Assembly (NCBI GenBank): GCA_023014365.1
Contig: JAEBUN010000062.1
Coordinates: 1 to 64,000, forward strand
Source: Lepiota brunneoincarnata
Lineage: Eukaryota > Basidiomycota > Agaricomycetes > Agaricales > Agaricaceae
Direction: 5' to 3'
Length of the DNA: 64,000 nt
A model generated the notes under the pieces. That model had not been told where the DNA came from. It saw nothing but the letters and a program-made list of their open reading frames with translations, and ran no database searches. The position numbers and the translations under genes are program-made. This document shows positions 1 through 64,000 of this stretch, piece by piece; the first letter of the stretch is position 1; each line of letters begins with the position of its first letter.

Positions 1-837
1 CAACCATGACATTTTGAAGCTGCCTAAATACCGATAAGCAGCCGTGGTTATGACTCGTTTTGCACAGCTCAACAAATAACTGATGCGCAGCAGAATGATA
101 CGCATCATGATCGCTGTTCGCCCGCACGCGTGGTCTATCAAAATCAAATTCGGAGATGAAAACTAGAGGGACAAGAATAGGCGTAGTCCAAGACCTGAAC
201 GTACGATGTATACAGCTTAGTACGGAGTTCACCCACCGTCACCAAGCATTATCATGTTCTTTGTAAATCTGCCATCCCGGAGAACATATGGCCATCTTTT
301 AGAGCACGAAGCAAACCTCTTGGTAAGATCCACGGTCTAATTTCGGTGGGTAAACATCTATTGAACATTGAAAAGACAGACTGTCCTAAGATAGAACACC
401 GCACTGCGGAATCCGGGTGGAGTCCACGTGGTGATACCTCCGAGGCTGACAAGCGCTACACCCCACGTGCCACCCATTATTCGTCTTCTACAAGATTAGC
501 GTCGGGATGATCCAAGGCCTGCTCTGGTCCAGATTCGCTCCCTGAGTCTCGCTTTGCAGCTCAAGGCACACCCAAACACCAGTGATTCTTTTGATTACGC
601 GCGCGGAACTGAGTGTCCTCGCCAGAGGCAATATCTACGGAATGCAAGTAGCGGTTACAAAAGTGGTCTCAAAAAAAAAAGGCAGTCCCGATGTAACTGA
701 AAAGAAAAACAAGTCACACGACAAAGTCAAAGTTGAGCGCTGTATTTTTGTGGACACGTCAGGCACTGCAGCAAAAACGAGTAGCACCAATAACTCACCC
801 CCAATAAATGTCCCCACCAGGCAATTATCCCCTAACC
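1..837. other. No gene recognised
   Basis: No conserved coding signal was seen on either strand. Short open frames here have no recognisable domain. Bases 780-837 are probably the 3' untranslated region of the minus-strand MAU2 gene, whose stop codon is at 838-840. Confidence 0.5.
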
Positions 838-3534
838 TCAGTCCTCCCAACAGCCTCCACCAACCCTCTTATTCTTCGCAGCCTGGACCCTAGCACCCTC
901 CTCATTCCCAGCCCGGTTATAAAGCTCTGCATCGTCAAGGGAGCGAAAGAGAAGAGGTCATCCCCAAGACCACCACCGGCCATTGGTAACCATCAACCGA
1001 ACCCATCAGCAAAAATTAGATCCATGTATAATTCAAGCACATACCCAAGAACCGCTCCCCAATCCACAGCCTCAAATGCACATTCCCCATTCCATCATTG
1101 GCATTATCCCCACCAGCCAAACTTGATCCAGGCAGTGTGCTCTTGGAGTTGATACCAGTAGCATCCGGGCCCTGTACCTGTACCTGCACCTTAGCCTTCG
1201 CCTGCTTTGGTTGAGCACACAACCCCGCTGCGAGGTTCTCCGCTGTCTCCAACATCTTCTCCGCATTCTGATTTGACGTATGCAAATAATGCGACGCGAT
1301 AAATGACAACACCAATGCTCGAAGGTGGTTATCCTGCGAGGTAGTCGAGAGGTTCAACGCGCGTCGGAGGTGTGTTCTATACATGACTCGGTGAGGAACC
1401 GCGATGAGAGGGCACACAAAGAAATACGCACTTGGCCTTGACAAACTCCTTCGTAAGACAACCCTCCAGCACCTCTGCAATAGCTTCAAGTGTTCCACCA
1501 AACTCACGACAATCTCTCGTAACTCCAACCCCAATCCTCCTAAGCTCCTCCATCTCTTTTTCTCCATCTTCCTCACCCTCCGTACTTGACACCATTCGCC
1601 GGACAAGCCCAATACGCAACCACAGCTCACCCGCCCGCGCAGCCGCATTAATCCACGGATCCTCTTCACCGTCTGTTGTCGTATCAAGCATCGCAGTAGC
1701 AGCAACGTCAGCGTTAGCGTCAGGTATATGAGACGTTCGACCACGGTGCTGCTGCGGCTGCCCGGAGCGCTTGCGTGATAACCACGCGGCGACTTGGTAA
1801 CATTGTAATGCCCGCTTGGGTTTGTTCAACGCGTGTGCCAACTGGGCTTCGTGAAGTGTAATCCGAGCGACGTATGAAGGGAAAATATTATGTGTACGTG
1901 TATACGAGATCAGCTCGTCGATCGACTGAGGGGAGAGAAGAAATGAGTGGTGTATTCGTTCTGTGGTTGGAGATAGGTGGACGTACGCGCTCGGCACTGT
2001 CAAATTCGCTGCGGATGATACAAGCCTGGAAATGGATCTCTTAGAAAGAGCGCTTTGAGAGACGGAGGCCAACATTACCCCAATGAGCTCGCACATTAGG
2101 TCAGCCCGGATTTTCTTCAGTCTATAGTCAGCCTCTTGGACAGCATATATGGACGCCCATGTCGGAACTGAGCCACGATGAGCCCATGTATGCGAGGAGC
2201 GTATTCAAATACGTACAAGCGAGTTCCTTCCCCAACTCCTTATCAACTGCATTGATCCCTTCAGTCGCAAAAACCTTTTTCTTCGGCTTCCTCCCGACCA
2301 AATCACGTTTCGCAAGACTCGACACAAGAAACCCAAGAACATAAATGATCCTCGGATGGGTAAGTTGGTAGTAGAGAGGCGGAGCATTTGCAAAGGGAAT
2401 CTGTCAACGGCTTATTAGTAGTGCGTAAGAACAACCATTTCAAGGAAACCCCGCACCTCAAATATCCCAGTTTTCGGAAAGTGGGGCAACTGCAAGTCCA
2501 AAAGCTCATGCAACCACTTCAGCCTCGGGTTCGCAAGGCTCGAATCTCCAGTGTATGTATGGAAAATAACACCCAATATGAGTGTATGAATAATAAGAGC
2601 ATACTCAAATGACGATCGCGTTGGGGCATTGACAGAGGGCGGTGGCGAAGGTGGTCCGGTGGGAGCGACCCGAGTCAACGCAGGGGTTTCGGGTGTTTTG
2701 CCTTTGTCGTCTGCACGAGTTTCGAGCGCTTCCCTCATGTGCAACACGCTTTCCGCCGCATCGAGACTTTCGCCAACCTCATTCCACAAACCGGATCGCA
2801 TAAGCGCACGTAGTCGCAAGACAGATACGAGTTGAAGGATATGTTGGTGTGCTCGTTTTGACGCGAGCTCGTGGAGATCATTGATTGCACCAAGGGATCT
2901 CATCGTATTCGATGTCTCGTCGGAGCCTTGCGAGCTAATGCTGGCGATGAGGGCGAGGTGGGTGGCATAGAGGACGTGTGGGGGATCAGTATGAGTCAAG
3001 TTCGTGAGTGAGCGTTTGAGGTTGTTTTGAGCAGCCTTGGCGTTTCCGGAGGCGAGGGCGAGTTGAGAGGAGAGGCGGACGAGGTGGGTTCGGTAGAGTT
3101 GGAGGGAAGGCAGCTGGAAGAAACGGGTCAACGAGCTGGTGTTATTGGGGAACGGCGAGTCATACATTCTGTGCAACTAGGGACTGATTTAGAGGGTGGG
3201 TAGCTGTTTCTATGCGGCAATGTCATGAAACACCTACTGCTTTTGTGATGGCCTTTTGGATGTCGTTTTGAATGTCTCGGGATGCAGGCCCAATCTGAAT
3301 CCCAAGCTCAGCGAGTGCAGTCAAGGCTCTGCACTCGACAACACTGTCGAGAGAAGTGATAGCGATACACTTGCTAAGCGCATGGTACGAAAGAGCAAGA
3401 GAGGGTTCGTGACTTGGGTGTGTGGGAGGGTGAAGCAGAAGTGCTGGTAAGCTGAGCAACAGTGTTGGTAGAGTGAACTGAGGAGGTGTACTGTCCGTTC
3501 TCTGACGCTTTGCTGAGCGAGGAGAGCCGTCCAT
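838..3534 (-). CDS. MAU2: MAU2/Scc4-type cohesin loading factor
   Basis: Predicted TPR-rich partner of the Scc2/NIPBL cohesin loader, acting in the nucleus to load cohesin on chromatin. I resolved six exons: 3534-3238, 3176-2457, 2400-2217, 2167-1432, 1376-1045 and 926-838. All introns have GT..AG ends (61, 56, 49, 55 and 118 nt). Coding lengths add to 2358 nt, which is 785 codons plus stop with no frame break. The N terminus has a basic RSAKRQR stretch. Helical repeats follow (for example LYRTHLVRLSSQLALASGNA). The C-terminal part, with HLRRALNLSTTSQDNHLRAL, GNVHLRLWIGERF and a final LYNRAGNEEGARVQ helix, matches the family's C-terminal pattern. The start at 3534 lies only 68 bases from the stop codon of the upstream secreted-protein gene on the same strand. 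Assignment is by recognition of the family, not by a search. Confidence 0.85.
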
Positions 3535-3602
3535 TCTCAAGACAATAATTACAGTGACAACTGCATACACTATGTGACAGATCGCGTATGTGACAACAAC
3601 AT

Positions 3603-4070
3603 TTATCCAGTAGATGAACCCAGTAACGCCGACAAATCATCTGAACCCAGCTGAGTGTCCGGTGAAAAAGCGAGCGTCCCACTGCCGAGGCTGCCACCCG
3701 CCTGAGTATCTGCCCCCGAATTTGCAACGGCCCCCGTAACGGAATCAAGGGGCCCGTCCGGCTGCCTCTCCCAAATAACGGGATCCATCACAGCACGAAG
3801 AGACAGACCACCACCACCACCACCTCCTCCCCCTCCTCCTATCCCTCCACCAAGCAACTGCCCAAGCGGACCACCAATCGGACCGACATTTGGTTTCGCC
3901 GCAAGTTGCCTACGTTGTTCTTCCCCTTCTCCCCCTCCCCCTCCTAAGCCCCCTATCGTTGTAAGTCCGGTTGTAACGATTGTGGTGACACTGCCAAGCT
4001 GAGATACGGGTGCTGCCTGAACGAAAACGGCGAGAGAAACGAGGGCGACAAAACACGCTTTTCCAAGCAT
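3603..4070 (-). CDS. Secreted protein with dibasic (Kex2-like) sites, paralogue 1
   Basis: 155 aa. I chose the ATG at 4070, not the in-frame one at 4145, because it puts a clean signal peptide (MLGKACFVALVSLAVFVQAA, cut before AP) at the N terminus, as in the paralogues at 7.0 and 9.3 kb. The mature part is rich in Gly, Ser and Leu. It contains EQRRQLAAKPN, a dibasic site followed by Gln-Leu, a run of about 11 glycines, and near residue 94 the module MDPVIWERQ. That module matches KDPALWKRQ in the third paralogue. The dibasic sites suggest cleavage by Kex2 in the Golgi and release of short peptides. No enzyme domain or Cys pattern is seen. Function is unknown; a wall or signalling peptide precursor is an inference. 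Confidence 0.7.
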   Translation of the reverse strand: MLGKACFVALVSLAVFVQAAPVSQLGSVTTIVTTGLTTIGGLGGGGGEGEEQRRQLAAKPNVGPIGGPLGQLLGGGIGGGGGGGGGGGLSLRAVMDPVIWERQPDGPLDSVTGAVANSGADTQAGGSLGSGTLAFSPDTQLGSDDLSALLGSSTG

Positions 4071-4239
4071 GGTTGAATCGAGTGAGAATGTGAGGGCTGA
4101 AAGCGAATATGCTGTTCTTTCGCAAGCGTTCTCGTTGGGGACCATTCACTTTTTGCATACACCAATTTATATGACGACGATTTGGGTTCAACTTTAAGTA
4201 ATCGGATATGCTTCGAAGCGAACTAGATTGGGCTCCGAG

Positions 4240-4612
4240 CTAGAAGTCCACGAGTTGGAAATTCAAAAGCACTTCCTCCGTGTCTGAGACTGGGGTCAGA
4301 TCCCTCTCGGTCTTCTCACTATAGCCCATAGTAGTAACCAACCTGACCGTATCAAGGTCACCACGTCCATAGCTTATCGAGGGACTGTACCCGACCCTTT
4401 CGAGATACAGAGTAGACCCGACGAAATAATCAATACGGCATTCGATGCTTGCGAGCAAAGTCTACAGTAACGAAAATGCCGCCAATGCCAGAATCATCCG
4501 CCAGAAGGATAGCATTCAATGTCCAGAAATAGTCCGAAAGTACGTCAGCGGCACCCATGGAACCCCGCATATCTTCAACACCCTGTCCGCCTGGCGAGTC
4601 CAAGGAGAACAA
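4240..4612 (-). other. Two adjoining uncharacterised open frames
   Basis: Two minus-strand frames (4612-4430 and 4458-4240) overlap by about 29 bases and read like ordinary protein (LLADDSGIGGIFVTVDFA, then GRGDLDTVRLVTTMGYSEK). They could be exons of one gene or a frameshifted relic. I do not recognise the family, and no good splice pair joins them. Confidence 0.2.
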
Positions 4613-4914
4613 TGTCCATGCAGCCGCTAGTTAGTGTTGGGTCACCGTACGTCCTCACGGTGACTCCGCTCCTGGAAGAGGCTGTCGACAGAACACCTAG
4701 CGAGTCACCATCAGGCATCCGGTAGCGAGCACGTATCGAACAAGTGTCTGTCGTACTCGGCTGTATTTAGTGTTTCCACACACTGACCTTCTAGGCATCG
4801 AAACATGACGAGATGTACCAGGCGCTGATAATGCGGCTCAAATTTCAAAGGTACCGAACGAGCGGCAAAAAGAGCACGAGGTTAGTAAAATGAAATGTCC
4901 AAATTGATAGCCGT

Positions 4915-4930
4915 GGGGGGGGGGGGGGGG
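4915..4930. repeat. Poly-G run (16 G)
   Basis: Sixteen consecutive G on the plus strand in an intergenic stretch. Shorter runs of 9-11 G occur near 8621 and 15709. Such runs are prone to length errors. Confidence 0.9.
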
Positions 4931-5350
4931 AGAGGTTGCAGCCCGAACATCAAATAACACTTATACAAATTATTCGCATGTTCACAGACGTAACGACGGA
5001 TCACATGTAGGGCAGGAGCAGCCAGCGATACAAGAAACGCCTATGTAAGAAGAGTCACTGCCACAGCGAGCAGGCGAGCGCTTTTCCTCGCGGGCGCACT
5101 ATCAAGTTACACAGCAATCTAGGTTATATTAGAGATACAGAACCGTACGACTACAGTCCGTCGGTGGTATGTTATACCAGGGTATTTCGGTAGGTACGCT
5201 GAACAGGTTTAAATACAGTCCATTAACACGCGAATCAAATAGATAGATAAATATGTCCAGATATCCCTGTGGCTGCCAACCATTCAACTCCACGAATCCT
5301 CTCCACCGATTCAGGATAACATGCGCACCAGCAGATTCCACAAGTCAATA

Positions 5351-5575
5351 TCACATCGGAGCACAGTCTGGACTGAGTCCCTCCAGCTCGGACCTCTCCT
5401 CAGGGTCACACCGCCGATTGGGCCAGTGAACGGTGTCTACGGTTCTTCGTTGAATGAGATTGGCGACATGCTCTACTTCCGATAACGGTGAAGGGATGGG
5501 AGACGGAATAACTTGAGCGACGAGGATGAACAAAGTGAGGAGAGCGGTGGAGAGGGTAGCGCTTCTGAACATCAT
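5351..5575 (-). CDS. Small secreted protein, 74 aa
   Basis: Starts MMFRSATLSTALLTLFILVA, a strong signal peptide probably cut near QVIPSP. The mature part is about 50 aa with two Arg-Arg pairs (IQRRTVD and PNRRCDPEE) and only two cysteines (CDPEE and DCAPM), enough for one disulfide. No family is recognised. A TATA-like stretch lies about 55 bases upstream on the same strand. It sits between secreted paralogues 1 and 2, but its sequence differs from theirs: no Gln-Leu after the dibasic sites and no Gly-Leu repeats. It may be another processed peptide or a small effector-like protein. Confidence 0.5.
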   Translation of the reverse strand: MMFRSATLSTALLTLFILVAQVIPSPIPSPLSEVEHVANLIQRRTVDTVHWPNRRCDPEERSELEGLSPDCAPM

Positions 5576-6389
5576 GATGTTTGGTTGTTAACTTTGAAAG
5601 TGAGCAGTCCCACCGTTGCATGAGCCATTATATATCATTTGACAGCATTTCATGTAGCACCACGCCATTCCTAGTAAGTAAAATCAAGGGGAAGGGGGAA
5701 TGACTCAGGTGAAACTTATAATTATGTACAACGAGTACACAAGGTTCAGTCAGTCCTACGATAGCTAACAGCACAGCATTAACAGCACTATGACTTGTTT
5801 GTGGATATCACACCCCATCTTATCAAGAACTCGGTTACGGAACTTCGAAACAACTACAACTACGACTCGACTCGACTCGACTCGACCCCCGGCTGCGTAG
5901 AAGCTGCTAATCTAGTGGCAACTACCTTCTGGCACACTACGCGCAACAGTATACCCCAGGTCCCCTAACACCAGCCTTGCGCGGTGCCGAATTTCATCCG
6001 ATACACGTGGGTTCGAGGTCCGATCTGTCCTGATGGTCGTTATCGATTCCAAGACACTATGTCGGGATCCCAGCATAGCGCCAGGTAAACAGTACAAAGT
6101 GGGGACGAAAAAAAAAACAGATATTGTGCAGTGCTTGCCGAACGAATGCAACTCAATTCATGCAATGGCACTGCCCCCTGAATTCCTTCGGAGTTCTTTG
6201 CCCTAAGGTACCGCACGCCAAGGCGCCGTCCGTTCCATAGCCCGGCTTTAACCACCCGTAGATGCTAGTACCACTGGCCACGCAAGTAACCAGGCATGAC
6301 GTCACCAACGACCCGAGGCTCTAGGCTTCAGTGGCACCGTCACGCCCCCATCTACAGCGTCGCTTCAGCATCCAGAGCCCTGAGTACGA
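5576..6389. other. Intergenic, no gene recognised
   Basis: Upstream flank of the 74-aa secreted gene. It contains a short (GACTC) tandem stretch at about 5863-5884. Nothing convincing codes here. Confidence 0.4.
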
Positions 6390-8165
6390 CTGCTGGTTTG
6401 GGGTGCTTGTATGAGCTTCGGATATTTACATGTGTAGAGTTAGGGTCATGTAAATCTAGTGTTGCCGATGGGTATGAGCGACGACGGACAACAGTCGAAA
6501 CTAGGTATACACAATTGTCAAGCTGAACTCGGAGAGCGAATATAGCATCTACGTCGTTAGGCCTTGGGGGCCACACAATCTGAGAATATGATTTTTCCAG
6601 AACAGTCAGCCGTGATATATGGTATTGGAAATAACTAGGTAAGCATTCACCGGGTAATTTGGCTGACAAAAATAAACGGAAGATGGAGATTATAAAAGCC
6701 CGCCCACGATACAATAAAGCCTTAATGAGGGGATCCAGGGTAAAGCGATACTCGGGTAATTGATAAAAAGAACGACTACAAGACGAGCCAAAACCATAAA
6801 GTTCTACATCTTTGAGAATCGCCCATATTTTACTGACGTCTCGAAATGTTGGATCCGGGACCGCCCAGCCTGCTCAGGGATTCTGGTCAACCGGGGGACT
6901 GGCCCAAAGGCCGCTGACCAGTGAATAATCCACCCAAACAAGGTCCCAGAATGCCACCAAGCTTCCAAGCCGCTTTTCCCAGAGAAACCGGATCCCTCGT
7001 ATCACGGGGGCTAGGCAGAAACACCTTGCTCAGGCTTAGCCCCGCTAAGCGCTTGAGTGAGCGGGTTTGGCTGTGAAAGCGTGCCAAGTAAAGCAACTGC
7101 AGCGCCCGCAGGGCCAATGCCATTAAGCTGCCTACGGACTTGTGCTTCTCCTCCCCCAGTCGAAGCGGACGGCGTTGGGTTCTCGCCAAGTAGTCCGGTA
7201 AGCGATTCAACGACAGGGTTTCTCTGTCTGAGGTCGGTGTTGAATGGGCCATTCCCGACGTTGAGGCTGCCGAGTTGCCTGCGATCCGCTCCTCCTGCTC
7301 CTACTCCTGCTCCTGCTCCTCCTAGCTCTCCGATCGGTCTGAGGAGACCAGTAGGGCCTTGGAGTTGAGGAGCGGGCGCTGCCTGGACGAAAATGGCGAG
7401 GGAAACGAGAGTGATAAAGTAAGTTTTGCTGAGCATGGTTGGAATGATTTTTCAGAGTACGATGAAGGAAGGGTGACTTTGTAGACGTTGGCGGGGGGGA
7501 GAAAGCTCTAATTCCGAAAGGGACATCATTTTATACAACGAATGCTGCATCCGAAGGAATCAACATACCAATTCTAGACTAGTCACCCCATCGCCACTAT
7601 ATGGCCAATGTGAGTGAATTCCCAAGCTAGAACTTTGGAGTCACTAGATGGATGGGTGGGGCACTTTGGGATCGAGAATGCGTACTATCTTCTCGAGTTG
7701 TTGACATTCTTTTTGATCCCGACCTAACCTGCGGATATTCTATTGATAAAATAAGAATGACTCGTTTTTTTTGTTGCCAAAGAACCACGTTCGATACACA
7801 CTCAAGACACATCGTTCCCAGACTTTAACGCCCGAGCATCCAACATTCGGAACAGCATCCAGGTGTGCCGGCTGCAGGCTTTTTTTTGTCTCATTATAAT
7901 TGTTATGATGCACAAAGTATGGCCGATATTGGAGTGGCATACTTGGCCTGTGGAAGCCTCGCAAGGTACTCATTCGGTTCCTGGGTTCACAGGCTTCCTC
8001 TTCGGCCTCATCACCTGGGGTCTCCGATGCTTTCTTGAAGCCCACAGTATCGATCTTGGTCACCATTCTATAATCTCCCTTATCATAATGTGATGCTATG
8101 TGTTACCCGGGCCCCATACAGCGTAAGGGTGTTTGTTCACCAGAAGCCGAAAAACAGTTCCGGGA
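6390..8165. repeat. Tandem duplicated segment, copy 1
   Basis: This stretch is recognisably related to about 8815-10495. Matching blocks include the 3' flank (cacgatacaataaagc against catgatacaatagagc), the coding frame, and the promoter side (tcttctcgagt.., cccaagctagaa.., caccagaagccg..). The copies are diverged with many small indels, so the duplication is old. It created secreted paralogues 2 and 3. Ends are approximate. Confidence 0.65.
7011..7436 (-). CDS. Secreted protein with dibasic (Kex2-like) sites, paralogue 2
   Basis: 141 aa, starting MLSKTYFITLVSLAIFVQAA (signal peptide). Two repeated processing-type sites follow, ADRRQLGSLNVGNGPF and QVRRQLNGIGPAG, each a dibasic pair in front of Gln-Leu. 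The segment after the first site aligns with paralogue 3 (GNGPFNTDLRQRNPVVESL against GTGPFNAGLGQGNPVLDL). Compared with paralogue 3 it lacks the third module. A relic of that module (DP..LWEKR) can be read downstream of the stop in other frames at about 6990-6960, so this copy was probably truncated by small indels. Function is unknown; Kex2 processing is inferred. Confidence 0.7.
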   Translation of the reverse strand: MLSKTYFITLVSLAIFVQAAPAPQLQGPTGLLRPIGELGGAGAGVGAGGADRRQLGSLNVGNGPFNTDLRQRNPVVESLTGLLGENPTPSASTGGGEAQVRRQLNGIGPAGAAVALLGTLSQPNPLTQALSGAKPEQGVSA

Positions 8166-8814
8166 TAATATCAGTCCGGAAATATGCCAATGTGGACCGA
8201 TTCCGGGGCAAACCCTACCTACCCCCCTGTTCGCGTTGCCTGCTGAACCCGAATGAAGAGTGGATCGAGCAGCTCCTCATGAGGGGCGTTTGCATGTGTA
8301 GTACAGCCAGTGTGGTTAGTGTTGCGAAAGATGTAGAAGGCCGAGCCACGCTGCGTGGCGGCTGGCTCATCATGGTTGACTATACGACAGACCAGACTCG
8401 GCGTATCGCCAGGTCAACCGTACGGAAGCCATGACAATTGACAGCGGATACTTACCGAACGGAATCAATCCGACTGATGTAATAGCACTCCCACTAAAGC
8501 TCCTTCAGAACACTTTCCCTTAAGGTGCCATGCCTCGTTTCATAGCACCGTCCAAATCACCCGGAGATAAAGTGATGGACAACAGAGAACTTGGAACGGT
8601 AATCATAGCAACATCTTTCTGGGGGGGGGGATGCACTCGACTAGCGCTGGGCCACAAAAGTAACCAAGGCGATCCCTCGACGAACTTAACCCCACCCTGC
8701 ACCGCCACTCCAGTCTCTCAACTTCGTGATCACCTGGGAGTGTGCATTTGTTTGTACATTGCACAGATTGGAGTGAGCGGCCACCGGGACCGCCGAATGC
8801 CATGTTGCGAAATG

Positions 8815-10495
8815 TGTCAGGTTGGGGTGCTTGGTGATGTAAATCTAATGGTGAGCAACAAGTCGTTCGCGCCCAGGAAACGGGGTGGTGGCACTGCTGG
8901 GAAGGATAGTACCTGAGTATGGCCAGTGACGGAAGCAAATAGGAATCGGAGCTGAGCATCCGAGGTTAAGGCTGAACTCGAGGGACCGCGGAATACTATT
9001 GGACCTTGAAGTCATAACGATGGTGGGATAATGCAATTACAAAATATCCAGATCAAGCAATGGGTATTCGTTGAGTATTTGGTCGATAAAAGAGAAACAA
9101 ATGATGAAATATTAAAGAAGCCGGACATGATACAATAGAGCACTAAGGAGAGGATCCAGGGCAGGAGGATACCTGGGTGGCCGAGAAAGGGAGCAACTAC
9201 GGGACAGGAGGAGAGACTAAGACCATAACCATCTATTTCATAAAGAATGATATCCTATGTTTTTACCTATACTTCGAAAGGATTAAAACTAGTATCATCC
9301 AACTGCTCAAGGATCCTCCTCAGCGGGGGCAGCGGCCGGAGCCGGAGCCGGGGGCGGTGAGAGGACGCCGAGAATACCCGTAAGCCCACCAAGCTGCCTC
9401 TTCCAGAGAGCTGGATCCTTCACATCACGGGCCTCAGCAGCAGGATCCGCCTCGGCGTCAGGTGCGGGTGCGGGCGCGGGTGCAGGCGCAGGCTGAGGTG
9501 CACCAAGGAGTCCACCGAGCCCGGGCACAGCTCCAAGGAAACCAGTAGCGGCGCTGAGGCCGCCAAGCTGCCTACGGGCTGGTGCTGCTTCCCCTTCATT
9601 CGTAGTATCTGGGGTCGGTGCGGGTGGCGTGAGTGCCGCGAGTGGGTTACCACCTTGAATCAAATCAAGGACTGGGTTGCCTTGTCCGAGGCCGGCGTTG
9701 AATGGGCCAGTTCCGACGGCAGTATTGCCAAGCTGCCTGCGATCCTCTGGTGCCCCGCCCGCAGGAGGTGCACCTCCTCCAGCACCTCCCAGTAATCCTC
9801 CCAAAGGCCCAAGGAGGCCAGTGACGCCGCTCAATTGAGGGGTTGGTGCCGCCTGGACGAAAGTGGCGAGAGAGATGAGGGTGATAAAGTATGTCTTGCC
9901 GAGCATAGTTAAAGAGTGATGAGGTTTTGAGAGAATCGACTCGGTAAGACGATGTGAGGGTTTGCAAAAAAAGGGGGAAGGCTTTGCAGACGTTGGGGGA
10001 ATCTTAAACTCTGAATCGAGCATCATTTTATACAACGAAAACGCCGCATCTGAAGGGACCAACATACCGATTAGTCACCCATCGCCGCTAGATGATGTAC
10101 GTTCATAAACTCCCAAGCTAGAAGCGTGGAATTCAATAGAGGGGAGTGCGAGCATGAGGCAATTGGAGAAATTTTGACGTTTGAGAATGCATGGTGTCTT
10201 CTCGAGTCTTTGAGACCCTTTTTCGATTCTGACATACCCCCTACAAGAGCTTGGTGCTGATAAAGTAACTAGTATCGGGACCGTCTTGTATGTTTTTCGT
10301 CACCAAAAAATCGCGTTCGACACGCTCAAGACGCGTCCTTCCTGAGCCTTGACGCCCGAACATCCTGGCATTCACTACGGCATCCGGGTGCACAGCTGCG
10401 GGTTTTACTCAACATGATTGATATTGTGTACGAAATATGAACGACGTCAGAATGCTCACCAGAAGCCGTAAAAAAAAAAAAAGATAACAGTTCAA
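8815..10495. repeat. Tandem duplicated segment, copy 2
   Basis: Partner of 6390-8165, carrying secreted paralogue 3 with both flanks. Similarity can be followed about 590 bases upstream of its start codon, to the caccagaagccg block at about 10459. Confidence 0.65.
9307..9906 (-). CDS. Secreted protein with three KR/RR-Gln-Leu modules, paralogue 3
   Basis: 199 aa from the ATG at 9906. An in-frame ATG at 10065 is rejected because it would bury the signal peptide MLGKTYFITLISLATFVQAA. After signal cleavage there are three dibasic sites in front of Gln-Leu-Gly: EDRRQLGNTAVG (about residue 55), PARRQLGGLSAA (about 112) and LWKRQLGGLTGI (about 172). These would release peptides of similar make-up (QLG then Gly/Leu/Ala/Pro-rich). 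A (PA)n stretch lies between modules 2 and 3. No cysteines or enzyme motifs are seen. This is the most complete of the three paralogues. Its architecture matches fungal Kex2-processed repeat proteins, a class that includes pheromones, repellents and RiPP precursors. Which of these applies is not known. Confidence 0.75.
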   Translation of the reverse strand: MLGKTYFITLISLATFVQAAPTPQLSGVTGLLGPLGGLLGGAGGGAPPAGGAPEDRRQLGNTAVGTGPFNAGLGQGNPVLDLIQGGNPLAALTPPAPTPDTTNEGEAAPARRQLGGLSAATGFLGAVPGLGGLLGAPQPAPAPAPAPAPDAEADPAAEARDVKDPALWKRQLGGLTGILGVLSPPPAPAPAAAPAEEDP

Positions 10496-11627
10496 CCACT
10501 AGTCCAAAAACGCGTCAACGGCGTTAATAACAATAACTAATTCGGTGGCCAAGCCCGAGACTCTTCGAATCGGATCGCCTGCTGAGCTGAAGGAAGGAGG
10601 GCATACCGTGCAGCTTCTCATGAGAGTCTTTTTGCACGACACAGAATGGCAGTCGCGGTCAGCGTCACTGGATATTGCGGGAGGTTGAACGGACACCCGG
10701 CGACAGGCGTTAGTTAGCTCTGTCAAGCAGTACGTATTGGGGTTCTAGACATTCCGTCTCCCGAAATTTACGTGGCGCCGATAGTGCGGCATAGAGGAGT
10801 TAGCGGCACAGAACAAAGGAGTGGAGAAAAATGTATCAATGAGCCAAGTGGATACGCGTCTTCATAGACGGCAAATGCATTACTTAACAGACATGCATGA
10901 CATCATGCACGATAGGGTAACAGGGAGCAGTCACCGGTGGGCGTGAGGGAGCGAAGCGCAGAGAATTCTGTTCGAACCATCCCGTTCATCAAAGATGAAC
11001 AAAAGATATCACCAAGTCCCGTATACGAATCACAACATCGTAGACTAAGGTTCGGTACTTGCTTTCACGTGACGAAACCATGCGTGTTGGAATTTTGACT
11101 GCCCAAGGGTATTTAGGCTAACAGATCTAGTTAGGGATGATTGTTTGCAGCACTGGCGAACATTCTGGGCGGTGCATGATACATCAGTATCGAGATGATC
11201 GAGGTCTGTTTTCGTTCGGCGCTTGCCAGCAAAGAGTTATTCTAGAGGCGTGCTATGTTTCGGGTCGAGACTTCACTGCATCAATGATATGATGCTAGGA
11301 TGAGGTTTTGATGCGAGATATCGGGCGTCGGGGTGCAACGCAAAGTTGAGCTTTGTGCCAGGAAAAGCCATCGTGGGGACTGGAATGTGGAACTCCGGTG
11401 CGTAACCATAGGAAAGTATAGCGAAGAGGCAGAGGCGGAGAGTGCGATTAAAATGCCATGCGATAAAAAAGATGCTGGTCTGTACAAGCGTGTGACCAAG
11501 ATAACTATTGGCGGTCTTCTCAACAGAGTAATTATGCCTTCCCTCTGACACTTCTAAACTATACAAGAATGAATACCGAGGACAGCATAAAGTATGAGCC
11601 ACATACTCTAATAGACTCTCTGAGTTT
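10496..11627. other. Intergenic, no gene recognised
   Basis: Short frames on both strands lack domain signals and show no splice logic. The last bases are the 3' flank of COX6. Confidence 0.4.
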
Positions 11628-12107
11628 TTACGATGATGAAGGGTAGAGCTCCTCTTTTAGAGTAAGACCTAGAACAGGAGTTCAGTCGTAGACGGTGAGG
11701 CACGAGAAGGATAGCGGACCAAGTTCATCCCGAAGAGGCTTCAGCTCCTGCAGATATAACTCATATTGCTGCCTATTCTCCACCTTCTCCTTGACACCCT
11801 CGAAAATTCTGATCGCGGTTGCATAGTCGTCGACGCGCCTAGCAGCCCTGACGGCAGCTTCAACAACCGCGGGGGAGGGAACCAAGTCATGTGCAAAGCA
11901 GTTATTCAAGCCGCGCTGGACTTCGAAAAGGTCCTCCGCGTTTTGGAAAAAGTTGACGTAGCGGTCCGAGAAAGACTCAAAGGACTCTTGGGCGTGGGCA
12001 TGGGCATGGGCGCCGCGGACGAGAAGAGGGGCTGTGCGCGCGGTGGAAGTAACAAAAGAGGGACGGGCAGCAGCACGGAGGACGGTGGAAAGGAGCTGGG
12101 CGCGCAT
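11628..12107 (-). CDS. COX6: Cytochrome c oxidase subunit 6 (mammalian Va homologue)
   Basis: Nuclear-encoded accessory subunit of respiratory complex IV, on the matrix side of the mitochondrial inner membrane. Two exons, 12107-11720 and 11668-11628, are joined across a 51-nt intron (GT..TAG, with a CTGAAC branch-like site). This gives 142 aa ending LTLKEELYPSSS. Without splicing the frame would end in a non-family tail, so the intron is well supported. The N terminus (MRAQLLSTVLRAAARPSF..) is a mitochondrial presequence rich in Arg, Ala and Ser. The body carries the family signature: FSDRYVNFFQNAEDLFEVQR, AHDLVPSPAVVEAAVRAARR, DYATAIRIFEGVKEKV and YLQELKPLRDELG. The start is the ATG just before the presequence; an upstream in-frame ATG at 12176 is less likely. 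Confidence 0.92.
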
Positions 12108-13384
12108 GACTGGTGTTGGGAGGGAGAACAAGAAAATACGCAGGACACGTTCGGGACTGTCGGGACATTCCGGCATTCATCACAACAACGTTACATGGTG
12201 TCACGGTTACATACTCAGCCTTCAGGGCGTAGGAACTAAGAGAACTACTGTGTATCGCACAACTCAGACATTGGCTTTGTCGAGATACACTGTTCATCGA
12301 GTCGGGCATGGAAACGTTCTCGAATGTACAGGATTGATAAACTTTCGCCAGGTCGACGTTTACATGGACGCGTCCAGCCTGTGTGTCCAACGTCGGTCAC
12401 CGGGTCACAGCCTCATGACGTACAGGTTCACTGCAATGTCGGCTATTGAGTACCCCCTCCCGCCCCTCCCCTCCTCCGTCGTCAAGCTAACCATAGCACA
12501 GGCAAAGGCGTCTCGTTATGATGCAACTGCCACAGCTCCTATCTAACCGCGCGTACCTGGATAGGCTCCCAGAGATACACAGCGTTATTCTCTGGGCCGT
12601 CGATCCTTTAGAAATTATCTCACGTATTTACAGCTGCCCGAATGAAATACCATCTCAGCGCTCTGATCAGAAGGTTACCCTTTTTTGGTCAAATTGTCGG
12701 GTCAGAAGCTAGTCATCTGCGCCATTTAGACTAATTGACTTGTTGGGGAGATTGACACCATTTTTTCCCCACAGATGAGCATATATCCTTGACTGAGGAT
12801 TGTCAAAATGACTCGTAAATAATCATGCACAATCAGAAAATCCTCAGTATTCAATGGGAACAAACCGGTCTAATACCCAAAGTCCTCGAGCCTGTTGCAA
12901 TTCAGTAGATCTTGTAGCTTTACAATGGCGAAACGGAATATTCCTTGACCTTGACAAGAGTTTTGAAGGGTCGGTGTTGGCAAGAAAGTCAAGCATTCAT
13001 GTATCAATTATACTGGACTGCATTGAAGAACTTCTAAAGAGAAGATAACACCCTTGCCAAAGAGAACATCGGTACCGAAATTCCTACGCCCCTACTATAC
13101 CTGTACAATATATTGCGGGGGGAAACATTCAGAAATGTGACCAACACCGAACGAGCTGCGACGACGGCGAGCCTTTTAGGCCTTTAGAACCGGTCTTATC
13201 GCTAGCGCGCGCTTTCCAGGGAGCCGATCCGAGAACTCTGGTTAGCGGAGCCAAACTCAACCAAACAGCGCAGCCATGTAGCGGTTCAATCGTGGCGGTG
13301 TTGTCCCGCCTGCCTACACAGCAATATTCGGGTACCTCACTTGCATCATAGCAAAGTGCGTCTAATATAAAATCTCTCATTGCA
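12108..13384. other. Intergenic region between divergent COX6 and bZIP genes
   Basis: No convincing coding sequence. It presumably holds both promoters. Two start-stop codons (ATG-TGA at 13135, ATG-TAG at 13276) and a TATAAAA at 13366-13372 lie on the plus strand before the bZIP gene. Confidence 0.4.
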
Positions 13385-13448
13385 GATGGCTTCCATCAAG
13401 TCCACATCCAATCCCCCAGCAATTCTCCCCCCTTGCTCTCCCCCCTAG
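13366..13448 (+). promoter_or_regulatory. Candidate promoter and 20-codon uORF before the bZIP gene
   Basis: TATAAAA at 13366-13372, then ATG at 13386 opening a 20-codon frame that stops at TAG 13446-13448. This is 11 bases before the ATG at 13460 that opens the bZIP frame. Gcn4/CPC1 mRNAs are known to be controlled by uORFs. Whether this ATG is in the mRNA is not known: TTGCAG directly before it could instead be a 3' splice site. Confidence 0.3.
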
Positions 13449-13992
13449 TCAGAACCAGCATGCAGAACGAACTGCCCTACGAATACTCCCTCGAATCCAT
13501 CAGCTCCCCTACTTTATTCCGCTCTTCGTTCTCCGCATCCCCGACGGATGCAGCAGGAGGCATGTATGCAGCAGTCCCGCGCTCGCTGTCCCGGGAACAG
13601 CACTAGTAAACGTCGCTCCCCCGACCTTATGCCCCTCGATGCTCCAACCCAACCACGGCGATATGTGACTCCCTCTGTTACTTCGAGGAAGGAAATTCCA
13701 TCTTTCTTCAAGCGTCGTTCCCAATCCCTGCCTTCCGACGGAGAGGAGGACGAAGCTTGAGGAGGAACGCAGTGGGATTCCCCTCAACGACCAGGAAGAA
13801 ATCGACCGTAGGAGGCGTAAGAATACCATCGCCGCTCGCAAGAGCAGACTGAAGAAGCTTGAGCAGAAGGTTGCTCTCGAGCAGGCTGTCGAACGGCTTA
13901 CCACCGAACGGGAGATCTGGAGGACCCGTGCGCTCACGCTCAAGTCTCTCCTCACCAGCCACGGGATTCCATGCCCTGACTTCAGTGATTAA
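13385..13992 (+). pseudogene. Gcn4/CPC1-like bZIP transcription factor, frame disturbed
   Basis: The C terminus is a clear bZIP domain: basic region RRRRKNTIAARKSRLKK (NxxAAxxSR signature), then a short zipper and the end SHGIPCPDFSD. Upstream there is PLDAPTQPRRYVTPSVTSRK, typical of basidiomycete Gcn4-like factors just before the basic region. The protein is spread over three frames. The first, from about 13385 or ATG 13460, reads QNELPYEYSLESISSP. A 43-nt GTATGC..TAG intron (13564-13606) would join it correctly to the second (KRRSPDLMPLDAP). The second ends at TGA 13758-13760, while the bZIP frame is shifted by one base there. I found no intron that keeps the conserved segment, so that break is a real or sequencing frameshift. 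Predicted role: activator of amino-acid biosynthesis under starvation. Confidence 0.7.
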
Positions 13993-16442
13993 GCGACATG
14001 CCGACAATGCGTTGTTAACGCCAATTTTTTTTGGTTTTTGGGCACGATAACCACAACACCTTCATGGGCTGGCTCCAACTATACGAATCATCTTACCCGA
14101 CCAATACTCAACCACCCACATTGCGTTCTTGTGTGTGTTTTGGTTGACCCTGATGATAACATTGCCAGTGAGTCATTCTCCCGTCCTTGTTCGAAGAACC
14201 CATACTAACTTGGTATCCTTTGTTCTTCCGCTCCCAAGAGATGTTTTTGGCCTTCCAATCAAGGCTTGATGCCGCACACATCATTCCATGCATCCACCTG
14301 GTTGGCTTGCTGTTGTCCTGCCGCCTATCCCGTGCCTCCCATTCATCGCTGTTTTTTGAACTCAGAGATCGAACAACCCTGCGTTCCAACGCCCGACCCC
14401 GGGTCGTGGGTTCGATCTCAGCCCCGTGCTCCACTCAATTCAGCACAATGCAACAAACAGTAATACCTTCGCGCACGTTGTGTAGCTCATAATCCTGTCA
14501 CATCGCCTCTTGCTCCGGTCCTCTCTTGCGAGATGCGAGAGGGAGCCGATGTCCGCTTGGATATTCACGATTCACGAGTTTTACGGATCTATTTCTCTCC
14601 TTTCCCTTTTATCTTATTTTAGATGTAGAATTCCCCGTCCCCTAACCAGAGACTCGGACTCTCTCTCTACCCCATCTCTCTCTCCCCTCTTGTATCTATT
14701 TCCACCTCCAATAGACCTCTAGCAACAGATCAGTGCTTTGTGAGGTTTATGGCAGTCTCTGGCGAGCTGAGGACTAAAGGGGATCGATACATTCCTATGT
14801 TTCTATCATCTCCCCATTTCTGCTGATTTGGCGCCTCAAAGCCTTTTTTTGGGTCGTTTAGGAGGTCTGGTGGTCAGCGGCAACACCGGAAGAGATCCCC
14901 AACTCGCATCGTTCAAGTCTGTCTTGGCATGAGGATCCAGCGCCCGAGCCATGTTGTTGAAACGTCAAGTAGCCCGAGACCCCCATGCCATTAACCTTGT
15001 TCCCCCGGCTCGCCATCACTAGGCGCGTGGAGGAAGAGGGTGTTTCGTGTTGATTTGTTTCTGACTTGAGAACGGAGTTGCTGCAGATGCGCGTGGGGTT
15101 GGTTGATACTTTGTGAGGATGGATGGCTCTCCATCCATCATAGTTGCCCCCTGTTGCTCTGGATTTGGTATTGACTGTGTATGTCTGTATCATATTAATG
15201 GCCATACTTGGAGAGATGGGTGTTTTTGTCCATGCGAGGTCCGCAGTTTATTTTTCCGACAGACCATTATCATATCATGATTAGGATCGTTGTAGAGGTC
15301 AAGTTGGCGATGCCTTGAGCTGTTTCTGTTGTTTTGTATTCCTATTACAGGAAGCTTTGTATCCTTTGAGTACACGAGCATTGATTCATTTTATCCAATA
15401 CACTACCCCTCCCCCCCTCCTTCCTCGCCTTAATGAGCTCTACCTCGACCAAGATCTGAACCCCTACAACTCGCAGCTTTGATGTATAAATGATTGATGT
15501 TGCCCTACTTTAGGGCTGCACGCATCGATCATCAAAAGATGTTTGCATGTGTTGATGACTTCACACACACAGTGAAGTGGAACCTCTCTCACACCACTGC
15601 AACGGGTTTCATGAGGGTGTTTCGGGGACTCTCTTCAAGTCTCCGATGCTTCAGCGCTGCGATTCAGCCTCATTTGATCCATGCGATAGGAGCGTAGGGG
15701 AGGGGAGAGGGGGGGGGGGTTGAAAGGGGGTTGCTATAATTAGCATCAGGGAGGCGGTTCCATGGTTGCTAAGTTCAAGCTCCCAGGAGCTCTCCACCCG
15801 CCCATCTGGAGCTCCCAGTGCCGGGATTGGCGTCTAGCATGGGGAAAGGGGGGAGGGGGGGGGGAGGAAAGAATAGGACATAGAGAGGGGAGGCGATGTC
15901 GGGCTGTCGAGTTATATCTTTTGAATTGACGCTTGACAGGGCTGAGTGTATGTCAAATGCGATAAGCATAGCAAATCTTTTTCGGAACAAGTGAGCTGAT
16001 AGACAGAGTGACGGAGCGGAATGTCAAGCACTGGTGAGCGGCTGGAAAGCGTTGGGTATTTTTCCCCGCGTACCACAGGTGTCATCAGGTCATTGACATG
16101 GGCCTGTCATTGTACGAGGAAGATTGGGAAGTGCACACGAGGAAGGGGGGTGATTTTGACAAGGTGTATATTATTTATGGGTGCTCGAGTTGATGAATGG
16201 CCGCCAGTGGGAGACAGGCTACTTGCATTGGTTTCAACGACAGATATATTCACATACAGGATTCAAAAATTAATTCAGGGTAGCACCGCCACTGTGGTAT
16301 TTGTCTGTGATTGGCAAGGGCGTGAAGAAGCTGGGGCCGTGGTCTTGTGATTTTGACAAATCCTCGCAAGGGGGACATGTGGATAAGATGCAGCACAGCA
16401 GCCCGCTTGCGATTACGATCGTCTTATCCGATTTCTAAACAC
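13993..16442. other. Long non-coding stretch between bZIP and aminopeptidase
   Basis: Contains pyrimidine-rich tracts (14,600-14,720), poly-G runs (15,709-15,719) and short frames without domains. I see no supported gene. The first few hundred bases should be the bZIP 3' untranslated region. Confidence 0.4.
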
Positions 16443-18723
16443 ATGTCCTCATCAGCCTACGTCCTTCCATTCGACCCGACTGCCTCGAGCAGAGTGACTG
16501 GCGGTGTTGACCCTGTCCAGCTCTGGTCTACCACTCCGTCTGGAGAGAAACCTCCCAAGGTCGCGACGACTCGGACCTTCTTCAACACCCCACAGAGCAA
16601 GGCGACTACCATCTCATCGCTCGGCGAGAATTTTTCCGCGAAAAAGGGAGATGAGAGGAGAGAGCTCGTCCGCAAGGCGGTTGGTGCTGCTGTGAAGGAC
16701 CTCAAGGCCTTTGACGGTCTCAAAGAAGTCACTGTTGATGCTTCGGCGGATCCGCATGCAGCTGGTGCGGATTATTTTTGTAGTAATGCTGAATGAACTT
16801 GACGCCACTCGTCGTAGCTGTCGCCGCGCATCTTGCGCTGTACAAGTTCTCCTTGAAGACTTCCCCTCCGTCACGCTTCAATCCTAACCTCAAGGAACCC
16901 ATCCCCGAGAAATTGACACTTTCTCCTTTTGAAAAGTCCAAGGAATGGGACAATGGTGTTATTTGTGCAGAAGCACAGAATTTGGCCCGTACTGTACGCG
17001 CTGATATCCTGGCGGCCCGGTGATATTTGCTGATGATGGGACACAGCTCATGGAATTACCGGCCAATATGATGACTCCGACCGTCAGTTGCCTCCATGCG
17101 TATCGGGCTCTGCCTTTCTCATACTTACCGATGTCCAGATATTTACCGAGCGGATCAAGAAGGAATTCGAAGGCATTCCGAACGTTGAGATCTTTGTCCG
17201 TGATGAAGGTGAGCGCTCGTCTTCTATTGGGTGTTGCCAGTACCCATATTTTTTCAGCTTGGGCTCAGGAGAAGAACATGGTACTTCAAAGCTGACTATC
17301 TCATGCGCGCACATATTGAACTACCGACACTAGAACACGTTCCTCTCGGTGACGCATGGCACTTCGGAGCCAGCCAAAATTTTGGAAATGTGAGTTAACG
17401 CACCAGTGCTCTGGTTTCGGCTTCGACATCCTGACTTTGATCAGCCATTACAAAGGCGCAGCCAACAAGTCTGATCAGCCGCTTGCGTTTGTTGGCAAGG
17501 GTATCACCTTTGACACCGGATGGTATCAGCTTGAAGCCTCCTGCTGTTGGTACCATTTCTGTTCGAACCCCACGTAGAACGCTTACCGCAACCCGCAGGG
17601 AATGAAATTAATGCGAGGCGATATGGGTAAGCACTAGGGCATCGGTATGAACTAGTTTCGGAGAATAACGCGTTTGCAGGCGGTGCTGCTACCGTAGCGT
17701 CAGCCGCATTGGCGATTGCCAAGTTGCAGATCCCGTAAGTCGCACTCGTGTGTGCTTGGGGCCACTATTTATTTGCCGCTGTAGCGTCAACCTTGTTGTC
17801 GTAACTCCACTCACGGAGAACATGCCCGGGCCTAGTGCAACGAAGCCGGGAGATATGTATGTACGAGTCCCTCGCCTGCCTGGCCTCTGCTCTTATATGG
17901 AATTATAGTGTTTATGCCATGAATGGCAAGACAGTTGAAATTGACAACACCGACGCTGAAGGCCGTCTTGTCCTTGCTGGTATGACTAATTTCTTCGCTG
18001 GGTGAGCCGCCAGTGCTGAATTTCGCTTTCAAGATGCCATTTATTATGCGGCGACCGAATACAAGCCGCACACTCTCATCGATGTCGCTACTTTGACTGG
18101 GTAGGAAATCTCATGATATGTTATACTCTATCTAACTCGACCCTCATTAGCGCCATGGTGATTTCCCTCGGCGAAGTTTACTCTGGCGTCTTCTCCGTAA
18201 GTGCTGTTTACTGGATATGGCCCCACGGATTATGATAGTTACGGCATCGCACTTAGACCTCGAATGAACTTTGGGAACAACTCCACGCTGCTGGGGAGGC
18301 CGAATATGATCGATTCTGGCGCATGCCTCTCGATGACGACTTTCTTCACCAAATAAATTCTTCAAATGCGGATTTACAAAATGTATGTGGGCTCATGCAT
18401 TTCTCGGCACAATTTCCGCGATCATCTTACATGCGGTGCACAGACTGGGGGCCGCCCCGCAGGTAGCATCACTGCTGCACTCTTCCTCAAGGCCTTTGCC
18501 GAGGGGTGCGAAGGGAAAGATAATCAACCCCCGACTTTGAAGTGGGCGCACCTCGACATCGCTGGCGCCATGGAAACCACACGTCCCCTGCCTTATCTCG
18601 AAAAGGGTATGACTGGTCGTCCTGTCCGGTGAGTTTTGCACAATCTTTCCATGGAGGTGCATCAGTGCTGACACTACTTCTAGTGGGCTCGTCGAGTACA
18701 CTCGTCGCCTTGCCAATGCCTGA
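16443..18723 (+). CDS. Leucyl aminopeptidase, peptidase family M17, one extra base
   Basis: Dinuclear-zinc exopeptidase removing N-terminal residues, probably cytosolic. Sixteen exons: 16443-16764, 16818-16993, 17047-17082, 17139-17208, 17258-17280, 17334-17389, 17445-17545, 17599-17626, 17680-17734, 17785-17856, 17909-17979, 18034-18100, 18151-18196, 18257-18382, 18444-18628 and 18684-18723. The 15 introns are 49-61 nt, all GT..AG. Family motifs appear in order: [42 protein letters not shown] with catalytic Lys and metal Asp, [33 protein letters not shown] with metal and catalytic residues, and [11 protein letters not shown]. The coding total is 1474 nt, one base over 491 codons. The excess lies at the T around 17521, inside DTGG-ISLKPP. 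Everything on both sides is in order, so this is a fresh mutation or an assembly error. The intact protein would be 490 aa. Confidence 0.92.
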
Positions 18724-19211
18724 AGAAGTTGGTTCGAGAAGCTAGTGGTCCCCGTCCATAAAAGTTCCGGCATCATGTTGTTCGAAGATTGTATGATTTA
18801 AAAAGTTAAATTAAAGTATACACTCTGGGACATTCGTTTAAAGGCTCCCAAGTGAGATGTTAACGATAGTTGGGAGAATGGGATCGTGGATCTATGAGCT
18901 GCTCCGAATGGTCTTACGGTGCGCACGGTTTCCGTGTTCGGAGGGGAGAGACTACCTTGGTGCCGCTACAGCGCCTGTGGTATCGAATTGGGTGCTTAAA
19001 CCGAGGGGGACATGAGGGAAGTAGATTCCTCCAGTGTAGGCTTCTGATAAGGGGATTCTGATAACACTCAACACAAATGAAGTGAATGTCCTACAATACT
19101 GAGTACCTTGATGACCCTACCCACATCTTGACCCAAATTATCAACCTTGACATATTGACATCCAACCTGATGTACCTCTCCTACTACAATGCCATTGCTG
19201 AGTCCAACATG
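18724..19211. other. 3' flank of the aminopeptidase gene; boundary of the repeat region
   Basis: To about 18932 this flank is also present in the duplicated copy at 48.7-48.9 kb. From about 19,060 the composition turns AT-rich and CpG-poor, marking the start of transposon sequence. Confidence 0.5.
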
Positions 19212-19636
19212 TGTGATGAACCTGTTGACACAATTCAATATAAGTGAAGAAGAAGCCACTCAAATAGCCTATGAAAATGATTTATACCAAGTCCAACTAT
19301 ACCATAAACAGTACCCAGGCCCCAACTTTCCCAGGCCACAAGACTTACAATGGGAATAATATGAAGAAATACAACAACAATATCAATATTTACTCAAAGA
19401 AGGATCTACCCATTGTTAAAACACAAATGTTCAGCTTGATGTTTTGTTTACTGTTTCCTTTATTTCATATTCTCTCTTCCCATGGACACTGTATGTACAT
19501 GAATGAACATTTTTATTATACTACCAGGTTGCAAGGTGGACTTTCATTCTAGCATAAATAGGAGTACATAGTTTCTCCCTCTTTATTTAAGTAGCCTACT
19601 GAAATGGTTTAGGATCTAGTCTTCCTTACTGGATCC
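19212..19636 (+). mobile_element. Candidate truncated LTR with an ORF near its start
   Basis: TGTGATGAACCT at 19212 resembles the start of the family D LTR (TGTTATGAACAG). An ATG at base 5 opens a frame to TAA at 19417-19419 with one internal TAA. It encodes acidic and Gln-rich sequence (NISEEEATQIAYENDLYQVQ). The matching LTR end is not seen because the family B sequence begins at 19637. Tentative. Confidence 0.25.
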
Positions 19637-20370
19637 TGTAGGGGTGACCTGGTGGCCATGTGTTGCATCAGGCTGAGCAGGGAGAAACCTTAGTATCATT
19701 TCCAGTACTTCTACCAAGTACATACCTGAACAAGGGGAAACCTTAGAGAATCGAGTAAGGTTTCTCCTGAGCTCACCTACACTACTTATACTACTTGCCA
19801 TAAGTCCAAGTTAAGTAATCTACTCTACATAAATGGCCATGAGGTGTCAGGGATGTCTAAAGTGGGTATGGTTGGGAATGGGCTCAGGACACAGGTCACA
19901 TGTGCCAGTGAGGGTTTGCATCTGCATTGGAGGGGCATAGGAAGGAACTCCAAGCACTGGAGTGCTGGAGGACCAAATTCCAGGCTGAAGGGGGCTGAGG
20001 ATGAGATTTCCAAATGCAGGAAGGCAGGGAATCCAGATTTCCAAGCATAGGGAAGCTGGGGATTGGATTTCCAAACATAGAGAGGCAGGGAATCGGATTT
20101 CCAAGTGCTAGGAGGTTGGGAATTGGATTTCTGAATTTGAGGTTGTGAGCAGTGACCTGAAGTTCCCCTTACACCTACCCCCCCTTCAAGGTTGTGACGA
20201 CTTGGCACAATGGGTGGGTCAAGGGCATGGAAAGGGATTGAGCCAAATGCAAGACTTCTGATCTGTCTTGGAGCTTCTGGTAATAGAGGGGTTTTGTAGT
20301 TAAAAGGAGAAATAGATAAACTGTCCACTGCTTAAGTATCAACTCAAAATGTTGCATGTAGGAATCTCCC
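19637..20370 (-). mobile_element. Family B Ty3 element: 3' end and 3' LTR
   Basis: The 3' LTR spans 19637-20173 and has inverted ends (TGTAAGGGG.. / ..CCCTACA on the minus strand). Directly upstream on the minus strand is a purine-rich tract (about 20174-20190, GAAGGGGGGGTAGG), as expected of a polypurine tract. A degenerate coding tail runs to about 20370. The LTR holds degenerate 24-30 base tandem units (..ggaaatc..cc.gcctccctg..), also seen in the copy at 58.2 kb. Its presumed transcript start is ACTCGATTCT (complement at 19747-19756), the undecayed form of the site in the other B copies. Confidence 0.65.
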
Positions 20371-21383
20371 AAGGTGCATAACTACCCTCTGTACAAATTT
20401 GTGGGGGTTGAATTAATTAAAGAAGACTCAGAAAAGTCTTTGGTGTCTTGTCACTGGAGGTGATAGGAGAGAATTGGTGCCAAAGTGTACTGTACATGTT
20501 CTAACACTGACAGATTGAATAGTTACATATTTCATATACAAACTATCCAATAAATGTGATCACTGCTGATCTCTGAAGGCTACCATAGCCTAATATATAT
20601 ATATCTGACTTGTAATCTGACCAGGGATCAATGTTACCATAATATGTCATCTGAGTCATAGTAATTATTACTGTAACAACCACCTGATCACAAGTTCAAT
20701 AGAGCCAATGCAACTTAATATCTGATCTGAGAGAAACCTTATATAAAACCTGTTATATTCACACCAACCTGTACAAGGTAGGTAGGAATTTGAGGTCAAG
20801 AGTTCTCTGCCCTTTTTGTCAAACCCACCAGTAATTTATAGTATAAAGTGACAAATACTGAGAAATATATAAAAATATGGAGAAACATATTCAATTATGG
20901 GAACTTGAAAGACTTATAGGTGCTGGTCCTCCTGTTGGTGGAATAACTACCCTGCATCTGCATTCCCAAGTTTGTCATTGACATCTGCTCCATATCATGG
21001 GGTGCCAGTCTCCATTATTTCCAAAAACCAGTCCCAATCTATTTTTAGTTCCACTCCAGACCCTCATAGTAACATTCCAGGGTACCGGTGGACTTTGTAA
21101 GTTTGTATCTCTTTGTCTAAGTGTTTGTCTGTGTGTCTACAGCTCTTGGACTCCCTGTGTTATCTTGTCAAGCACCTGAGTGACCTCTAAAAGAAAACTT
21201 GGTTCAAATCTAGGGTTGAAGTCATGGTTTCATGGGTTCCTGTTATAGTAATCAGGCAGCAAGTAATGTAACTATTGCCCAACAGGCATCTGCATGTTCT
21301 TGAATCTCTTATATTCCAGAGTTTCAATAGATAATTGAATATAGCAAAACAAATACTTATAGTGAGACTATCAAGAGTCCCAA
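20371..21383. other. AT-rich repeat remnant, no gene recognised
   Basis: CpG-poor and AT-rich, with (TA)n near 20595. No coding or LTR feature could be assigned. Confidence 0.35.
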
Positions 21384-21878
21384 TGTTACCATTTTCCCCT
21401 TTACATGCCCACCCATCTATTTTTGCTTATCACATGTCAACATCCATCTATACTTAGTTATCACATGCCACCACCCATCTATAATTAGTTCCCCTTTGGC
21501 TTGTGATTCTTGCCCATCTGCATGTGATTCTTTGTTTTATCACATGCCAGTCGTCCCAGCAGTATATGGGGACTTAGGTATTACTTGTAATCCCTAGCTT
21601 TGTCTTATTATACACCATATTTGTTCCTGTTCTTTGGCATCACCTTAGACTTGCTCGCATTAGCCAATGGTCTACTTGTTGTAGATTGCATTGGTCTTTG
21701 CAGACGCCTAACCAGCATAACAAAAGACAAAGCTTATTGTTGCCTCTTGTCTCTCTTTTTGCTCTCCTTGATTTGCACAGTACCATTAACTGTGAGGTCT
21801 AGACAGAACCATAATCTGTTGAGGATCATTGCTCATCTATTCAAGCATCTGACATGGTCTTCACCCCAAAGAACTCTG

Positions 21879-22588
21879 TGTTATGAACAGTCCAGATCAA
21901 GAGGAACAAGAACAATTATTCAACTTTACAAGATGGGTACAGGAGACCACAGACCAGTTGTGAGCACAGGAATATGAAGACGAAGAAGGGGAATACTACA
22001 ATGCCATGCAGGACTTAGCAAGAGAAGCAGGAATGGAGATAACTCTGGAGGATATTCTGGAATACCCCAAGGATGGAGAAGATAGCCATGGATCAACTGA
22101 TCCAACTTCCAATATGGATGGAAGCACCAAGAGAGTGGAGAGTGAGAATGGAGGAGATTCCATGGAGATAGAATCAGGAGAAGGAAACTATGAGTCAGAG
22201 GAAAGCAATGGAACATCGTACAGCAGTGGAATGGAGAGCGAGGACACTGACTCATTGTAAGATATAAATAACAGTGGGATGCCATCAGCTAGGATGTGCA
22301 TCATGGTCAAGACTGCACAGGACAAGTAGAACAGCCCAATAACCTATAACGAGTATATAGTATCTCATAGGTATATGAGGCCTGTACAAGTAGAGATTAA
22401 AGCCTCAAGCTTTAATCTTGTTAACAGTGGTCATTAACCCTCTCTGCCTTAACTTGGCATGTTCCCTTGTTATATCACTGAGTGTGATCCACTAAGCTCT
22501 GCAAGGCCAACCATCTCAGACACCTTGTAGAGTGATTGAAGGCCATCTCCAGTTATCTTCAGATACAGAAAAAGCATGGATCATAACA
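21879..22588 (+). repeat. Family D LTR, copy 1 (710 bp), inside element E
   Basis: Ends TGTTATGAAC and GATCATAACA. It contains the U3 ORF (21883-22260), TATATGAGG in place of the TATATAAGG seen in the other copies, and AAGCTTTAATCT as presumed transcript start. It is flanked by family E leader sequence on both sides. I see no clear target duplication (ctctg / cactc). Confidence 0.8.
21883..22260 (+). pseudogene. U3-encoded acidic ORF, copy 1 (one stop)
   Basis: 125 codons from ATG at LTR base 5 to TAA. One internal TGA replaces an Arg codon (QL-stop-AQEY against QLRAQEY in the other copies), consistent with CGA to TGA. The rest, MQDLAREAGMEITLEDILEY and an acidic Ser/Glu-rich tail ending TDSL, is intact. 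Confidence 0.7.
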
Positions 22589-23597
22589 CACTCCAGCATC
22601 TCTATAGGTTCTCAGATTCCTCATTTGTCTTGTTGAACATCTTAGTGGATCTTAAATTCTTGTTGGTTCCTCTTTACCAGAAAAGACATTGTTGCCCATC
22701 ACAGGTAGTTATTTCAGAGAAAGGACTAACTATCCAAACCCTCATATTTCACAATCTGGTTCTGGATCTCCAGGACCTTCTCAACCATCTGTTACCCCAT
22801 GTGCCACTCCATCAACTCCTTGTCCTACTCTTTCTTTTCGTGTTCCTTTGTCTTCTCCTGAGTCTGACCAACCCATATATGCAACCCTGCCCAAACCAGT
22901 GGATACCACTGTTCTTGTAACCACCCAGATTACCAAACCATCACCCATAGAACCGCCTTGACTCCCCTTTGGTCTGCTTGAAGCAACCACAAGTACAGGA
23001 GGTCCCTTATGCTTTCCTATCTGTCAGATCGAACCAGGACAGTACCAACTTTCCTGCAACCTACAACCCTTCCCCCCACCCTCACCTCCCTCTGTACCCA
23101 TGTCTGAGACTATGGGTAACACACCTGCCAGTTATCCACCTCCCAGCCCACCAGGACCACCTGGAGGCCTGCTAGGACTGCCTGGACCAACCAGAACCCC
23201 TTTTGGCCTGTGAGGCCCATCACCACCACCATCACCACCACCACAACAACCACAGCATAACAGCTACAAAGAACTATCATTCAAGAAACTGACACTGTTC
23301 AACGGCAACTGCAAGAACTTCCAAGAGTTCATTAATTCTGTAGTGCTCTACCTCTATGGTAACACCAACATCTATTATGACAATGATAAGAAGATCATAT
23401 TCTTCTTGTCCCTGCTTAAATCTGGCAAAGCCAGCAACTGGAAAAACCAGTACTTTCAGTCCAAACAGACTTGGGGCATATTCACCCCTGGATCTTATGA
23501 TGAACTCATTAAAGAGTTCACTGAAGCATTCTTGCCTGTCGATGTCCCCTCCCAAGCCTTCCATGACCTTAACACTCTTTGTCAAGGATCCTGTAAC

Positions 23598-24295
23598 TGT
23601 TATGATCCGTGCTCCTTCTGTATCCGAGGATAACTGGAGACGGCCTTCAATCACTCTATAAGGTGTCCGAGACGGTTGGCCTTATAGAGCTTAGTGGATC
23701 GCGCTCAATGAGATAGCGAGGGAAGACGCCAAGTTAAGGCAGAGAGGTAAACGACCGCTGTTAACAAGATTAAAGCTTAAGGCTTTAATCTCTACTTGTA
23801 CAGGCCTTATATACCTATGAGGTGCTATATACTCGTTATAGGTTACTTGGCTGTTCTACTGGTCGTGCGCAGTCCTGACCATGATGCACATCCTGGCTGA
23901 TGGCATCCTAGCGTTATTTATATTACAATGAGTCAGTACTCTCGCTACTGCTGTGCGATGTTCCATCGCTTTCCTCTGACTCATAATCTCCTTCTCCCGA
24001 TTGTATCTCCATGGAGTCCTCTCCGTTCTCGCTCTCCATTCTCTCAGTGCTTCCATCCGTATCGGAGGTTGGATCGGTTGATCCATGGTTATCTTCTTCG
24101 TCCTCGGGGTATTCCAATATATCCTCCAAGGTTATCTCCATTCCTGCTTCTCTCGCCAGGTCCTGCATGGTGGTGTAATATTCCCCTTCCTCGTCTTCGT
24201 ATTCTTGTGCCCGTAGTTGGTCTGTAGTCTCCTGTACCCATCTTGTAAAGTCGAACAATAATTCTTGTTCCTCCCGGTCTGGACTGTTCATAACA
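23598..24295 (-). repeat. Family D solo LTR (698 bp) with perfect 5-bp target duplication
   Basis: Inserted in the gag of element E. GTAAC is present at 23593-23597 and again at 24296-24300. Ends are TGTTATGA..TCATAACA (inverted). It is richer in CpG than its surroundings, so it is a younger insertion than its host. It carries an open U3 ORF (see 23923-24291). Confidence 0.93.
23923..24291 (-). CDS. U3-encoded acidic protein, 122 aa, intact frame
   Basis: Starts at LTR base 5 (MNSPDREEQELLFDFTRWVQ) and stops at a TAA about 370 bases into the LTR, still upstream of the LTR's own TATATAAGG promoter. It therefore lies wholly in U3. The first half is amphipathic and Trp/Phe-containing; a helix-like ARE-AGMEITLEDILEYPEDEED segment follows; the tail is acidic and Ser/Glu-rich. 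No transmembrane segment, zinc motif or known domain is recognised. Two other copies (21.9 and 46.2 kb) keep the frame, and the length difference between copies inside the ORF is 9 nt. No host-like promoter is visible before it. It could be expressed from the genomic RNA's 3' LTR or from flanking promoters. Confidence 0.6.
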   Translation of the reverse strand: MNSPDREEQELLFDFTRWVQETTDQLRAQEYEDEEGEYYTTMQDLAREAGMEITLEDILEYPEDEEDNHGSTDPTSDTDGSTERMESENGEDSMEIQSGEGDYESEESDGTSHSSSESTDSL

Positions 24296-24486
24296 GTAAC
24301 ATTGAAGACGTCATCAAAGAGTTCAAGACTCTCGTCCACCATTCAGGACTCACAGAAGATTGTGCCCTCATAGAAAAGTTCCAAAATGTTATCAACTGGA
24401 ACCTTGCCTACAAAATCCTTACTAGTCCAAACCCACCCAACACCATAAACAAATGGTACTGCTGCACTATTCAGATTGACTGTTAG

Positions 24487-24735
24487 GGGAATAAGAGGCT
24501 GGAACCAATTTAATATTTGAGTGCCGATCATAATCGGCATGCATGCTACTTAAGTACAGCAACAGTCTGTGCACAGACTGGGTAACCAAACACTACATAG
24601 ACTACCAGAATTAATATGTGCAAACAACATACAACAACATATAAGATTGTATGCATGGTTGGGCTTGGGGATAGGGGTGGCTGAAGGATGAGGCCAGGTT
24701 CGGCATCAGGCATCAGCTAGAGTGGCTGAACCCAG
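24487..24735. mobile_element. Short palindrome-bearing insert in gag of element E
   Basis: About 250 bases that interrupt gag. They contain a hairpin at 24522-24539 (TGCCGAT, CATA, ATCGGCA), GCATGCATGC right after it, and a perfect 18-base palindrome CAGTCTGTGCACAGACTG at 24563-24580. No ORF. It resembles the end of a non-autonomous element, but the boundaries and family are unknown. Confidence 0.35.
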
Positions 24736-25376
24736 ATGCTTTACCGCAGACCTTTAGATGTACCTTGCATAAGGGGGGGCAACCCTGCCAGTCCCCTTAC
24801 ATTGACCACAACTGGTGCACCGCCTCTACAATCCTTGGACTGTGTCCAGGATTCCATCCATGCCCTGCTCCTGCTAATAACTACTGTCATCCGCAACAAC
24901 CGTATTGCCGACTGCAACAACAATCATCCTACACTGGACCAAACCACCATTACCAATTCCATCCATCACATGATCCAAATGCTATGGAGATTGACAACAT
25001 GTACCTTAATGAAGGTCCTGAATATTACCCTTTGTTTAATATCCCTGGTGATCTGCAACCTGAGTATGAAGAGGCCGAAGAAGACCAACCAGATCATTTC
25101 CCCCACAATGATGACATTGATATCAATGCTGTCTTTACACCTGAAGAAAAGCGTGCCTACAAGAAAGGCCTGTGCTTCTGTTGCTTTAAACCAGGCCACA
25201 TTTCCTGCATATGCCCAAACATTGCTAAACTGCAACCGAAAATTGATAAGGCAACCAACATATGGAACACATCCCTTAAAATCCATTCCATCATCAAATC
25301 TATTCCCAAAACTGAAGCCATTGAAGTCTACAACATTGTGCCACAAAATCATTTCATTTGTGAAATCACTAGCTAA

Positions 25377-26165
25377 TAAAGTGACTAACTCTCTGTTACC
25401 AAATAATATCAGTATATGGCTATGGTCAGACATTGGGTGCAAGAGATTTAGAATACTATCTAAAATATGTGAAGGCAGACATCTCAGAAACAGAACCAGA
25501 ATGCCCAGACAAGTAAAAGTGATGTTAACTAACTTATTAGTGATAAGGCTATGGAAGAATGACTCTGGTATGAATGTACCTGAGCATTGTATCCGATACC
25601 ATGTTAACTAAGATATTAGTTAAGATACTCATGACTGCACAAAAAAACCCATTTCTTCGCCTCTGCCCTAGAAAGCAGATGAGTCACAACACCTATGTCA
25701 TCCAGATGGTACCTAGTCATAATATGTAACAGGTCTGGGAGTGAATCTTGACAAAAGAATGTAGGGATTAGCTAATGCCTTGACAAGAATGTCCCCTTGG
25801 AACAGCTCTGATGCAGAAAAAAATAATCTCAATGTGATGTCCCAAGTGACGGTCGATCACTGTAGTTTACTGCCTGAAGGCTATGGAAGTGAACTTTTAG
25901 GACATTAGGGTTGAGAACCCAGGTGTGGAGAATCCAAGAAAAAGATAAAAACCCTTAGATAAGAGTTAGCATGTAAACTTGCTAACCCAACTGGCTGTGA
26001 TATAAATAACCAGGCACTTAGGGAGCAAGTTCCTGAGAGTGAATTATGTTGCTGATATCGGAACTCCTAGAATGATGCTCCTAAATGATGAGGAGACAAT
26101 AAAATGATGAAGCTGAAGGCTTGTTTCAGGTATACCCATAAGTCAATTGTATATTGTTATAAAAC
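25377..26165. other. Degenerate repeat sequence, no gene recognised
   Basis: Follows the gag of element E. It may be decayed family E protease/pol sequence, but no motif can be read. Confidence 0.35.
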
Positions 26166-27195
26166 TCATCTGTAAATTACATGGGAGGAAAGAAACTGCT
26201 TGCCTATTTCCCCCCCCTGATTGTATGGTCGATTAGGATAGTCCTCCTCTTTCTCCTCCTTGTCCTCCTCTTTCTCCTCCTCCTCCTCCTCATCACCCTC
26301 CTCCTCCTCCACATCCTCATTGTCTGTGAATCCCACATCTAGGATTGCATTCCCTGTCCTTGCCCACTTTTCAGAGGCTATCCTTCTGTCCTCTGCTTTC
26401 TCCAACATTTCTATCTGTCTCTTCCTGTCCTCCTCCTACCACTTCTTTACCTGTCCTGGTGCAAACAACTCTGTGAGCCTGTAGTTGCTCCTGGTCTGCA
26501 TCTCCAGGGCCATATGCAACCTGACTAGTTCTTCAGTCAGGTTGACTATCCTCTTGCTGTTCTCCTGGATAGCCTGCATTGGTGTTTGTACCAGGGTGGT
26601 GAAGTATGCAATGCAATGGGGATTAAATGACCTGTGATCTCAAACCTATGCATACCTCTTGTTAGCTACTATGATAATCATCACATCTCAAAACTTACAT
26701 TGTGTTGCATTGTGCCAGAAATCCCAGTCACTGTTTCTGGCCTTGGTTCTGCCACCTGGGTGGCCTCTATCAATGGCTGTCAAAAGAGCTGTGGCAAGGC
26801 CTCTGTGCCTCCCATTGGCAAGCCAGCAGCTTCACACCTGGCCTTTGCCTTCACACAAGGGGCACACTTTGTGATAGTGGGAGCTATAGCAACTTATTAG
26901 CAAAATAGTTCAATCAAAAGTGTAATATTAGTACTACTCACCTGAGGACTCTTGACATGCCAACCACTTGGTGAGGCATTGCACACAGGGGTTATGCTCC
27001 CCTATTTTATGTGGCCATTGTTCTCTCAGCCACCACCCCTGCTCCCACCCTGACTCCTCCAACTTCATCTGTGCAGACTGATCCTCCACCCTTCTTTGTT
27101 CAATGGTGGGCCCTGCCTGCCCCTGCTCTCTCTCCCTCTCCAATGCTTCCATCCTTATGCTTGCAGCATGTTCATCCACTCTCCTCTTCAATCGT
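26166..27195 (-). pseudogene. Repeat-associated coiled-coil protein with Cys clusters (degenerate)
   Basis: Minus-strand pieces: RMEALEREREQGQAGP.., a Cys motif HNPCVQCLTKWLACQ (about 26,960), a second Cys motif KCAPCVKAKARCE (about 26,850), then helical MQAIQENSKRIVNLTEELVR and a Glu-rich tail (about 26,170-26,330). At least two stop codons interrupt it. The start is cut by repeat F at 27196. A related 5' piece (NPCVWCLKLKQPC) is at 29.55-29.89 kb. Such CxxC-K-rich coiled-coil proteins recur near repeats in mushroom genomes; this is from general knowledge and function is unknown. Confidence 0.4.
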
Positions 27196-28020
27196 TGATA
27201 TGCCGATTTCATGCCTATACATGAATTCCTTACTCTGGAACAATTCTCTACATAGAATCATTGGCTATATCATTAAAGAACTCTATAGAGGATTGGTACT
27301 ATGTCCCATAGTAGCCAGTTCAACCAAATTGAGGATATTCAAGCCTTGGAAGTGTTCAAACCAGTTCATTATCACTAAGCTTAGTAAACCAAGCCATCAG
27401 AATGCTCTCTGGAGGGATTCAGGACTCTACATAGCCTATCAAGTATACTCCGGTCACATCAGGGAATCTTACAAGCAGTTTTCTGATGAACTCGGACTTG
27501 TTTGAACCCAAAAGAATGTACATAGTGGCTGTTGCAGGTGTATCACACCTATGACAAGCCCAATAATGATGACTGGACCACAGAATGGAATGTCCAATGC
27601 TTGGGAGGCAACACCCAATGCCCAAAATCCCAGAAATATCAAAGACTCATAATTAACAAGTGCTTTGTGGGTCCTGGCACCTCAGCATATTGCCTAACTG
27701 AGATTAATTACAACAGATCAAGGGATTGTCCATATGCTATACATGCCAATCATAATTGATCCAGAGGCTTAATGCGCTCACATGGATGCAGAATAATGCA
27801 GATGAGCATGGAACACATCTGGCTGGATTGCCATTCATCAATCAGAGAAAAACCCATAACCCAGGGCAAAGTAGAAATGCTGCCAAACCTTCCAAAATAT
27901 TCTGCAGTACCTGTAACAATTAAGCTTATTGTTTTCCATTTCATAATTACTATCTCTCATATGTATCTAAACAATATAAATATGGTTGCACTTGTTTGTG
28001 GAGAAGCAAGAGGTCTCACC
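27196..28020. repeat. Repeat F, old CpG-poor copy (825 bp)
   Basis: Collinear with 63176-64000, from TGATATGCCGATTTC to GAGGTCTCACC. Both alignable stretches are the same length. Many differences are CG in the right copy against TG or CA here. It starts with TG but the family is unknown. The true right end may lie beyond 28020, because the other copy is cut by the window edge. Confidence 0.8.
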
Positions 28021-29194
28021 CCCACTTCCACATGCAAGTCTGTAAGCCATGATCAAGAATAGTTTCAGAGGACTACTTAGTGTGTGTCATTAAGTGTGAT
28101 TTCTTCAGTCATTGACCAACCCAGAGACAGAGACAGAGAACAGAGTTCAGAGACCAGAGACCAGAGACTAGAGATCCTGCACTTTGAATTGACAGGGATT
28201 GTCCTTTCACTGTTGTACCGTATGGCTAAGATAACTTCCACAGCTATTTGTTAACCTCTCAAAACACTATTCTCTTGAATTTCGCTATCAGAACGCACCC
28301 CCAGAACACCCTTAAAGATGAAACTGTTCATTATCTATCTCATACTACTTGTATTAACTTAAGCTTATTGAATTTCAACTAAGCTTAGTGAGACCCTTTA
28401 TCTATATTAAAATCTACAAACATTTCCACCTTTTCATTGTTTCTCCCACCTCACCATTACCTGTTCCTCCATTTGAGCCCTGGTGCTATCATCATCATCC
28501 TCATCATGCTTGGGTGCTGCCAGGTGCTTTGATAGGCTGCAAGTGGTAGCAGCAGTGATGGTGGGCAGTTGGAGTGTTGGGTGGGAGGGGCCCAGGGTGG
28601 CAGGTCAGTGATAGGTTTGGCGCAAGGGGCCCAGAGTGGGAGGTGGCTGGTAGGTTGGGTGTGAAGGACCCAGGATAGGGGTGCCAGTTTGTCCTCTGGC
28701 CATCCTGGCGCTGGCCAGCTTGCTCTTTGAGGTGGTGCAGGAGTTCATTTTGTGAGGGGATGACATGATGTGTAGGGTGCAATATTGGAGATTGAGATTG
28801 AGGATCTTACACTTTTTATTATGTTTTCCTCCCTGTGGGAAGTGGGTTGTGGCATTGTAATCCCACCCTCAGAGTCATGACTAAACTTTTCGAACTTGAG
28901 CTTAGCTTATTCTGTGAATCCTGCCTTGTTGCTATGTATTTGGTTGCTATGTACTGCTTGAGTTTGAGCTTATAGCTTAAATCTAGGCTCTCTTTTGCAA
29001 AATGTGCCTTCTTGCTTCACTTCCTTCACTATATTTAGATGGTATTGCTGGTGGCTAAATTCAATACTTCTACTTTTGGAAACCCTCTCACTTTTCCCAT
29101 TTGATCCATCTTTGCAGCCATGATATCCCAGGAAATCAATGATCCATACATAATATGCTTGACATGGTAGTATATTGTCCACTACTGCACCTGT
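28021..29194. other. Repeat remnants, no gene recognised
   Basis: Includes a low-complexity CAGAGA-type stretch at about 28121-28172. A minus-strand frame at 28782-28504 has degenerate Pro-rich repeats (PGPLAPN.., PGPLPPN..). No domain. Confidence 0.35.
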
Positions 29195-29395
29195 GCCTGC
29201 TGTGGCATTACTGCACCCTACTGACATGTATGCTGTGACACTACTGCACCCCACCACCATTGCTGCTGTGACATACTGCACCCTACCGCTGCCACTGCTG
29301 TGACATATTGCACCCTACTGCCATCACTACTGTGACATACTGCACCCTACCGCCATTGCTACTGTGACATTACTGTACCCCTACTGTGTCTGCTG
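29195..29395. repeat. Minisatellite, unit about 32 bp, five to six copies
   Basis: Unit of the form TGTGACATACTGCACCCTAC plus CGCCATTGCTAC, repeated with point changes. Lies between two repeat-associated gene remnants. Confidence 0.75.
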
Positions 29396-29499
29396 TAGTT
29401 ATAAAATGGATTTGCAGAAGAGAAATTGAGTCTGAGCCTAACTGATAATATTTGGGGTGGTTGATCCACTTGAATCCCAGGGTGCCACAGGCAGAAAAT

Positions 29500-29890
29500 T
29501 ATATAAGGAACAGAATTGCCAACTTCAACCTTCACAAGCCCACATCCACTATGTCCTCCCCTCTTGATCTCAAGCTTGATAGCATTTTGAGATGTGCCCT
29601 GAGTTAGCTGATCAGGTTTGGCACTTGGTGACCAAACTCAAGCAGCAAGACCAGGTGCAGTTGCCTGCCATAACCTTGCCTGGCCCTTCAAAGCAAAACA
29701 TGGGGAGGTCACAAGATGAGGATAATAACAAGGTGGATGCAGTGGGTGTGGCAGATAGGGCAGGGCAGCAAGGCAGAGAGGAATGGGAGCAGAGAAGGAA
29801 AATGGGGGGGGGCAACCCTTGTGTTTGGTGTCTTAAACTGAAGCAGCCATGCCACCCAACTGACAGTGGGTATATGCACTCTGAAGCCCT
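29500..29890 (+). pseudogene. 5' part of a Cys-motif repeat-associated gene with TATA box
   Basis: TATATAAGG at 29500-29508 is followed by ATG at 29551 (MSSPLDLKLDSILR). A one-base shift leads into CPELADQVWHLVTKLKQQDQ and later NPCVWCLKLKQPC, the same Cys motif as in the minus-strand remnant at 26.96 kb. Family B sequence takes over at about 29,890. Confidence 0.4.
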
Positions 29891-29894
29891 AACT

Positions 29895-32800
29895 TATCCT
29901 TGGGGGTCAGCCATTCCTTGACTTCTGCAACTTTGACTGGGTCCATCTTGATGGAGCTTTCTGAGATAATGAGTCCTAGGTACTCAATGTGAGTGTGTTC
30001 AAACTCACACTTTTCCAGCCATAGGTAAAGTTTGTGCCATTGGAGGATCTCCATAATGTGCCTAACAACATCCCCATGTTGCTCCAAGGTCTGGGTGAAG
30101 ATGAGGATGTTGTCCAGGTAAACAACTACAACTCCCTCCATGATAAGTTCATGAAAGATGTTGTTCATCATTGTCTGGAAAGTGGCTGAGCTGTTAGTGA
30201 GGCCAAAGAACATGACAAGGGGTTCAAAGAGGCCTCTGTTGGTATGAAAAGCTGCCTTCCACTTGTCTCCTGGCTTAATCCAGACATTTTTAAAGCCCCA
30301 TCAAATGTCCAATTTGGTGAAGTACTTTTCCCCCCAGAGCTGCACAACCAGCTCAGAGATGAGGGGCAGAGGATACTTGTTCTTCACTGTGAGGGCATTG
30401 AGTGCTTAGTAATCCTGTACTAGGTGAAGCGAGCCATCCTTTTTTTTGATGAAGAAGACTGGGGAAGCCATAGGAGACTTAGATGGGTGTATCTGACCAG
30501 AAGACAAGTTTTTCTGCAGGAATTCATCCAGTTCCTTCTGCTCGAGAGGGGACAGTGGATAGACCTTGCATCCCTTGGGATCTGCTCCTGGGATGAGCTC
30601 TATTGCATGATCCCAGGGTTAGTGATCCAGGAGCATGTTGAAGGACTCCTTGGCAAAGACAGTGGTATACTCCTGCAGGTATGGGGGGATGTGTGCTTGG
30701 AAGCCAGAATTCTAAGGGTTGTTTGTTTGGGAATTCTGGAGGAAGGCATCTGCTAGGCATTGAGAGGTGGTAGAGCCTGCAGCAATCACCTCCAGAACTG
30801 GCTTTGGGGGGAGAAGTCCCACTGCAAAGATACAATCCCCATCTTCTAAAGGCTCCTCTGGCTCTGAGGTAGGGAGGGTTGGATCATCCTTGTCCTCTTC
30901 TTCATCTAAGGTGGGAAATGGGCCAAGTCAGCAGGTGCAGATGCAATTGGCTTGAAGTTTTTGTGCATGGTGCTTGGCACATGACTGGTCTCAGTATTTG
31001 GTACAGCATGAGGGGCATCAGGATAATTTGACTTCTCCAGTTTGCCAGTCAATTTCCAGATTATGTTGCTTCAGCCATGTAAATCCCAGAAGAAGTTCTT
31101 GCCTCCCCAACTTGGTTACTGCTAACAGCATGCATTTGGCATGGTTCCAATAGCACAAGACCATATCTACCACTTTGGAAATTTGTCCAGCCTCATTTGG
31201 AGTCCCATCTACATTGAACACTGGGATGGGGTTGGATAAGTGGCAAGTACTGAGATGAGTAGTGCAAACAAAGTCTTGGTCAATGAAGGAGCCAGTTGCA
31301 CCAGAATCCACCAATGCCTTGACTGTTTTGCAGTCTGCTGAGTCAGTGGTCTTGAGTTCCACTGTCAGCTGGAGGGACTTGGATTCCAAGTTGGAGTAAG
31401 CAATGATTGGTCTTTTTGGGAGGTGGCATTCCCAGCAGGGATGTCGCACTGAAGTTTTTGGGGGTGGTGGTGTGTCTTCAGGAGTTGGTTCAGAGTCAGA
31501 AACAGGTTCTATTTCATCTACTGACAAAACTGAGAACCTATTACATGAATGTAATGGGGGCACACCAGTCACCTGTTGCACTGCTGAAAATCCTCTCCAG
31601 CTTCCAACTCTGCTTCTTCTATCCTCAGAATTCCAGTCATTGCAGCTAGGGCATCCATCTCCAAATTCCACCTCTGCATCAGCTCATCCCATTCCTCCAG
31701 ATCCATCCTTTTACAGCAGTAGCAGAGTGGGGGGAGTCCTGATTTCTGCTTGGAGGCATCAATGTCCATAGGGACTGGATTTCCTGGGGAAGGGTTAGAG
31801 TGGATAGGGGGACATGGAGGGGCTGGGGGTCTGATCGTTGGCATGGAGGGGGGGAGTCTGACATACCCTGCAGGAGGCTTGGAGGTGGGGGGGAGCAGGG
31901 AGCAGACACTGGAGCAGAATACCTCATTTGCCATCTGGGCTTGATCTACCCATTGTGCTGCCAAGTACCAAGCCTCTGGGTCTGAGTCCAAGGGGTGGCC
32001 TGCTGGGAGAGTAGCAATAGCATTCTGGATGGAAGGGTGTAGACCTTGGCAGAACTTGACCACAATAACTCAAGGGTCTCAGTATCCAGACTTGGAGATG
32101 AGGACCTTGAAAGTATCCAGGTAGTCTTTGACAGTCTGCTCTCATTGGTGGTACAATGTGGACTCCAACATATTTAGTGCATCAGCTTCTGCATTGACAG
32201 GGAAAAACTGACCCTTGAATTGTTTGGTGAAGTCCCACCAGTCCATAAAGGGAAACCCACTGATGCTAGCTTCCAAATGGAACAGCTTGTTGGCCCATTG
32301 CACTGTGCATCCCAATTTTATGTAAGAGAGGGTCCACAGTATTTTCTGTTCATCAGAACAGAATTGATCTGCCAAGAGCCTGATGTAGAGCTGGCATGCA
32401 TTCAGAAATGCACAATCCTTGGCACATTCTCCATCAAATTCAGGTGGGATTGCCACCTTGGCCTTGGTGGAGGTGCATGGTGGAGGTGATGGTGGACAGG
32501 GGTGAAGAGCAGGAGGGGGGGGGGTTCATGGGCTGTGGCTCAGGACTCATACTCCACTCTGTTGAGGGGCATGGCTGAGATGGAGGAGGGGGTGTTAGGG
32601 TGCTGTTGTCCTATTGAGTCCATGAGGTTTTGGAGTGTGTCACATATGTCATTCACTGTGTCCATCATGTTCCATTTGGCTTCAGCTTGTCGGTCCTGTA
32701 CCTCAGCCATGTCTGTGAGTAGTGAGCCTATGGCCTCCTCAATGGTCATTTGAGTCAGTGGTGGCTGCTACTGCTCTTGGGGCATGATGGCAAGGGCACT

Positions 32801-33058
32801 GGGAGGTAGAGGAAGGGTGTAGTTGGCACAGGAGAAGTGGTGTAACTTGTCTGGGCATTGTCAATGGCCAGTCCTCTGGGAATAGACTTGATTCTTCTGT
32901 AAGGGTGACCTGGTCACCATGTTGCATCGGCTGAGCAGGGAGAAACCTTAGAGAATCAAGTAAGGTTTCTTTGAGCTTACCTACACTACTTATCCTACCT
33001 TCTGTAATGTCCAAGTTGAGTAATCTACTCTACATAAATGGCTGTGAGGTGTCAGGGA
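29895..33058 (-). mobile_element. Family B Ty3 element, truncated at both ends
   Basis: On the minus strand in order: 3' part of the 5' LTR (33058-32898), self-priming site (32895-32886), gag from ATG 32785, protease (VDSGATGSFIDQDF, about 31,310) and reverse transcriptase to about 29,900. The RT catalytic motif reads YLDNILIF instead of YxDD. RNase H, integrase and the 3' LTR are missing. Almost no CpG remains. Many frameshifts and stops. The site in the LTR at 32952-32961 (ACTTGATTCT on the minus strand) is the exact complement of the site after the LTR. Confidence 0.75.
31018..32785 (-). pseudogene. Family B gag and protease (broken)
   Basis: Gag starts MPQEQ, then a stop, then PPLTQMTIEEAIGSLLTDMA. 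The capsid-like core is at about 32,140-32,456 (LWTLSYIKLGCTVQWANKLF, WWDFTKQFKGQFFP). The nucleocapsid zinc knuckle is lost or degenerate (LCYCCKR only). Protease frame 31671-31018 holds ALVDSGATGSFID. Frames shift between pieces. Confidence 0.6.
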
Positions 33059-33445
33059 TGTTATCAGAAACCACATCAGAAGGACGGTTACTTTTAGTTC
33101 ACATTCCCATGTCACTATGAAACTATCAGTAGTGTACATCAGAAGGACTATTCTTAGTATACGCCTCATGTTTTCTTATCTCTGACTCATAGTTACCCCA
33201 GTCCGAACCATTATAGTAGGAGTACAGCCACACTTAGGAGTATATAAGGATACAGTACAATACCTTGTATCCTTATCTTAGTGTTATACAGTTCTTGCCT
33301 CCTATATCTCTTTGCCCTTAAAACCAGCTGGACTATAGTGCTCCGTCGTCTCCAAGTCACGCCTAGTAGGACAAGACCAAGTCTGTATAGACATCTTGCC
33401 ACAAACGCCGTGCTACTCAAGAGCGAACCCCTAACCCGGGTAACA
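33059..33445 (+). repeat. Family A 5' LTR
   Basis: TGTTATCAG..GGGTAACA. TATATAAGG at 33241-33249. The presumed transcript start ATCTTAGTGTT is at 33275-33285, 34 bases downstream. Confidence 0.92.
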
Positions 33446-33446
33446 A

Positions 33447-33457
33447 AACACTAAGAT
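33447..33457 (+). promoter_or_regulatory. Self-priming primer-binding site of family A
   Basis: AACACTAAGAT lies one base after the LTR and is the exact reverse complement of ATCTTAGTGTT at 33275-33285 in the LTR. In Tf1 the first 11 bases of the RNA fold back on such a site and prime minus-strand DNA. The same pair is present in the copy at 58.9-59.3 kb. Confidence 0.8.
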
Positions 33458-33534
33458 ACTCTGCTGCTTATCTCTTGCTCGCCCTCTACTCTGCTCTGCT
33501 CTGCTGACGTACTGAATGCGTCAAGGTACCCTGG

Positions 33535-33804
33535 TTGTTCAAAACGATGTGCGAAAGAAAACCACCTCTCTGTGTAGCCATTGCTACGTCCCTCAACCTC
33601 TCCCCGCCAGAAGATCTGGCTTACCTACTCATTTTCGTTTTCACTTCTACCACCACCCTCATCGCCTACCGAATCATCACCCTAGAACTCGAACGCATCA
33701 CGTGCCCCTGCCACTGCTGTGTCGTCAGATTGTGGAACCTATATTCAGGAATATCCATAATCGCCACCCAATTCTTTATACTTCTAGCGATAATTGATCG
33801 CTAG
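33535..33804 (+). CDS. Family A leader ORF, hydrophobic, 89 aa
   Basis: Lies between the priming site and gag, in the same frame as gag. It ends in TAG 12 bases before the gag ATG (33817). At least two hydrophobic segments are visible (DLAYLLIFVFTSTTTLIAY and YSGISIIATQFFILLAII), with a Cys-rich CPCHCC between them. A related frame is present in the diverged copy at 59396-59565 (VAIA.., PADLAYLLLVTFITIAIH), so the coding content is shared by two subfamilies. It could be a free membrane peptide or, if the TAG is a mutated sense codon, an N-terminal extension of Gag. Function is unknown. Confidence 0.45.
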   Translation: MFKTMCERKPPLCVAIATSLNLSPPEDLAYLLIFVFTSTTTLIAYRIITLELERITCPCHCCVVRLWNLYSGISIIATQFFILLAIIDR

Positions 33805-33816
33805 ACAAATATCACC

Positions 33817-36800
33817 ATGCCTCCAAAGAAATTCTCAGCCTGAGAATCCCCATCACCCCCTCCTCCCAAATCGAGAAGCAGAATCTCAGGATCAGGAACC
33901 CAAAACCCGGATCCCAGAAGAAACCCTATCCCCACTCAAACACCATCGCCATTCTATCCTCCATCCCCATTTGATTCACCTAAACCATGTGCATCAACAT
34001 CTACCCAACTAGTCCCAACAACATCATCAAGTGTCTCAGCCGCATTAGCCAAAAGACAAAGACAACACGAAGAACAAGAAAAACGCGATATCATCGCAAA
34101 TCAACTTTCCCCACTTGAACTTAAAAGACTTCAACAAGCCATACAACAACCAAGAGAACTCACAGGTTCTGAAGAGAATCTCCTTTCAAGACACGAAGCC
34201 TTTGTCGAATTCAACCGAGGAAAAACTCCCATAGATAACGATTCAGATGTCTACATAACAGACGACAACCAACCAGATCCCGATCCACAACCACCCGCAT
34301 TACCCATCGCACCCTTAGCCCTACTGGCTCCTCCTTTACGACCAACACAACCACCATCACCACCACTGCCACCGTCACCCAGACAATCACAAATAATGGC
34401 CGCCGCAGCTACCCCAAAGGAGCTAGGACTCCTCAAACCCATCGCCTTCGATGGAACTAGAAGACTATTCGAAGATTGGATCTTCCAATGTGAAGTTTAT
34501 GTGCTTGCTAATGCAACCACTTACAACACCGACCTCGCTAGGACCCTATTTGTCCTTTCGACGATGCAATCAGGAGATGCCCAAGCCTGGGCTAGACAAT
34601 ACCTCCACAAGAGAAATGCCCAAACTCAACAAGGGCAACCCATAGCCATGGAGTCATGGGACAACTTCACCGCTTGACTTAGGGCCGACTTCACCCCAGC
34701 AGATGAACATGTGTACGCGCATACCAGACTTCAAACCCTGCACCAAGCAGGCAAACCAATGACCGAGTTCAACGCTCAGTTCAAGGAACTTGTCTGACAA
34801 TCCGGATTAAACGAAGATCGCACCCTGATCGATCTATACCACAAGGCAATCAACCGCTGCATTGCCATGAAGATCGACAAATCGGAAAACCCTCCGACAA
34901 CTATCACCGCTTGGTACACCCGAGCCAATAAACTCAATGACAATTTCCGCCGAATCAACGCCCTCTACGGCACCCCCAGAAACACGTTCCCCCAAAGGAA
35001 CCAATACCAACCCAATCGCAGACCAAACTGTCCAAACAACAACATGCCTTACACACAATTCTACCAAAGGAGCAACGCTCCACGGTTCACCCCACGTGAC
35101 CCACACACCATGGAAGTAGACCATGTCACAATAGAAGAAGGATTCGAAGATCCTTATCCCAAAATTCCACAACCAGAATATGCCGAAGAAAGCTCTGCAC
35201 AAGAACCGTTGGAGTTAGATGCCGTTGTCACCGGACAACAAATGAAATCATACCAGAACCAAGAATGCTTCCAATGTGGAGCCAAAGATCATTGGGTCAG
35301 CAAATGCCCTCAACTACCGCCAGCTAGACGCTTCCCAGGAATGCATACCAACCCTCCTCGCCCTGCGAGAAACCCCAACCATCCCTTCCCTGGACAACAA
35401 AACACTTGTCCTGGATTCCCAAACCGGAACACCCAACAATTACCGCAACGCAAGTATTCCCTTGCTGTCGCAGAAGTCGCATCTCAGATGCACCAAATGG
35501 TCGATGACCTTGATCCTGAACTCCAACAAGAACTCCACTCCGCGCTAGCCGGGGACCCGGAAATGCGTCCATTCCAGGATTTTTTAAAAAGGAACGCTGT
35601 CGACAGATGTGCCCCTGCATGTTCCAGAACTCAGAAGGACATTTCATACTCTCACTCCCAGAAGGACATTTTCTTGATAAACTCTGTACAATTACAACTA
35701 TCCCTGAATAAACGATCCCTTTTCTTACCCATCGAGATTTGGAGTGAACGGACATCAAAACCCGTGGCCATCACTGCCCTGATAGATTCAGGAGCCCAAG
35801 GGAACTTCATCTCCCACAAAGTCATTGAACGACATGGTAATCAAACCAAACGGCTGGACCAACCAATTCCACTCAGTAACGTTGACGGAACTGATAATAA
35901 ACATGGCAAGATCCATGAATACATCAAAATCAGAACCATCATCAATGGAAGAGATTGCACGCTAGAAGCATACATCACAAATACTGGTGAGAAAGACCTC
36001 ATCATCGGATTTCCCTGGTTGGAACAATACAATCCCAACATCAACTGGAAGACCAAGACATTTTCTTGGAAACCACAAATCGATCACCAAGACTTTTCCA
36101 AACTCCTCAGAACCCTACAATGACCTGTCAAACTCAACTCCATCGCCATGGACATAATGGCTGGAAAAATTTCCCCACCCGAGGAAAACCCCGAAGAATA
36201 CGTCAACTTATCAAACGTTGACCTTGACACCTTCTCTTTGGAAAGAGAAATGAATCCGATGCTTCTAACCCCATTAGAAGTAAACGCCAAAGCTACACAT
36301 GCCACAACACTCCACAATGAACAACACAATCCAACAAAATCGGCAAACCAAAAAGGAAAACAACCAGAATCAAACAAAGAACTACCTGAGATCCCTCGAA
36401 GATTCGCCCGATGGGCTAGAATATTCAACAAAAAAGCCTCCAAACGATTCCCACCATCAAGAACATTTGATCACGAAATTGAACTAAAACCAACATTTGA
36501 AGCAAAATCAATGAAACCTTATCAAGTGGCACCTGCCGAAGAAAAAGCGCTGAAGGAATTCATAGACGAAAACCTCCGAAAAGGCTACATCCGCCCTTCA
36601 AAATCCCCTATGGCATCACCCTTCTTTTTTGTTGCCAAGAAAGGAGGAGACCTCTGACCCTGCCAAGACTATTGTTATCTAAACAATCATACTGTCAAAA
36701 ATGCTTACCCAATCCCCATGATTTCCTCTATCATGGACAAACTCAAAGGAGCTAAGTATTTCACTAAGCTCAACATCCGCCTAGGATACAATAACGTCAG

Positions 36801-39422
36801 AATCAAAGATGGCGATCAATGGAAAGCAGCGTTCAAGACTCCCATGGGTCTTTTCGAACCAACTGTTATGTTTTTCGGACTCTGCAATAGTCCCGCAACG
36901 TTCCAACACATGATGGACACATTATTCTCCGAAATAATGGAGAAAGGAGGAATCATCATCTACATGGATGATATCCTAATCTATGGTAAAACCCAAGAAG
37001 AAACCGACCAACTTACGGAAAAAGTACTGCAAATCTTGCAGGAAAACGACCTCTACCTCAAAACAGAGAAATGCAAGTTCAACAAACAATGACTCAAATA
37101 TCTCGGCATGATCATCATGCCAGACGAGATCAAAATGGATCCCGGAAAACTCAAGGGAATAGAAGACTAGCCAGTACCAAAAACAGTCCGACACGTTTGG
37201 AAATTCATCGGATTTTGTAACTTCTACCGGAAGTTCATCTGCAGCTACTCCCACCACACCAAACCCCTGAACCAACTCCTTTCCAAATCAAACAAATTCG
37301 AATGGAAAGAAGAACAACAGAAAGCGTTCGAAACACTCAAAAATGAATTCCTAAAAGAACTGGTACTCCTCATGCCCGACTCCACAAAACCCTTTGAAAT
37401 AGAAGCCGATGCTTCTAAATTTGCATCAGGAGCTGTCCTATATCAACACGACATCAATGGAATACGGAAACCTGTATCATTCTATTCAAAGATGTTTGGA
37501 CCAGTGGAACGAAACTACGATATCTATGACAGGGAACTTCTCGCAATTATCCAAGCCCTCAAAGAATGGCGCCATTACCTCCTTGGCAGCCCCCATACCG
37601 TCCGTATCAGAACGGATCACCAAAACCTAACATACTGGCGTAAACCCCAGAAAATCAACCGCCAACAAGCACAATGGGTCCAGACCCTTGCTGACTACAA
37701 CTTCAAATTAGAATACATCCCAGGATCAAAGATCCCCGCACCAGACGCCCTATCAAGACGTCCAGACCACATCCCTGATGAGGATAACAATAACGAAGAC
37801 GTCACCATGCTCCCAAACAACCTCTTTGTCGCCACTGCTGACATGAAAGATCAAAACCTGATCACAATACTCCCAGAACACCTCTTTATCGCCACCGTCA
37901 ATATGGAACTCCAAGAAAGAATCACGGAATCACCCAAATACGACGCTAGAACCACTGAAGCATTCAAACTCCTAAAAGAAACCCATCCTAACGCCGCCGA
38001 TAAAGACTTCGGAACAGTTCCGACCTCAAATGGTCCACTCCTCACATTCCAAGAACGTGTCATTATTCCAGAAGACCTCCAACTCAGACACAATGTCATC
38101 GCAAGATACCACGACCACCCTACACATGGCCACCCTGGAGAACAGGAAACATACTGCCTGGCCAAGAAAGAAGTATATTGGCCAGGAATGTCAACATTCA
38201 TAAAGAACTACGTCAAAGGCTGTCCAGAGTGTCAACAACACAAAATCATACGCAGACCAGATCGTGCACCAACTCAACCGATCCCACCATCATCTTCCAA
38301 ACACCCATTTGCACAGATCTCATGGGATCTTATCACCGGTCTACCACCTAGCGCCGGTCACAATGCGATATTGTCTGTGGTGGACCATGGCCTTACGAAG
38401 GGGGTAATTTTCATCCCAACCTCAGATCGATCAAACGCCGACGACATCAGACGACTATTAATAGAAAAAGTCTTCACCAGATTCGGACTACCTGACAAAA
38501 TCATATCAGATCGAGACCCCAGATTCACCGCCAACTCCTTCCAACAACTAGCCAAATGATTAAACATACAACAGGCATTCTCAACTGCATACCATCCCCA
38601 GACAGATGGTTCCACTGAACAATACAATCAGGAAATCAAAACCTACCTCGCCATATACTGCACCAGAAACCCTCTTGACTGGTCGGAAACCCTCCCTATC
38701 GCTGAGTTTGCACACAACTCCAAAATACATGCCTTAAGGCAGAAATCCCCATTTGAACTAATCATGGGATACAACCATCCACCGATACCCACAGTAATGG
38801 AAACATCGAACTTTCCATCAGTAGATGAACACATCAGACTCCTTGATGATGCCAGAAAAGAAGCACACGCAGCACATCAACTCTCCGCCGATATTATGAA
38901 ACAAAGAACCAGAAGAACTGTCAAACCCCTTGAAACATGTCAAAAGGTATGGCTAGAAGCCAAGAACCTCAAACTTCCCTTCATTTCCAACAAAAATCCC
39001 CAAAATGACTAGGACCCTTCCTTATCACAGAAGTCTTATCGCCACTCACCTACAAGCTAAAACTTCCGATCAAATGGAAGATACATCCAATATTCCACAG
39101 AAACCTTCTAACTCCATACACCGAAACAGAAGCATATGGATCTCATCCGACTCCACCACCACCAGACATCATCAATGAAGAAGAGGAATACGAAATAGAA
39201 GCCATTCTAAATCACCGCCAACACCGCGGAAAACTCCAATACTACATCAAATGGAAAGGATACTCCCACACGGAGAACGAATGGATCACCGATGAAACAC
39301 TTCATACAAACGCCGAAGAATACTTAACCAAGTATAAAGAAGCTCATGGAATCCTCCAGAAAGAACAGGAACCCACCAGAACCAACCAAAGACAACTTCG
39401 CTCCCACACCAAACATACTTAA
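33817..39422 (+). pseudogene. Family A gag-pol with chromodomain (stops, one frameshift)
   Basis: One long frame from ATG 33817. Order: Gag; zinc knuckle CFQCGAKDHWVSKC (about 35,270); protease ALIDSGAQGNFIS (about 35,780); RT with [15 protein letters not shown] and YMDDILIY (about 36,965); RNase H EIEADASKFASGAV (about 37,400); integrase H2C2 (HGHPGEQ.., CPECQQHK, 38,120-38,240) and core SWDLITGLPPS..SVVDHG; chromodomain EYEIEAILNHR..YYIKWKGYS..NEWI (39,190-39,290). In-frame stops: TGA at 33841, 34675, 34795, 36121, 36655, 37090 and 38557; TAG at 37168. Most TGAs fit CGA to TGA. Near 39,000 one extra base shifts the frame, next to a TGA in place of Trp. The final stop is TAA 39420-39422. Catalytic motifs are intact. 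Confidence 0.9.
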
Positions 39423-39425
39423 AAG

Positions 39426-40551
39426 ATGCCAATGAACCTCGACCTCACTCGCCCCCAAACTACTCCCCCTTTTTCAACAACACCTTCACCAACCTCCTCA
39501 TCATCCTCCGTCGTCATTATAAACAATGCAAATGTTGAACATACTACACTTCAAACAACTCCCGTTCCGGCCCCATCTCCCTACACCCCCTCTCACACCT
39601 TCGCCGCAACATACGCCTCCCTCAGGGACAAGACCCCCGACCCCAACGACACCCCAGAACCAACAGCCGCCCCAGCCGCCTCCCTTAGATACCATACAGC
39701 TGGAGTATGATCATATGGACCAGATCACCCTTCTGACGGAGATCTGCGCGAGGCTGCCACCAACGGAGCCTTTACGACTAAATTGGAACACACTTCAATT
39801 TCAGAATACGACCAACAACTCTGGTACGACTATACCCACCACATACGACAGACTAAGGCTCTCGCTACTGCGTACAATACGCAACGTGCCTGGGCAGAAT
39901 CACTTGAGCGACTTCTCTGCTCAAGATCGGGCCTCATGTCCGAGGTGTCGAAGAACCTACCCAAACGAGATGAGGTACATACCTTGCAGCCCCCCACCGC
40001 AACCATCCCCACCACTACCACAACGACCACTGCTGCTATCATCACCACCGTCCCCAACAAGGGAAGAAAGCCCACCAGTGTCAGAAATCCCTTCAGACTT
40101 CTCACCCCCACCAAGGACACCACCCACACCATCGCCAGTAACAACGTCCCGATTCGGAACTCCCCCAACCCCATTCACCCACAAACCAACCCCCGAACCA
40201 CCGACAGATCAGTCTGCATCCAATGCAGACACACAGGACACTGGGCCATGGATTGCCCCCAATTTGCCTGCCTCGGATGCAAGCAATATGCCCCAGGGCA
40301 CTACTCATACAACTGCATCAAATATAGATGCCCCCATTGCACTGTCTTCCAACCATGCCATAAACGGACCGAATGCCCAAGTCAAAAGACTCAACACACC
40401 CCCTATTCCAGAAATCCTACAACCCGTCCCTCGACTATTCCCACAACTCACCATTGATACATTGACCTCACCCATGAGGATTACTACGAGGAGTGCTACG
40501 ACGATGTGGCCGAATCAAACATCACAGGAGAACCATGCAGTTCCTTCTGAA
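39426..40551 (+). pseudogene. Family A ORF3: zinc-knuckle protein downstream of pol
   Basis: ATG three bases after the pol stop and in the same frame as the chromodomain. Ser/Pro/Thr-rich N terminus, then SISEYDQQLWYDYTHHIRQT and a helical segment. Next come a CCHC knuckle CIQCRHTGHWAMDC (about 40,220) and two further Cys/His clusters (CLGCKQYAPGHYSYNC and CPHCTVFQPCHKRTEC). After a TGA at 40455 an acidic tail (HEDYYEECYDDVAES) runs to TGA 40549. Two internal TGAs (39708 and 40455) fit CGA to TGA. The knuckle suggests an extra nucleic-acid-binding protein. A homologous ORF with CFKCHQIGHWAHSC exists in family E (60.2-61.5 kb). Confidence 0.65.
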
Positions 40552-40794
40552 GCAAACCAAATCACCCCACCAGAAGAAAGGATCGAAAGTCCCCATTTCA
40601 GACGCCTTCTATACGACATCTTTTACCCAGGACAACCCCCATTCCCAGAAACTGCCACCATACTCGATCTTCACAGAACTCCCACTCCCACCTTCTCCCC
40701 CATCATTCCCCCCAGACCAGACTCCACCGACCCACCACAGATCGATTACTATGAACCAAATTACCTAGCCGAGTACCCAGAAGAAGGAAACTAA
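39526..40794 (+). other. Uninterrupted 422-codon overlapping frame in ORF3 region
   Basis: A second frame, open for 1269 bases, overlaps ORF3 almost completely. It is Pro/Thr-rich at first and then more mixed (ITTRSATTMWPNQTSQENHA, YEPNYLAEYPEEGN). It has no stops while the ORF3 frame has two TGAs. It may be a chance product of C-rich, T-poor composition, or a real overlapping gene. Confidence 0.3.
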
Positions 40795-40831
40795 CGAGTT
40801 GTATGGAAAACAACTCTAGAAACGGACCTAA

Positions 40832-41676
40832 TGTTATCAGAAGCCACATCAGAAGGACGGTTACTTTTAGTTCACATTTGTAAGGGGACAATCCACAAAC
40901 ACCCCTAAGCCTCCCAGCACACTGTACATCCCCCCTTTCAAACGCTTACACCCCAAACATAACCAGAATGCACCAGAGGTCCCCTCACTGCCCAGTTAAA
41001 CCCCTCCCTTCACCCTCCTTAACCCTCACCGGCTTCCTCCCATTTCCTGTAGACTTTAGACTGTTATCTTCACTCCCCACACTCATTTTAATCACACCTG
41101 GCCTTGTGCAACACCCAGACACCACTGTCAAGCCTTGTTCAATTTATATTGATTATATAAGTCAAGTATATACATAGTTTTCGCCTGCAGGGGTTCCCTC
41201 ATCCTATTCTCTTAGGATTTCCCTGCAGGTATGGACTCCCTACTTAGCTCACAGATTAATAATACTTAGGATTTCCCTGCAGTGACGTTTCGGCTCCCTG
41301 AGTTGTCCGAACCCTCCAGGTTGCCCTAACAACATTCCCATGTCACTATGAAACTATCAGTAGTGTACATCAGAAGGACTATTCTTAGTATACACCTCAT
41401 GTTTTCTTATCTCTGACTCATAGTTACCCCGGTCCGAACCATTATAGTAGGAGTACAGCCACACTTAGGAGTATATAAGGATACAGTACAATACCTTGTA
41501 TCCTTATCTTAGTGTTATACAGTTCTTGCCTCCTATATCTCTTTGCCCTTAAAACCGGCTGGACTATAGTGCTCCGTCGTCTCCAAGTCATGCCTAGTAG
41601 GACAAGACCAAGTCTGTATAGACATCTTGCCACAAATGCCATGCTACTCAAGAGCGAACCCCTAACCCGGGTAACA
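40832..41676 (+). repeat. Family A 3' LTR, split by a solo LTR
   Basis: 387 bases in two parts (40832-40878 and 41337-41676), after removing the 453-base insert and one copy of its 5-base duplication. Confidence 0.9.
40879..41331. repeat. Solo LTR of family G nested in the family A 3' LTR
   Basis: TGTAAGGGGACA..CTAACA, 453 bases. ACATT stands directly before (40874-40878) and after it (41332-41336): a perfect 5-bp target duplication. Without the insert the host LTR reads continuously. Inner repeats cctgcaggg/aggatttccctgcag occur near 41,190-41,282. Orientation is uncertain. Confidence 0.9.
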
Positions 41677-43461
41677 GCAATGATAGTTGCATTTGGCTGG
41701 TGAGAATCCTTTTGAGAAGTATGCAACTGGGTGTTTAACTCCATTATTGTCACGTTGAAGGAGGACTGCTCCTGATGCAAATAGTGATGCATTGCATTCA
41801 ATTTTGAAGGGTTTGTCTCGGTCTGGTACCATTAGTACTGGTTCACTTTGAAATTTTCTCTTGAGGGTATCAAAGGCATTTTGGCATTCTTCTGTCCATT
41901 TGAATTTCTTGGTTTTGGACATTAAAGCATTGAGGGGTTTGGCCCATGTAGCGTATTGATGTATAAACTTCTGGTAGAAGTTGCAAAATCCTATAAATTT
42001 GCATACATCACATGGGGTAGTCGGTGTTGGCCATTCAGCAATGCCTTTGAGCTTTGCTGGGTCCATTGAGACTGAGTCCAGAGTGATGATAACTCTTAGA
42101 TATTTGAGTTGTTGGCGTTCGAATTTGCATTTCTTGGTCTTGAGGTATAGATTGTTGTTTTTAAGTATTTTGAGTACTTCTCTTGTAAGATGTTGGAGTT
42201 CTTGTTTTGTTTTTGTGTGAATGAGGATGTCATCCATGTAAACAATTACTCCTCCATTATCAATGAGTTTTTGGAATAGTGAGTCCATCATGGTTTGGAA
42301 GGTTGCTGGGGAGTTGCACATTCCGAAAAACATGACCGTAGGTTTGAATAGTCCTTGGGGTGTTCTGAAGGCTCCTTTCCATTCATCTCCTTTGCATATA
42401 CGGATATTATTGTATCCTGCTTGTACATCAAGTTTGGTAAAGTATCATGATCCTTGGAGTTTGTTGAGAATATGTGAGATGAGGGGAAGGTTGTATGCAT
42501 TCTTGACAGTATGCTTGTTGAGGTACCTGTAATCTTGACAGGAGTGTAGCTTTCCATCTTTCTTTCCTACAAAGAAGAAAGGTGAGGCCATTGGTGATTC
42601 GGATGGTCAAATGTATCCTTTCTGAAGATTTTCTTTGAGAAATGTATCAAGTTCCTTTTCTTCATTAAGGGAGAGTTGGTAGGATTTCATGGCAATTGGT
42701 TTGAATGATTCCTTGAGTTCGATCTTGTGATCCCATGGTTGTTGTGGGGGAAATTGTTCAGCTTGTTTCTTGCTGAATACTGGGAGGTATTCGTGGAATT
42801 CTGTGGGTACAACTTTTCTTGGGTTGTTGTTCTTCTTTTCTCCATGTTGTACAGCAAGGAATTGTGATGCTGAGGCTTTGAAGTTGATTTCTTCGAAGCT
42901 TGTAGGCTCGAGGGTGGAGATGTGGTTGAGTTGGTCATTGTAGATCCAATCGGGTTCCATAGATTGGATGAGTTCTTGGAAGATAGTGTTGTCCCAATGT
43001 TTGTTTCTCCAGCGTAATTGTTTGGCATCCCAGTCGATGTCTGGATTGTGTTCCACAAGCCAAGGGAATCCAAGGATGAGTCTTGGGCTTCCAAGGGAGA
43101 CTACTTTTGGTTTGATCTCCATATCCTTTCTGTTAACCGTTAGGTTGAGGGTCATATAGTGGGTGGCTGTCCCATTTTTGTTAATAGATCCATCGGCATT
43201 TCGTACTTCGATGGGTCAATCAAGGGGTACTGTCTTGAATGAGTGTTGTCTGACCATTCCAGGGTCGATGAAATTTCCTGCTGCTCCTGAGTTGAGTAGG
43301 ACAAGTAGTTCCACACTTTCAGGTCCTTCCTTAGTGATTTTGTGATTTTGGATTTGGCAGGGTAGATGTATTACACGTGCTGACGATTCCTGTAATTTTA
43401 TGACATTAATATCATTGTGTGGATAAGGAAGGGAAGGGGGTTTTTGTGGAGGGCTAGACAT
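41677..43461 (-). pseudogene. Family D protease, reverse transcriptase, part of RNase H
   Basis: Protease LLNSGAAGNFIDPGMV (about 43,290; the usual catalytic D-S-G reads N-S-G). The segment LILGFPWLVEHNPDIDW follows. RT N-terminal part is at about 42,900-42,500. RT core [20 protein letters not shown] and YMDDILIHT (about 42,240) keep the catalytic Asp pair. Connection domain AEWPTPTTPCDVCKFIGFCN and the start of RNase H follow. Stops and frame changes occur at about 43,217, 42,606 and 42,448. Confidence 0.8.
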
Positions 43462-43475
43462 GGTGGCTAGTCTCC

Positions 43476-45089
43476 TTAGGCAAAATCCTTAACCAGAGGG
43501 GCATCTGGGTGGTTGGATTCATTTGTGAAGTGTTTGTAGATGTCCTTGACTTCTTCGTTGGTTGCATCTTCTAGTATGTTGTATAAGGAGTTCTTTTTCC
43601 TATAACTTGCTTGTCTTCTTCTGGATATCACATTTGACTGGTTTCTGGCATCCAAATTGTGGGGTAATTTGGATCGGTGATATATAGTCTTCTTGGTGGG
43701 GCATTTGCAGGCGAAGTGTCCAGTCGTGCGGCAATTGAAGCATCTCTTCTCCTTGAGATCCCTTCTCTGGGCATCTGTGAGGATTGCATTGAGAGCTTCA
43801 CGGGTGTGCTCCTGTACCAACTGGTGGAGTCTGTCTTCTTTGGTCTCCTCATCTTCATCAGCTTCCTCGGTGAGTAGATCTGGCTCTTCCTCAAAGTTGA
43901 GGTTGTAGACCACTTTGGTGAGTTGGTCAATATCCATTGTGTTAGGGTCTGTCACTTGATAGGGGAGTGGGACACAGCATGTAAAAGCATTTCTTTTCCC
44001 TTTAAATGAGCGAGGGTGTGAAGTCGTTGGAAATGAGGGAGCTCCTCAAGTTTGCATATAGTCACATTGAGTTTGTAATATTTGATATGCTGTTCGAGCT
44101 TGCTTGAACCAGTCATTGAGTTTGTTTCCTGGATTGAGGCTAATTGTCTTGATTGCAACAGGGCGATCCAGCCTGTTCTTGAAATAGTTGACCGCCACCA
44201 CTCCATCTCCAAGGTCAGCCTGATAGGCAAGTATCTGGAACTGGGATATGTAATCGTCAATATACTGTCCATTCTGTTTGAGGTGGCAGATTCTGTCCAT
44301 TGCATCTGCGGGGATGTTGTTTGGGGCAAAGGATGTGTCGAGTCCTTCCAGGAATTTCTTCCATGTTGGAGGGTTCTGGCTTCCATCAAGTTCCTTGTTT
44401 GATTCCAAGAATGCTCCTCTCCATGTTGTGGTGGGGCCAGTGGACATGTATGAAAGGGCAAATTGTATCTTGGTTTTGTCATCAGAAAAGGCACTGGGCT
44501 TTGCATTGATGTACATATAATTGTACTGCATCCTTCCAGAGACGGTAGTAGTCAGTAAAGGTTGGGGGTGTATTGATCTTTGTGGAGGAGGCCATATCGT
44601 TAGTGTCAGAGGTTGTGGATTCCTCGTCGGAAGTGTGAATAGACCTGGTAGTGGGGCTAACTTCAGATGATTCAGATTGTACAGGGGAACTGGATCGAGG
44701 TGGTGAGTGTACTGGTGATCCAAGTGGTGGTGTGAGGGGTGACAATGTTCTTGGGGGTTCCTGTTGTGAAGTGTTGTCGCAAGTTCTTGTACTTGTTGAG
44801 GGTTGAGGACCGGAGGATGGGGTAGATGTTCTATGAATTGGCTCCCTGAGCTTTGAGTGGGTAGAGGTGGCAGTTCTTTCAGGTGGTGGTTGTTTGGGTA
44901 GGGATTGAAGAACTGATGCTGGGGGTGCTGGGTATCCTGGGTCTTCTGTTCGATGTTGAACTCTCTTGGTAGGTTGTGTAGGGTATGGTGTGGAACCAGA
45001 GGGTGAACGAGTGAGGGGTATAGGTTTTGTTTTCTTTTTATGGTCCATGGTGGAGGGGGTGTGAAGTTGGGTTTGGAGTCGGTTGTCAA
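43476..45089 (-). pseudogene. Family D gag
   Basis: Pro-rich N terminus from ATG 45089. Capsid-like core is at about 44,500-44,100 (FALSYMSTGPTTTWRGAFLE, FLEGLDTSFAPNNIPADAM, YISQFQILAYQADLG). Nucleocapsid part at 43955-43476 has MDIDQLTK.. and the CCHC knuckle CFNCRTTGHFACKC (about 43,720). A frame change separates the two parts near 44,000. Confidence 0.75.
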
Positions 45090-45206
45090 CCAGTCAGAAC
45101 TGTTAGATTCTTCATAGTCGGTGGCAAGGAGGTCATTTCAGTTTGTAGACAGGGTGTAGAGGGAAGAAGTTGAAGGTGAAGGTGGGGTTGAAGGTGAATA
45201 AACAAT

Positions 45207-45332
45207 GCTTGCAGGTGCATTATCCCAATCGATGCTTGAAGGTGCAGATGACCTATATACAATGCTTACAGGTGCATTATCCCAATCAACACTTAAAGGT
45301 GTGGATGACCTATCAATGCTTTTGGTGCATCT
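45207..45332. repeat. 63-bp tandem repeat, two copies, in the D leader
   Basis: Unit begins AATGCTTGCAGGTGCATTAT and includes GGTGCAGATGACCTATATAC. It lies between the family D priming site and gag. Confidence 0.7.
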
Positions 45333-45514
45333 GACCAAGGGTGTAGAGGGTATGGTGGCCTGCTCTATGGGGGTGTATCACTGGACAGCAGCAAGGCATG
45401 TCATCAGATACGGTTGGCACTCGGATAGCAATAAAGCATATTGTCTGCCGGTGTGAAAGGGTAGCAACAAGGCGTACCAATACCATGGGGTGTATGATGG
45501 AGGTTGTCCAAAGG

Positions 45515-45526
45515 AAGCTTTAATCT
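45515..45526 (-). promoter_or_regulatory. Self-priming primer-binding site of family D
   Basis: AGATTAAAGCTT (minus strand) two bases after the LTR. It is the exact 12-base reverse complement of AAGCTTTAATCT in the LTR (45710-45699), which lies 35 bases downstream of TATATAAGG (45745-45737). Confidence 0.8.
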
Positions 45527-45528
45527 AA

Positions 45529-46238
45529 TGTTATGATCCATGCTCCTTCTGTATCCGAGGATAACTGGAGATGGCCTTCAATCACTCTACAAGGTGTCCG
45601 AGATGGTTGGCCTTGCAGAGCTTAGTGGATCATGCTCAATGAGATAACGAGGGAACATGCCAAGTTAAGACAGAGAGGGTTAACGACCACTGTTAACAAG
45701 ATTAAAGCTTGAGGCTTTAATCTCTACTTATACAGGCCTTATATACCTATGAGATACTATATACTTGTTATAGGTTTATGGGCTGTTCTACTTGTCCTGC
45801 ACAGTCTTGACCATGATGCGCATCCTAGCTGATGGCATCCTACTGTTATTTATATATTACAATGAGTCAGTGTCCTCGTTCTCCATTCCACTGCTGTGCG
45901 ATGTTCCATCACTTTCTTCTGACTCATAGTTTCCTTCTCCCAATTCTATCTCCATGGATTCTCCTCCATTCTCACTCTCCATTCTCTTGGTGCTTCCATC
46001 TATGTTGGAGGTTGGATTGGTTGATCCATGGTTATCTTCTTCATCCTCGGGGTATTCCAGAATATCCTCCAGAGTTATCTCCATTCCTGCTTCTCTTGCC
46101 AGGTCCTGCATGGCGTTATAATATTCCCCTTCTTTGTCTTCATACTCCTGCGCTCGCAACTGGTCTGTGGTTTCCTGTACCCATCTTGTAAAGTCAAATA
46201 GTTGTTCTTGTTCCTCTCGGTCCAGACTATTCATAACA
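45529..46238 (-). repeat. Family D 5' LTR (710 bp) with U3 ORF
   Basis: TGTTATGAAT..GATCATAACA. Contains ORF 46234-45857, TATATAAGG at 45745-45737 and the transcript-start site at 45710. Confidence 0.88.
45857..46234 (-). CDS. U3-encoded acidic protein, 125 aa, intact frame
   Basis: ATG at LTR base 5 (MNSLDREEQEQLFDFTRWVQ), stop TAA at 45857. Same protein as at 23923-24291, with substitutions spread through it and a three-residue longer tail (GMENEDTDSL against SESTDSL). An in-frame extension to ATG 46276 reaches into flanking DNA and is rejected as a start. It lies in the 5' LTR of an element with recognisable gag-pol. Confidence 0.6.
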   Translation of the reverse strand: MNSLDREEQEQLFDFTRWVQETTDQLRAQEYEDKEGEYYNAMQDLAREAGMEITLEDILEYPEDEEDNHGSTNPTSNIDGSTKRMESENGGESMEIELGEGNYESEESDGTSHSSGMENEDTDSL

Positions 46239-46414
46239 GGAACAGTTTTTTGACTTACTGTATATCTAGCTAACATGCCCTGAGGTTACTTTCACAGGAT
46301 CTGACAATACAGTGTCACAATTCAAGTTACAATCTCATCAAGTCTTTGATTACATAAGAGATGCAGAAACCTAGTGAGATGTACCTTATATCAAATAGAA
46401 ATATCCAAAAAAAA

Positions 46415-46741
46415 CTATTTGGGGTCTAGGCTCTGCCTTGTTCTCTGCGACCTAAGCTTTGACTTCAGCTGCCTTGGATCCTGCTGCCTAAGCCTTGACT
46501 TCTGCTGCCTTGGCTCCTGCTCCCTTGGCTCCTGCTGCCCACACTGAAAGATTGGTATTTGTCCAAGTACCATTTGTGCAGCAGGATCAGTCCATGCATC
46601 CTTTTGCTTCTGTGCAAGGTACATTGCAACTTGTTTCCCATCTGTGGCTTGTGGTGCAAGTACCCCTATCATGCGTACTTGTACCTCTCGTACCACCCTT
46701 CTGAGTGTTGCTGCCTTTTGTCGATCCTGGACTCTTCTCAT
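46415..46741 (-). pseudogene. Gln/Arg-rich tail frame of unknown repeat protein (left arm)
   Basis: RRVQDRQKAATLRRVVREVQ.. then KQKDAWTDPAAQMVLGQIPI and repeats of QQEPRQQKSR type. The partner in the right arm is at about 56400-56725. Composition is like the C-terminal tails of fungal pogo-like transposases, but no catalytic part is present, so the family is unproven. Confidence 0.3.
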
Positions 46742-47239
46742 CTCCTTTGCTGCTTTGTCACTTGCCCATGCTTTCTTTTGGGTTTGGTTTGTCAGTCCTG
46801 TTTGTGATTTCTTGCCACTCTAGGCATTAGTCAATGGATCAATGGACAAATGGGGTTTGGTCATACTATGGATTCAGATTTTTTACTAATGTCTGTTGGA
46901 TAATCCACACACTAACTCACTGTAGAATGTGTCAAGTGGTGGATGGGATTTTGGAAGAGGCAAGAGAGTGCTGGTTTTTTTTTGTGTTTGTAATTCCTCA
47001 TTCCCTCAATAGCCGAGGGTTTATATACCGTTGACACATATTGTCCAGAATCGCAATTTTATTGAGTGCTCAGACATTTGCATTTACGCAATCACATGCA
47101 ACCTAAAATGATGTGTGAGCTTCAATTATTATCACAAATGGGGACGTGTTTTTGTCGATGGTTGTCGTCAATAAGTGGGCACCGAAACTGACCCTGGGTC
47201 CAGGCCCAATCTGGCGTATTTTGTGCATCTGGCTCACCT

Positions 47240-47870
47240 GGCCTTAGTGGTTGTTTGCGTGTCCGAGCACTCAATTTATTCAATATTCAGCCTCACAGGA
47301 GTCTACAGGATCAAAATTCTATACTACGAATCCCGAGCTACACCCACATCTCACAGATCTCGCAAAAAAGCTAGCGTTCAGTTTTCCCGCAAAGGGCTAC
47401 AAATCAGTGGAAATTGTTCAGGCCTACTTACTTCTTAGTCTATGGGGATGTGGCGCGGTAGAGCGGTATGAGCAAGCCAAAATGCGGATGCTTCTGGGCA
47501 TGGGGTGCGCCTCCATCTCTGTGGTCCATGTGACTATGGCCACGGATCTTAATCTGCACTGCAAGACGGCCATAACCAGCCCAGATACCGCAGAAGGCAA
47601 GGCGCGCGATGTGGAAGTACAGAACCGAGAAAGAACGTGGATTAATATTATGCTATTGGTTGGATCGGAGATTTAGTGCGCAGATGGGAAAACCGCACTC
47701 AATCAAGGAAGAGTAGGTGTTTTCGTGTTTCAGCTACTTGAGGCGGAAACTGATGGGATCCACCACATGTACCCGACAGCTTCTAGCTACATCATCTAGC
47801 ATGCAACCCAATGGCGTTGGTCGCCAGTTGCGGCCCCTTCTGATCCTTCCTTGACTGCTTACACCGTACG
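47240..47870 (+). pseudogene. Fungal-specific transcription factor domain fragment (left arm)
   Basis: Reads FYTTNPELHPHLTDLAKKLA, KGYKSVEIVQAYLLLSLWGC and MATDLNLHCK, the middle-homology pattern of Zn2Cys6 factors (Fungal_trans). A following LDRRFSAQMGKPHSIKE-type stretch is interrupted by stops. No DNA-binding Zn cluster. Duplicate of 55,300-55,946. Confidence 0.65.
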
Positions 47871-48002
47871 CTAGATTCTTTTATGGTGATGGTTATTGAT
47901 GGAGACGCGGGAGAACCGATTTCTGGAATAATGGGAACTCCAACGGACTCTGTCCCGAAGTCTTGACTTTTTGTAGTGCGGAACGGATACTATGTCAGGT
48001 CC

Positions 48003-48071
48003 TAGTCGATGGTGGTTGCTCGTGGTGCGGCAACCTTGGGGTTGACTGGCATTGTTTGCTTCAGAAAGCAC
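48003..48071 (-). pseudogene. F-box gene start remnant
   Basis: MLSEANNASQPQ and its upstream flank match the start of the F-box gene at 50841 (MPSEANNVIQPQ). The rest is replaced by the inverted-repeat arm. Confidence 0.55.
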
Positions 48072-48299
48072 GTGGGACTTTCATGGCGTCAATATGCATT
48101 GAATTGGCGCCTGCTACAATCCCTGTAGCGTGTTTCCCCAGGAGGAATTCCTTGAATGTGTGTGTGTGGACTTGAGTACTTGCCTCAAATTAATTCCCTG
48201 AATTGATTGGCAAAACGTATGTGCAGCTCCTGCATTTCTTTGTCTGTTTCTGTGATCGTTCCAACCGTGATGTGGAGACCAGTAGGCGGTCCTCCAACA

Positions 48300-48908
48300 A
48301 AAGCCATGATGACAGCCTAGATAATTTCTTCGAACGCGGATTCACAAAATGTATGTGGGTTCATGCATTCCCTGCCGATTTCTGTGATCATCTTACATGC
48401 AGTGCACAGACTGGGGGCTGCCCCACGGTTGCATCACTGTTGCCCCCTTCCTCAAGGCTTTGCCGAGGAGTACGGGTGGAAAGATAATCAACCCCCAACT
48501 TTGAAGTGGGTGCACCTCGACATCACTGGTGCCATGGAAGCCACACGTCATATGCCTTATCCCGAAAAGGGTATGACTGGTCGTCCTGTCTGGTGAGTTT
48601 TGCGCAATCCTGTTCCATGGAGGAACGTCAGCACTGATACTACTTCTAGTGGGCTCGTCAGGTACACTCGTCGCCTTGCCAATGCCTGAAGAAGTTGGCT
48701 CGAGAAGCCAGTGGTCCCGTCCATAAAAGTACAGGCATCGTGTAGCTCGAAGACTGAGTGATTTTAAAAATTAAATTAAAGTATACACGTTAGGACATCC
48801 ATGTAAAGGCTCTTGATGTTAACGATGGTTGAAGAATGAGATCGTGGATCCATAAGCTGCTTTGAATGGTTTTATGATACGATGCAAATTTGCACGGTTT
48901 CCGCGTTT
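48300..48908 (+). pseudogene. Copy of the aminopeptidase 3' end (last exons, introns, flank)
   Basis: Matches 18,330-18,930 at DNA level, including the introns at 18383-18443 and 18629-18683 and about 200 bases past the stop. It was therefore duplicated as DNA, not through RNA. Exon pieces read PPTLKWVHLDITGAMEATRH and EKGMTGRPV. Frame is lost at the start of the exon (GGCPTVASL). Many changes are CG to TG/CA. It lies between F-box remnants. Confidence 0.85.
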
Positions 48909-49254
48909 GGTCCCTTGGCATCCGCTCAGGTATCAACCACATACAAACCCAAGTCGTATTTGTTTATTACATGGACTTGCCCAACCCTGAATTGAACACC
49001 AACCTCCAGTCACTGGCCTAGTACATTCAACGCCCAAGCTCCTCTATAATCGGCAGGAGATATCCCCTTCAAGGATTCATAGGTGGCAGCCATCGGTCCA
49101 TCCCACGAAGGCAAATGTTTTGTGGAGGGTATTCTGAAAGGGGCTTTGTCGCGGAACTATTGACCGTCAGGACTTGGCAACTGGTGTTGTGTATCTGGGT
49201 TCAAACCCAGGTTAGAATAAGCACCTGCAACAACCTTGTATCATGTTTCGCTCC

Positions 49255-49315
49255 CTGGGCGTGAATCAACTTCACTGGTACTATGGAAGCTAACCATACT
49301 ATGCCTGACCACAGT
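49255..49315 (+). pseudogene. Small second relic of the aminopeptidase exon
   Basis: A short stretch (TTCACTGGTACTATGGAAGC..) resembles the exon part encoding [14 protein letters not shown] third possible relic is at about 51,085-51,125. Weak similarity only. Confidence 0.3.
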
Positions 49316-49451
49316 CCTCATAACCAGAGATAAGGTCATCCTTGAACTCAGGTTCTGTTCCTTCTGCTCTCGAGTCATATATTGGTATACATAAACCCGA
49401 CTTGTATTTGGTTCCCGAAACTACAATTTACAACACATCATCCGATCGCCA

Positions 49452-50841
49452 TCACCTGTATGGTTCTAGACTTGTCCTATCCCAAAATGTGTGCCAAGCC
49501 TGGACCAACACGGTCCGTTCAAGGCAAAAGAACTCCTCTACGATCGCACTCGAACTCGATGAGATATATTCCCTTGAGGATTCATAGATGGCATTATTGG
49601 CCCATCCTATGACGATGACATCTTCAAGCTGGTAATATTTCCGAAGGGACTTGAAGGCGATTCGCTGTGTGTCTTGTGGATGTGTTCCAACTACCACATC
49701 TACCAATGTTTGGATATTGTCTGGTAGTCGCTGGGTCAACACCCCCACAATAGGGATCTTCGCGACAACGGGATCTGACAAGAAAGTGGGGAGCTGTTCA
49801 GGTTGTAAGAACTTCCTGTTGTTGACTATCAGGATTCGCAGCGAGTGTTGAACCACCCGGGGGAGATTTGAAGTAGGTTGTTTCGATGATGAGTATCTCG
49901 AGGTTGGGGAAGTCGAAATGGTTGAACATGTCATAGCCAATTTTATCAATTGAGAGGAGGACACTTAAACACGGAAGGGATACAGTTGAGGAAAGGTGTT
50001 GAATCGCTCCGTCCTCATCGTCGCAAAGGTCATGGTGGATGATCATCTGGGTTACAGATGTGCAGAGTCGCATAATCCGAAGCATCCCAGACAGGTGCAT
50101 CGGGCAACTGAGTTTGAGGTAGGTCAACCTCTCGAGCGGAAATACTCTGAGCAGATACCCAGCTATTCTGGATGAGTCCCCTCCCAAATCCAGTGAATGG
50201 AGGCATGGTGCAGAGGCCAGGGATGATATGAATTGCTCAACGAGCTCACCGTCAAATGCATCATCATCATCATCATTAACACTGATACGATAAAATGCCG
50301 CGACCGACACAAACCCCAACTGATATGCCTTGTCAAATGGGATGGCGCTGACCAGATCTGTCATCCTATTGTTTATGTCGATGGTAAAGTACCGCCAGCG
50401 ATGAATGTGGCAAATCAAGGAATTGAGTATATAAGACCCGAGTTTGAACATCGTTTCGTTAAGGCGACCAAACACCCGCACGAAGTTGATTTCAAGCGGT
50501 GCACTTCCAGAACGCTTGAGCCAGAGATCGATGATGTCTACCGGCGGGAATGCATGTGAGGTCACTCCAAGCATGATATGGATGGTGGACCAAAGGCGAG
50601 CATCCGATAGTGCTACCGTGTCCCACTGCCGAGATACTCGACGTAAAGTCACACTTGTCCTCCAGAGGTTCGATGGAGCGGCAGCGCAAGTAAATGTGTA
50701 GAATATCTCTGCGAGAATTTCTGTGGGTAGTGAATTGATGTGGGCGGGTGTTAAGGGCACAGACATTCGATGAAGCGGTGTATAGTAGTCGGGATAATCG
50801 ATGGCTTGCGGTTGTATGACATTGTTTGCTTCAGAAGGCAT
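49452..50841 (-). pseudogene. F-box protein gene 1, frameshifted
   Basis: Starts MPSEANNVIQPQAIDYPDYY. The F-box INSLPTEILAEIF (about residue 34) is followed by VSRQWDTVALSDARLWSTIH, typical of the large mushroom F-box families, then LRR-like helices (LTYLKLSCPMHLSGMLRIMR). The first frame ends at 49798. The C-terminal part (FLSDPVVAKIPIVGVLTQRL.., WANNAIYESSREYI) continues in another frame to about 49,580. Compared with gene 2, about 25 bases are missing at the junction near 49,850. The expected role, substrate recognition in an SCF ubiquitin ligase, is probably lost. Confidence 0.7.
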
Positions 50842-51597
50842 GTGACATGTATGTAGGCCTCCCTCGAATTAATTCCTCTAGTGTGGCTCAGTGCAGGGTG
50901 CTGAAACTTAAGTACTTGTCCATACTCTCGCAGGTTTATTCACCCTGAAACCTGCAGATGTGGTTTTCTTTTGTGACGATGGGTTACTTGCAGTACAGCA
51001 AATATCGAGTTGGAGTGGGACTTCCCAGTGCATGAGAATAGGCACCTCGTAGTATGCTTCGGCCCATGACCCTGAGGTTGGTGCATGCCGATATTGCCCA
51101 ATATTGCCGGTGTCATGGAAGTTCTACCCTCGTAAAGAGCAGCAAGTCAGCATTGATAACATCCCTTGAGGTTACGTGATACGCTACGCTCACCACAGTG
51201 ATCGAGCAACTGACGCCATTGATCCGCTCTGATGTCCTTGAATTTTGCTAACTCATCCGTTTGTGGCCGAACAAGGATTTGTTGGATGTAGTTGTTGAAC
51301 TTTGGTTTTGAAGGAACAGACAGGAACATCCAAGTCACTTGTGAATGAGAAAGAGTCCTTTCCTTCCATAGGAACGACGACAATTAGTTGGTAGTCATAT
51401 AAGCGTAAGCGATACTGTAACAAGCAAAGTCATGTTTGAACCTGGTTCTGTTCTCTCTGCTATGAGGCTAAGTATCAGTACTGTACATGCACATGAGTCC
51501 AGGTATTTATTTCCTCCTGGTATTACAACCCGCCCATCCGGTCATTATCTTGTCCCATCACAACTCGAACACCTCGACCTCCGGCCACCCAGTACAT

Positions 51598-52864
51598 TCA
51601 AAGCAAAAACTTCTCTATCCAGGCATGCGATGGGAGACGTCCCCTCAAAGATTCATAAATCGCACTATTGGTCCATCCCATGAGAGCAGTTTCCTCCGGC
51701 AGTACGGATCCTGGTGTGGCTTCGAAGGCTAGCCGTTGTGTATCTCGAGGGCGCATTCTGACCAACCCATCCACCAATGTCTGGATACTGTCTGGTGGCC
51801 GTCGGACCAACAGCCCCACTACAGCGATTTTTGTGATGACGGGGTCTGATAGGAGAGTAAAGAGCCATTCAGGCTGTAATTTGAAATTGCGGATGGTTAG
51901 GACTTGCAATGAGTGTTGTTTGTTTAAGAGGAAATGGGATAGTGGTGTGATAGGATGAGGTTGGGACCGGGATAATTCGATGCTGAGGCTCTGAAGATTG
52001 GGGAAGTCAAAGTAGTCGAACATGCCATATTCGTATGTGTAAATTGAGAGGTAGAGAATACGTAGACATGGGAGTGACACGATTGAGAGAGGGCATTCGT
52101 CTATGTCGTGGTAGTCATCCATACTGATGTTCATCTGGGTTGCAGATGAACAGCACCTCATGACGTCAAGCATCCCGGAAAAGTTCATCGGATAGCGAAT
52201 TTCAATGTGGGTGAGATTCTCGAGTGGAAATACTTCAGGCAGGACATTGGTCGTCATCATCTTGGGAGAATCGCCAGATACCTCGAGCAAACGAAGGTGT
52301 GGTGCAAAGGCCAGGGATTTTATGAACTGTTGACCAACATCAAGGGATCTGTAGCTCTCTATCATCGAGCTCATCCCCTGGGTAAAGTAGGGCCTCGACC
52401 GACACGTGCTCCAATCGACGGGCCTGGCTAAATGGGATGCTATTGATCATCGTGACCATCTCATAGCTCAAGTCAAGATTCAAGTACCGCCAGCGGTAGA
52501 CGTGGCGAATCAAACGACTGAGCGCCCGAGATCCATAATCGATTACCCGCTCGAAACCATTGTTATGATCATCAACCACGCAAAAGAAGTAGATGTCAAG
52601 CGGCACATCCCCAGAACGTTCGGGCCAAAGGTCGATGATTTCTATGGGAGGAGCTAGCCATGAAGACCTGTCGAATACGACATAGATAGTGGACCAAAGA
52701 TGGACGTGCGACAGTGCCACTGCTTTCCACCGTCGAGATACCAGACATATAATCGCATTTGACTTCCAGAGCCTGGCTGCGCCGGCTGCATAGGTATAGA
52801 TGTGGCAGTGGAAGATCTCTGCGAGGACTTCGGTGGGTAGTGAGTTGATATTGCGGGGTGGCAT
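51598..52864 (-). pseudogene. F-box protein gene 2, frameshifted
   Basis: Paralogue of gene 1. MPPRNINSLPTEVLAEIFHC carries the F-box at the very N terminus. IIDLWPERSGDVPLDIYFF and LIRHVYRWRYLNLDLSYEMV match gene 1. The frame ends at 52340 (ELDDRELQIP-stop). The continuation DVGQQFIKSLAFAPHLRLLE.. lies one frame over, down to the stop at 51598, ending HAWIEKFLL. One small indel near 52,350 explains the break. It is not as damaged as gene 1. Confidence 0.7.
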
Positions 52865-53404
52865 GTTATGTGACGAGCCCCTCGAATGAAGCGGTCAACA
52901 CGGTATTCAATTGATTGTGGGTGGCTCTTTAAAGGTGGCTCAAGGTGGTTCATGGTATGGCGTGTCCGACCTTCACCCTCCAGGGTTGACTTGATACATT
53001 AGGATAGGCAATGTGGATTCTTTCAAGAATTGTCTATGGGCTGGAGTATTTCCTCGTCGGGTTCTGCGGATCTTACCCGCATTGCATTGTCCACCAGACG
53101 GCGTCGCCATTGCTTTCTTCCGGGATATGCATGGTCAGGGTCGTATTTTCTTTTCCTTTGTTACAGGTGAACGTGTGTATCACCTGCAGGTCGTGATTGA
53201 TCTTACACCTGTTCCCATTGTTAGCGTAAGCAATACACAGCGGGCGAGGTACCTGCGGTGCATATTCGGTCAAGCGTTTAGCCTTTTCCCAGCACTGCAA
53301 CCCAGCCACCCAATCATTTCTACTGACATTTACAAAGTGGGTATGTAACTGCGGCCAGTAAAAATACAGCCCCTATCACCTCTGGAAGCACCTGGTCCAA
53401 GCCG
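52865..53404. other. Upstream flank of F-box gene 2; possible exons of the next gene
   Basis: A plus-strand frame at 53013-53348 (CPPDGVAIAFFRDMHGQGRI..) may be exon sequence of the gene that follows, but I could not build a consistent splice path. Confidence 0.3.
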
Positions 53405-54167
53405 TTGAACCACCCACTCCAAGATTCTTCATGGAAATCATTCGGTGTCGAATTTCCCCAATCTACAACCACCCTGCTTTGGTTCCACGTAAGTCATCGT
53501 AGTGACAATGATGGATCTATCACTGATAGGGATGATGTTGACTGTGTTATTACACCAGAAATCATGCAAGGTGGGGGAGGCTGGGAGGATTTAGTTCCTG
53601 AAAGGCAGTCAGGTCCATCAAAACCATTGGATTCGAAGCGGAAACGAACTGAGGAAAGTTCGGGTGGGCCAGGTCCCAACAATGAAGAGCTGATCGGTCG
53701 CCCACCGGCGAAGATCTCAAGGGTGACTAGAGGCCCTCTAGAGGTCATTGACATCACAGTAGACTCTGGCCCATCTGACCTTGAGGGTAACACTTCGAGT
53801 TCCCCGGCGAGCATCTTGATTCGGAAATCATCTCATAACTACCTGGCCGTTGAAGACAAAGATGACCGGGTACTCAGTCAAAACTGCCGTAACTTACAGA
53901 ACAAATACTCACCCTATACATCATCAGAACTATGAAACTGTGGCCTATGCTCGACAACTTGTGGCCCCAATGCGAGAGATGTTAGACATGCTTGATGGTG
54001 AACTCGAAAATCCAGGTGCCCCATCTCTTTGGCTCAAGAGCCTGGCCAGAAGAAAGATCGGAAAGAATGTTATTGAGGTGGTCAATGATATTAGACGAGA
54101 ACAACATGTCGGGCGCACTTGTACAAAACACGATGGGATACAAACCCCGTTCTCCGACATTGCGTAA
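53405..54167 (+). CDS. Hypothetical protein with a SUMO-interaction-like motif
   Basis: Not a recognised family. The first frame contains a basic stretch SKRKRTEESSG (possible nuclear signal) and EVIDITVDSG, a hydrophobic-acidic motif of the SUMO-interaction type. A 58-nt intron (53870-53927, GTACTC..CATCAG) joins VEDKDDR to NYETVAYARQLVAPMREMLD; the end is IQTPFSDIA at TAA 54165-54167. The 3' part looks alpha-helical. The true start is uncertain: the ATG at 53405 is only the first in this frame. Lies in the loop of the inverted repeat. Confidence 0.45.
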
Positions 54168-54268
54168 TCAATCTATTTTTAATTTGCTTGTTTTGGTTAC
54201 CTGAGTGATATGATCATTTCCCAGAGATCCAATCATTTTCCCAGCACGTGATGCGGGAAATGTGCTGG

Positions 54269-56052
54269 TCAATTAACTCCCACTGGACTCATTTCACTCT
54301 CAAAGTGGAACCCGTTCAAGAAATACGGGTCGTGCCCGACGTGTGTAGAACCACCTGGAGGAGTGGACGTGTCGTACATCCCCTGCTGTTGTTGCAATTG
54401 TTGCTGCCGATGCAGCCGTTGGTAGGTGGTGCTCCCCATAGACGTGTCGTAGCATTCGTGTTAGGAGAGGGCGGTGACCACATAAATCCACCCGATTGTA
54501 GTGTCTCACTGGCGGATTCGAGTTACTGTCGTCTCCATCGAGCAATGGTTTGACCTCGACTGTTGTTCCTGTACCCTGCCGTTGAGGTTCCAGCTTGGCA
54601 GAAATCATGGCACGAAGGAAGGCAGCGTAGAGCGCTGGTGTATGTGTCGCTCTTGCCGCAACGTCTTTGACCAGGGATAGAGTTTTTTTGTTCATTCTCC
54701 AAGAAACCTTGAAACCCTGGTCGGATGAGCTATAGAGGATGTCCATCGGGTCACCCTTGCCCGCACCGCAGCACTAAAACAAGGCATACCTTCAACAAGC
54801 TCAGCACGGCGTACAAAATCTGGACAAAGTGCGAGTCTGGCGAATACCTCATATATCCGCTCGGACCAAGCTGATCCCTCACGATTGCAGACAAATGGAC
54901 TCCAGCGAAGAAATGGCCCATATCCGCAGGAGAACGCTCGAGCGCATTCTGTAGTTCAAATGAATTGAGAACGAGCATTACATAGTTGAAGTAAAACTGC
55001 GAGATTGTCTGTTTGTGGTCCGCCACGCGAGGATCTTGACCTGTCATCTCAAGTCAGTCCAGAGTACTAAATTTGTCAGCGGAGGGAGAGCGTTTACCCT
55101 CCCATGTTCGAGCCGCATGCCACTGCTGCCTCCACGCATATACCTGAGACTCGAATGACTTGATCACCAAGAGGTAATTACAATGCGTCAGAAGACCTGA
55201 CGACCCGTTCCACACTACAAAAAGTCAAGACTTCGGGATAGAATCCGTTGGAGTTCCCATACTCCGGAAATCAGTTCTTCCGCGTCGACGCTTCCATCAT
55301 CAACCATCACTACAGAAGAATCCAGCGTACGGTGTAAGCAGCCAACGAAGAATCAGAAGGGGCCGCAATTGGCGACCAACGCCATTGGGTTGGATGCCAA
55401 ATGATGTAGCTAAAAACCCTCGAGTACACGTGGTGGATCTCATCAGTTTCCGCCTCAAGTAGCTGAAACACGAAAACACCCAGTCTTCCTTGATTGAGTG
55501 CGGTTTTCCCATCTGCGCGCTAAATCTCCGATCCAACCAATAGCATAATATTAATCCACGTTCTTTCTCGGTTCTGTACTTCCACATCGCGCGCCTTGCC
55601 TTCTGCGGTATCTGGGCTGGTTATGGCCGTCTTGCAGTGCAGATTAAGATCCGTGGCCATAGTCACATGGACCACAGAGATGGAGGCGCACCCCATGCCC
55701 AGAAGCATCCGCATTTTGGCTTGCTCATACCGCTCCTACCGCGCCACATCCCCATAGACTAAGAAGTAAGTAGGCCTGAACAATTTCCACTGATTTGTAG
55801 CCCTTTGCGGGAAAACTGAACGCTAGCTTTTTTGCGAGATCTGTGAGATGTGGGTGTAGCTCGGGATTCGTAGTATAGAATTTTGATCCTGTAGACTCCT
55901 GTGAGGCTGAATATTGAATAAATTGAGTGCTCGGACACGCAAACAACCACTAAGGCCAGGATGAGCCAGATGCACAAAATACGCCAGATTGGGCCTGGAC
56001 CCAGGGTCAGTTTCGGTGCCCACTTATTGACGACAACCATCGGCAAAAACAC
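54269..56052 (-). pseudogene. Fungal-specific (Zn2Cys6-type) transcription factor, 5'-truncated and frame-broken
   Basis: In order on the minus strand: FYTTNPELHPHLTDLAKKLA; YKSVEIVQAYLLLSLWGCG; ATDLNLHCK; LDRRFSAQMGKPHSIKED; a central piece (ESQVYAWRQQWHAARTWE); then, after an intron, VLNSFELQNALERSPADMGH and LGPSGYMRYSPDSHFVQILY. A further intron (about 54774-54702) joins to GFKVSWRMNKKTLSLVKDVA and THTPALYAAFLRAMISAKLE. The Gln-rich tail (QQQLQQQQGMYDTSTPPGG, end MSPVGVN at TGA 54269-54271) is in another frame. This is the Fungal_trans region of a regulator. The N-terminal Zn cluster is absent and several frame changes are needed. Confidence 0.7.
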
Positions 56053-56880
56053 GTCCCCATTTGTGATAATAATTGAAGCTCACACATCATTTTAGGTTGC
56101 ATGTGATTGAATAACTGCAAATGTCCGATCCGGCCAATATGTGTTAACGGTGTATAAAAAATCGGCTATTGAGGAAATGAGGAATTACACATGCAAACAA
56201 AAAACCAGCACTCTCTTGCCTCTTCCAAAATCCCATCCACCACTTGACGCATTCTACAGCGAGTTGGTGTATGGATTATCCAACAGACACTAGTAAAAAG
56301 TCCGAATCCATGGTATGACTGAACCACACTTGTCCATTGATCTGCTGACCGATGCCTAGAGCGGTAAGAAATCACAAACGGGACAGAAAAACCGAGCCCA
56401 AAATGCAAACTGGGCAATAGATAAACAAAAGCGCATAAGAAGAGTAGAGGATAGGAAAAGTAGCTGTAGAAGAGAGGCAAAAGCCGTGCAAGTATCCTTG
56501 GAAGAAGTACGAGCACAACGAGTCACAGAAAAGGAAGAAAGCGCAGTAGGCCTCGAACTGAAGGGAAAAGACACACGGACAGACCTTGCTGCACAACAAG
56601 CACTTGGACACAGGCCAATTTTTCAGCTTGACAACTTCCGGCATATGTCAGGGCAGCAGGAGCCAAGGCAGCTGAAGTCAAGGCATAGGCAGCAGAGAAC
56701 AAGGCAGAACCCATACTCCAAATAGTTTTCTTTGGATATTTCTTTTCAATACAAGGTACATCTCACTAGGTTTTTTGCATCTCTTATGTACTCAAAAACT
56801 TGATGAGATTGTAACTTGAATTGCGATACTGTATTGTCAGATCCTGTGAAAGTAACCTCAGCGAATGTTAGCTAGATATG
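55190..56880 (-). repeat. Right arm of the 1.7-kb inverted repeat
   Basis: Reverse complement of 46258-48002. It continues smoothly into the rest of the transcription-factor gene at its inner end, so it is probably the source copy. Confidence 0.85.
56400..56725 (+). pseudogene. Gln/Arg-rich tail frame (right arm)
   Basis: Partner of 46415-46741: KQKRIRRVEDRKSSCRREAK, then QVSLEEVRAQRVTEKEESAV and QQEPRQLKSRHRQQRTRQNP. Same caveats as for the left-arm copy. Confidence 0.3.
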
Positions 56881-57611
56881 TTGGACAATGACCTCTAAAG
56901 TCCAAATAATTAAATTCAGTGTCTGAGATATTTTATTCTATGATTGATAAAATTCACAGAAAAGTACTCAGAAGTTCTGGTAACACCCTTTTTGAAAAGA
57001 AAAAATGAGGGGAGAAAGGGCAGGAACTCAATTTTGCTGCTTATATAACCACTCATGTAACTACTTGCAGGATCTAGCTGGCCCCAGAAGCAGTATGAAC
57101 AAATAAGAATACTATGGCTACCACATCTTGTTGAGCTTGCAAACTCATGTCAAGTGATTTTCCATGATAAACTGCTTTAGGACATTCCCTTTCTTTCTCA
57201 TTTTAGATACTGGGCATGTTTTTGCCCATTTATAGATATCCATCCATTGATAGTGTATATACCTACCAGCTTGCCATTAGACACCTGAAGTGAGCAGACT
57301 TATTCCTATGTTTCCTACTCTGATACTTATGTCTATGATAGACTTAGTTATTCTACTGGTACAGAATACATAGTACTCACATTACAAGCTGCTGAGACTT
57401 AGTCATTCTACAGGTTATGGGCCCCAACCCATTAAAAAACTTCTAGTACTTGTTACAATGTATTATACACACAATGAACACCATAAATGACAACCTCTCC
57501 ACTTCTGTACCACCCCTCAATCCCCAAGGCATGAACTGGCCAATATTCTCCATGCATTTCCACACTATCTTATACAGAAAAGGACTATGGAATCACTTGA
57601 CAGAAGCAACC
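56881..57611. other. AT-rich sequence, no gene recognised
   Basis: CpG-poor, with no domain or LTR assigned. Confidence 0.35.
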
Positions 57612-57690
57612 TGTTACCCAGGTTAGAGGTTCACTCTTGAGTAGCATGGAGTTTGTGGTAGGATATCTATACAGACTTGGTCCTGTCCTA
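57612..57690 (-). repeat. Family A LTR fragment (3' end)
   Basis: TGTTACCCAGGTTAGAGG.. matches the last 79 bases of the family A LTR in reverse. It is cut by the Tc1-type sequence. Confidence 0.75.
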
Positions 57691-57693
57691 TCA

Positions 57694-58220
57694 CAGTGGG
57701 TCAAAAAACTGTCCCAATGTTTTCACCATTTGGAAAGATCAGCTAATAGTGGACCAAGGTGATTATGTAAATACTTGGGAAAATAGACAATGATAATATA
57801 GCATATTGAGATTCTGAACCCATTTAAATCACATGATTCATCCAAGAAGTAATGGATTAATTAATCATTTAAAATATTAACTTATTGGGATAGTTTTTTG
57901 ACCCTCTATCATTTTGATAATTTATACATTGTATAGCCTCCTTTTGCCTTGCTAACTGCCTTGAGCCTTCTGGTTATGCTTTCTATAAGTTTTTAATACC
58001 TTTCTGCAGCAATCTTATGCTACCTTACCACCAACCTGTTCCATAATTCATGTACTCCCTCAGGTAGTTTCTCATATCCCTTCAACCAGTCCTTCAGGTA
58101 TATTCAGAGGTGTTCAATGGAATTGTGGTCAGGGGATTGTACAGGCTATAGTAGAATTTGCTTATTGTTATCTTCAAACCACTCTATTGCCCTTTTAGAC
58201 TTGTATTTTGGGCCATTGTC
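57694..58220 (-). mobile_element. Tc1/mariner element, 3' part with transposase C terminus
   Basis: The minus strand from 58220 reads DNGPKYKSKRAIEWFEDNNK, PVQSPDHNSIEHL, GYEKLPEGVHELWNRLVV and SITRRLKAVSKAKGGYTM. This is the last part of a DDE transposase, with the second Asp and third acidic residue spaced as in Tc1. Several stops. The sequence ends in CAGTGGGTCAAAAAACTGTC (outer end, 57694). An inverted copy of that block lies at 57884-57904, just after the transposase end. Cut at 58221 by a family B LTR. Confidence 0.8.
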
Positions 58221-58905
58221 TGTAAGGGGAACTCCAGGTCAATGCCCACAACCGCAAATTCGGAATTCTGATCCCCAGACTCCCTACCTTTGGAAATCTA
58301 ATCTCCAACCTCCCTGCACTCGGAAATGTGATTCCCAGCCTCCCAATGCTCAGAAATCCAACATCCAGCCCTCCTGCACTTGGAAATCTGACTTCCAGCC
58401 CTCCTGCACTCAGAAATACAATTTCCAGCCTTCCTGGGCCTGGAAATCTGTCCTCCTGCACCCCAGCATTTGGAATTCCCTCCTACACCCCTCTGACGCA
58501 GATGCAAACCCTCACTGGTGTGCACAACCCTAACCCAAGCCCATTCCCAACTATACTTACTTTAGGCATCCCTGACACCTCATGGCCATTTATGTAGAGT
58601 AGATTACTCAACTCAGACCTTATGGCAGGTAGTATAAGTAGTGTAGGTGAGCTCAGAGGAACCTTACTCAATTCTCTAAGGTTTCTCCCTGCTCAGCTGA
58701 CACAATGCAGCAACCAGGTCACCCTTACAGAAGAATTGAGTCTATTCCCAGAGGACTGGCCATTGACAATGCCTGGACAAGTTACACCACTTCTCCTGTG
58801 CCAACTACACCCTTCCTCTACCCCCCAGTGCCCTTGCCATCATGTCCCAAGAGCAGCAGCAGCAACCACCAACTCAAATGACCATTGAGGAGGCCATAGA
58901 CTCAC
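58221..58905 (+). mobile_element. Family B element: complete 5' LTR and start of gag
   Basis: LTR 58221-58729 (TGTAAGGGG..CCCTTACA), with degenerate tandem units at about 58290-58450. TATAAG at 58633 is 33 bases before ACTCAATTCT (58666-58675). The site after the LTR, AGAATTGAGT (58732-58741), is its exact complement. Gag ATG at 58842 (MSQEQQQQPPTQMTIEEAID), cut at 58906 by a family A relative. Confidence 0.8.
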
Positions 58906-59565
58906 TGTTATCAGAAGTCCCCTTAAAGTCCCCTTATCAGAAGCCTCACCAGAAGGAACTCTTATCAGAAGCACCCAAAGTATATAAATAGATAGAAGAC
59001 CTGTCATCCTGAAACAATCAGAAGTACCATCAGAATAATCTATACTTAGATAGATAAGGATATGACTCACTTACCTGGGTCCAGATATATATAGTAGGAG
59101 CATAGCCACACATAGTAGTATATAAGGATACTGTACCATACCCTTGTATCCTTATCTTAGTGTTATAAAGTTCTTGCCTCCTATACCTCTTTGCCCTTAA
59201 ACTGGCTGGACTATAGTGCCCTATTGTCTCCAAGTCATGCTTAGTAGGACAGGACCAAGTCTGTATAGACATCCTGTGTCAAACCCTGTGCTACTCAAGA
59301 GCAAACCCCTAACCTGGGTAACAAAACACTAAGATACTTTGCTGCTTATCTCTTGCTTGCCCTCAGCTCCCCTCTACTCTGCCAACATACTGAATATGTC
59401 AAGGTACTCTGTGTCATGGAAAACAATGTTGTCACCAATTGCGACATTCTCTGTAGCCATTGCTATGTTCTTATCCTCCATCCCACCTCTGCCAGCAGAC
59501 CTGGCTTACCTATTGCTAGTGACCTTCATCACCATAGCCATACATTCAGCACACCGCACCCTTAC
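58906..59565 (+). mobile_element. Diverged family A relative: 5' LTR, priming site, leader ORF
   Basis: LTR 58906-59323 (418 bases; the first ~100 bases differ from family A). TATATAAGG 59119 is 35 bases before ATCTTAGTGTT (59154-59164). The priming site AACACTAAGAT is at 59325-59335. A leader frame from ATG 59396 resembles the hydrophobic leader ORF of family A. Cut by the family E 3' LTR at 59566. Confidence 0.8.
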
Positions 59566-60199
59566 TGTTATGCTGATTAGGCGTCTGCAGGGCTCAATGC
59601 GATTAACAACAAGTTAACTGTTGAGTAGTGCTAGCAAGTCTAAGGCAATGCCAAAGAGCAGGAACAAATATGATGTATAACAAGACAAAGCTAGGGATTA
59701 CAAGTAATACCTAGGTCTATATATACTACTGGGATGACTGGCATGTGATAAGGGAAAGAATCACATGCGAACAGACAAGAATCACAAGCCAAAGAGAACT
59801 AACTATAGATGGGCAGTGGCATGTAATAAATAAATATAGCCAGGCAGTGACTATGGGCAGTGACATGTGATAAGTAAAAAATAGGTGGACAAGTGTGTGA
59901 TAGAGAAAGATAAAATGGTAACATTACCCCCTTCTAATCTTCAAACTCTGTTTCGAAGCTAGTAAATGGTGGGGTACAGGCGTAGGGTGCAGATCACAGA
60001 AGTAGTTGTTTCTAGTTGTAGCCGTATCCATCATAGGCATAATCATAGTCATTGTATTGGCCATCGCCAATGATATCGTACGTTCGTCCAAAGGTATTGG
60101 GATAGCATTGCGCCGTCCTTTCGAGCATGGCATTACATTGGTTTTGGTGATAGACAGGGCAAGTTCACATCTAATGCCCTGGTGTGGCGTGGTTACAGT

Positions 60200-61493
60200 G
60201 ATGACAGGTATATCAGGGGCAGCTGTGTGCCCAGTGGCCAATCTGATGGCACTTGAAACAGTGATTTCTTCCAACATCATATGAGCAGGTTGTTGTGGCT
60301 TGGGGTGTGACAGTGGGGGTGGTATGATGTTGAGGAGGTCTTTGGGGTAGGGGGTGGGTCTCCTGCTGTTGATGGGCTTCCATTCGTTGGGTGAACTCAT
60401 CCACTGTTTGTCATCAAGTTCGGGGTGGTGGTGTGGAGGCAGGAGGTGTTACCTGGGTTAGGGGTTCACTCTTTGAGTAGCATGGAGTTCGACACAGGAT
60501 GTCTATACAGACTTGGTCCTGTCCTACTATGTGTGACTTAGAGACAATGTAGCACTATAGTCCAGCCGGTTTTAAGGGTGAAGAGATATAGGAGGCAAGA
60601 ACTGTATAATACTAAGATAAGGATACAAGATATTGTACTGTATCCTTATATACTTCTAAGTGTGGCTGTACTCCTACTATAATAGTTCGGACCAGAGTAA
60701 CTATGAGTCAGAGATAAGAAAACATGAGGTGTATACTAAGAATAGTCCTTCTGATGTACACTACTGATGGTTTCATAGTGACATGGGAATGTAAACTAAA
60801 AGTAACTGTCCTTCTGATGTGGCTTCTGATAACAGGGGGTATGACAATAGGTGGGGTAACAGGACTTGGAGGTTGTTCAGGTCGAACTTGTTGGTGGGTG
60901 GAGTGAAACGGGACTTGTCAGGATGGTCTGTTGGTTGGCATAGGTTGAATCAGACTAGGGATTGTGGGCACAATCCGTATACTGGTTGTGGAGCTGCAAT
61001 GCTCAGTGAAGATTTGACAGAAGGTGGGGTCAGACCATAAGTGGTTGAACATATTTTGGTTTGCTTCTTTGACCCTTTCGACACTTTGTTCAAGGCCTCA
61101 GAGGCAGAGGAGGTTTTTGTGGAGTTGGAAGAAGCCATCACAAACTTCTGTTGATACTGCTGGTGTTGGTGCGATAAGAAGCAAAAAGACAAGGGTAGAG
61201 GCACTGTCAACTTTGTTAATATAGTTGCTAATGGTAGCGACAAGCGGGGGAGTGGGGATGGCAGTTGGCATTTCAGTGATGGGTGGAACGGGGCTGGGGG
61301 GAGTGGTCTGTTGTGGTATGTGGCGTGGGGGCAGTGTGTCTTCAGTGGTGTTAAGGGCACTCTCAATGAGGAATTGGTAGAGGATGCGGTTGGAGTTGGG
61401 TTGTGTGGACGAGGACCTGGTAGTTCCATCTAGTGTAGGTGGGGTAGAAATAAGAGCAGATTCAGATGGGAGCAATCGGATGGAGGAAGGCAT
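60200..61493 (-). pseudogene. Family E ORF3 with zinc knuckle, split by a solo LTR
   Basis: MPSSIRLLPSESALISTPPT.. (61493 down), a Ser/Pro/Thr-rich N terminus like family A ORF3. The C-terminal part, beyond the inserted LTR, holds CFKCHQIGHWAHSC (about 60,230). Frames are broken. Placement directly downstream of pol matches family A. Confidence 0.55.
60447..60834 (-). repeat. Family A solo LTR inside family E ORF3
   Basis: 388 bases, minus orientation, ends TGTTATCAGAAG..GGTAACA. Flanking five-mers are ggagg and ggggg, a possible decayed target duplication. Family E coding sequence lies on both sides. Confidence 0.85.
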
Positions 61494-63175
61494 TGTGCTG
61501 TTAAATGAGGCGGTGTGTTTTATTTATGGTAGGGGTGGCAGCGAGAACAACATGGTTTCTTTGTGGCTTTAAGAGAATGAATAACAGGTGTGTTTTCATC
61601 GTTTCGGTCAAGTCCTTTGAGTCATTTGTACTACATTAGGAATGCTACTGCATCTCTTTCATCATGCGTTTTGGGGATAACCTTTCCATCTACAGTTTTG
61701 GGTCTGATTTCATCAGGTACTGATTTAAAGTGGGACTCAGGTTCCCAAGTATTTTCGGATTCAGGCCATCTGAGCCATTTGACTAGGTATTTGAGGCAGT
61801 TTCGTTGTTTTTGGTGGTTTAGTATAGCTTTGATTCCGTATACTTCTTTGCCTTCAATGATGTGGGGTGGGGGTCAGACATAGTTGGGTCCATACGTTTC
61901 AGTTTCAGTGTATGGCATGAGGAGTTGGGTGTGGAATATGGGGTGGATCTTCCAACGTTTGGGAAGTTCAAGTTGATATGAAACAGGGGATAAAACATTG
62001 AGGATACAGAATGGTCCGAGACATTTGGGGGTCATTTTATGCATGACATACGGGGTATTTAAGTTATGGGCATCGAGCCAAACCATTTGATTCTCATGGA
62101 ACGGGGTAAACTTTGATTGGCGTCGGTTTTCCATGTGTTTCATGGCAGTTTCATGTGTGGTTTTAGCATTTTGGCAGTATAAATCAATTAGTTCCATGTG
62201 ATTGTTGACAGTGGGAGATTCGGTTTCAAGGAGGATGGTGGGAAGTGCTTTTGGTTGTAGTCCCATAATAATTTTGGATGGTGTTTGTTTTCATAGAGCA
62301 TGCGGTTGGCTATTGTAGGCAAATTCGAGAAGAGGGAGAGCCTGTGACCAATTTTCGGGATGATGTGAACAGAAAATGGAAAGGTATGCTTGGGTCTCCT
62401 GGTGAGAACATTCGGTTGCTCCATCTGCTTCGGGGTGATAGGCTGTGGTCATTGCAGGGGTTATTTCAAGTCGTTCTAACAGTTTCTGGAATGAATGTGC
62501 AGTGAAGCATGGGTTGCGGTCGGATATGATACGTTCAGGTAGGCCATAGCGCAGGTAGACTTTATTTAGAATGATGTTGGCAATGTCGTTGGCAGTCGCG
62601 GTTTTGTTGGTAGCAGTGAGAATTACCCCCTTCAAGAGTCCATGGTCTACAATGGACAGGATCGAGTCAAAACCTGCAGAAGGGGGGAGGTTGGTGATGT
62701 TTTCCATCGCAATCTGAGTGAAAGGGCAGTTCGACTCGGGTGCTGAGATAGGGGTAAACATAGGCTTGGCAGGGTGTTGGTTAATTTTAAACTGTTGACA
62801 GTCGGTGCATCCTTTGACATAATCATGTGTGAAACTGGTTATACCAGGCCAGTAGAAATTGCGCTTCAGTGTGTGAAGGGTTGTATCAATACCAGGATGT
62901 CCAGCGGTGGGAGAATTGTGGTATTTCCATATGATTTGTCAGTGGAGTTCGAGGTCTGCCAGAGGAACAGTTTTGCCATTGTAGGTGACAATTAGACCTT
63001 TTGGGGTTTGAGTCACAGAATATCAAGAGTCTGTTGGAACGTATGGGGCACACTGTGAGACCCTAGGGGTTGTAAAATGCGATGTTAAAGAGTGAAGTGT
63101 GTAAATAGTTACGGATAGTGTTGTTTCTCAAGATGTAGGAAAAAACAACATTTTTGGTAAGGTCATTTTCAATGG

Positions 63176-64000
63176 TGATACGCCGATTTCATGCCTATAC
63201 ATGAATTCCGTACTCCGGAATGATTCTCTACATAGAATCATTGGCTATATCATTAAAGAACTCTATAGAGGATTGGTACTATATCCCGTAGTAGCCAGTT
63301 CGACTGAACTGAGGATATTTGAGCCTCGGAAGTGTTCAAACCAGCTCATTATCACTAAGCTTAGTGAACCAAGCTATCAGAACGCTCTCCGGAGGGATTC
63401 AGGACTCTACATAGCCTATCAAGTATACCCCGGTCACATCAAGGGACCTTACGAGCAGTTTTCTGATGAACCCGAATGTGTTTGAACATAAAAGAATGTA
63501 CCTAGCGGCTGTCGCAGGCGTATTATGTCTATAGCGAGTTCAATAATGATGACTGGACCACAGAATGGAACGTCCAATGTTCGGGAGGCAATACCCAATG
63601 CCCAAAACCCTAGAAATATCAAAGACTCCTAATTAATGAGTGCTTTGTGGGTCCTGGCACTTCAGCATACTGCTTAACTGAGATTAATTACAACGGATCA
63701 AGGGATTGTCCATACGCTATACATTCCGATCATAATTGATCTGGAAACTTAACGCGCTTGCGTGGACGCAGAATAATGCAGACGAGCACAGAACACGTCT
63801 GGCTGGATTGCCATTCATTAATCAGAGAAAAACCCATAACCCAGGGTGAGGTAGAAATGCTGCCGAACCTTCCAAAATGTTCTACAGTGCCTGTAACAAT
63901 TAAGCTTATTGTTTTCTATTTCATATTTACTATCTCTCGTATGTATCTAAACAATATAAATACGGTCACACTTGTTTGTGGAGAAGGAGGAGGTCTCACC
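63176..64000. repeat. Repeat F, CpG-rich copy, runs off the window
   Basis: Same 825 bases as 27196-28020 but with CG kept at many places (gatacgccga, tactccggaa, cagttcgact). Inserted in the family E pol region. The other end is outside the window. Confidence 0.8.

Follow-up and report, generated by a model that had tools for sequence, protein, structure and literature searches.

A conserved open frame in the U3 region of a fungal Ty3-type LTR is probably the end of a longer accessory gene

Introduction

Coding sequence in the 3' LTR and extra ORFs in LTR elements are already known from several systems (nef, sag, CRM and aORFs). The HIV nef gene is a 3'-terminal accessory gene which lies partly in the U3 of the 3' LTR and is expressed from doubly spliced mRNA, and the sag gene of MMTV is encoded entirely in the U3 of the 3' LTR (both as given in the excerpted text of PMC12789967). 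Plant CRM group A elements are Ty3-type chromoviruses whose coding region extends into the 3' LTR, where it specifies the integrase C-terminus with its targeting (CR) motif (PMC3059260, excerpted text). Genes additional to gag and pol include the plant aORFs and brtn of Boty from Botrytis (PMC7264820); brtn is antisense according to a title cited there, and the excerpted text describes no overlapping pair which enters U3. The excerpted text of a survey of fungal LTR elements (PMC3248453) describes no extra or overlapping ORFs after pol.

The retrotransposon family analyzed here, family D of Lepiota brunneoincarnata, compares with these systems as follows. Like nef and sag, its 3' gene, which we call ORF A, has coding sequence in the U3 of the 3' LTR; unlike sag, only about its last quarter is located there, and unlike nef, most of its upstream part is overlapped by a second gene, ORF B. 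Family D is likewise a Ty3-type chromovirus with coding sequence in the 3' LTR, as are the CRM elements, but the LTR-coded part belongs to a separate overlapping ORF rather than to the integrase. With Tf1-like self-primed Ty3 elements, family D and a second family of the same genome, F2, share a 12-nt self-priming complement and a pol that ends in a Tf2-1-like SH3 domain and a chromodomain; D and F2 have in addition the B and A genes after pol, and none such are described for Tf1-like elements in the excerpted text of PMC2864245. For fungal Ty3 elements or chromoviruses, our search of the open-licence literature turned up neither an overlapping accessory pair nor an accessory gene of this kind that runs into U3. 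We know of no genes resembling B or A in Tf1.

Results

Family D LTRs and their open frame

The window, by which we mean the whole 64,000-nucleotide stretch of contig JAEBUN010000062.1 that was analyzed, contains three family D LTRs and part of one element:

21879..22588, + strand: family D LTR D1; U3 frame 21883-22260, interrupted once, by a TGA at codon 27
23598..24295, - strand: family D solo LTR D2, with a 5-bp target duplication; U3 frame 23923-24291, open
41676..45528, - strand: partial internal region of the D3 element, whose 3' end is absent here
44046..45089, - strand: D3 gag (Pfam Retrotrans_gag); reverse transcriptase and RNase H, likewise matched by Pfam, lie within 41662-42333
45515..45526, - strand: self-priming primer binding site of D3, 12 nt, 2 nt after the LTR
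45529..46238, - strand: D3, the 5' LTR of a family D element, whose internal start (TTAGATTAAAGC...) adjoins the LTR on its 3' side
45699..45710, - strand: LTR 529-540 of D3, where R is inferred to begin; complement of the primer site
45738..45745, - strand: TATA-like box of D3, at LTR 494
45857..46234, - strand: U3 open frame of D3, 125 codons and stop, corresponding to the C-terminal part of ORF A in full-length elements

All three LTRs have TG...CA ends and an ATG at LTR base 5, which opens a frame of 125 (D1), 122 (D2) or 125 (D3) codons whose product has a pI of about 4.05. These coordinates and the acidic 122-125 codon ORF agree with the initial annotation of the window, and we re-found two further features that it had reported: the single in-frame TGA of one copy, which is D1, and the perfect 5-bp target duplication which marks the 23598-24295 copy as a solo LTR. 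Perfect 5-bp duplications flank 16 of the 35 complete LTRs gathered from the window and from fetched genomic stretches; D1 has neither a target duplication nor recognized internal sequence alongside.

Family D is large: a first look returned 808 LTR candidates in the 55.6-Mb genome, 40 of which were scored. A search with the ORF protein as query gave 855 candidates, and among the best-scoring 150, a choice which biases the open share upward, a hand count found the U3 frame free of stops in 73 and with at least one stop in 77. TGA predominates among these stops, which is what CpG decay of CGA would give.

The frame ends at a stop codon at LTR 380-382. The TATA-like box at LTR 494 and the 12-nt self-priming complement that begins at LTR 529 together place the start of R near 529, so the ORF ends inside U3, with the transcription start deduced from these two features. 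LTR and primer site are laid out as in the self-primed elements described in PMC2864245 (excerpted text). In D3, in family D copy L017 and in F2, the primer site is complementary over 12 nt to the inferred start of the RNA, and L028 has no such match; in F2 the complementary stretches are located at 33274-33285 and just after 33445. In both families this is Tf1-like self-priming. The inferred U3 is approximately 528 nt long in D and 216 nt in F2, a difference of about the same order as the coding tail. The copy of the frame in a 5' LTR lies upstream of the inferred transcription start and should thus not be expressed from the promoter of that LTR.

The internal region identifies the class of the element. 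The order gag, protease, reverse transcriptase, RNase H and integrase is present in the decayed copy L009 (protease and integrase core recognized by eye), followed by an integrase C-terminal SH3 domain that Pfam matches as Tf2-1-like. A chromodomain (Pfam Chromo) is at the end of pol both in L009 (E 2.3e-14) and in F2 (E 4.4e-13). Judged from its domain order and primer site, family D is a self-primed, chromodomain-bearing Ty3-type retrotransposon. The U3 frame of L009 is distinct from the pol frame with the chromodomain, which ends at 7293, before the 3' LTR starts at 8412. A CRM-style integrase C-terminus in the LTR is ruled out, as pol of D ends approximately 1.1 kb upstream.

The U3 frame shows codon-phased constraint

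We compared silent and replacing variants common to at least two LTR copies, which are mostly inherited from transposing ancestors, with variants private to one copy, which reflect decay after insertion. CpG-linked sites were excluded: these repeats decay strongly at CpG, and counts that keep such sites mix decay with selection. The test used 34 of the 35 LTRs, the one with two 1-nt deletions being left out. In the U3 frame, which offers 100 silent and 220 replacing sites, shared variants comprised 40 silent and 25 replacing changes (ratio 0.28, p 4.8e-7), whereas private variants were neutral (ratio 0.94). In the same 34 LTRs, silent changes were not in excess in either of the other two frames across the ORF, nor significantly so in any frame of the rest of the LTR (lowest p 0.08). 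The result was repeated on the 3' ends of full-length elements, where 28 of 32 rows passed the identity cut (in L037, L049 and L053, three of the four that failed it, the junction is not followed by a D LTR): 35 silent and 18 replacing changes, ratio 0.23, p 2.2e-7. Across tests the constraint ratio ranges from 0.20 to 0.28.

Insertions and deletions follow the same pattern. The initial annotation had noted that the size change between copies keeps the frame, and this extends to the larger sample: the shared indels are of 9 nt (4 of 35 LTRs) or 6 nt (5 of 35), and only private ones, in two LTRs, are of 1 nt each. The comparison of silent with replacing changes, which it had suggested as a check, also came out in favor of coding. 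Its concern that the ORF might be routinely broken in full-length elements received a mixed answer, as the U3 part is unbroken in 17 of 32 copies, and 3 of the 15 broken ones have no D LTR there.

We considered that the frame might be non-coding, open by chance or through conserved regulatory sequence in U3. The stops in 77 of the 150 scored copies, which are old and decayed, could be taken in its favor, but most of the stops are of the kind that CGA decay yields. The conservation tracks codon phase in one frame and is missing from private variants and from the remaining LTR, and the shared indels preserve the frame; this rules out a non-coding U3 for practical purposes, and we find the idea scarcely credible. 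From the pattern of substitution, the family D U3 frame is a genuine, constrained coding sequence of a Ty3-type LTR.

An upstream continuation of the frame in full-length elements

The copies in the window are unable to show what precedes the frame in a complete 3' end, since D2 stands alone as a solo LTR, D3 is the 5' LTR of its element and D1 lacks recognized internal sequence. In fetched D 3' ends the U3 frame is continuous upstream across the junction (...DEDIRPYEGDN-V-MNSPD...), and the resulting ORF A starts downstream of pol, passes through the priming tract and ends in the U3 of the 3' LTR. Frame A of copy L046 is open for 515 codons, 392 upstream of the LTR ATG and 123 from that ATG on, so that the U3 tail is the C-terminal quarter of the ORF. 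L050 has 398 open codons upstream of the LTR but a stop in U3. These are the longest uninterrupted upstream stretches among the 32 D copies, and most of the others have at least one stop in the upstream part; openness is biased upward here, because high-scoring copies make up most of the fetched stretches and an open A was the reason for choosing several copies of D and F3.

This changes how the LTR frame is to be read. The initial annotation had proposed that the LTR encodes its own protein wholly within U3. The stop does precede R and an ATG is present at LTR base 5, but the frame extends upstream through the priming tract in full-length elements, and we therefore dropped a stand-alone U3 gene as the main reading.

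The last 75 nt before the D LTR are almost invariant at every codon position, as expected near the priming tract, and so have no power to discriminate between readings. Just upstream of the priming tract, approximately 15-40 nt before the LTR, D 3' ends (L009, L046) contain a little-varying inverted repeat, GTCTGATG-AGGA-CATCAGAC, with a fold energy of -11.3 for 48 nt. Many of the stops in D 3' ends are TGA that fit CpG decay of CGA. By hand count, 22 of the 32 copies have fewer stops in A than in B, a count in which lengths are unmatched and some rows are frameshifted.

A short separate protein could still start at LTR base 5 or at another ATG (MSDEDIRPYEGDN...), 38 nt ahead of the LTR, with the upstream openness as a by-product. 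Both ATGs are retained, in 31 of 32 and 34 of 35 copies respectively, and the clearest constraint is downstream of both; however, ATG contains no CpG, so its retention says little. The evidence from the upstream part of ORF A, given below, bears on this further.

An overlapping pair of ORFs after pol in three families

ORF B of family D encodes a zinc-knuckle motif and a second Cys/His cluster and ends about 75 nt before the LTR. ORF A overlaps it in the +1 frame. Two further families in the window, F2 and F3, have the same arrangement:

39426..40550, + strand: F2 ORF B (zinc-finger frame); its ATG is 3 nt after the pol stop at 39420-39422; two internal TGA in this copy
39526..40794, + strand: F2 ORF A, 422 aa, +1 relative to B; ends approximately 37 nt before the 3' LTR
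40832..41676, + strand: F2 3' LTR, with an extra segment; the matching 5' LTR is at about 33059-33445
59924..60400, - strand: F3 ORF A remnant, closed by a TAA immediately before the LTR
60174..60260, - strand: F3 ORF B zinc-finger motif; a stop lies within this copy

ORF A starts after ORF B by 58 nt in D, 100 nt in F2 and 64 nt in F3, with the same order in all three. In an hhalign comparison, the zinc region of B in D proved homologous to that of B in F2 (E 6e-6); A of D and A of F2 show no detectable similarity. In F3, the TAA of A is the final triplet before the TGTTAC of the LTR in all six fetched copies, each of which is open for 370 codons, the six having been chosen for an open A. Among 108 F3 matches, 46 cover nearly the whole 158-residue query, and by hand count 34 of these 46 have no stop. 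Of F2 copies of A, 49 of the best 99 (from 586 candidates) are free of stops.

The junctions account for the different ends of A. In F3, GGGGGTAA followed by the TG of the LTR closes A before the LTR; in D, GGGGATAA followed by TG puts the TAA out of frame A, and A continues into U3. In F2, the tail of A past the stop of B, where A alone is present, has 34 silent to 14 replacing changes (p 7e-8), so that by this count it is clearly coding.

At 39420-39428 in F2, ORF B is in frame with the pol stop, with a single AAG codon between TAA and ATG; the shared frame and one-codon distance make readthrough or reinitiation possible. Around the B motif ESNITGEP, approximately 21 nt are identical between F2 and several D copies, silent positions included; the stretch is at 40511-40531 in the window and about 100 nt before the LTR in D 3' ends. 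This identity could be due to dual coding, or to a splice or recoding signal.

Evidence for A inside the overlap

We shuffled codons while keeping the protein of B and counted stops in A, with the unused frame as a control. F2 copies had 0-5 stops in A against 2.5-6.3 expected (p <=0.03 in 10 of 13 copies), and the six F3 copies, chosen for an open A, had 0 against 4-6 expected; the control was flat in both families. In D, where 30 of the 32 rows were used and two short ones skipped, all 30 copies had A depleted of stops, 28 of them at p <=0.05, but 25 of the 30 had the control frame depleted at that level too, and the D shuffle is thus not a clean test of A.

Variants in the overlap were also classed by their effect in both frames (Table 1). 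Among sites that are replacing in B, silence in A was favored in D (p 0.0017; p 0.51 when repeated on private variants) and in F3 (p 0.025), and not significantly so in F2 (0-600, p 0.20; 600-1030, p 0.30). Among sites that are replacing in A, silence in B was favored in F3 (p 1e-6) and in F2 600-1030 (p 2.6e-7), with no significant effect in D (p 0.14) or F2 0-600 (p 0.27).

Table 1 Variant rates by site class in the D overlap.
Silent in both frames: shared 6/11; private 0/11
Silent in A only: shared 39/293; private about 0.17
Silent in B only: shared 26/301; private about 0.17
Silent in neither: shared 20/327; private about 0.17

The N-terminal part of A in D has 16 silent to 9 replacing changes (p 0.0016), and 11 to 1 among variants with at least three carriers (p 5e-5). 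Silent changes are not in excess in frame A of F3 taken by itself (with all variants the ratio is 1.21, with shared variants 1.06, and under most cuts 1.02-1.36), which is expected if B dominates and equally if A is idle; the truncated F3 copy of the window is included in these counts and excluded from the two-frame site-class rates. Together, these patterns make dual coding of A and B in the overlap likely, with selection on A there shown less strongly than on the U3 tail.

These data also bear on the two other ways of producing the tail. In the first, a +1 frameshift or splicing near the end of B would add the tail to the C-terminus of B. Ty3 recoding is a +1 step, as B to A would be; the constrained frame in F2 switches from B to A near the stop of B, and the identical nucleotides at ESNITGEP would fit a recoding or splice signal. 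However, A is depleted of stops far upstream in F2 and F3 with a flat control, its N-terminal part is constrained in D, and the constraint on B of F3 extends as far as A does (p 0.001), with B apparently reaching the priming tract in the window copy, so that no switch to A is needed there, and A is open nonetheless. We consider such an extension unlikely. The short separate protein introduced above sits poorly with the constraint on A in the D overlap and with the F2 tail, which is constrained though that stretch of the window copy has no ATG; we regard it as very improbable.

Homologues, domains and structure

Searches for homologues found none outside this genome at E <=0.001 among 382, 804 and 5960 candidates, which is weak evidence of absence given the uncertain fungal coverage of the database, and a 292-aa piece of D ORF A had no protein database match. 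Pfam contains no family for D ORF A (515 aa), its tail or F3 ORF A, in line with the initial annotation, which recognized no domain in the U3 protein; F2 ORF A gave a single match below the cut-off, to Transposase_21 (E 0.14), and a piece of F2 ORF B a sub-threshold zinc knuckle (E 0.0074). The best matches in a PDB sequence search had E values of 0.35 and 0.44. No sequence or domain homology with the nef/sag protein family appeared in the Pfam, protein and PDB searches, and we found no sequence relation between family D and HIV nef. A low-confidence structure prediction for the tail, with a mean pLDDT of 51, gives a single helix together with an acidic end that is disordered.

Discussion

The architecture of the B and A genes, the openness of frame A and purifying selection on its U3 tail are shown for family D. 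From these sequence patterns we consider it quite probable that the U3 frame forms the last part of accessory gene A, a longer gene kept by selection that overlaps the zinc-finger gene B, runs into the 3' LTR and is translated by leaky scanning. Family D would carry two accessory genes after pol that overlap in different frames, with A beginning 58 nt after B in the +1 frame and extending beyond it. On a single 3' message, translation could then begin at the ATG of B for one protein and at the following ATG for A, a mechanism suggested by the order and spacing of the starts in the three families. In F2 and F3, A stops at or just before the LTR, while in D it reads 122-125 codons into U3. Reverse transcription copies this U3 tail into both LTRs, and for this reason solo LTRs and the 5' LTR carry the frame in which it was first noticed.

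The acidic tail of A may be flexible and serve in regulation or assembly; as a guess, its role could also be to interfere with host silencing. More broadly, we lean toward the view that fungal self-primed chromoviruses have a conserved overlapping accessory pair after pol, and that one lineage ran the second gene through the priming tract into its promoter-bearing U3.

If this is true, overlapping accessory genes and coding in U3, known from complex retroviruses, arose in fungal Ty3 elements too, and the B/A pair resembles the regulatory region of those viruses. A single genome in which A stops before the LTR (F2, F3) or enters it (D) offers a natural comparison, with which the cost and benefit of protein code within a promoter region can be studied. 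For annotation, the case is a warning that ORFs in solo LTRs may be the severed ends of longer genes.

Two fetched stretches show unusual arrangements of family D LTRs. In L009, positions 518-1662 hold a complete D LTR followed directly by a second D LTR without its first 275 bases, ahead of an internal region. In L010, a D LTR at 4063-4776 with a 5-bp duplication is located inside an open frame whose product presumably resembles a Tc1/mariner transposase.
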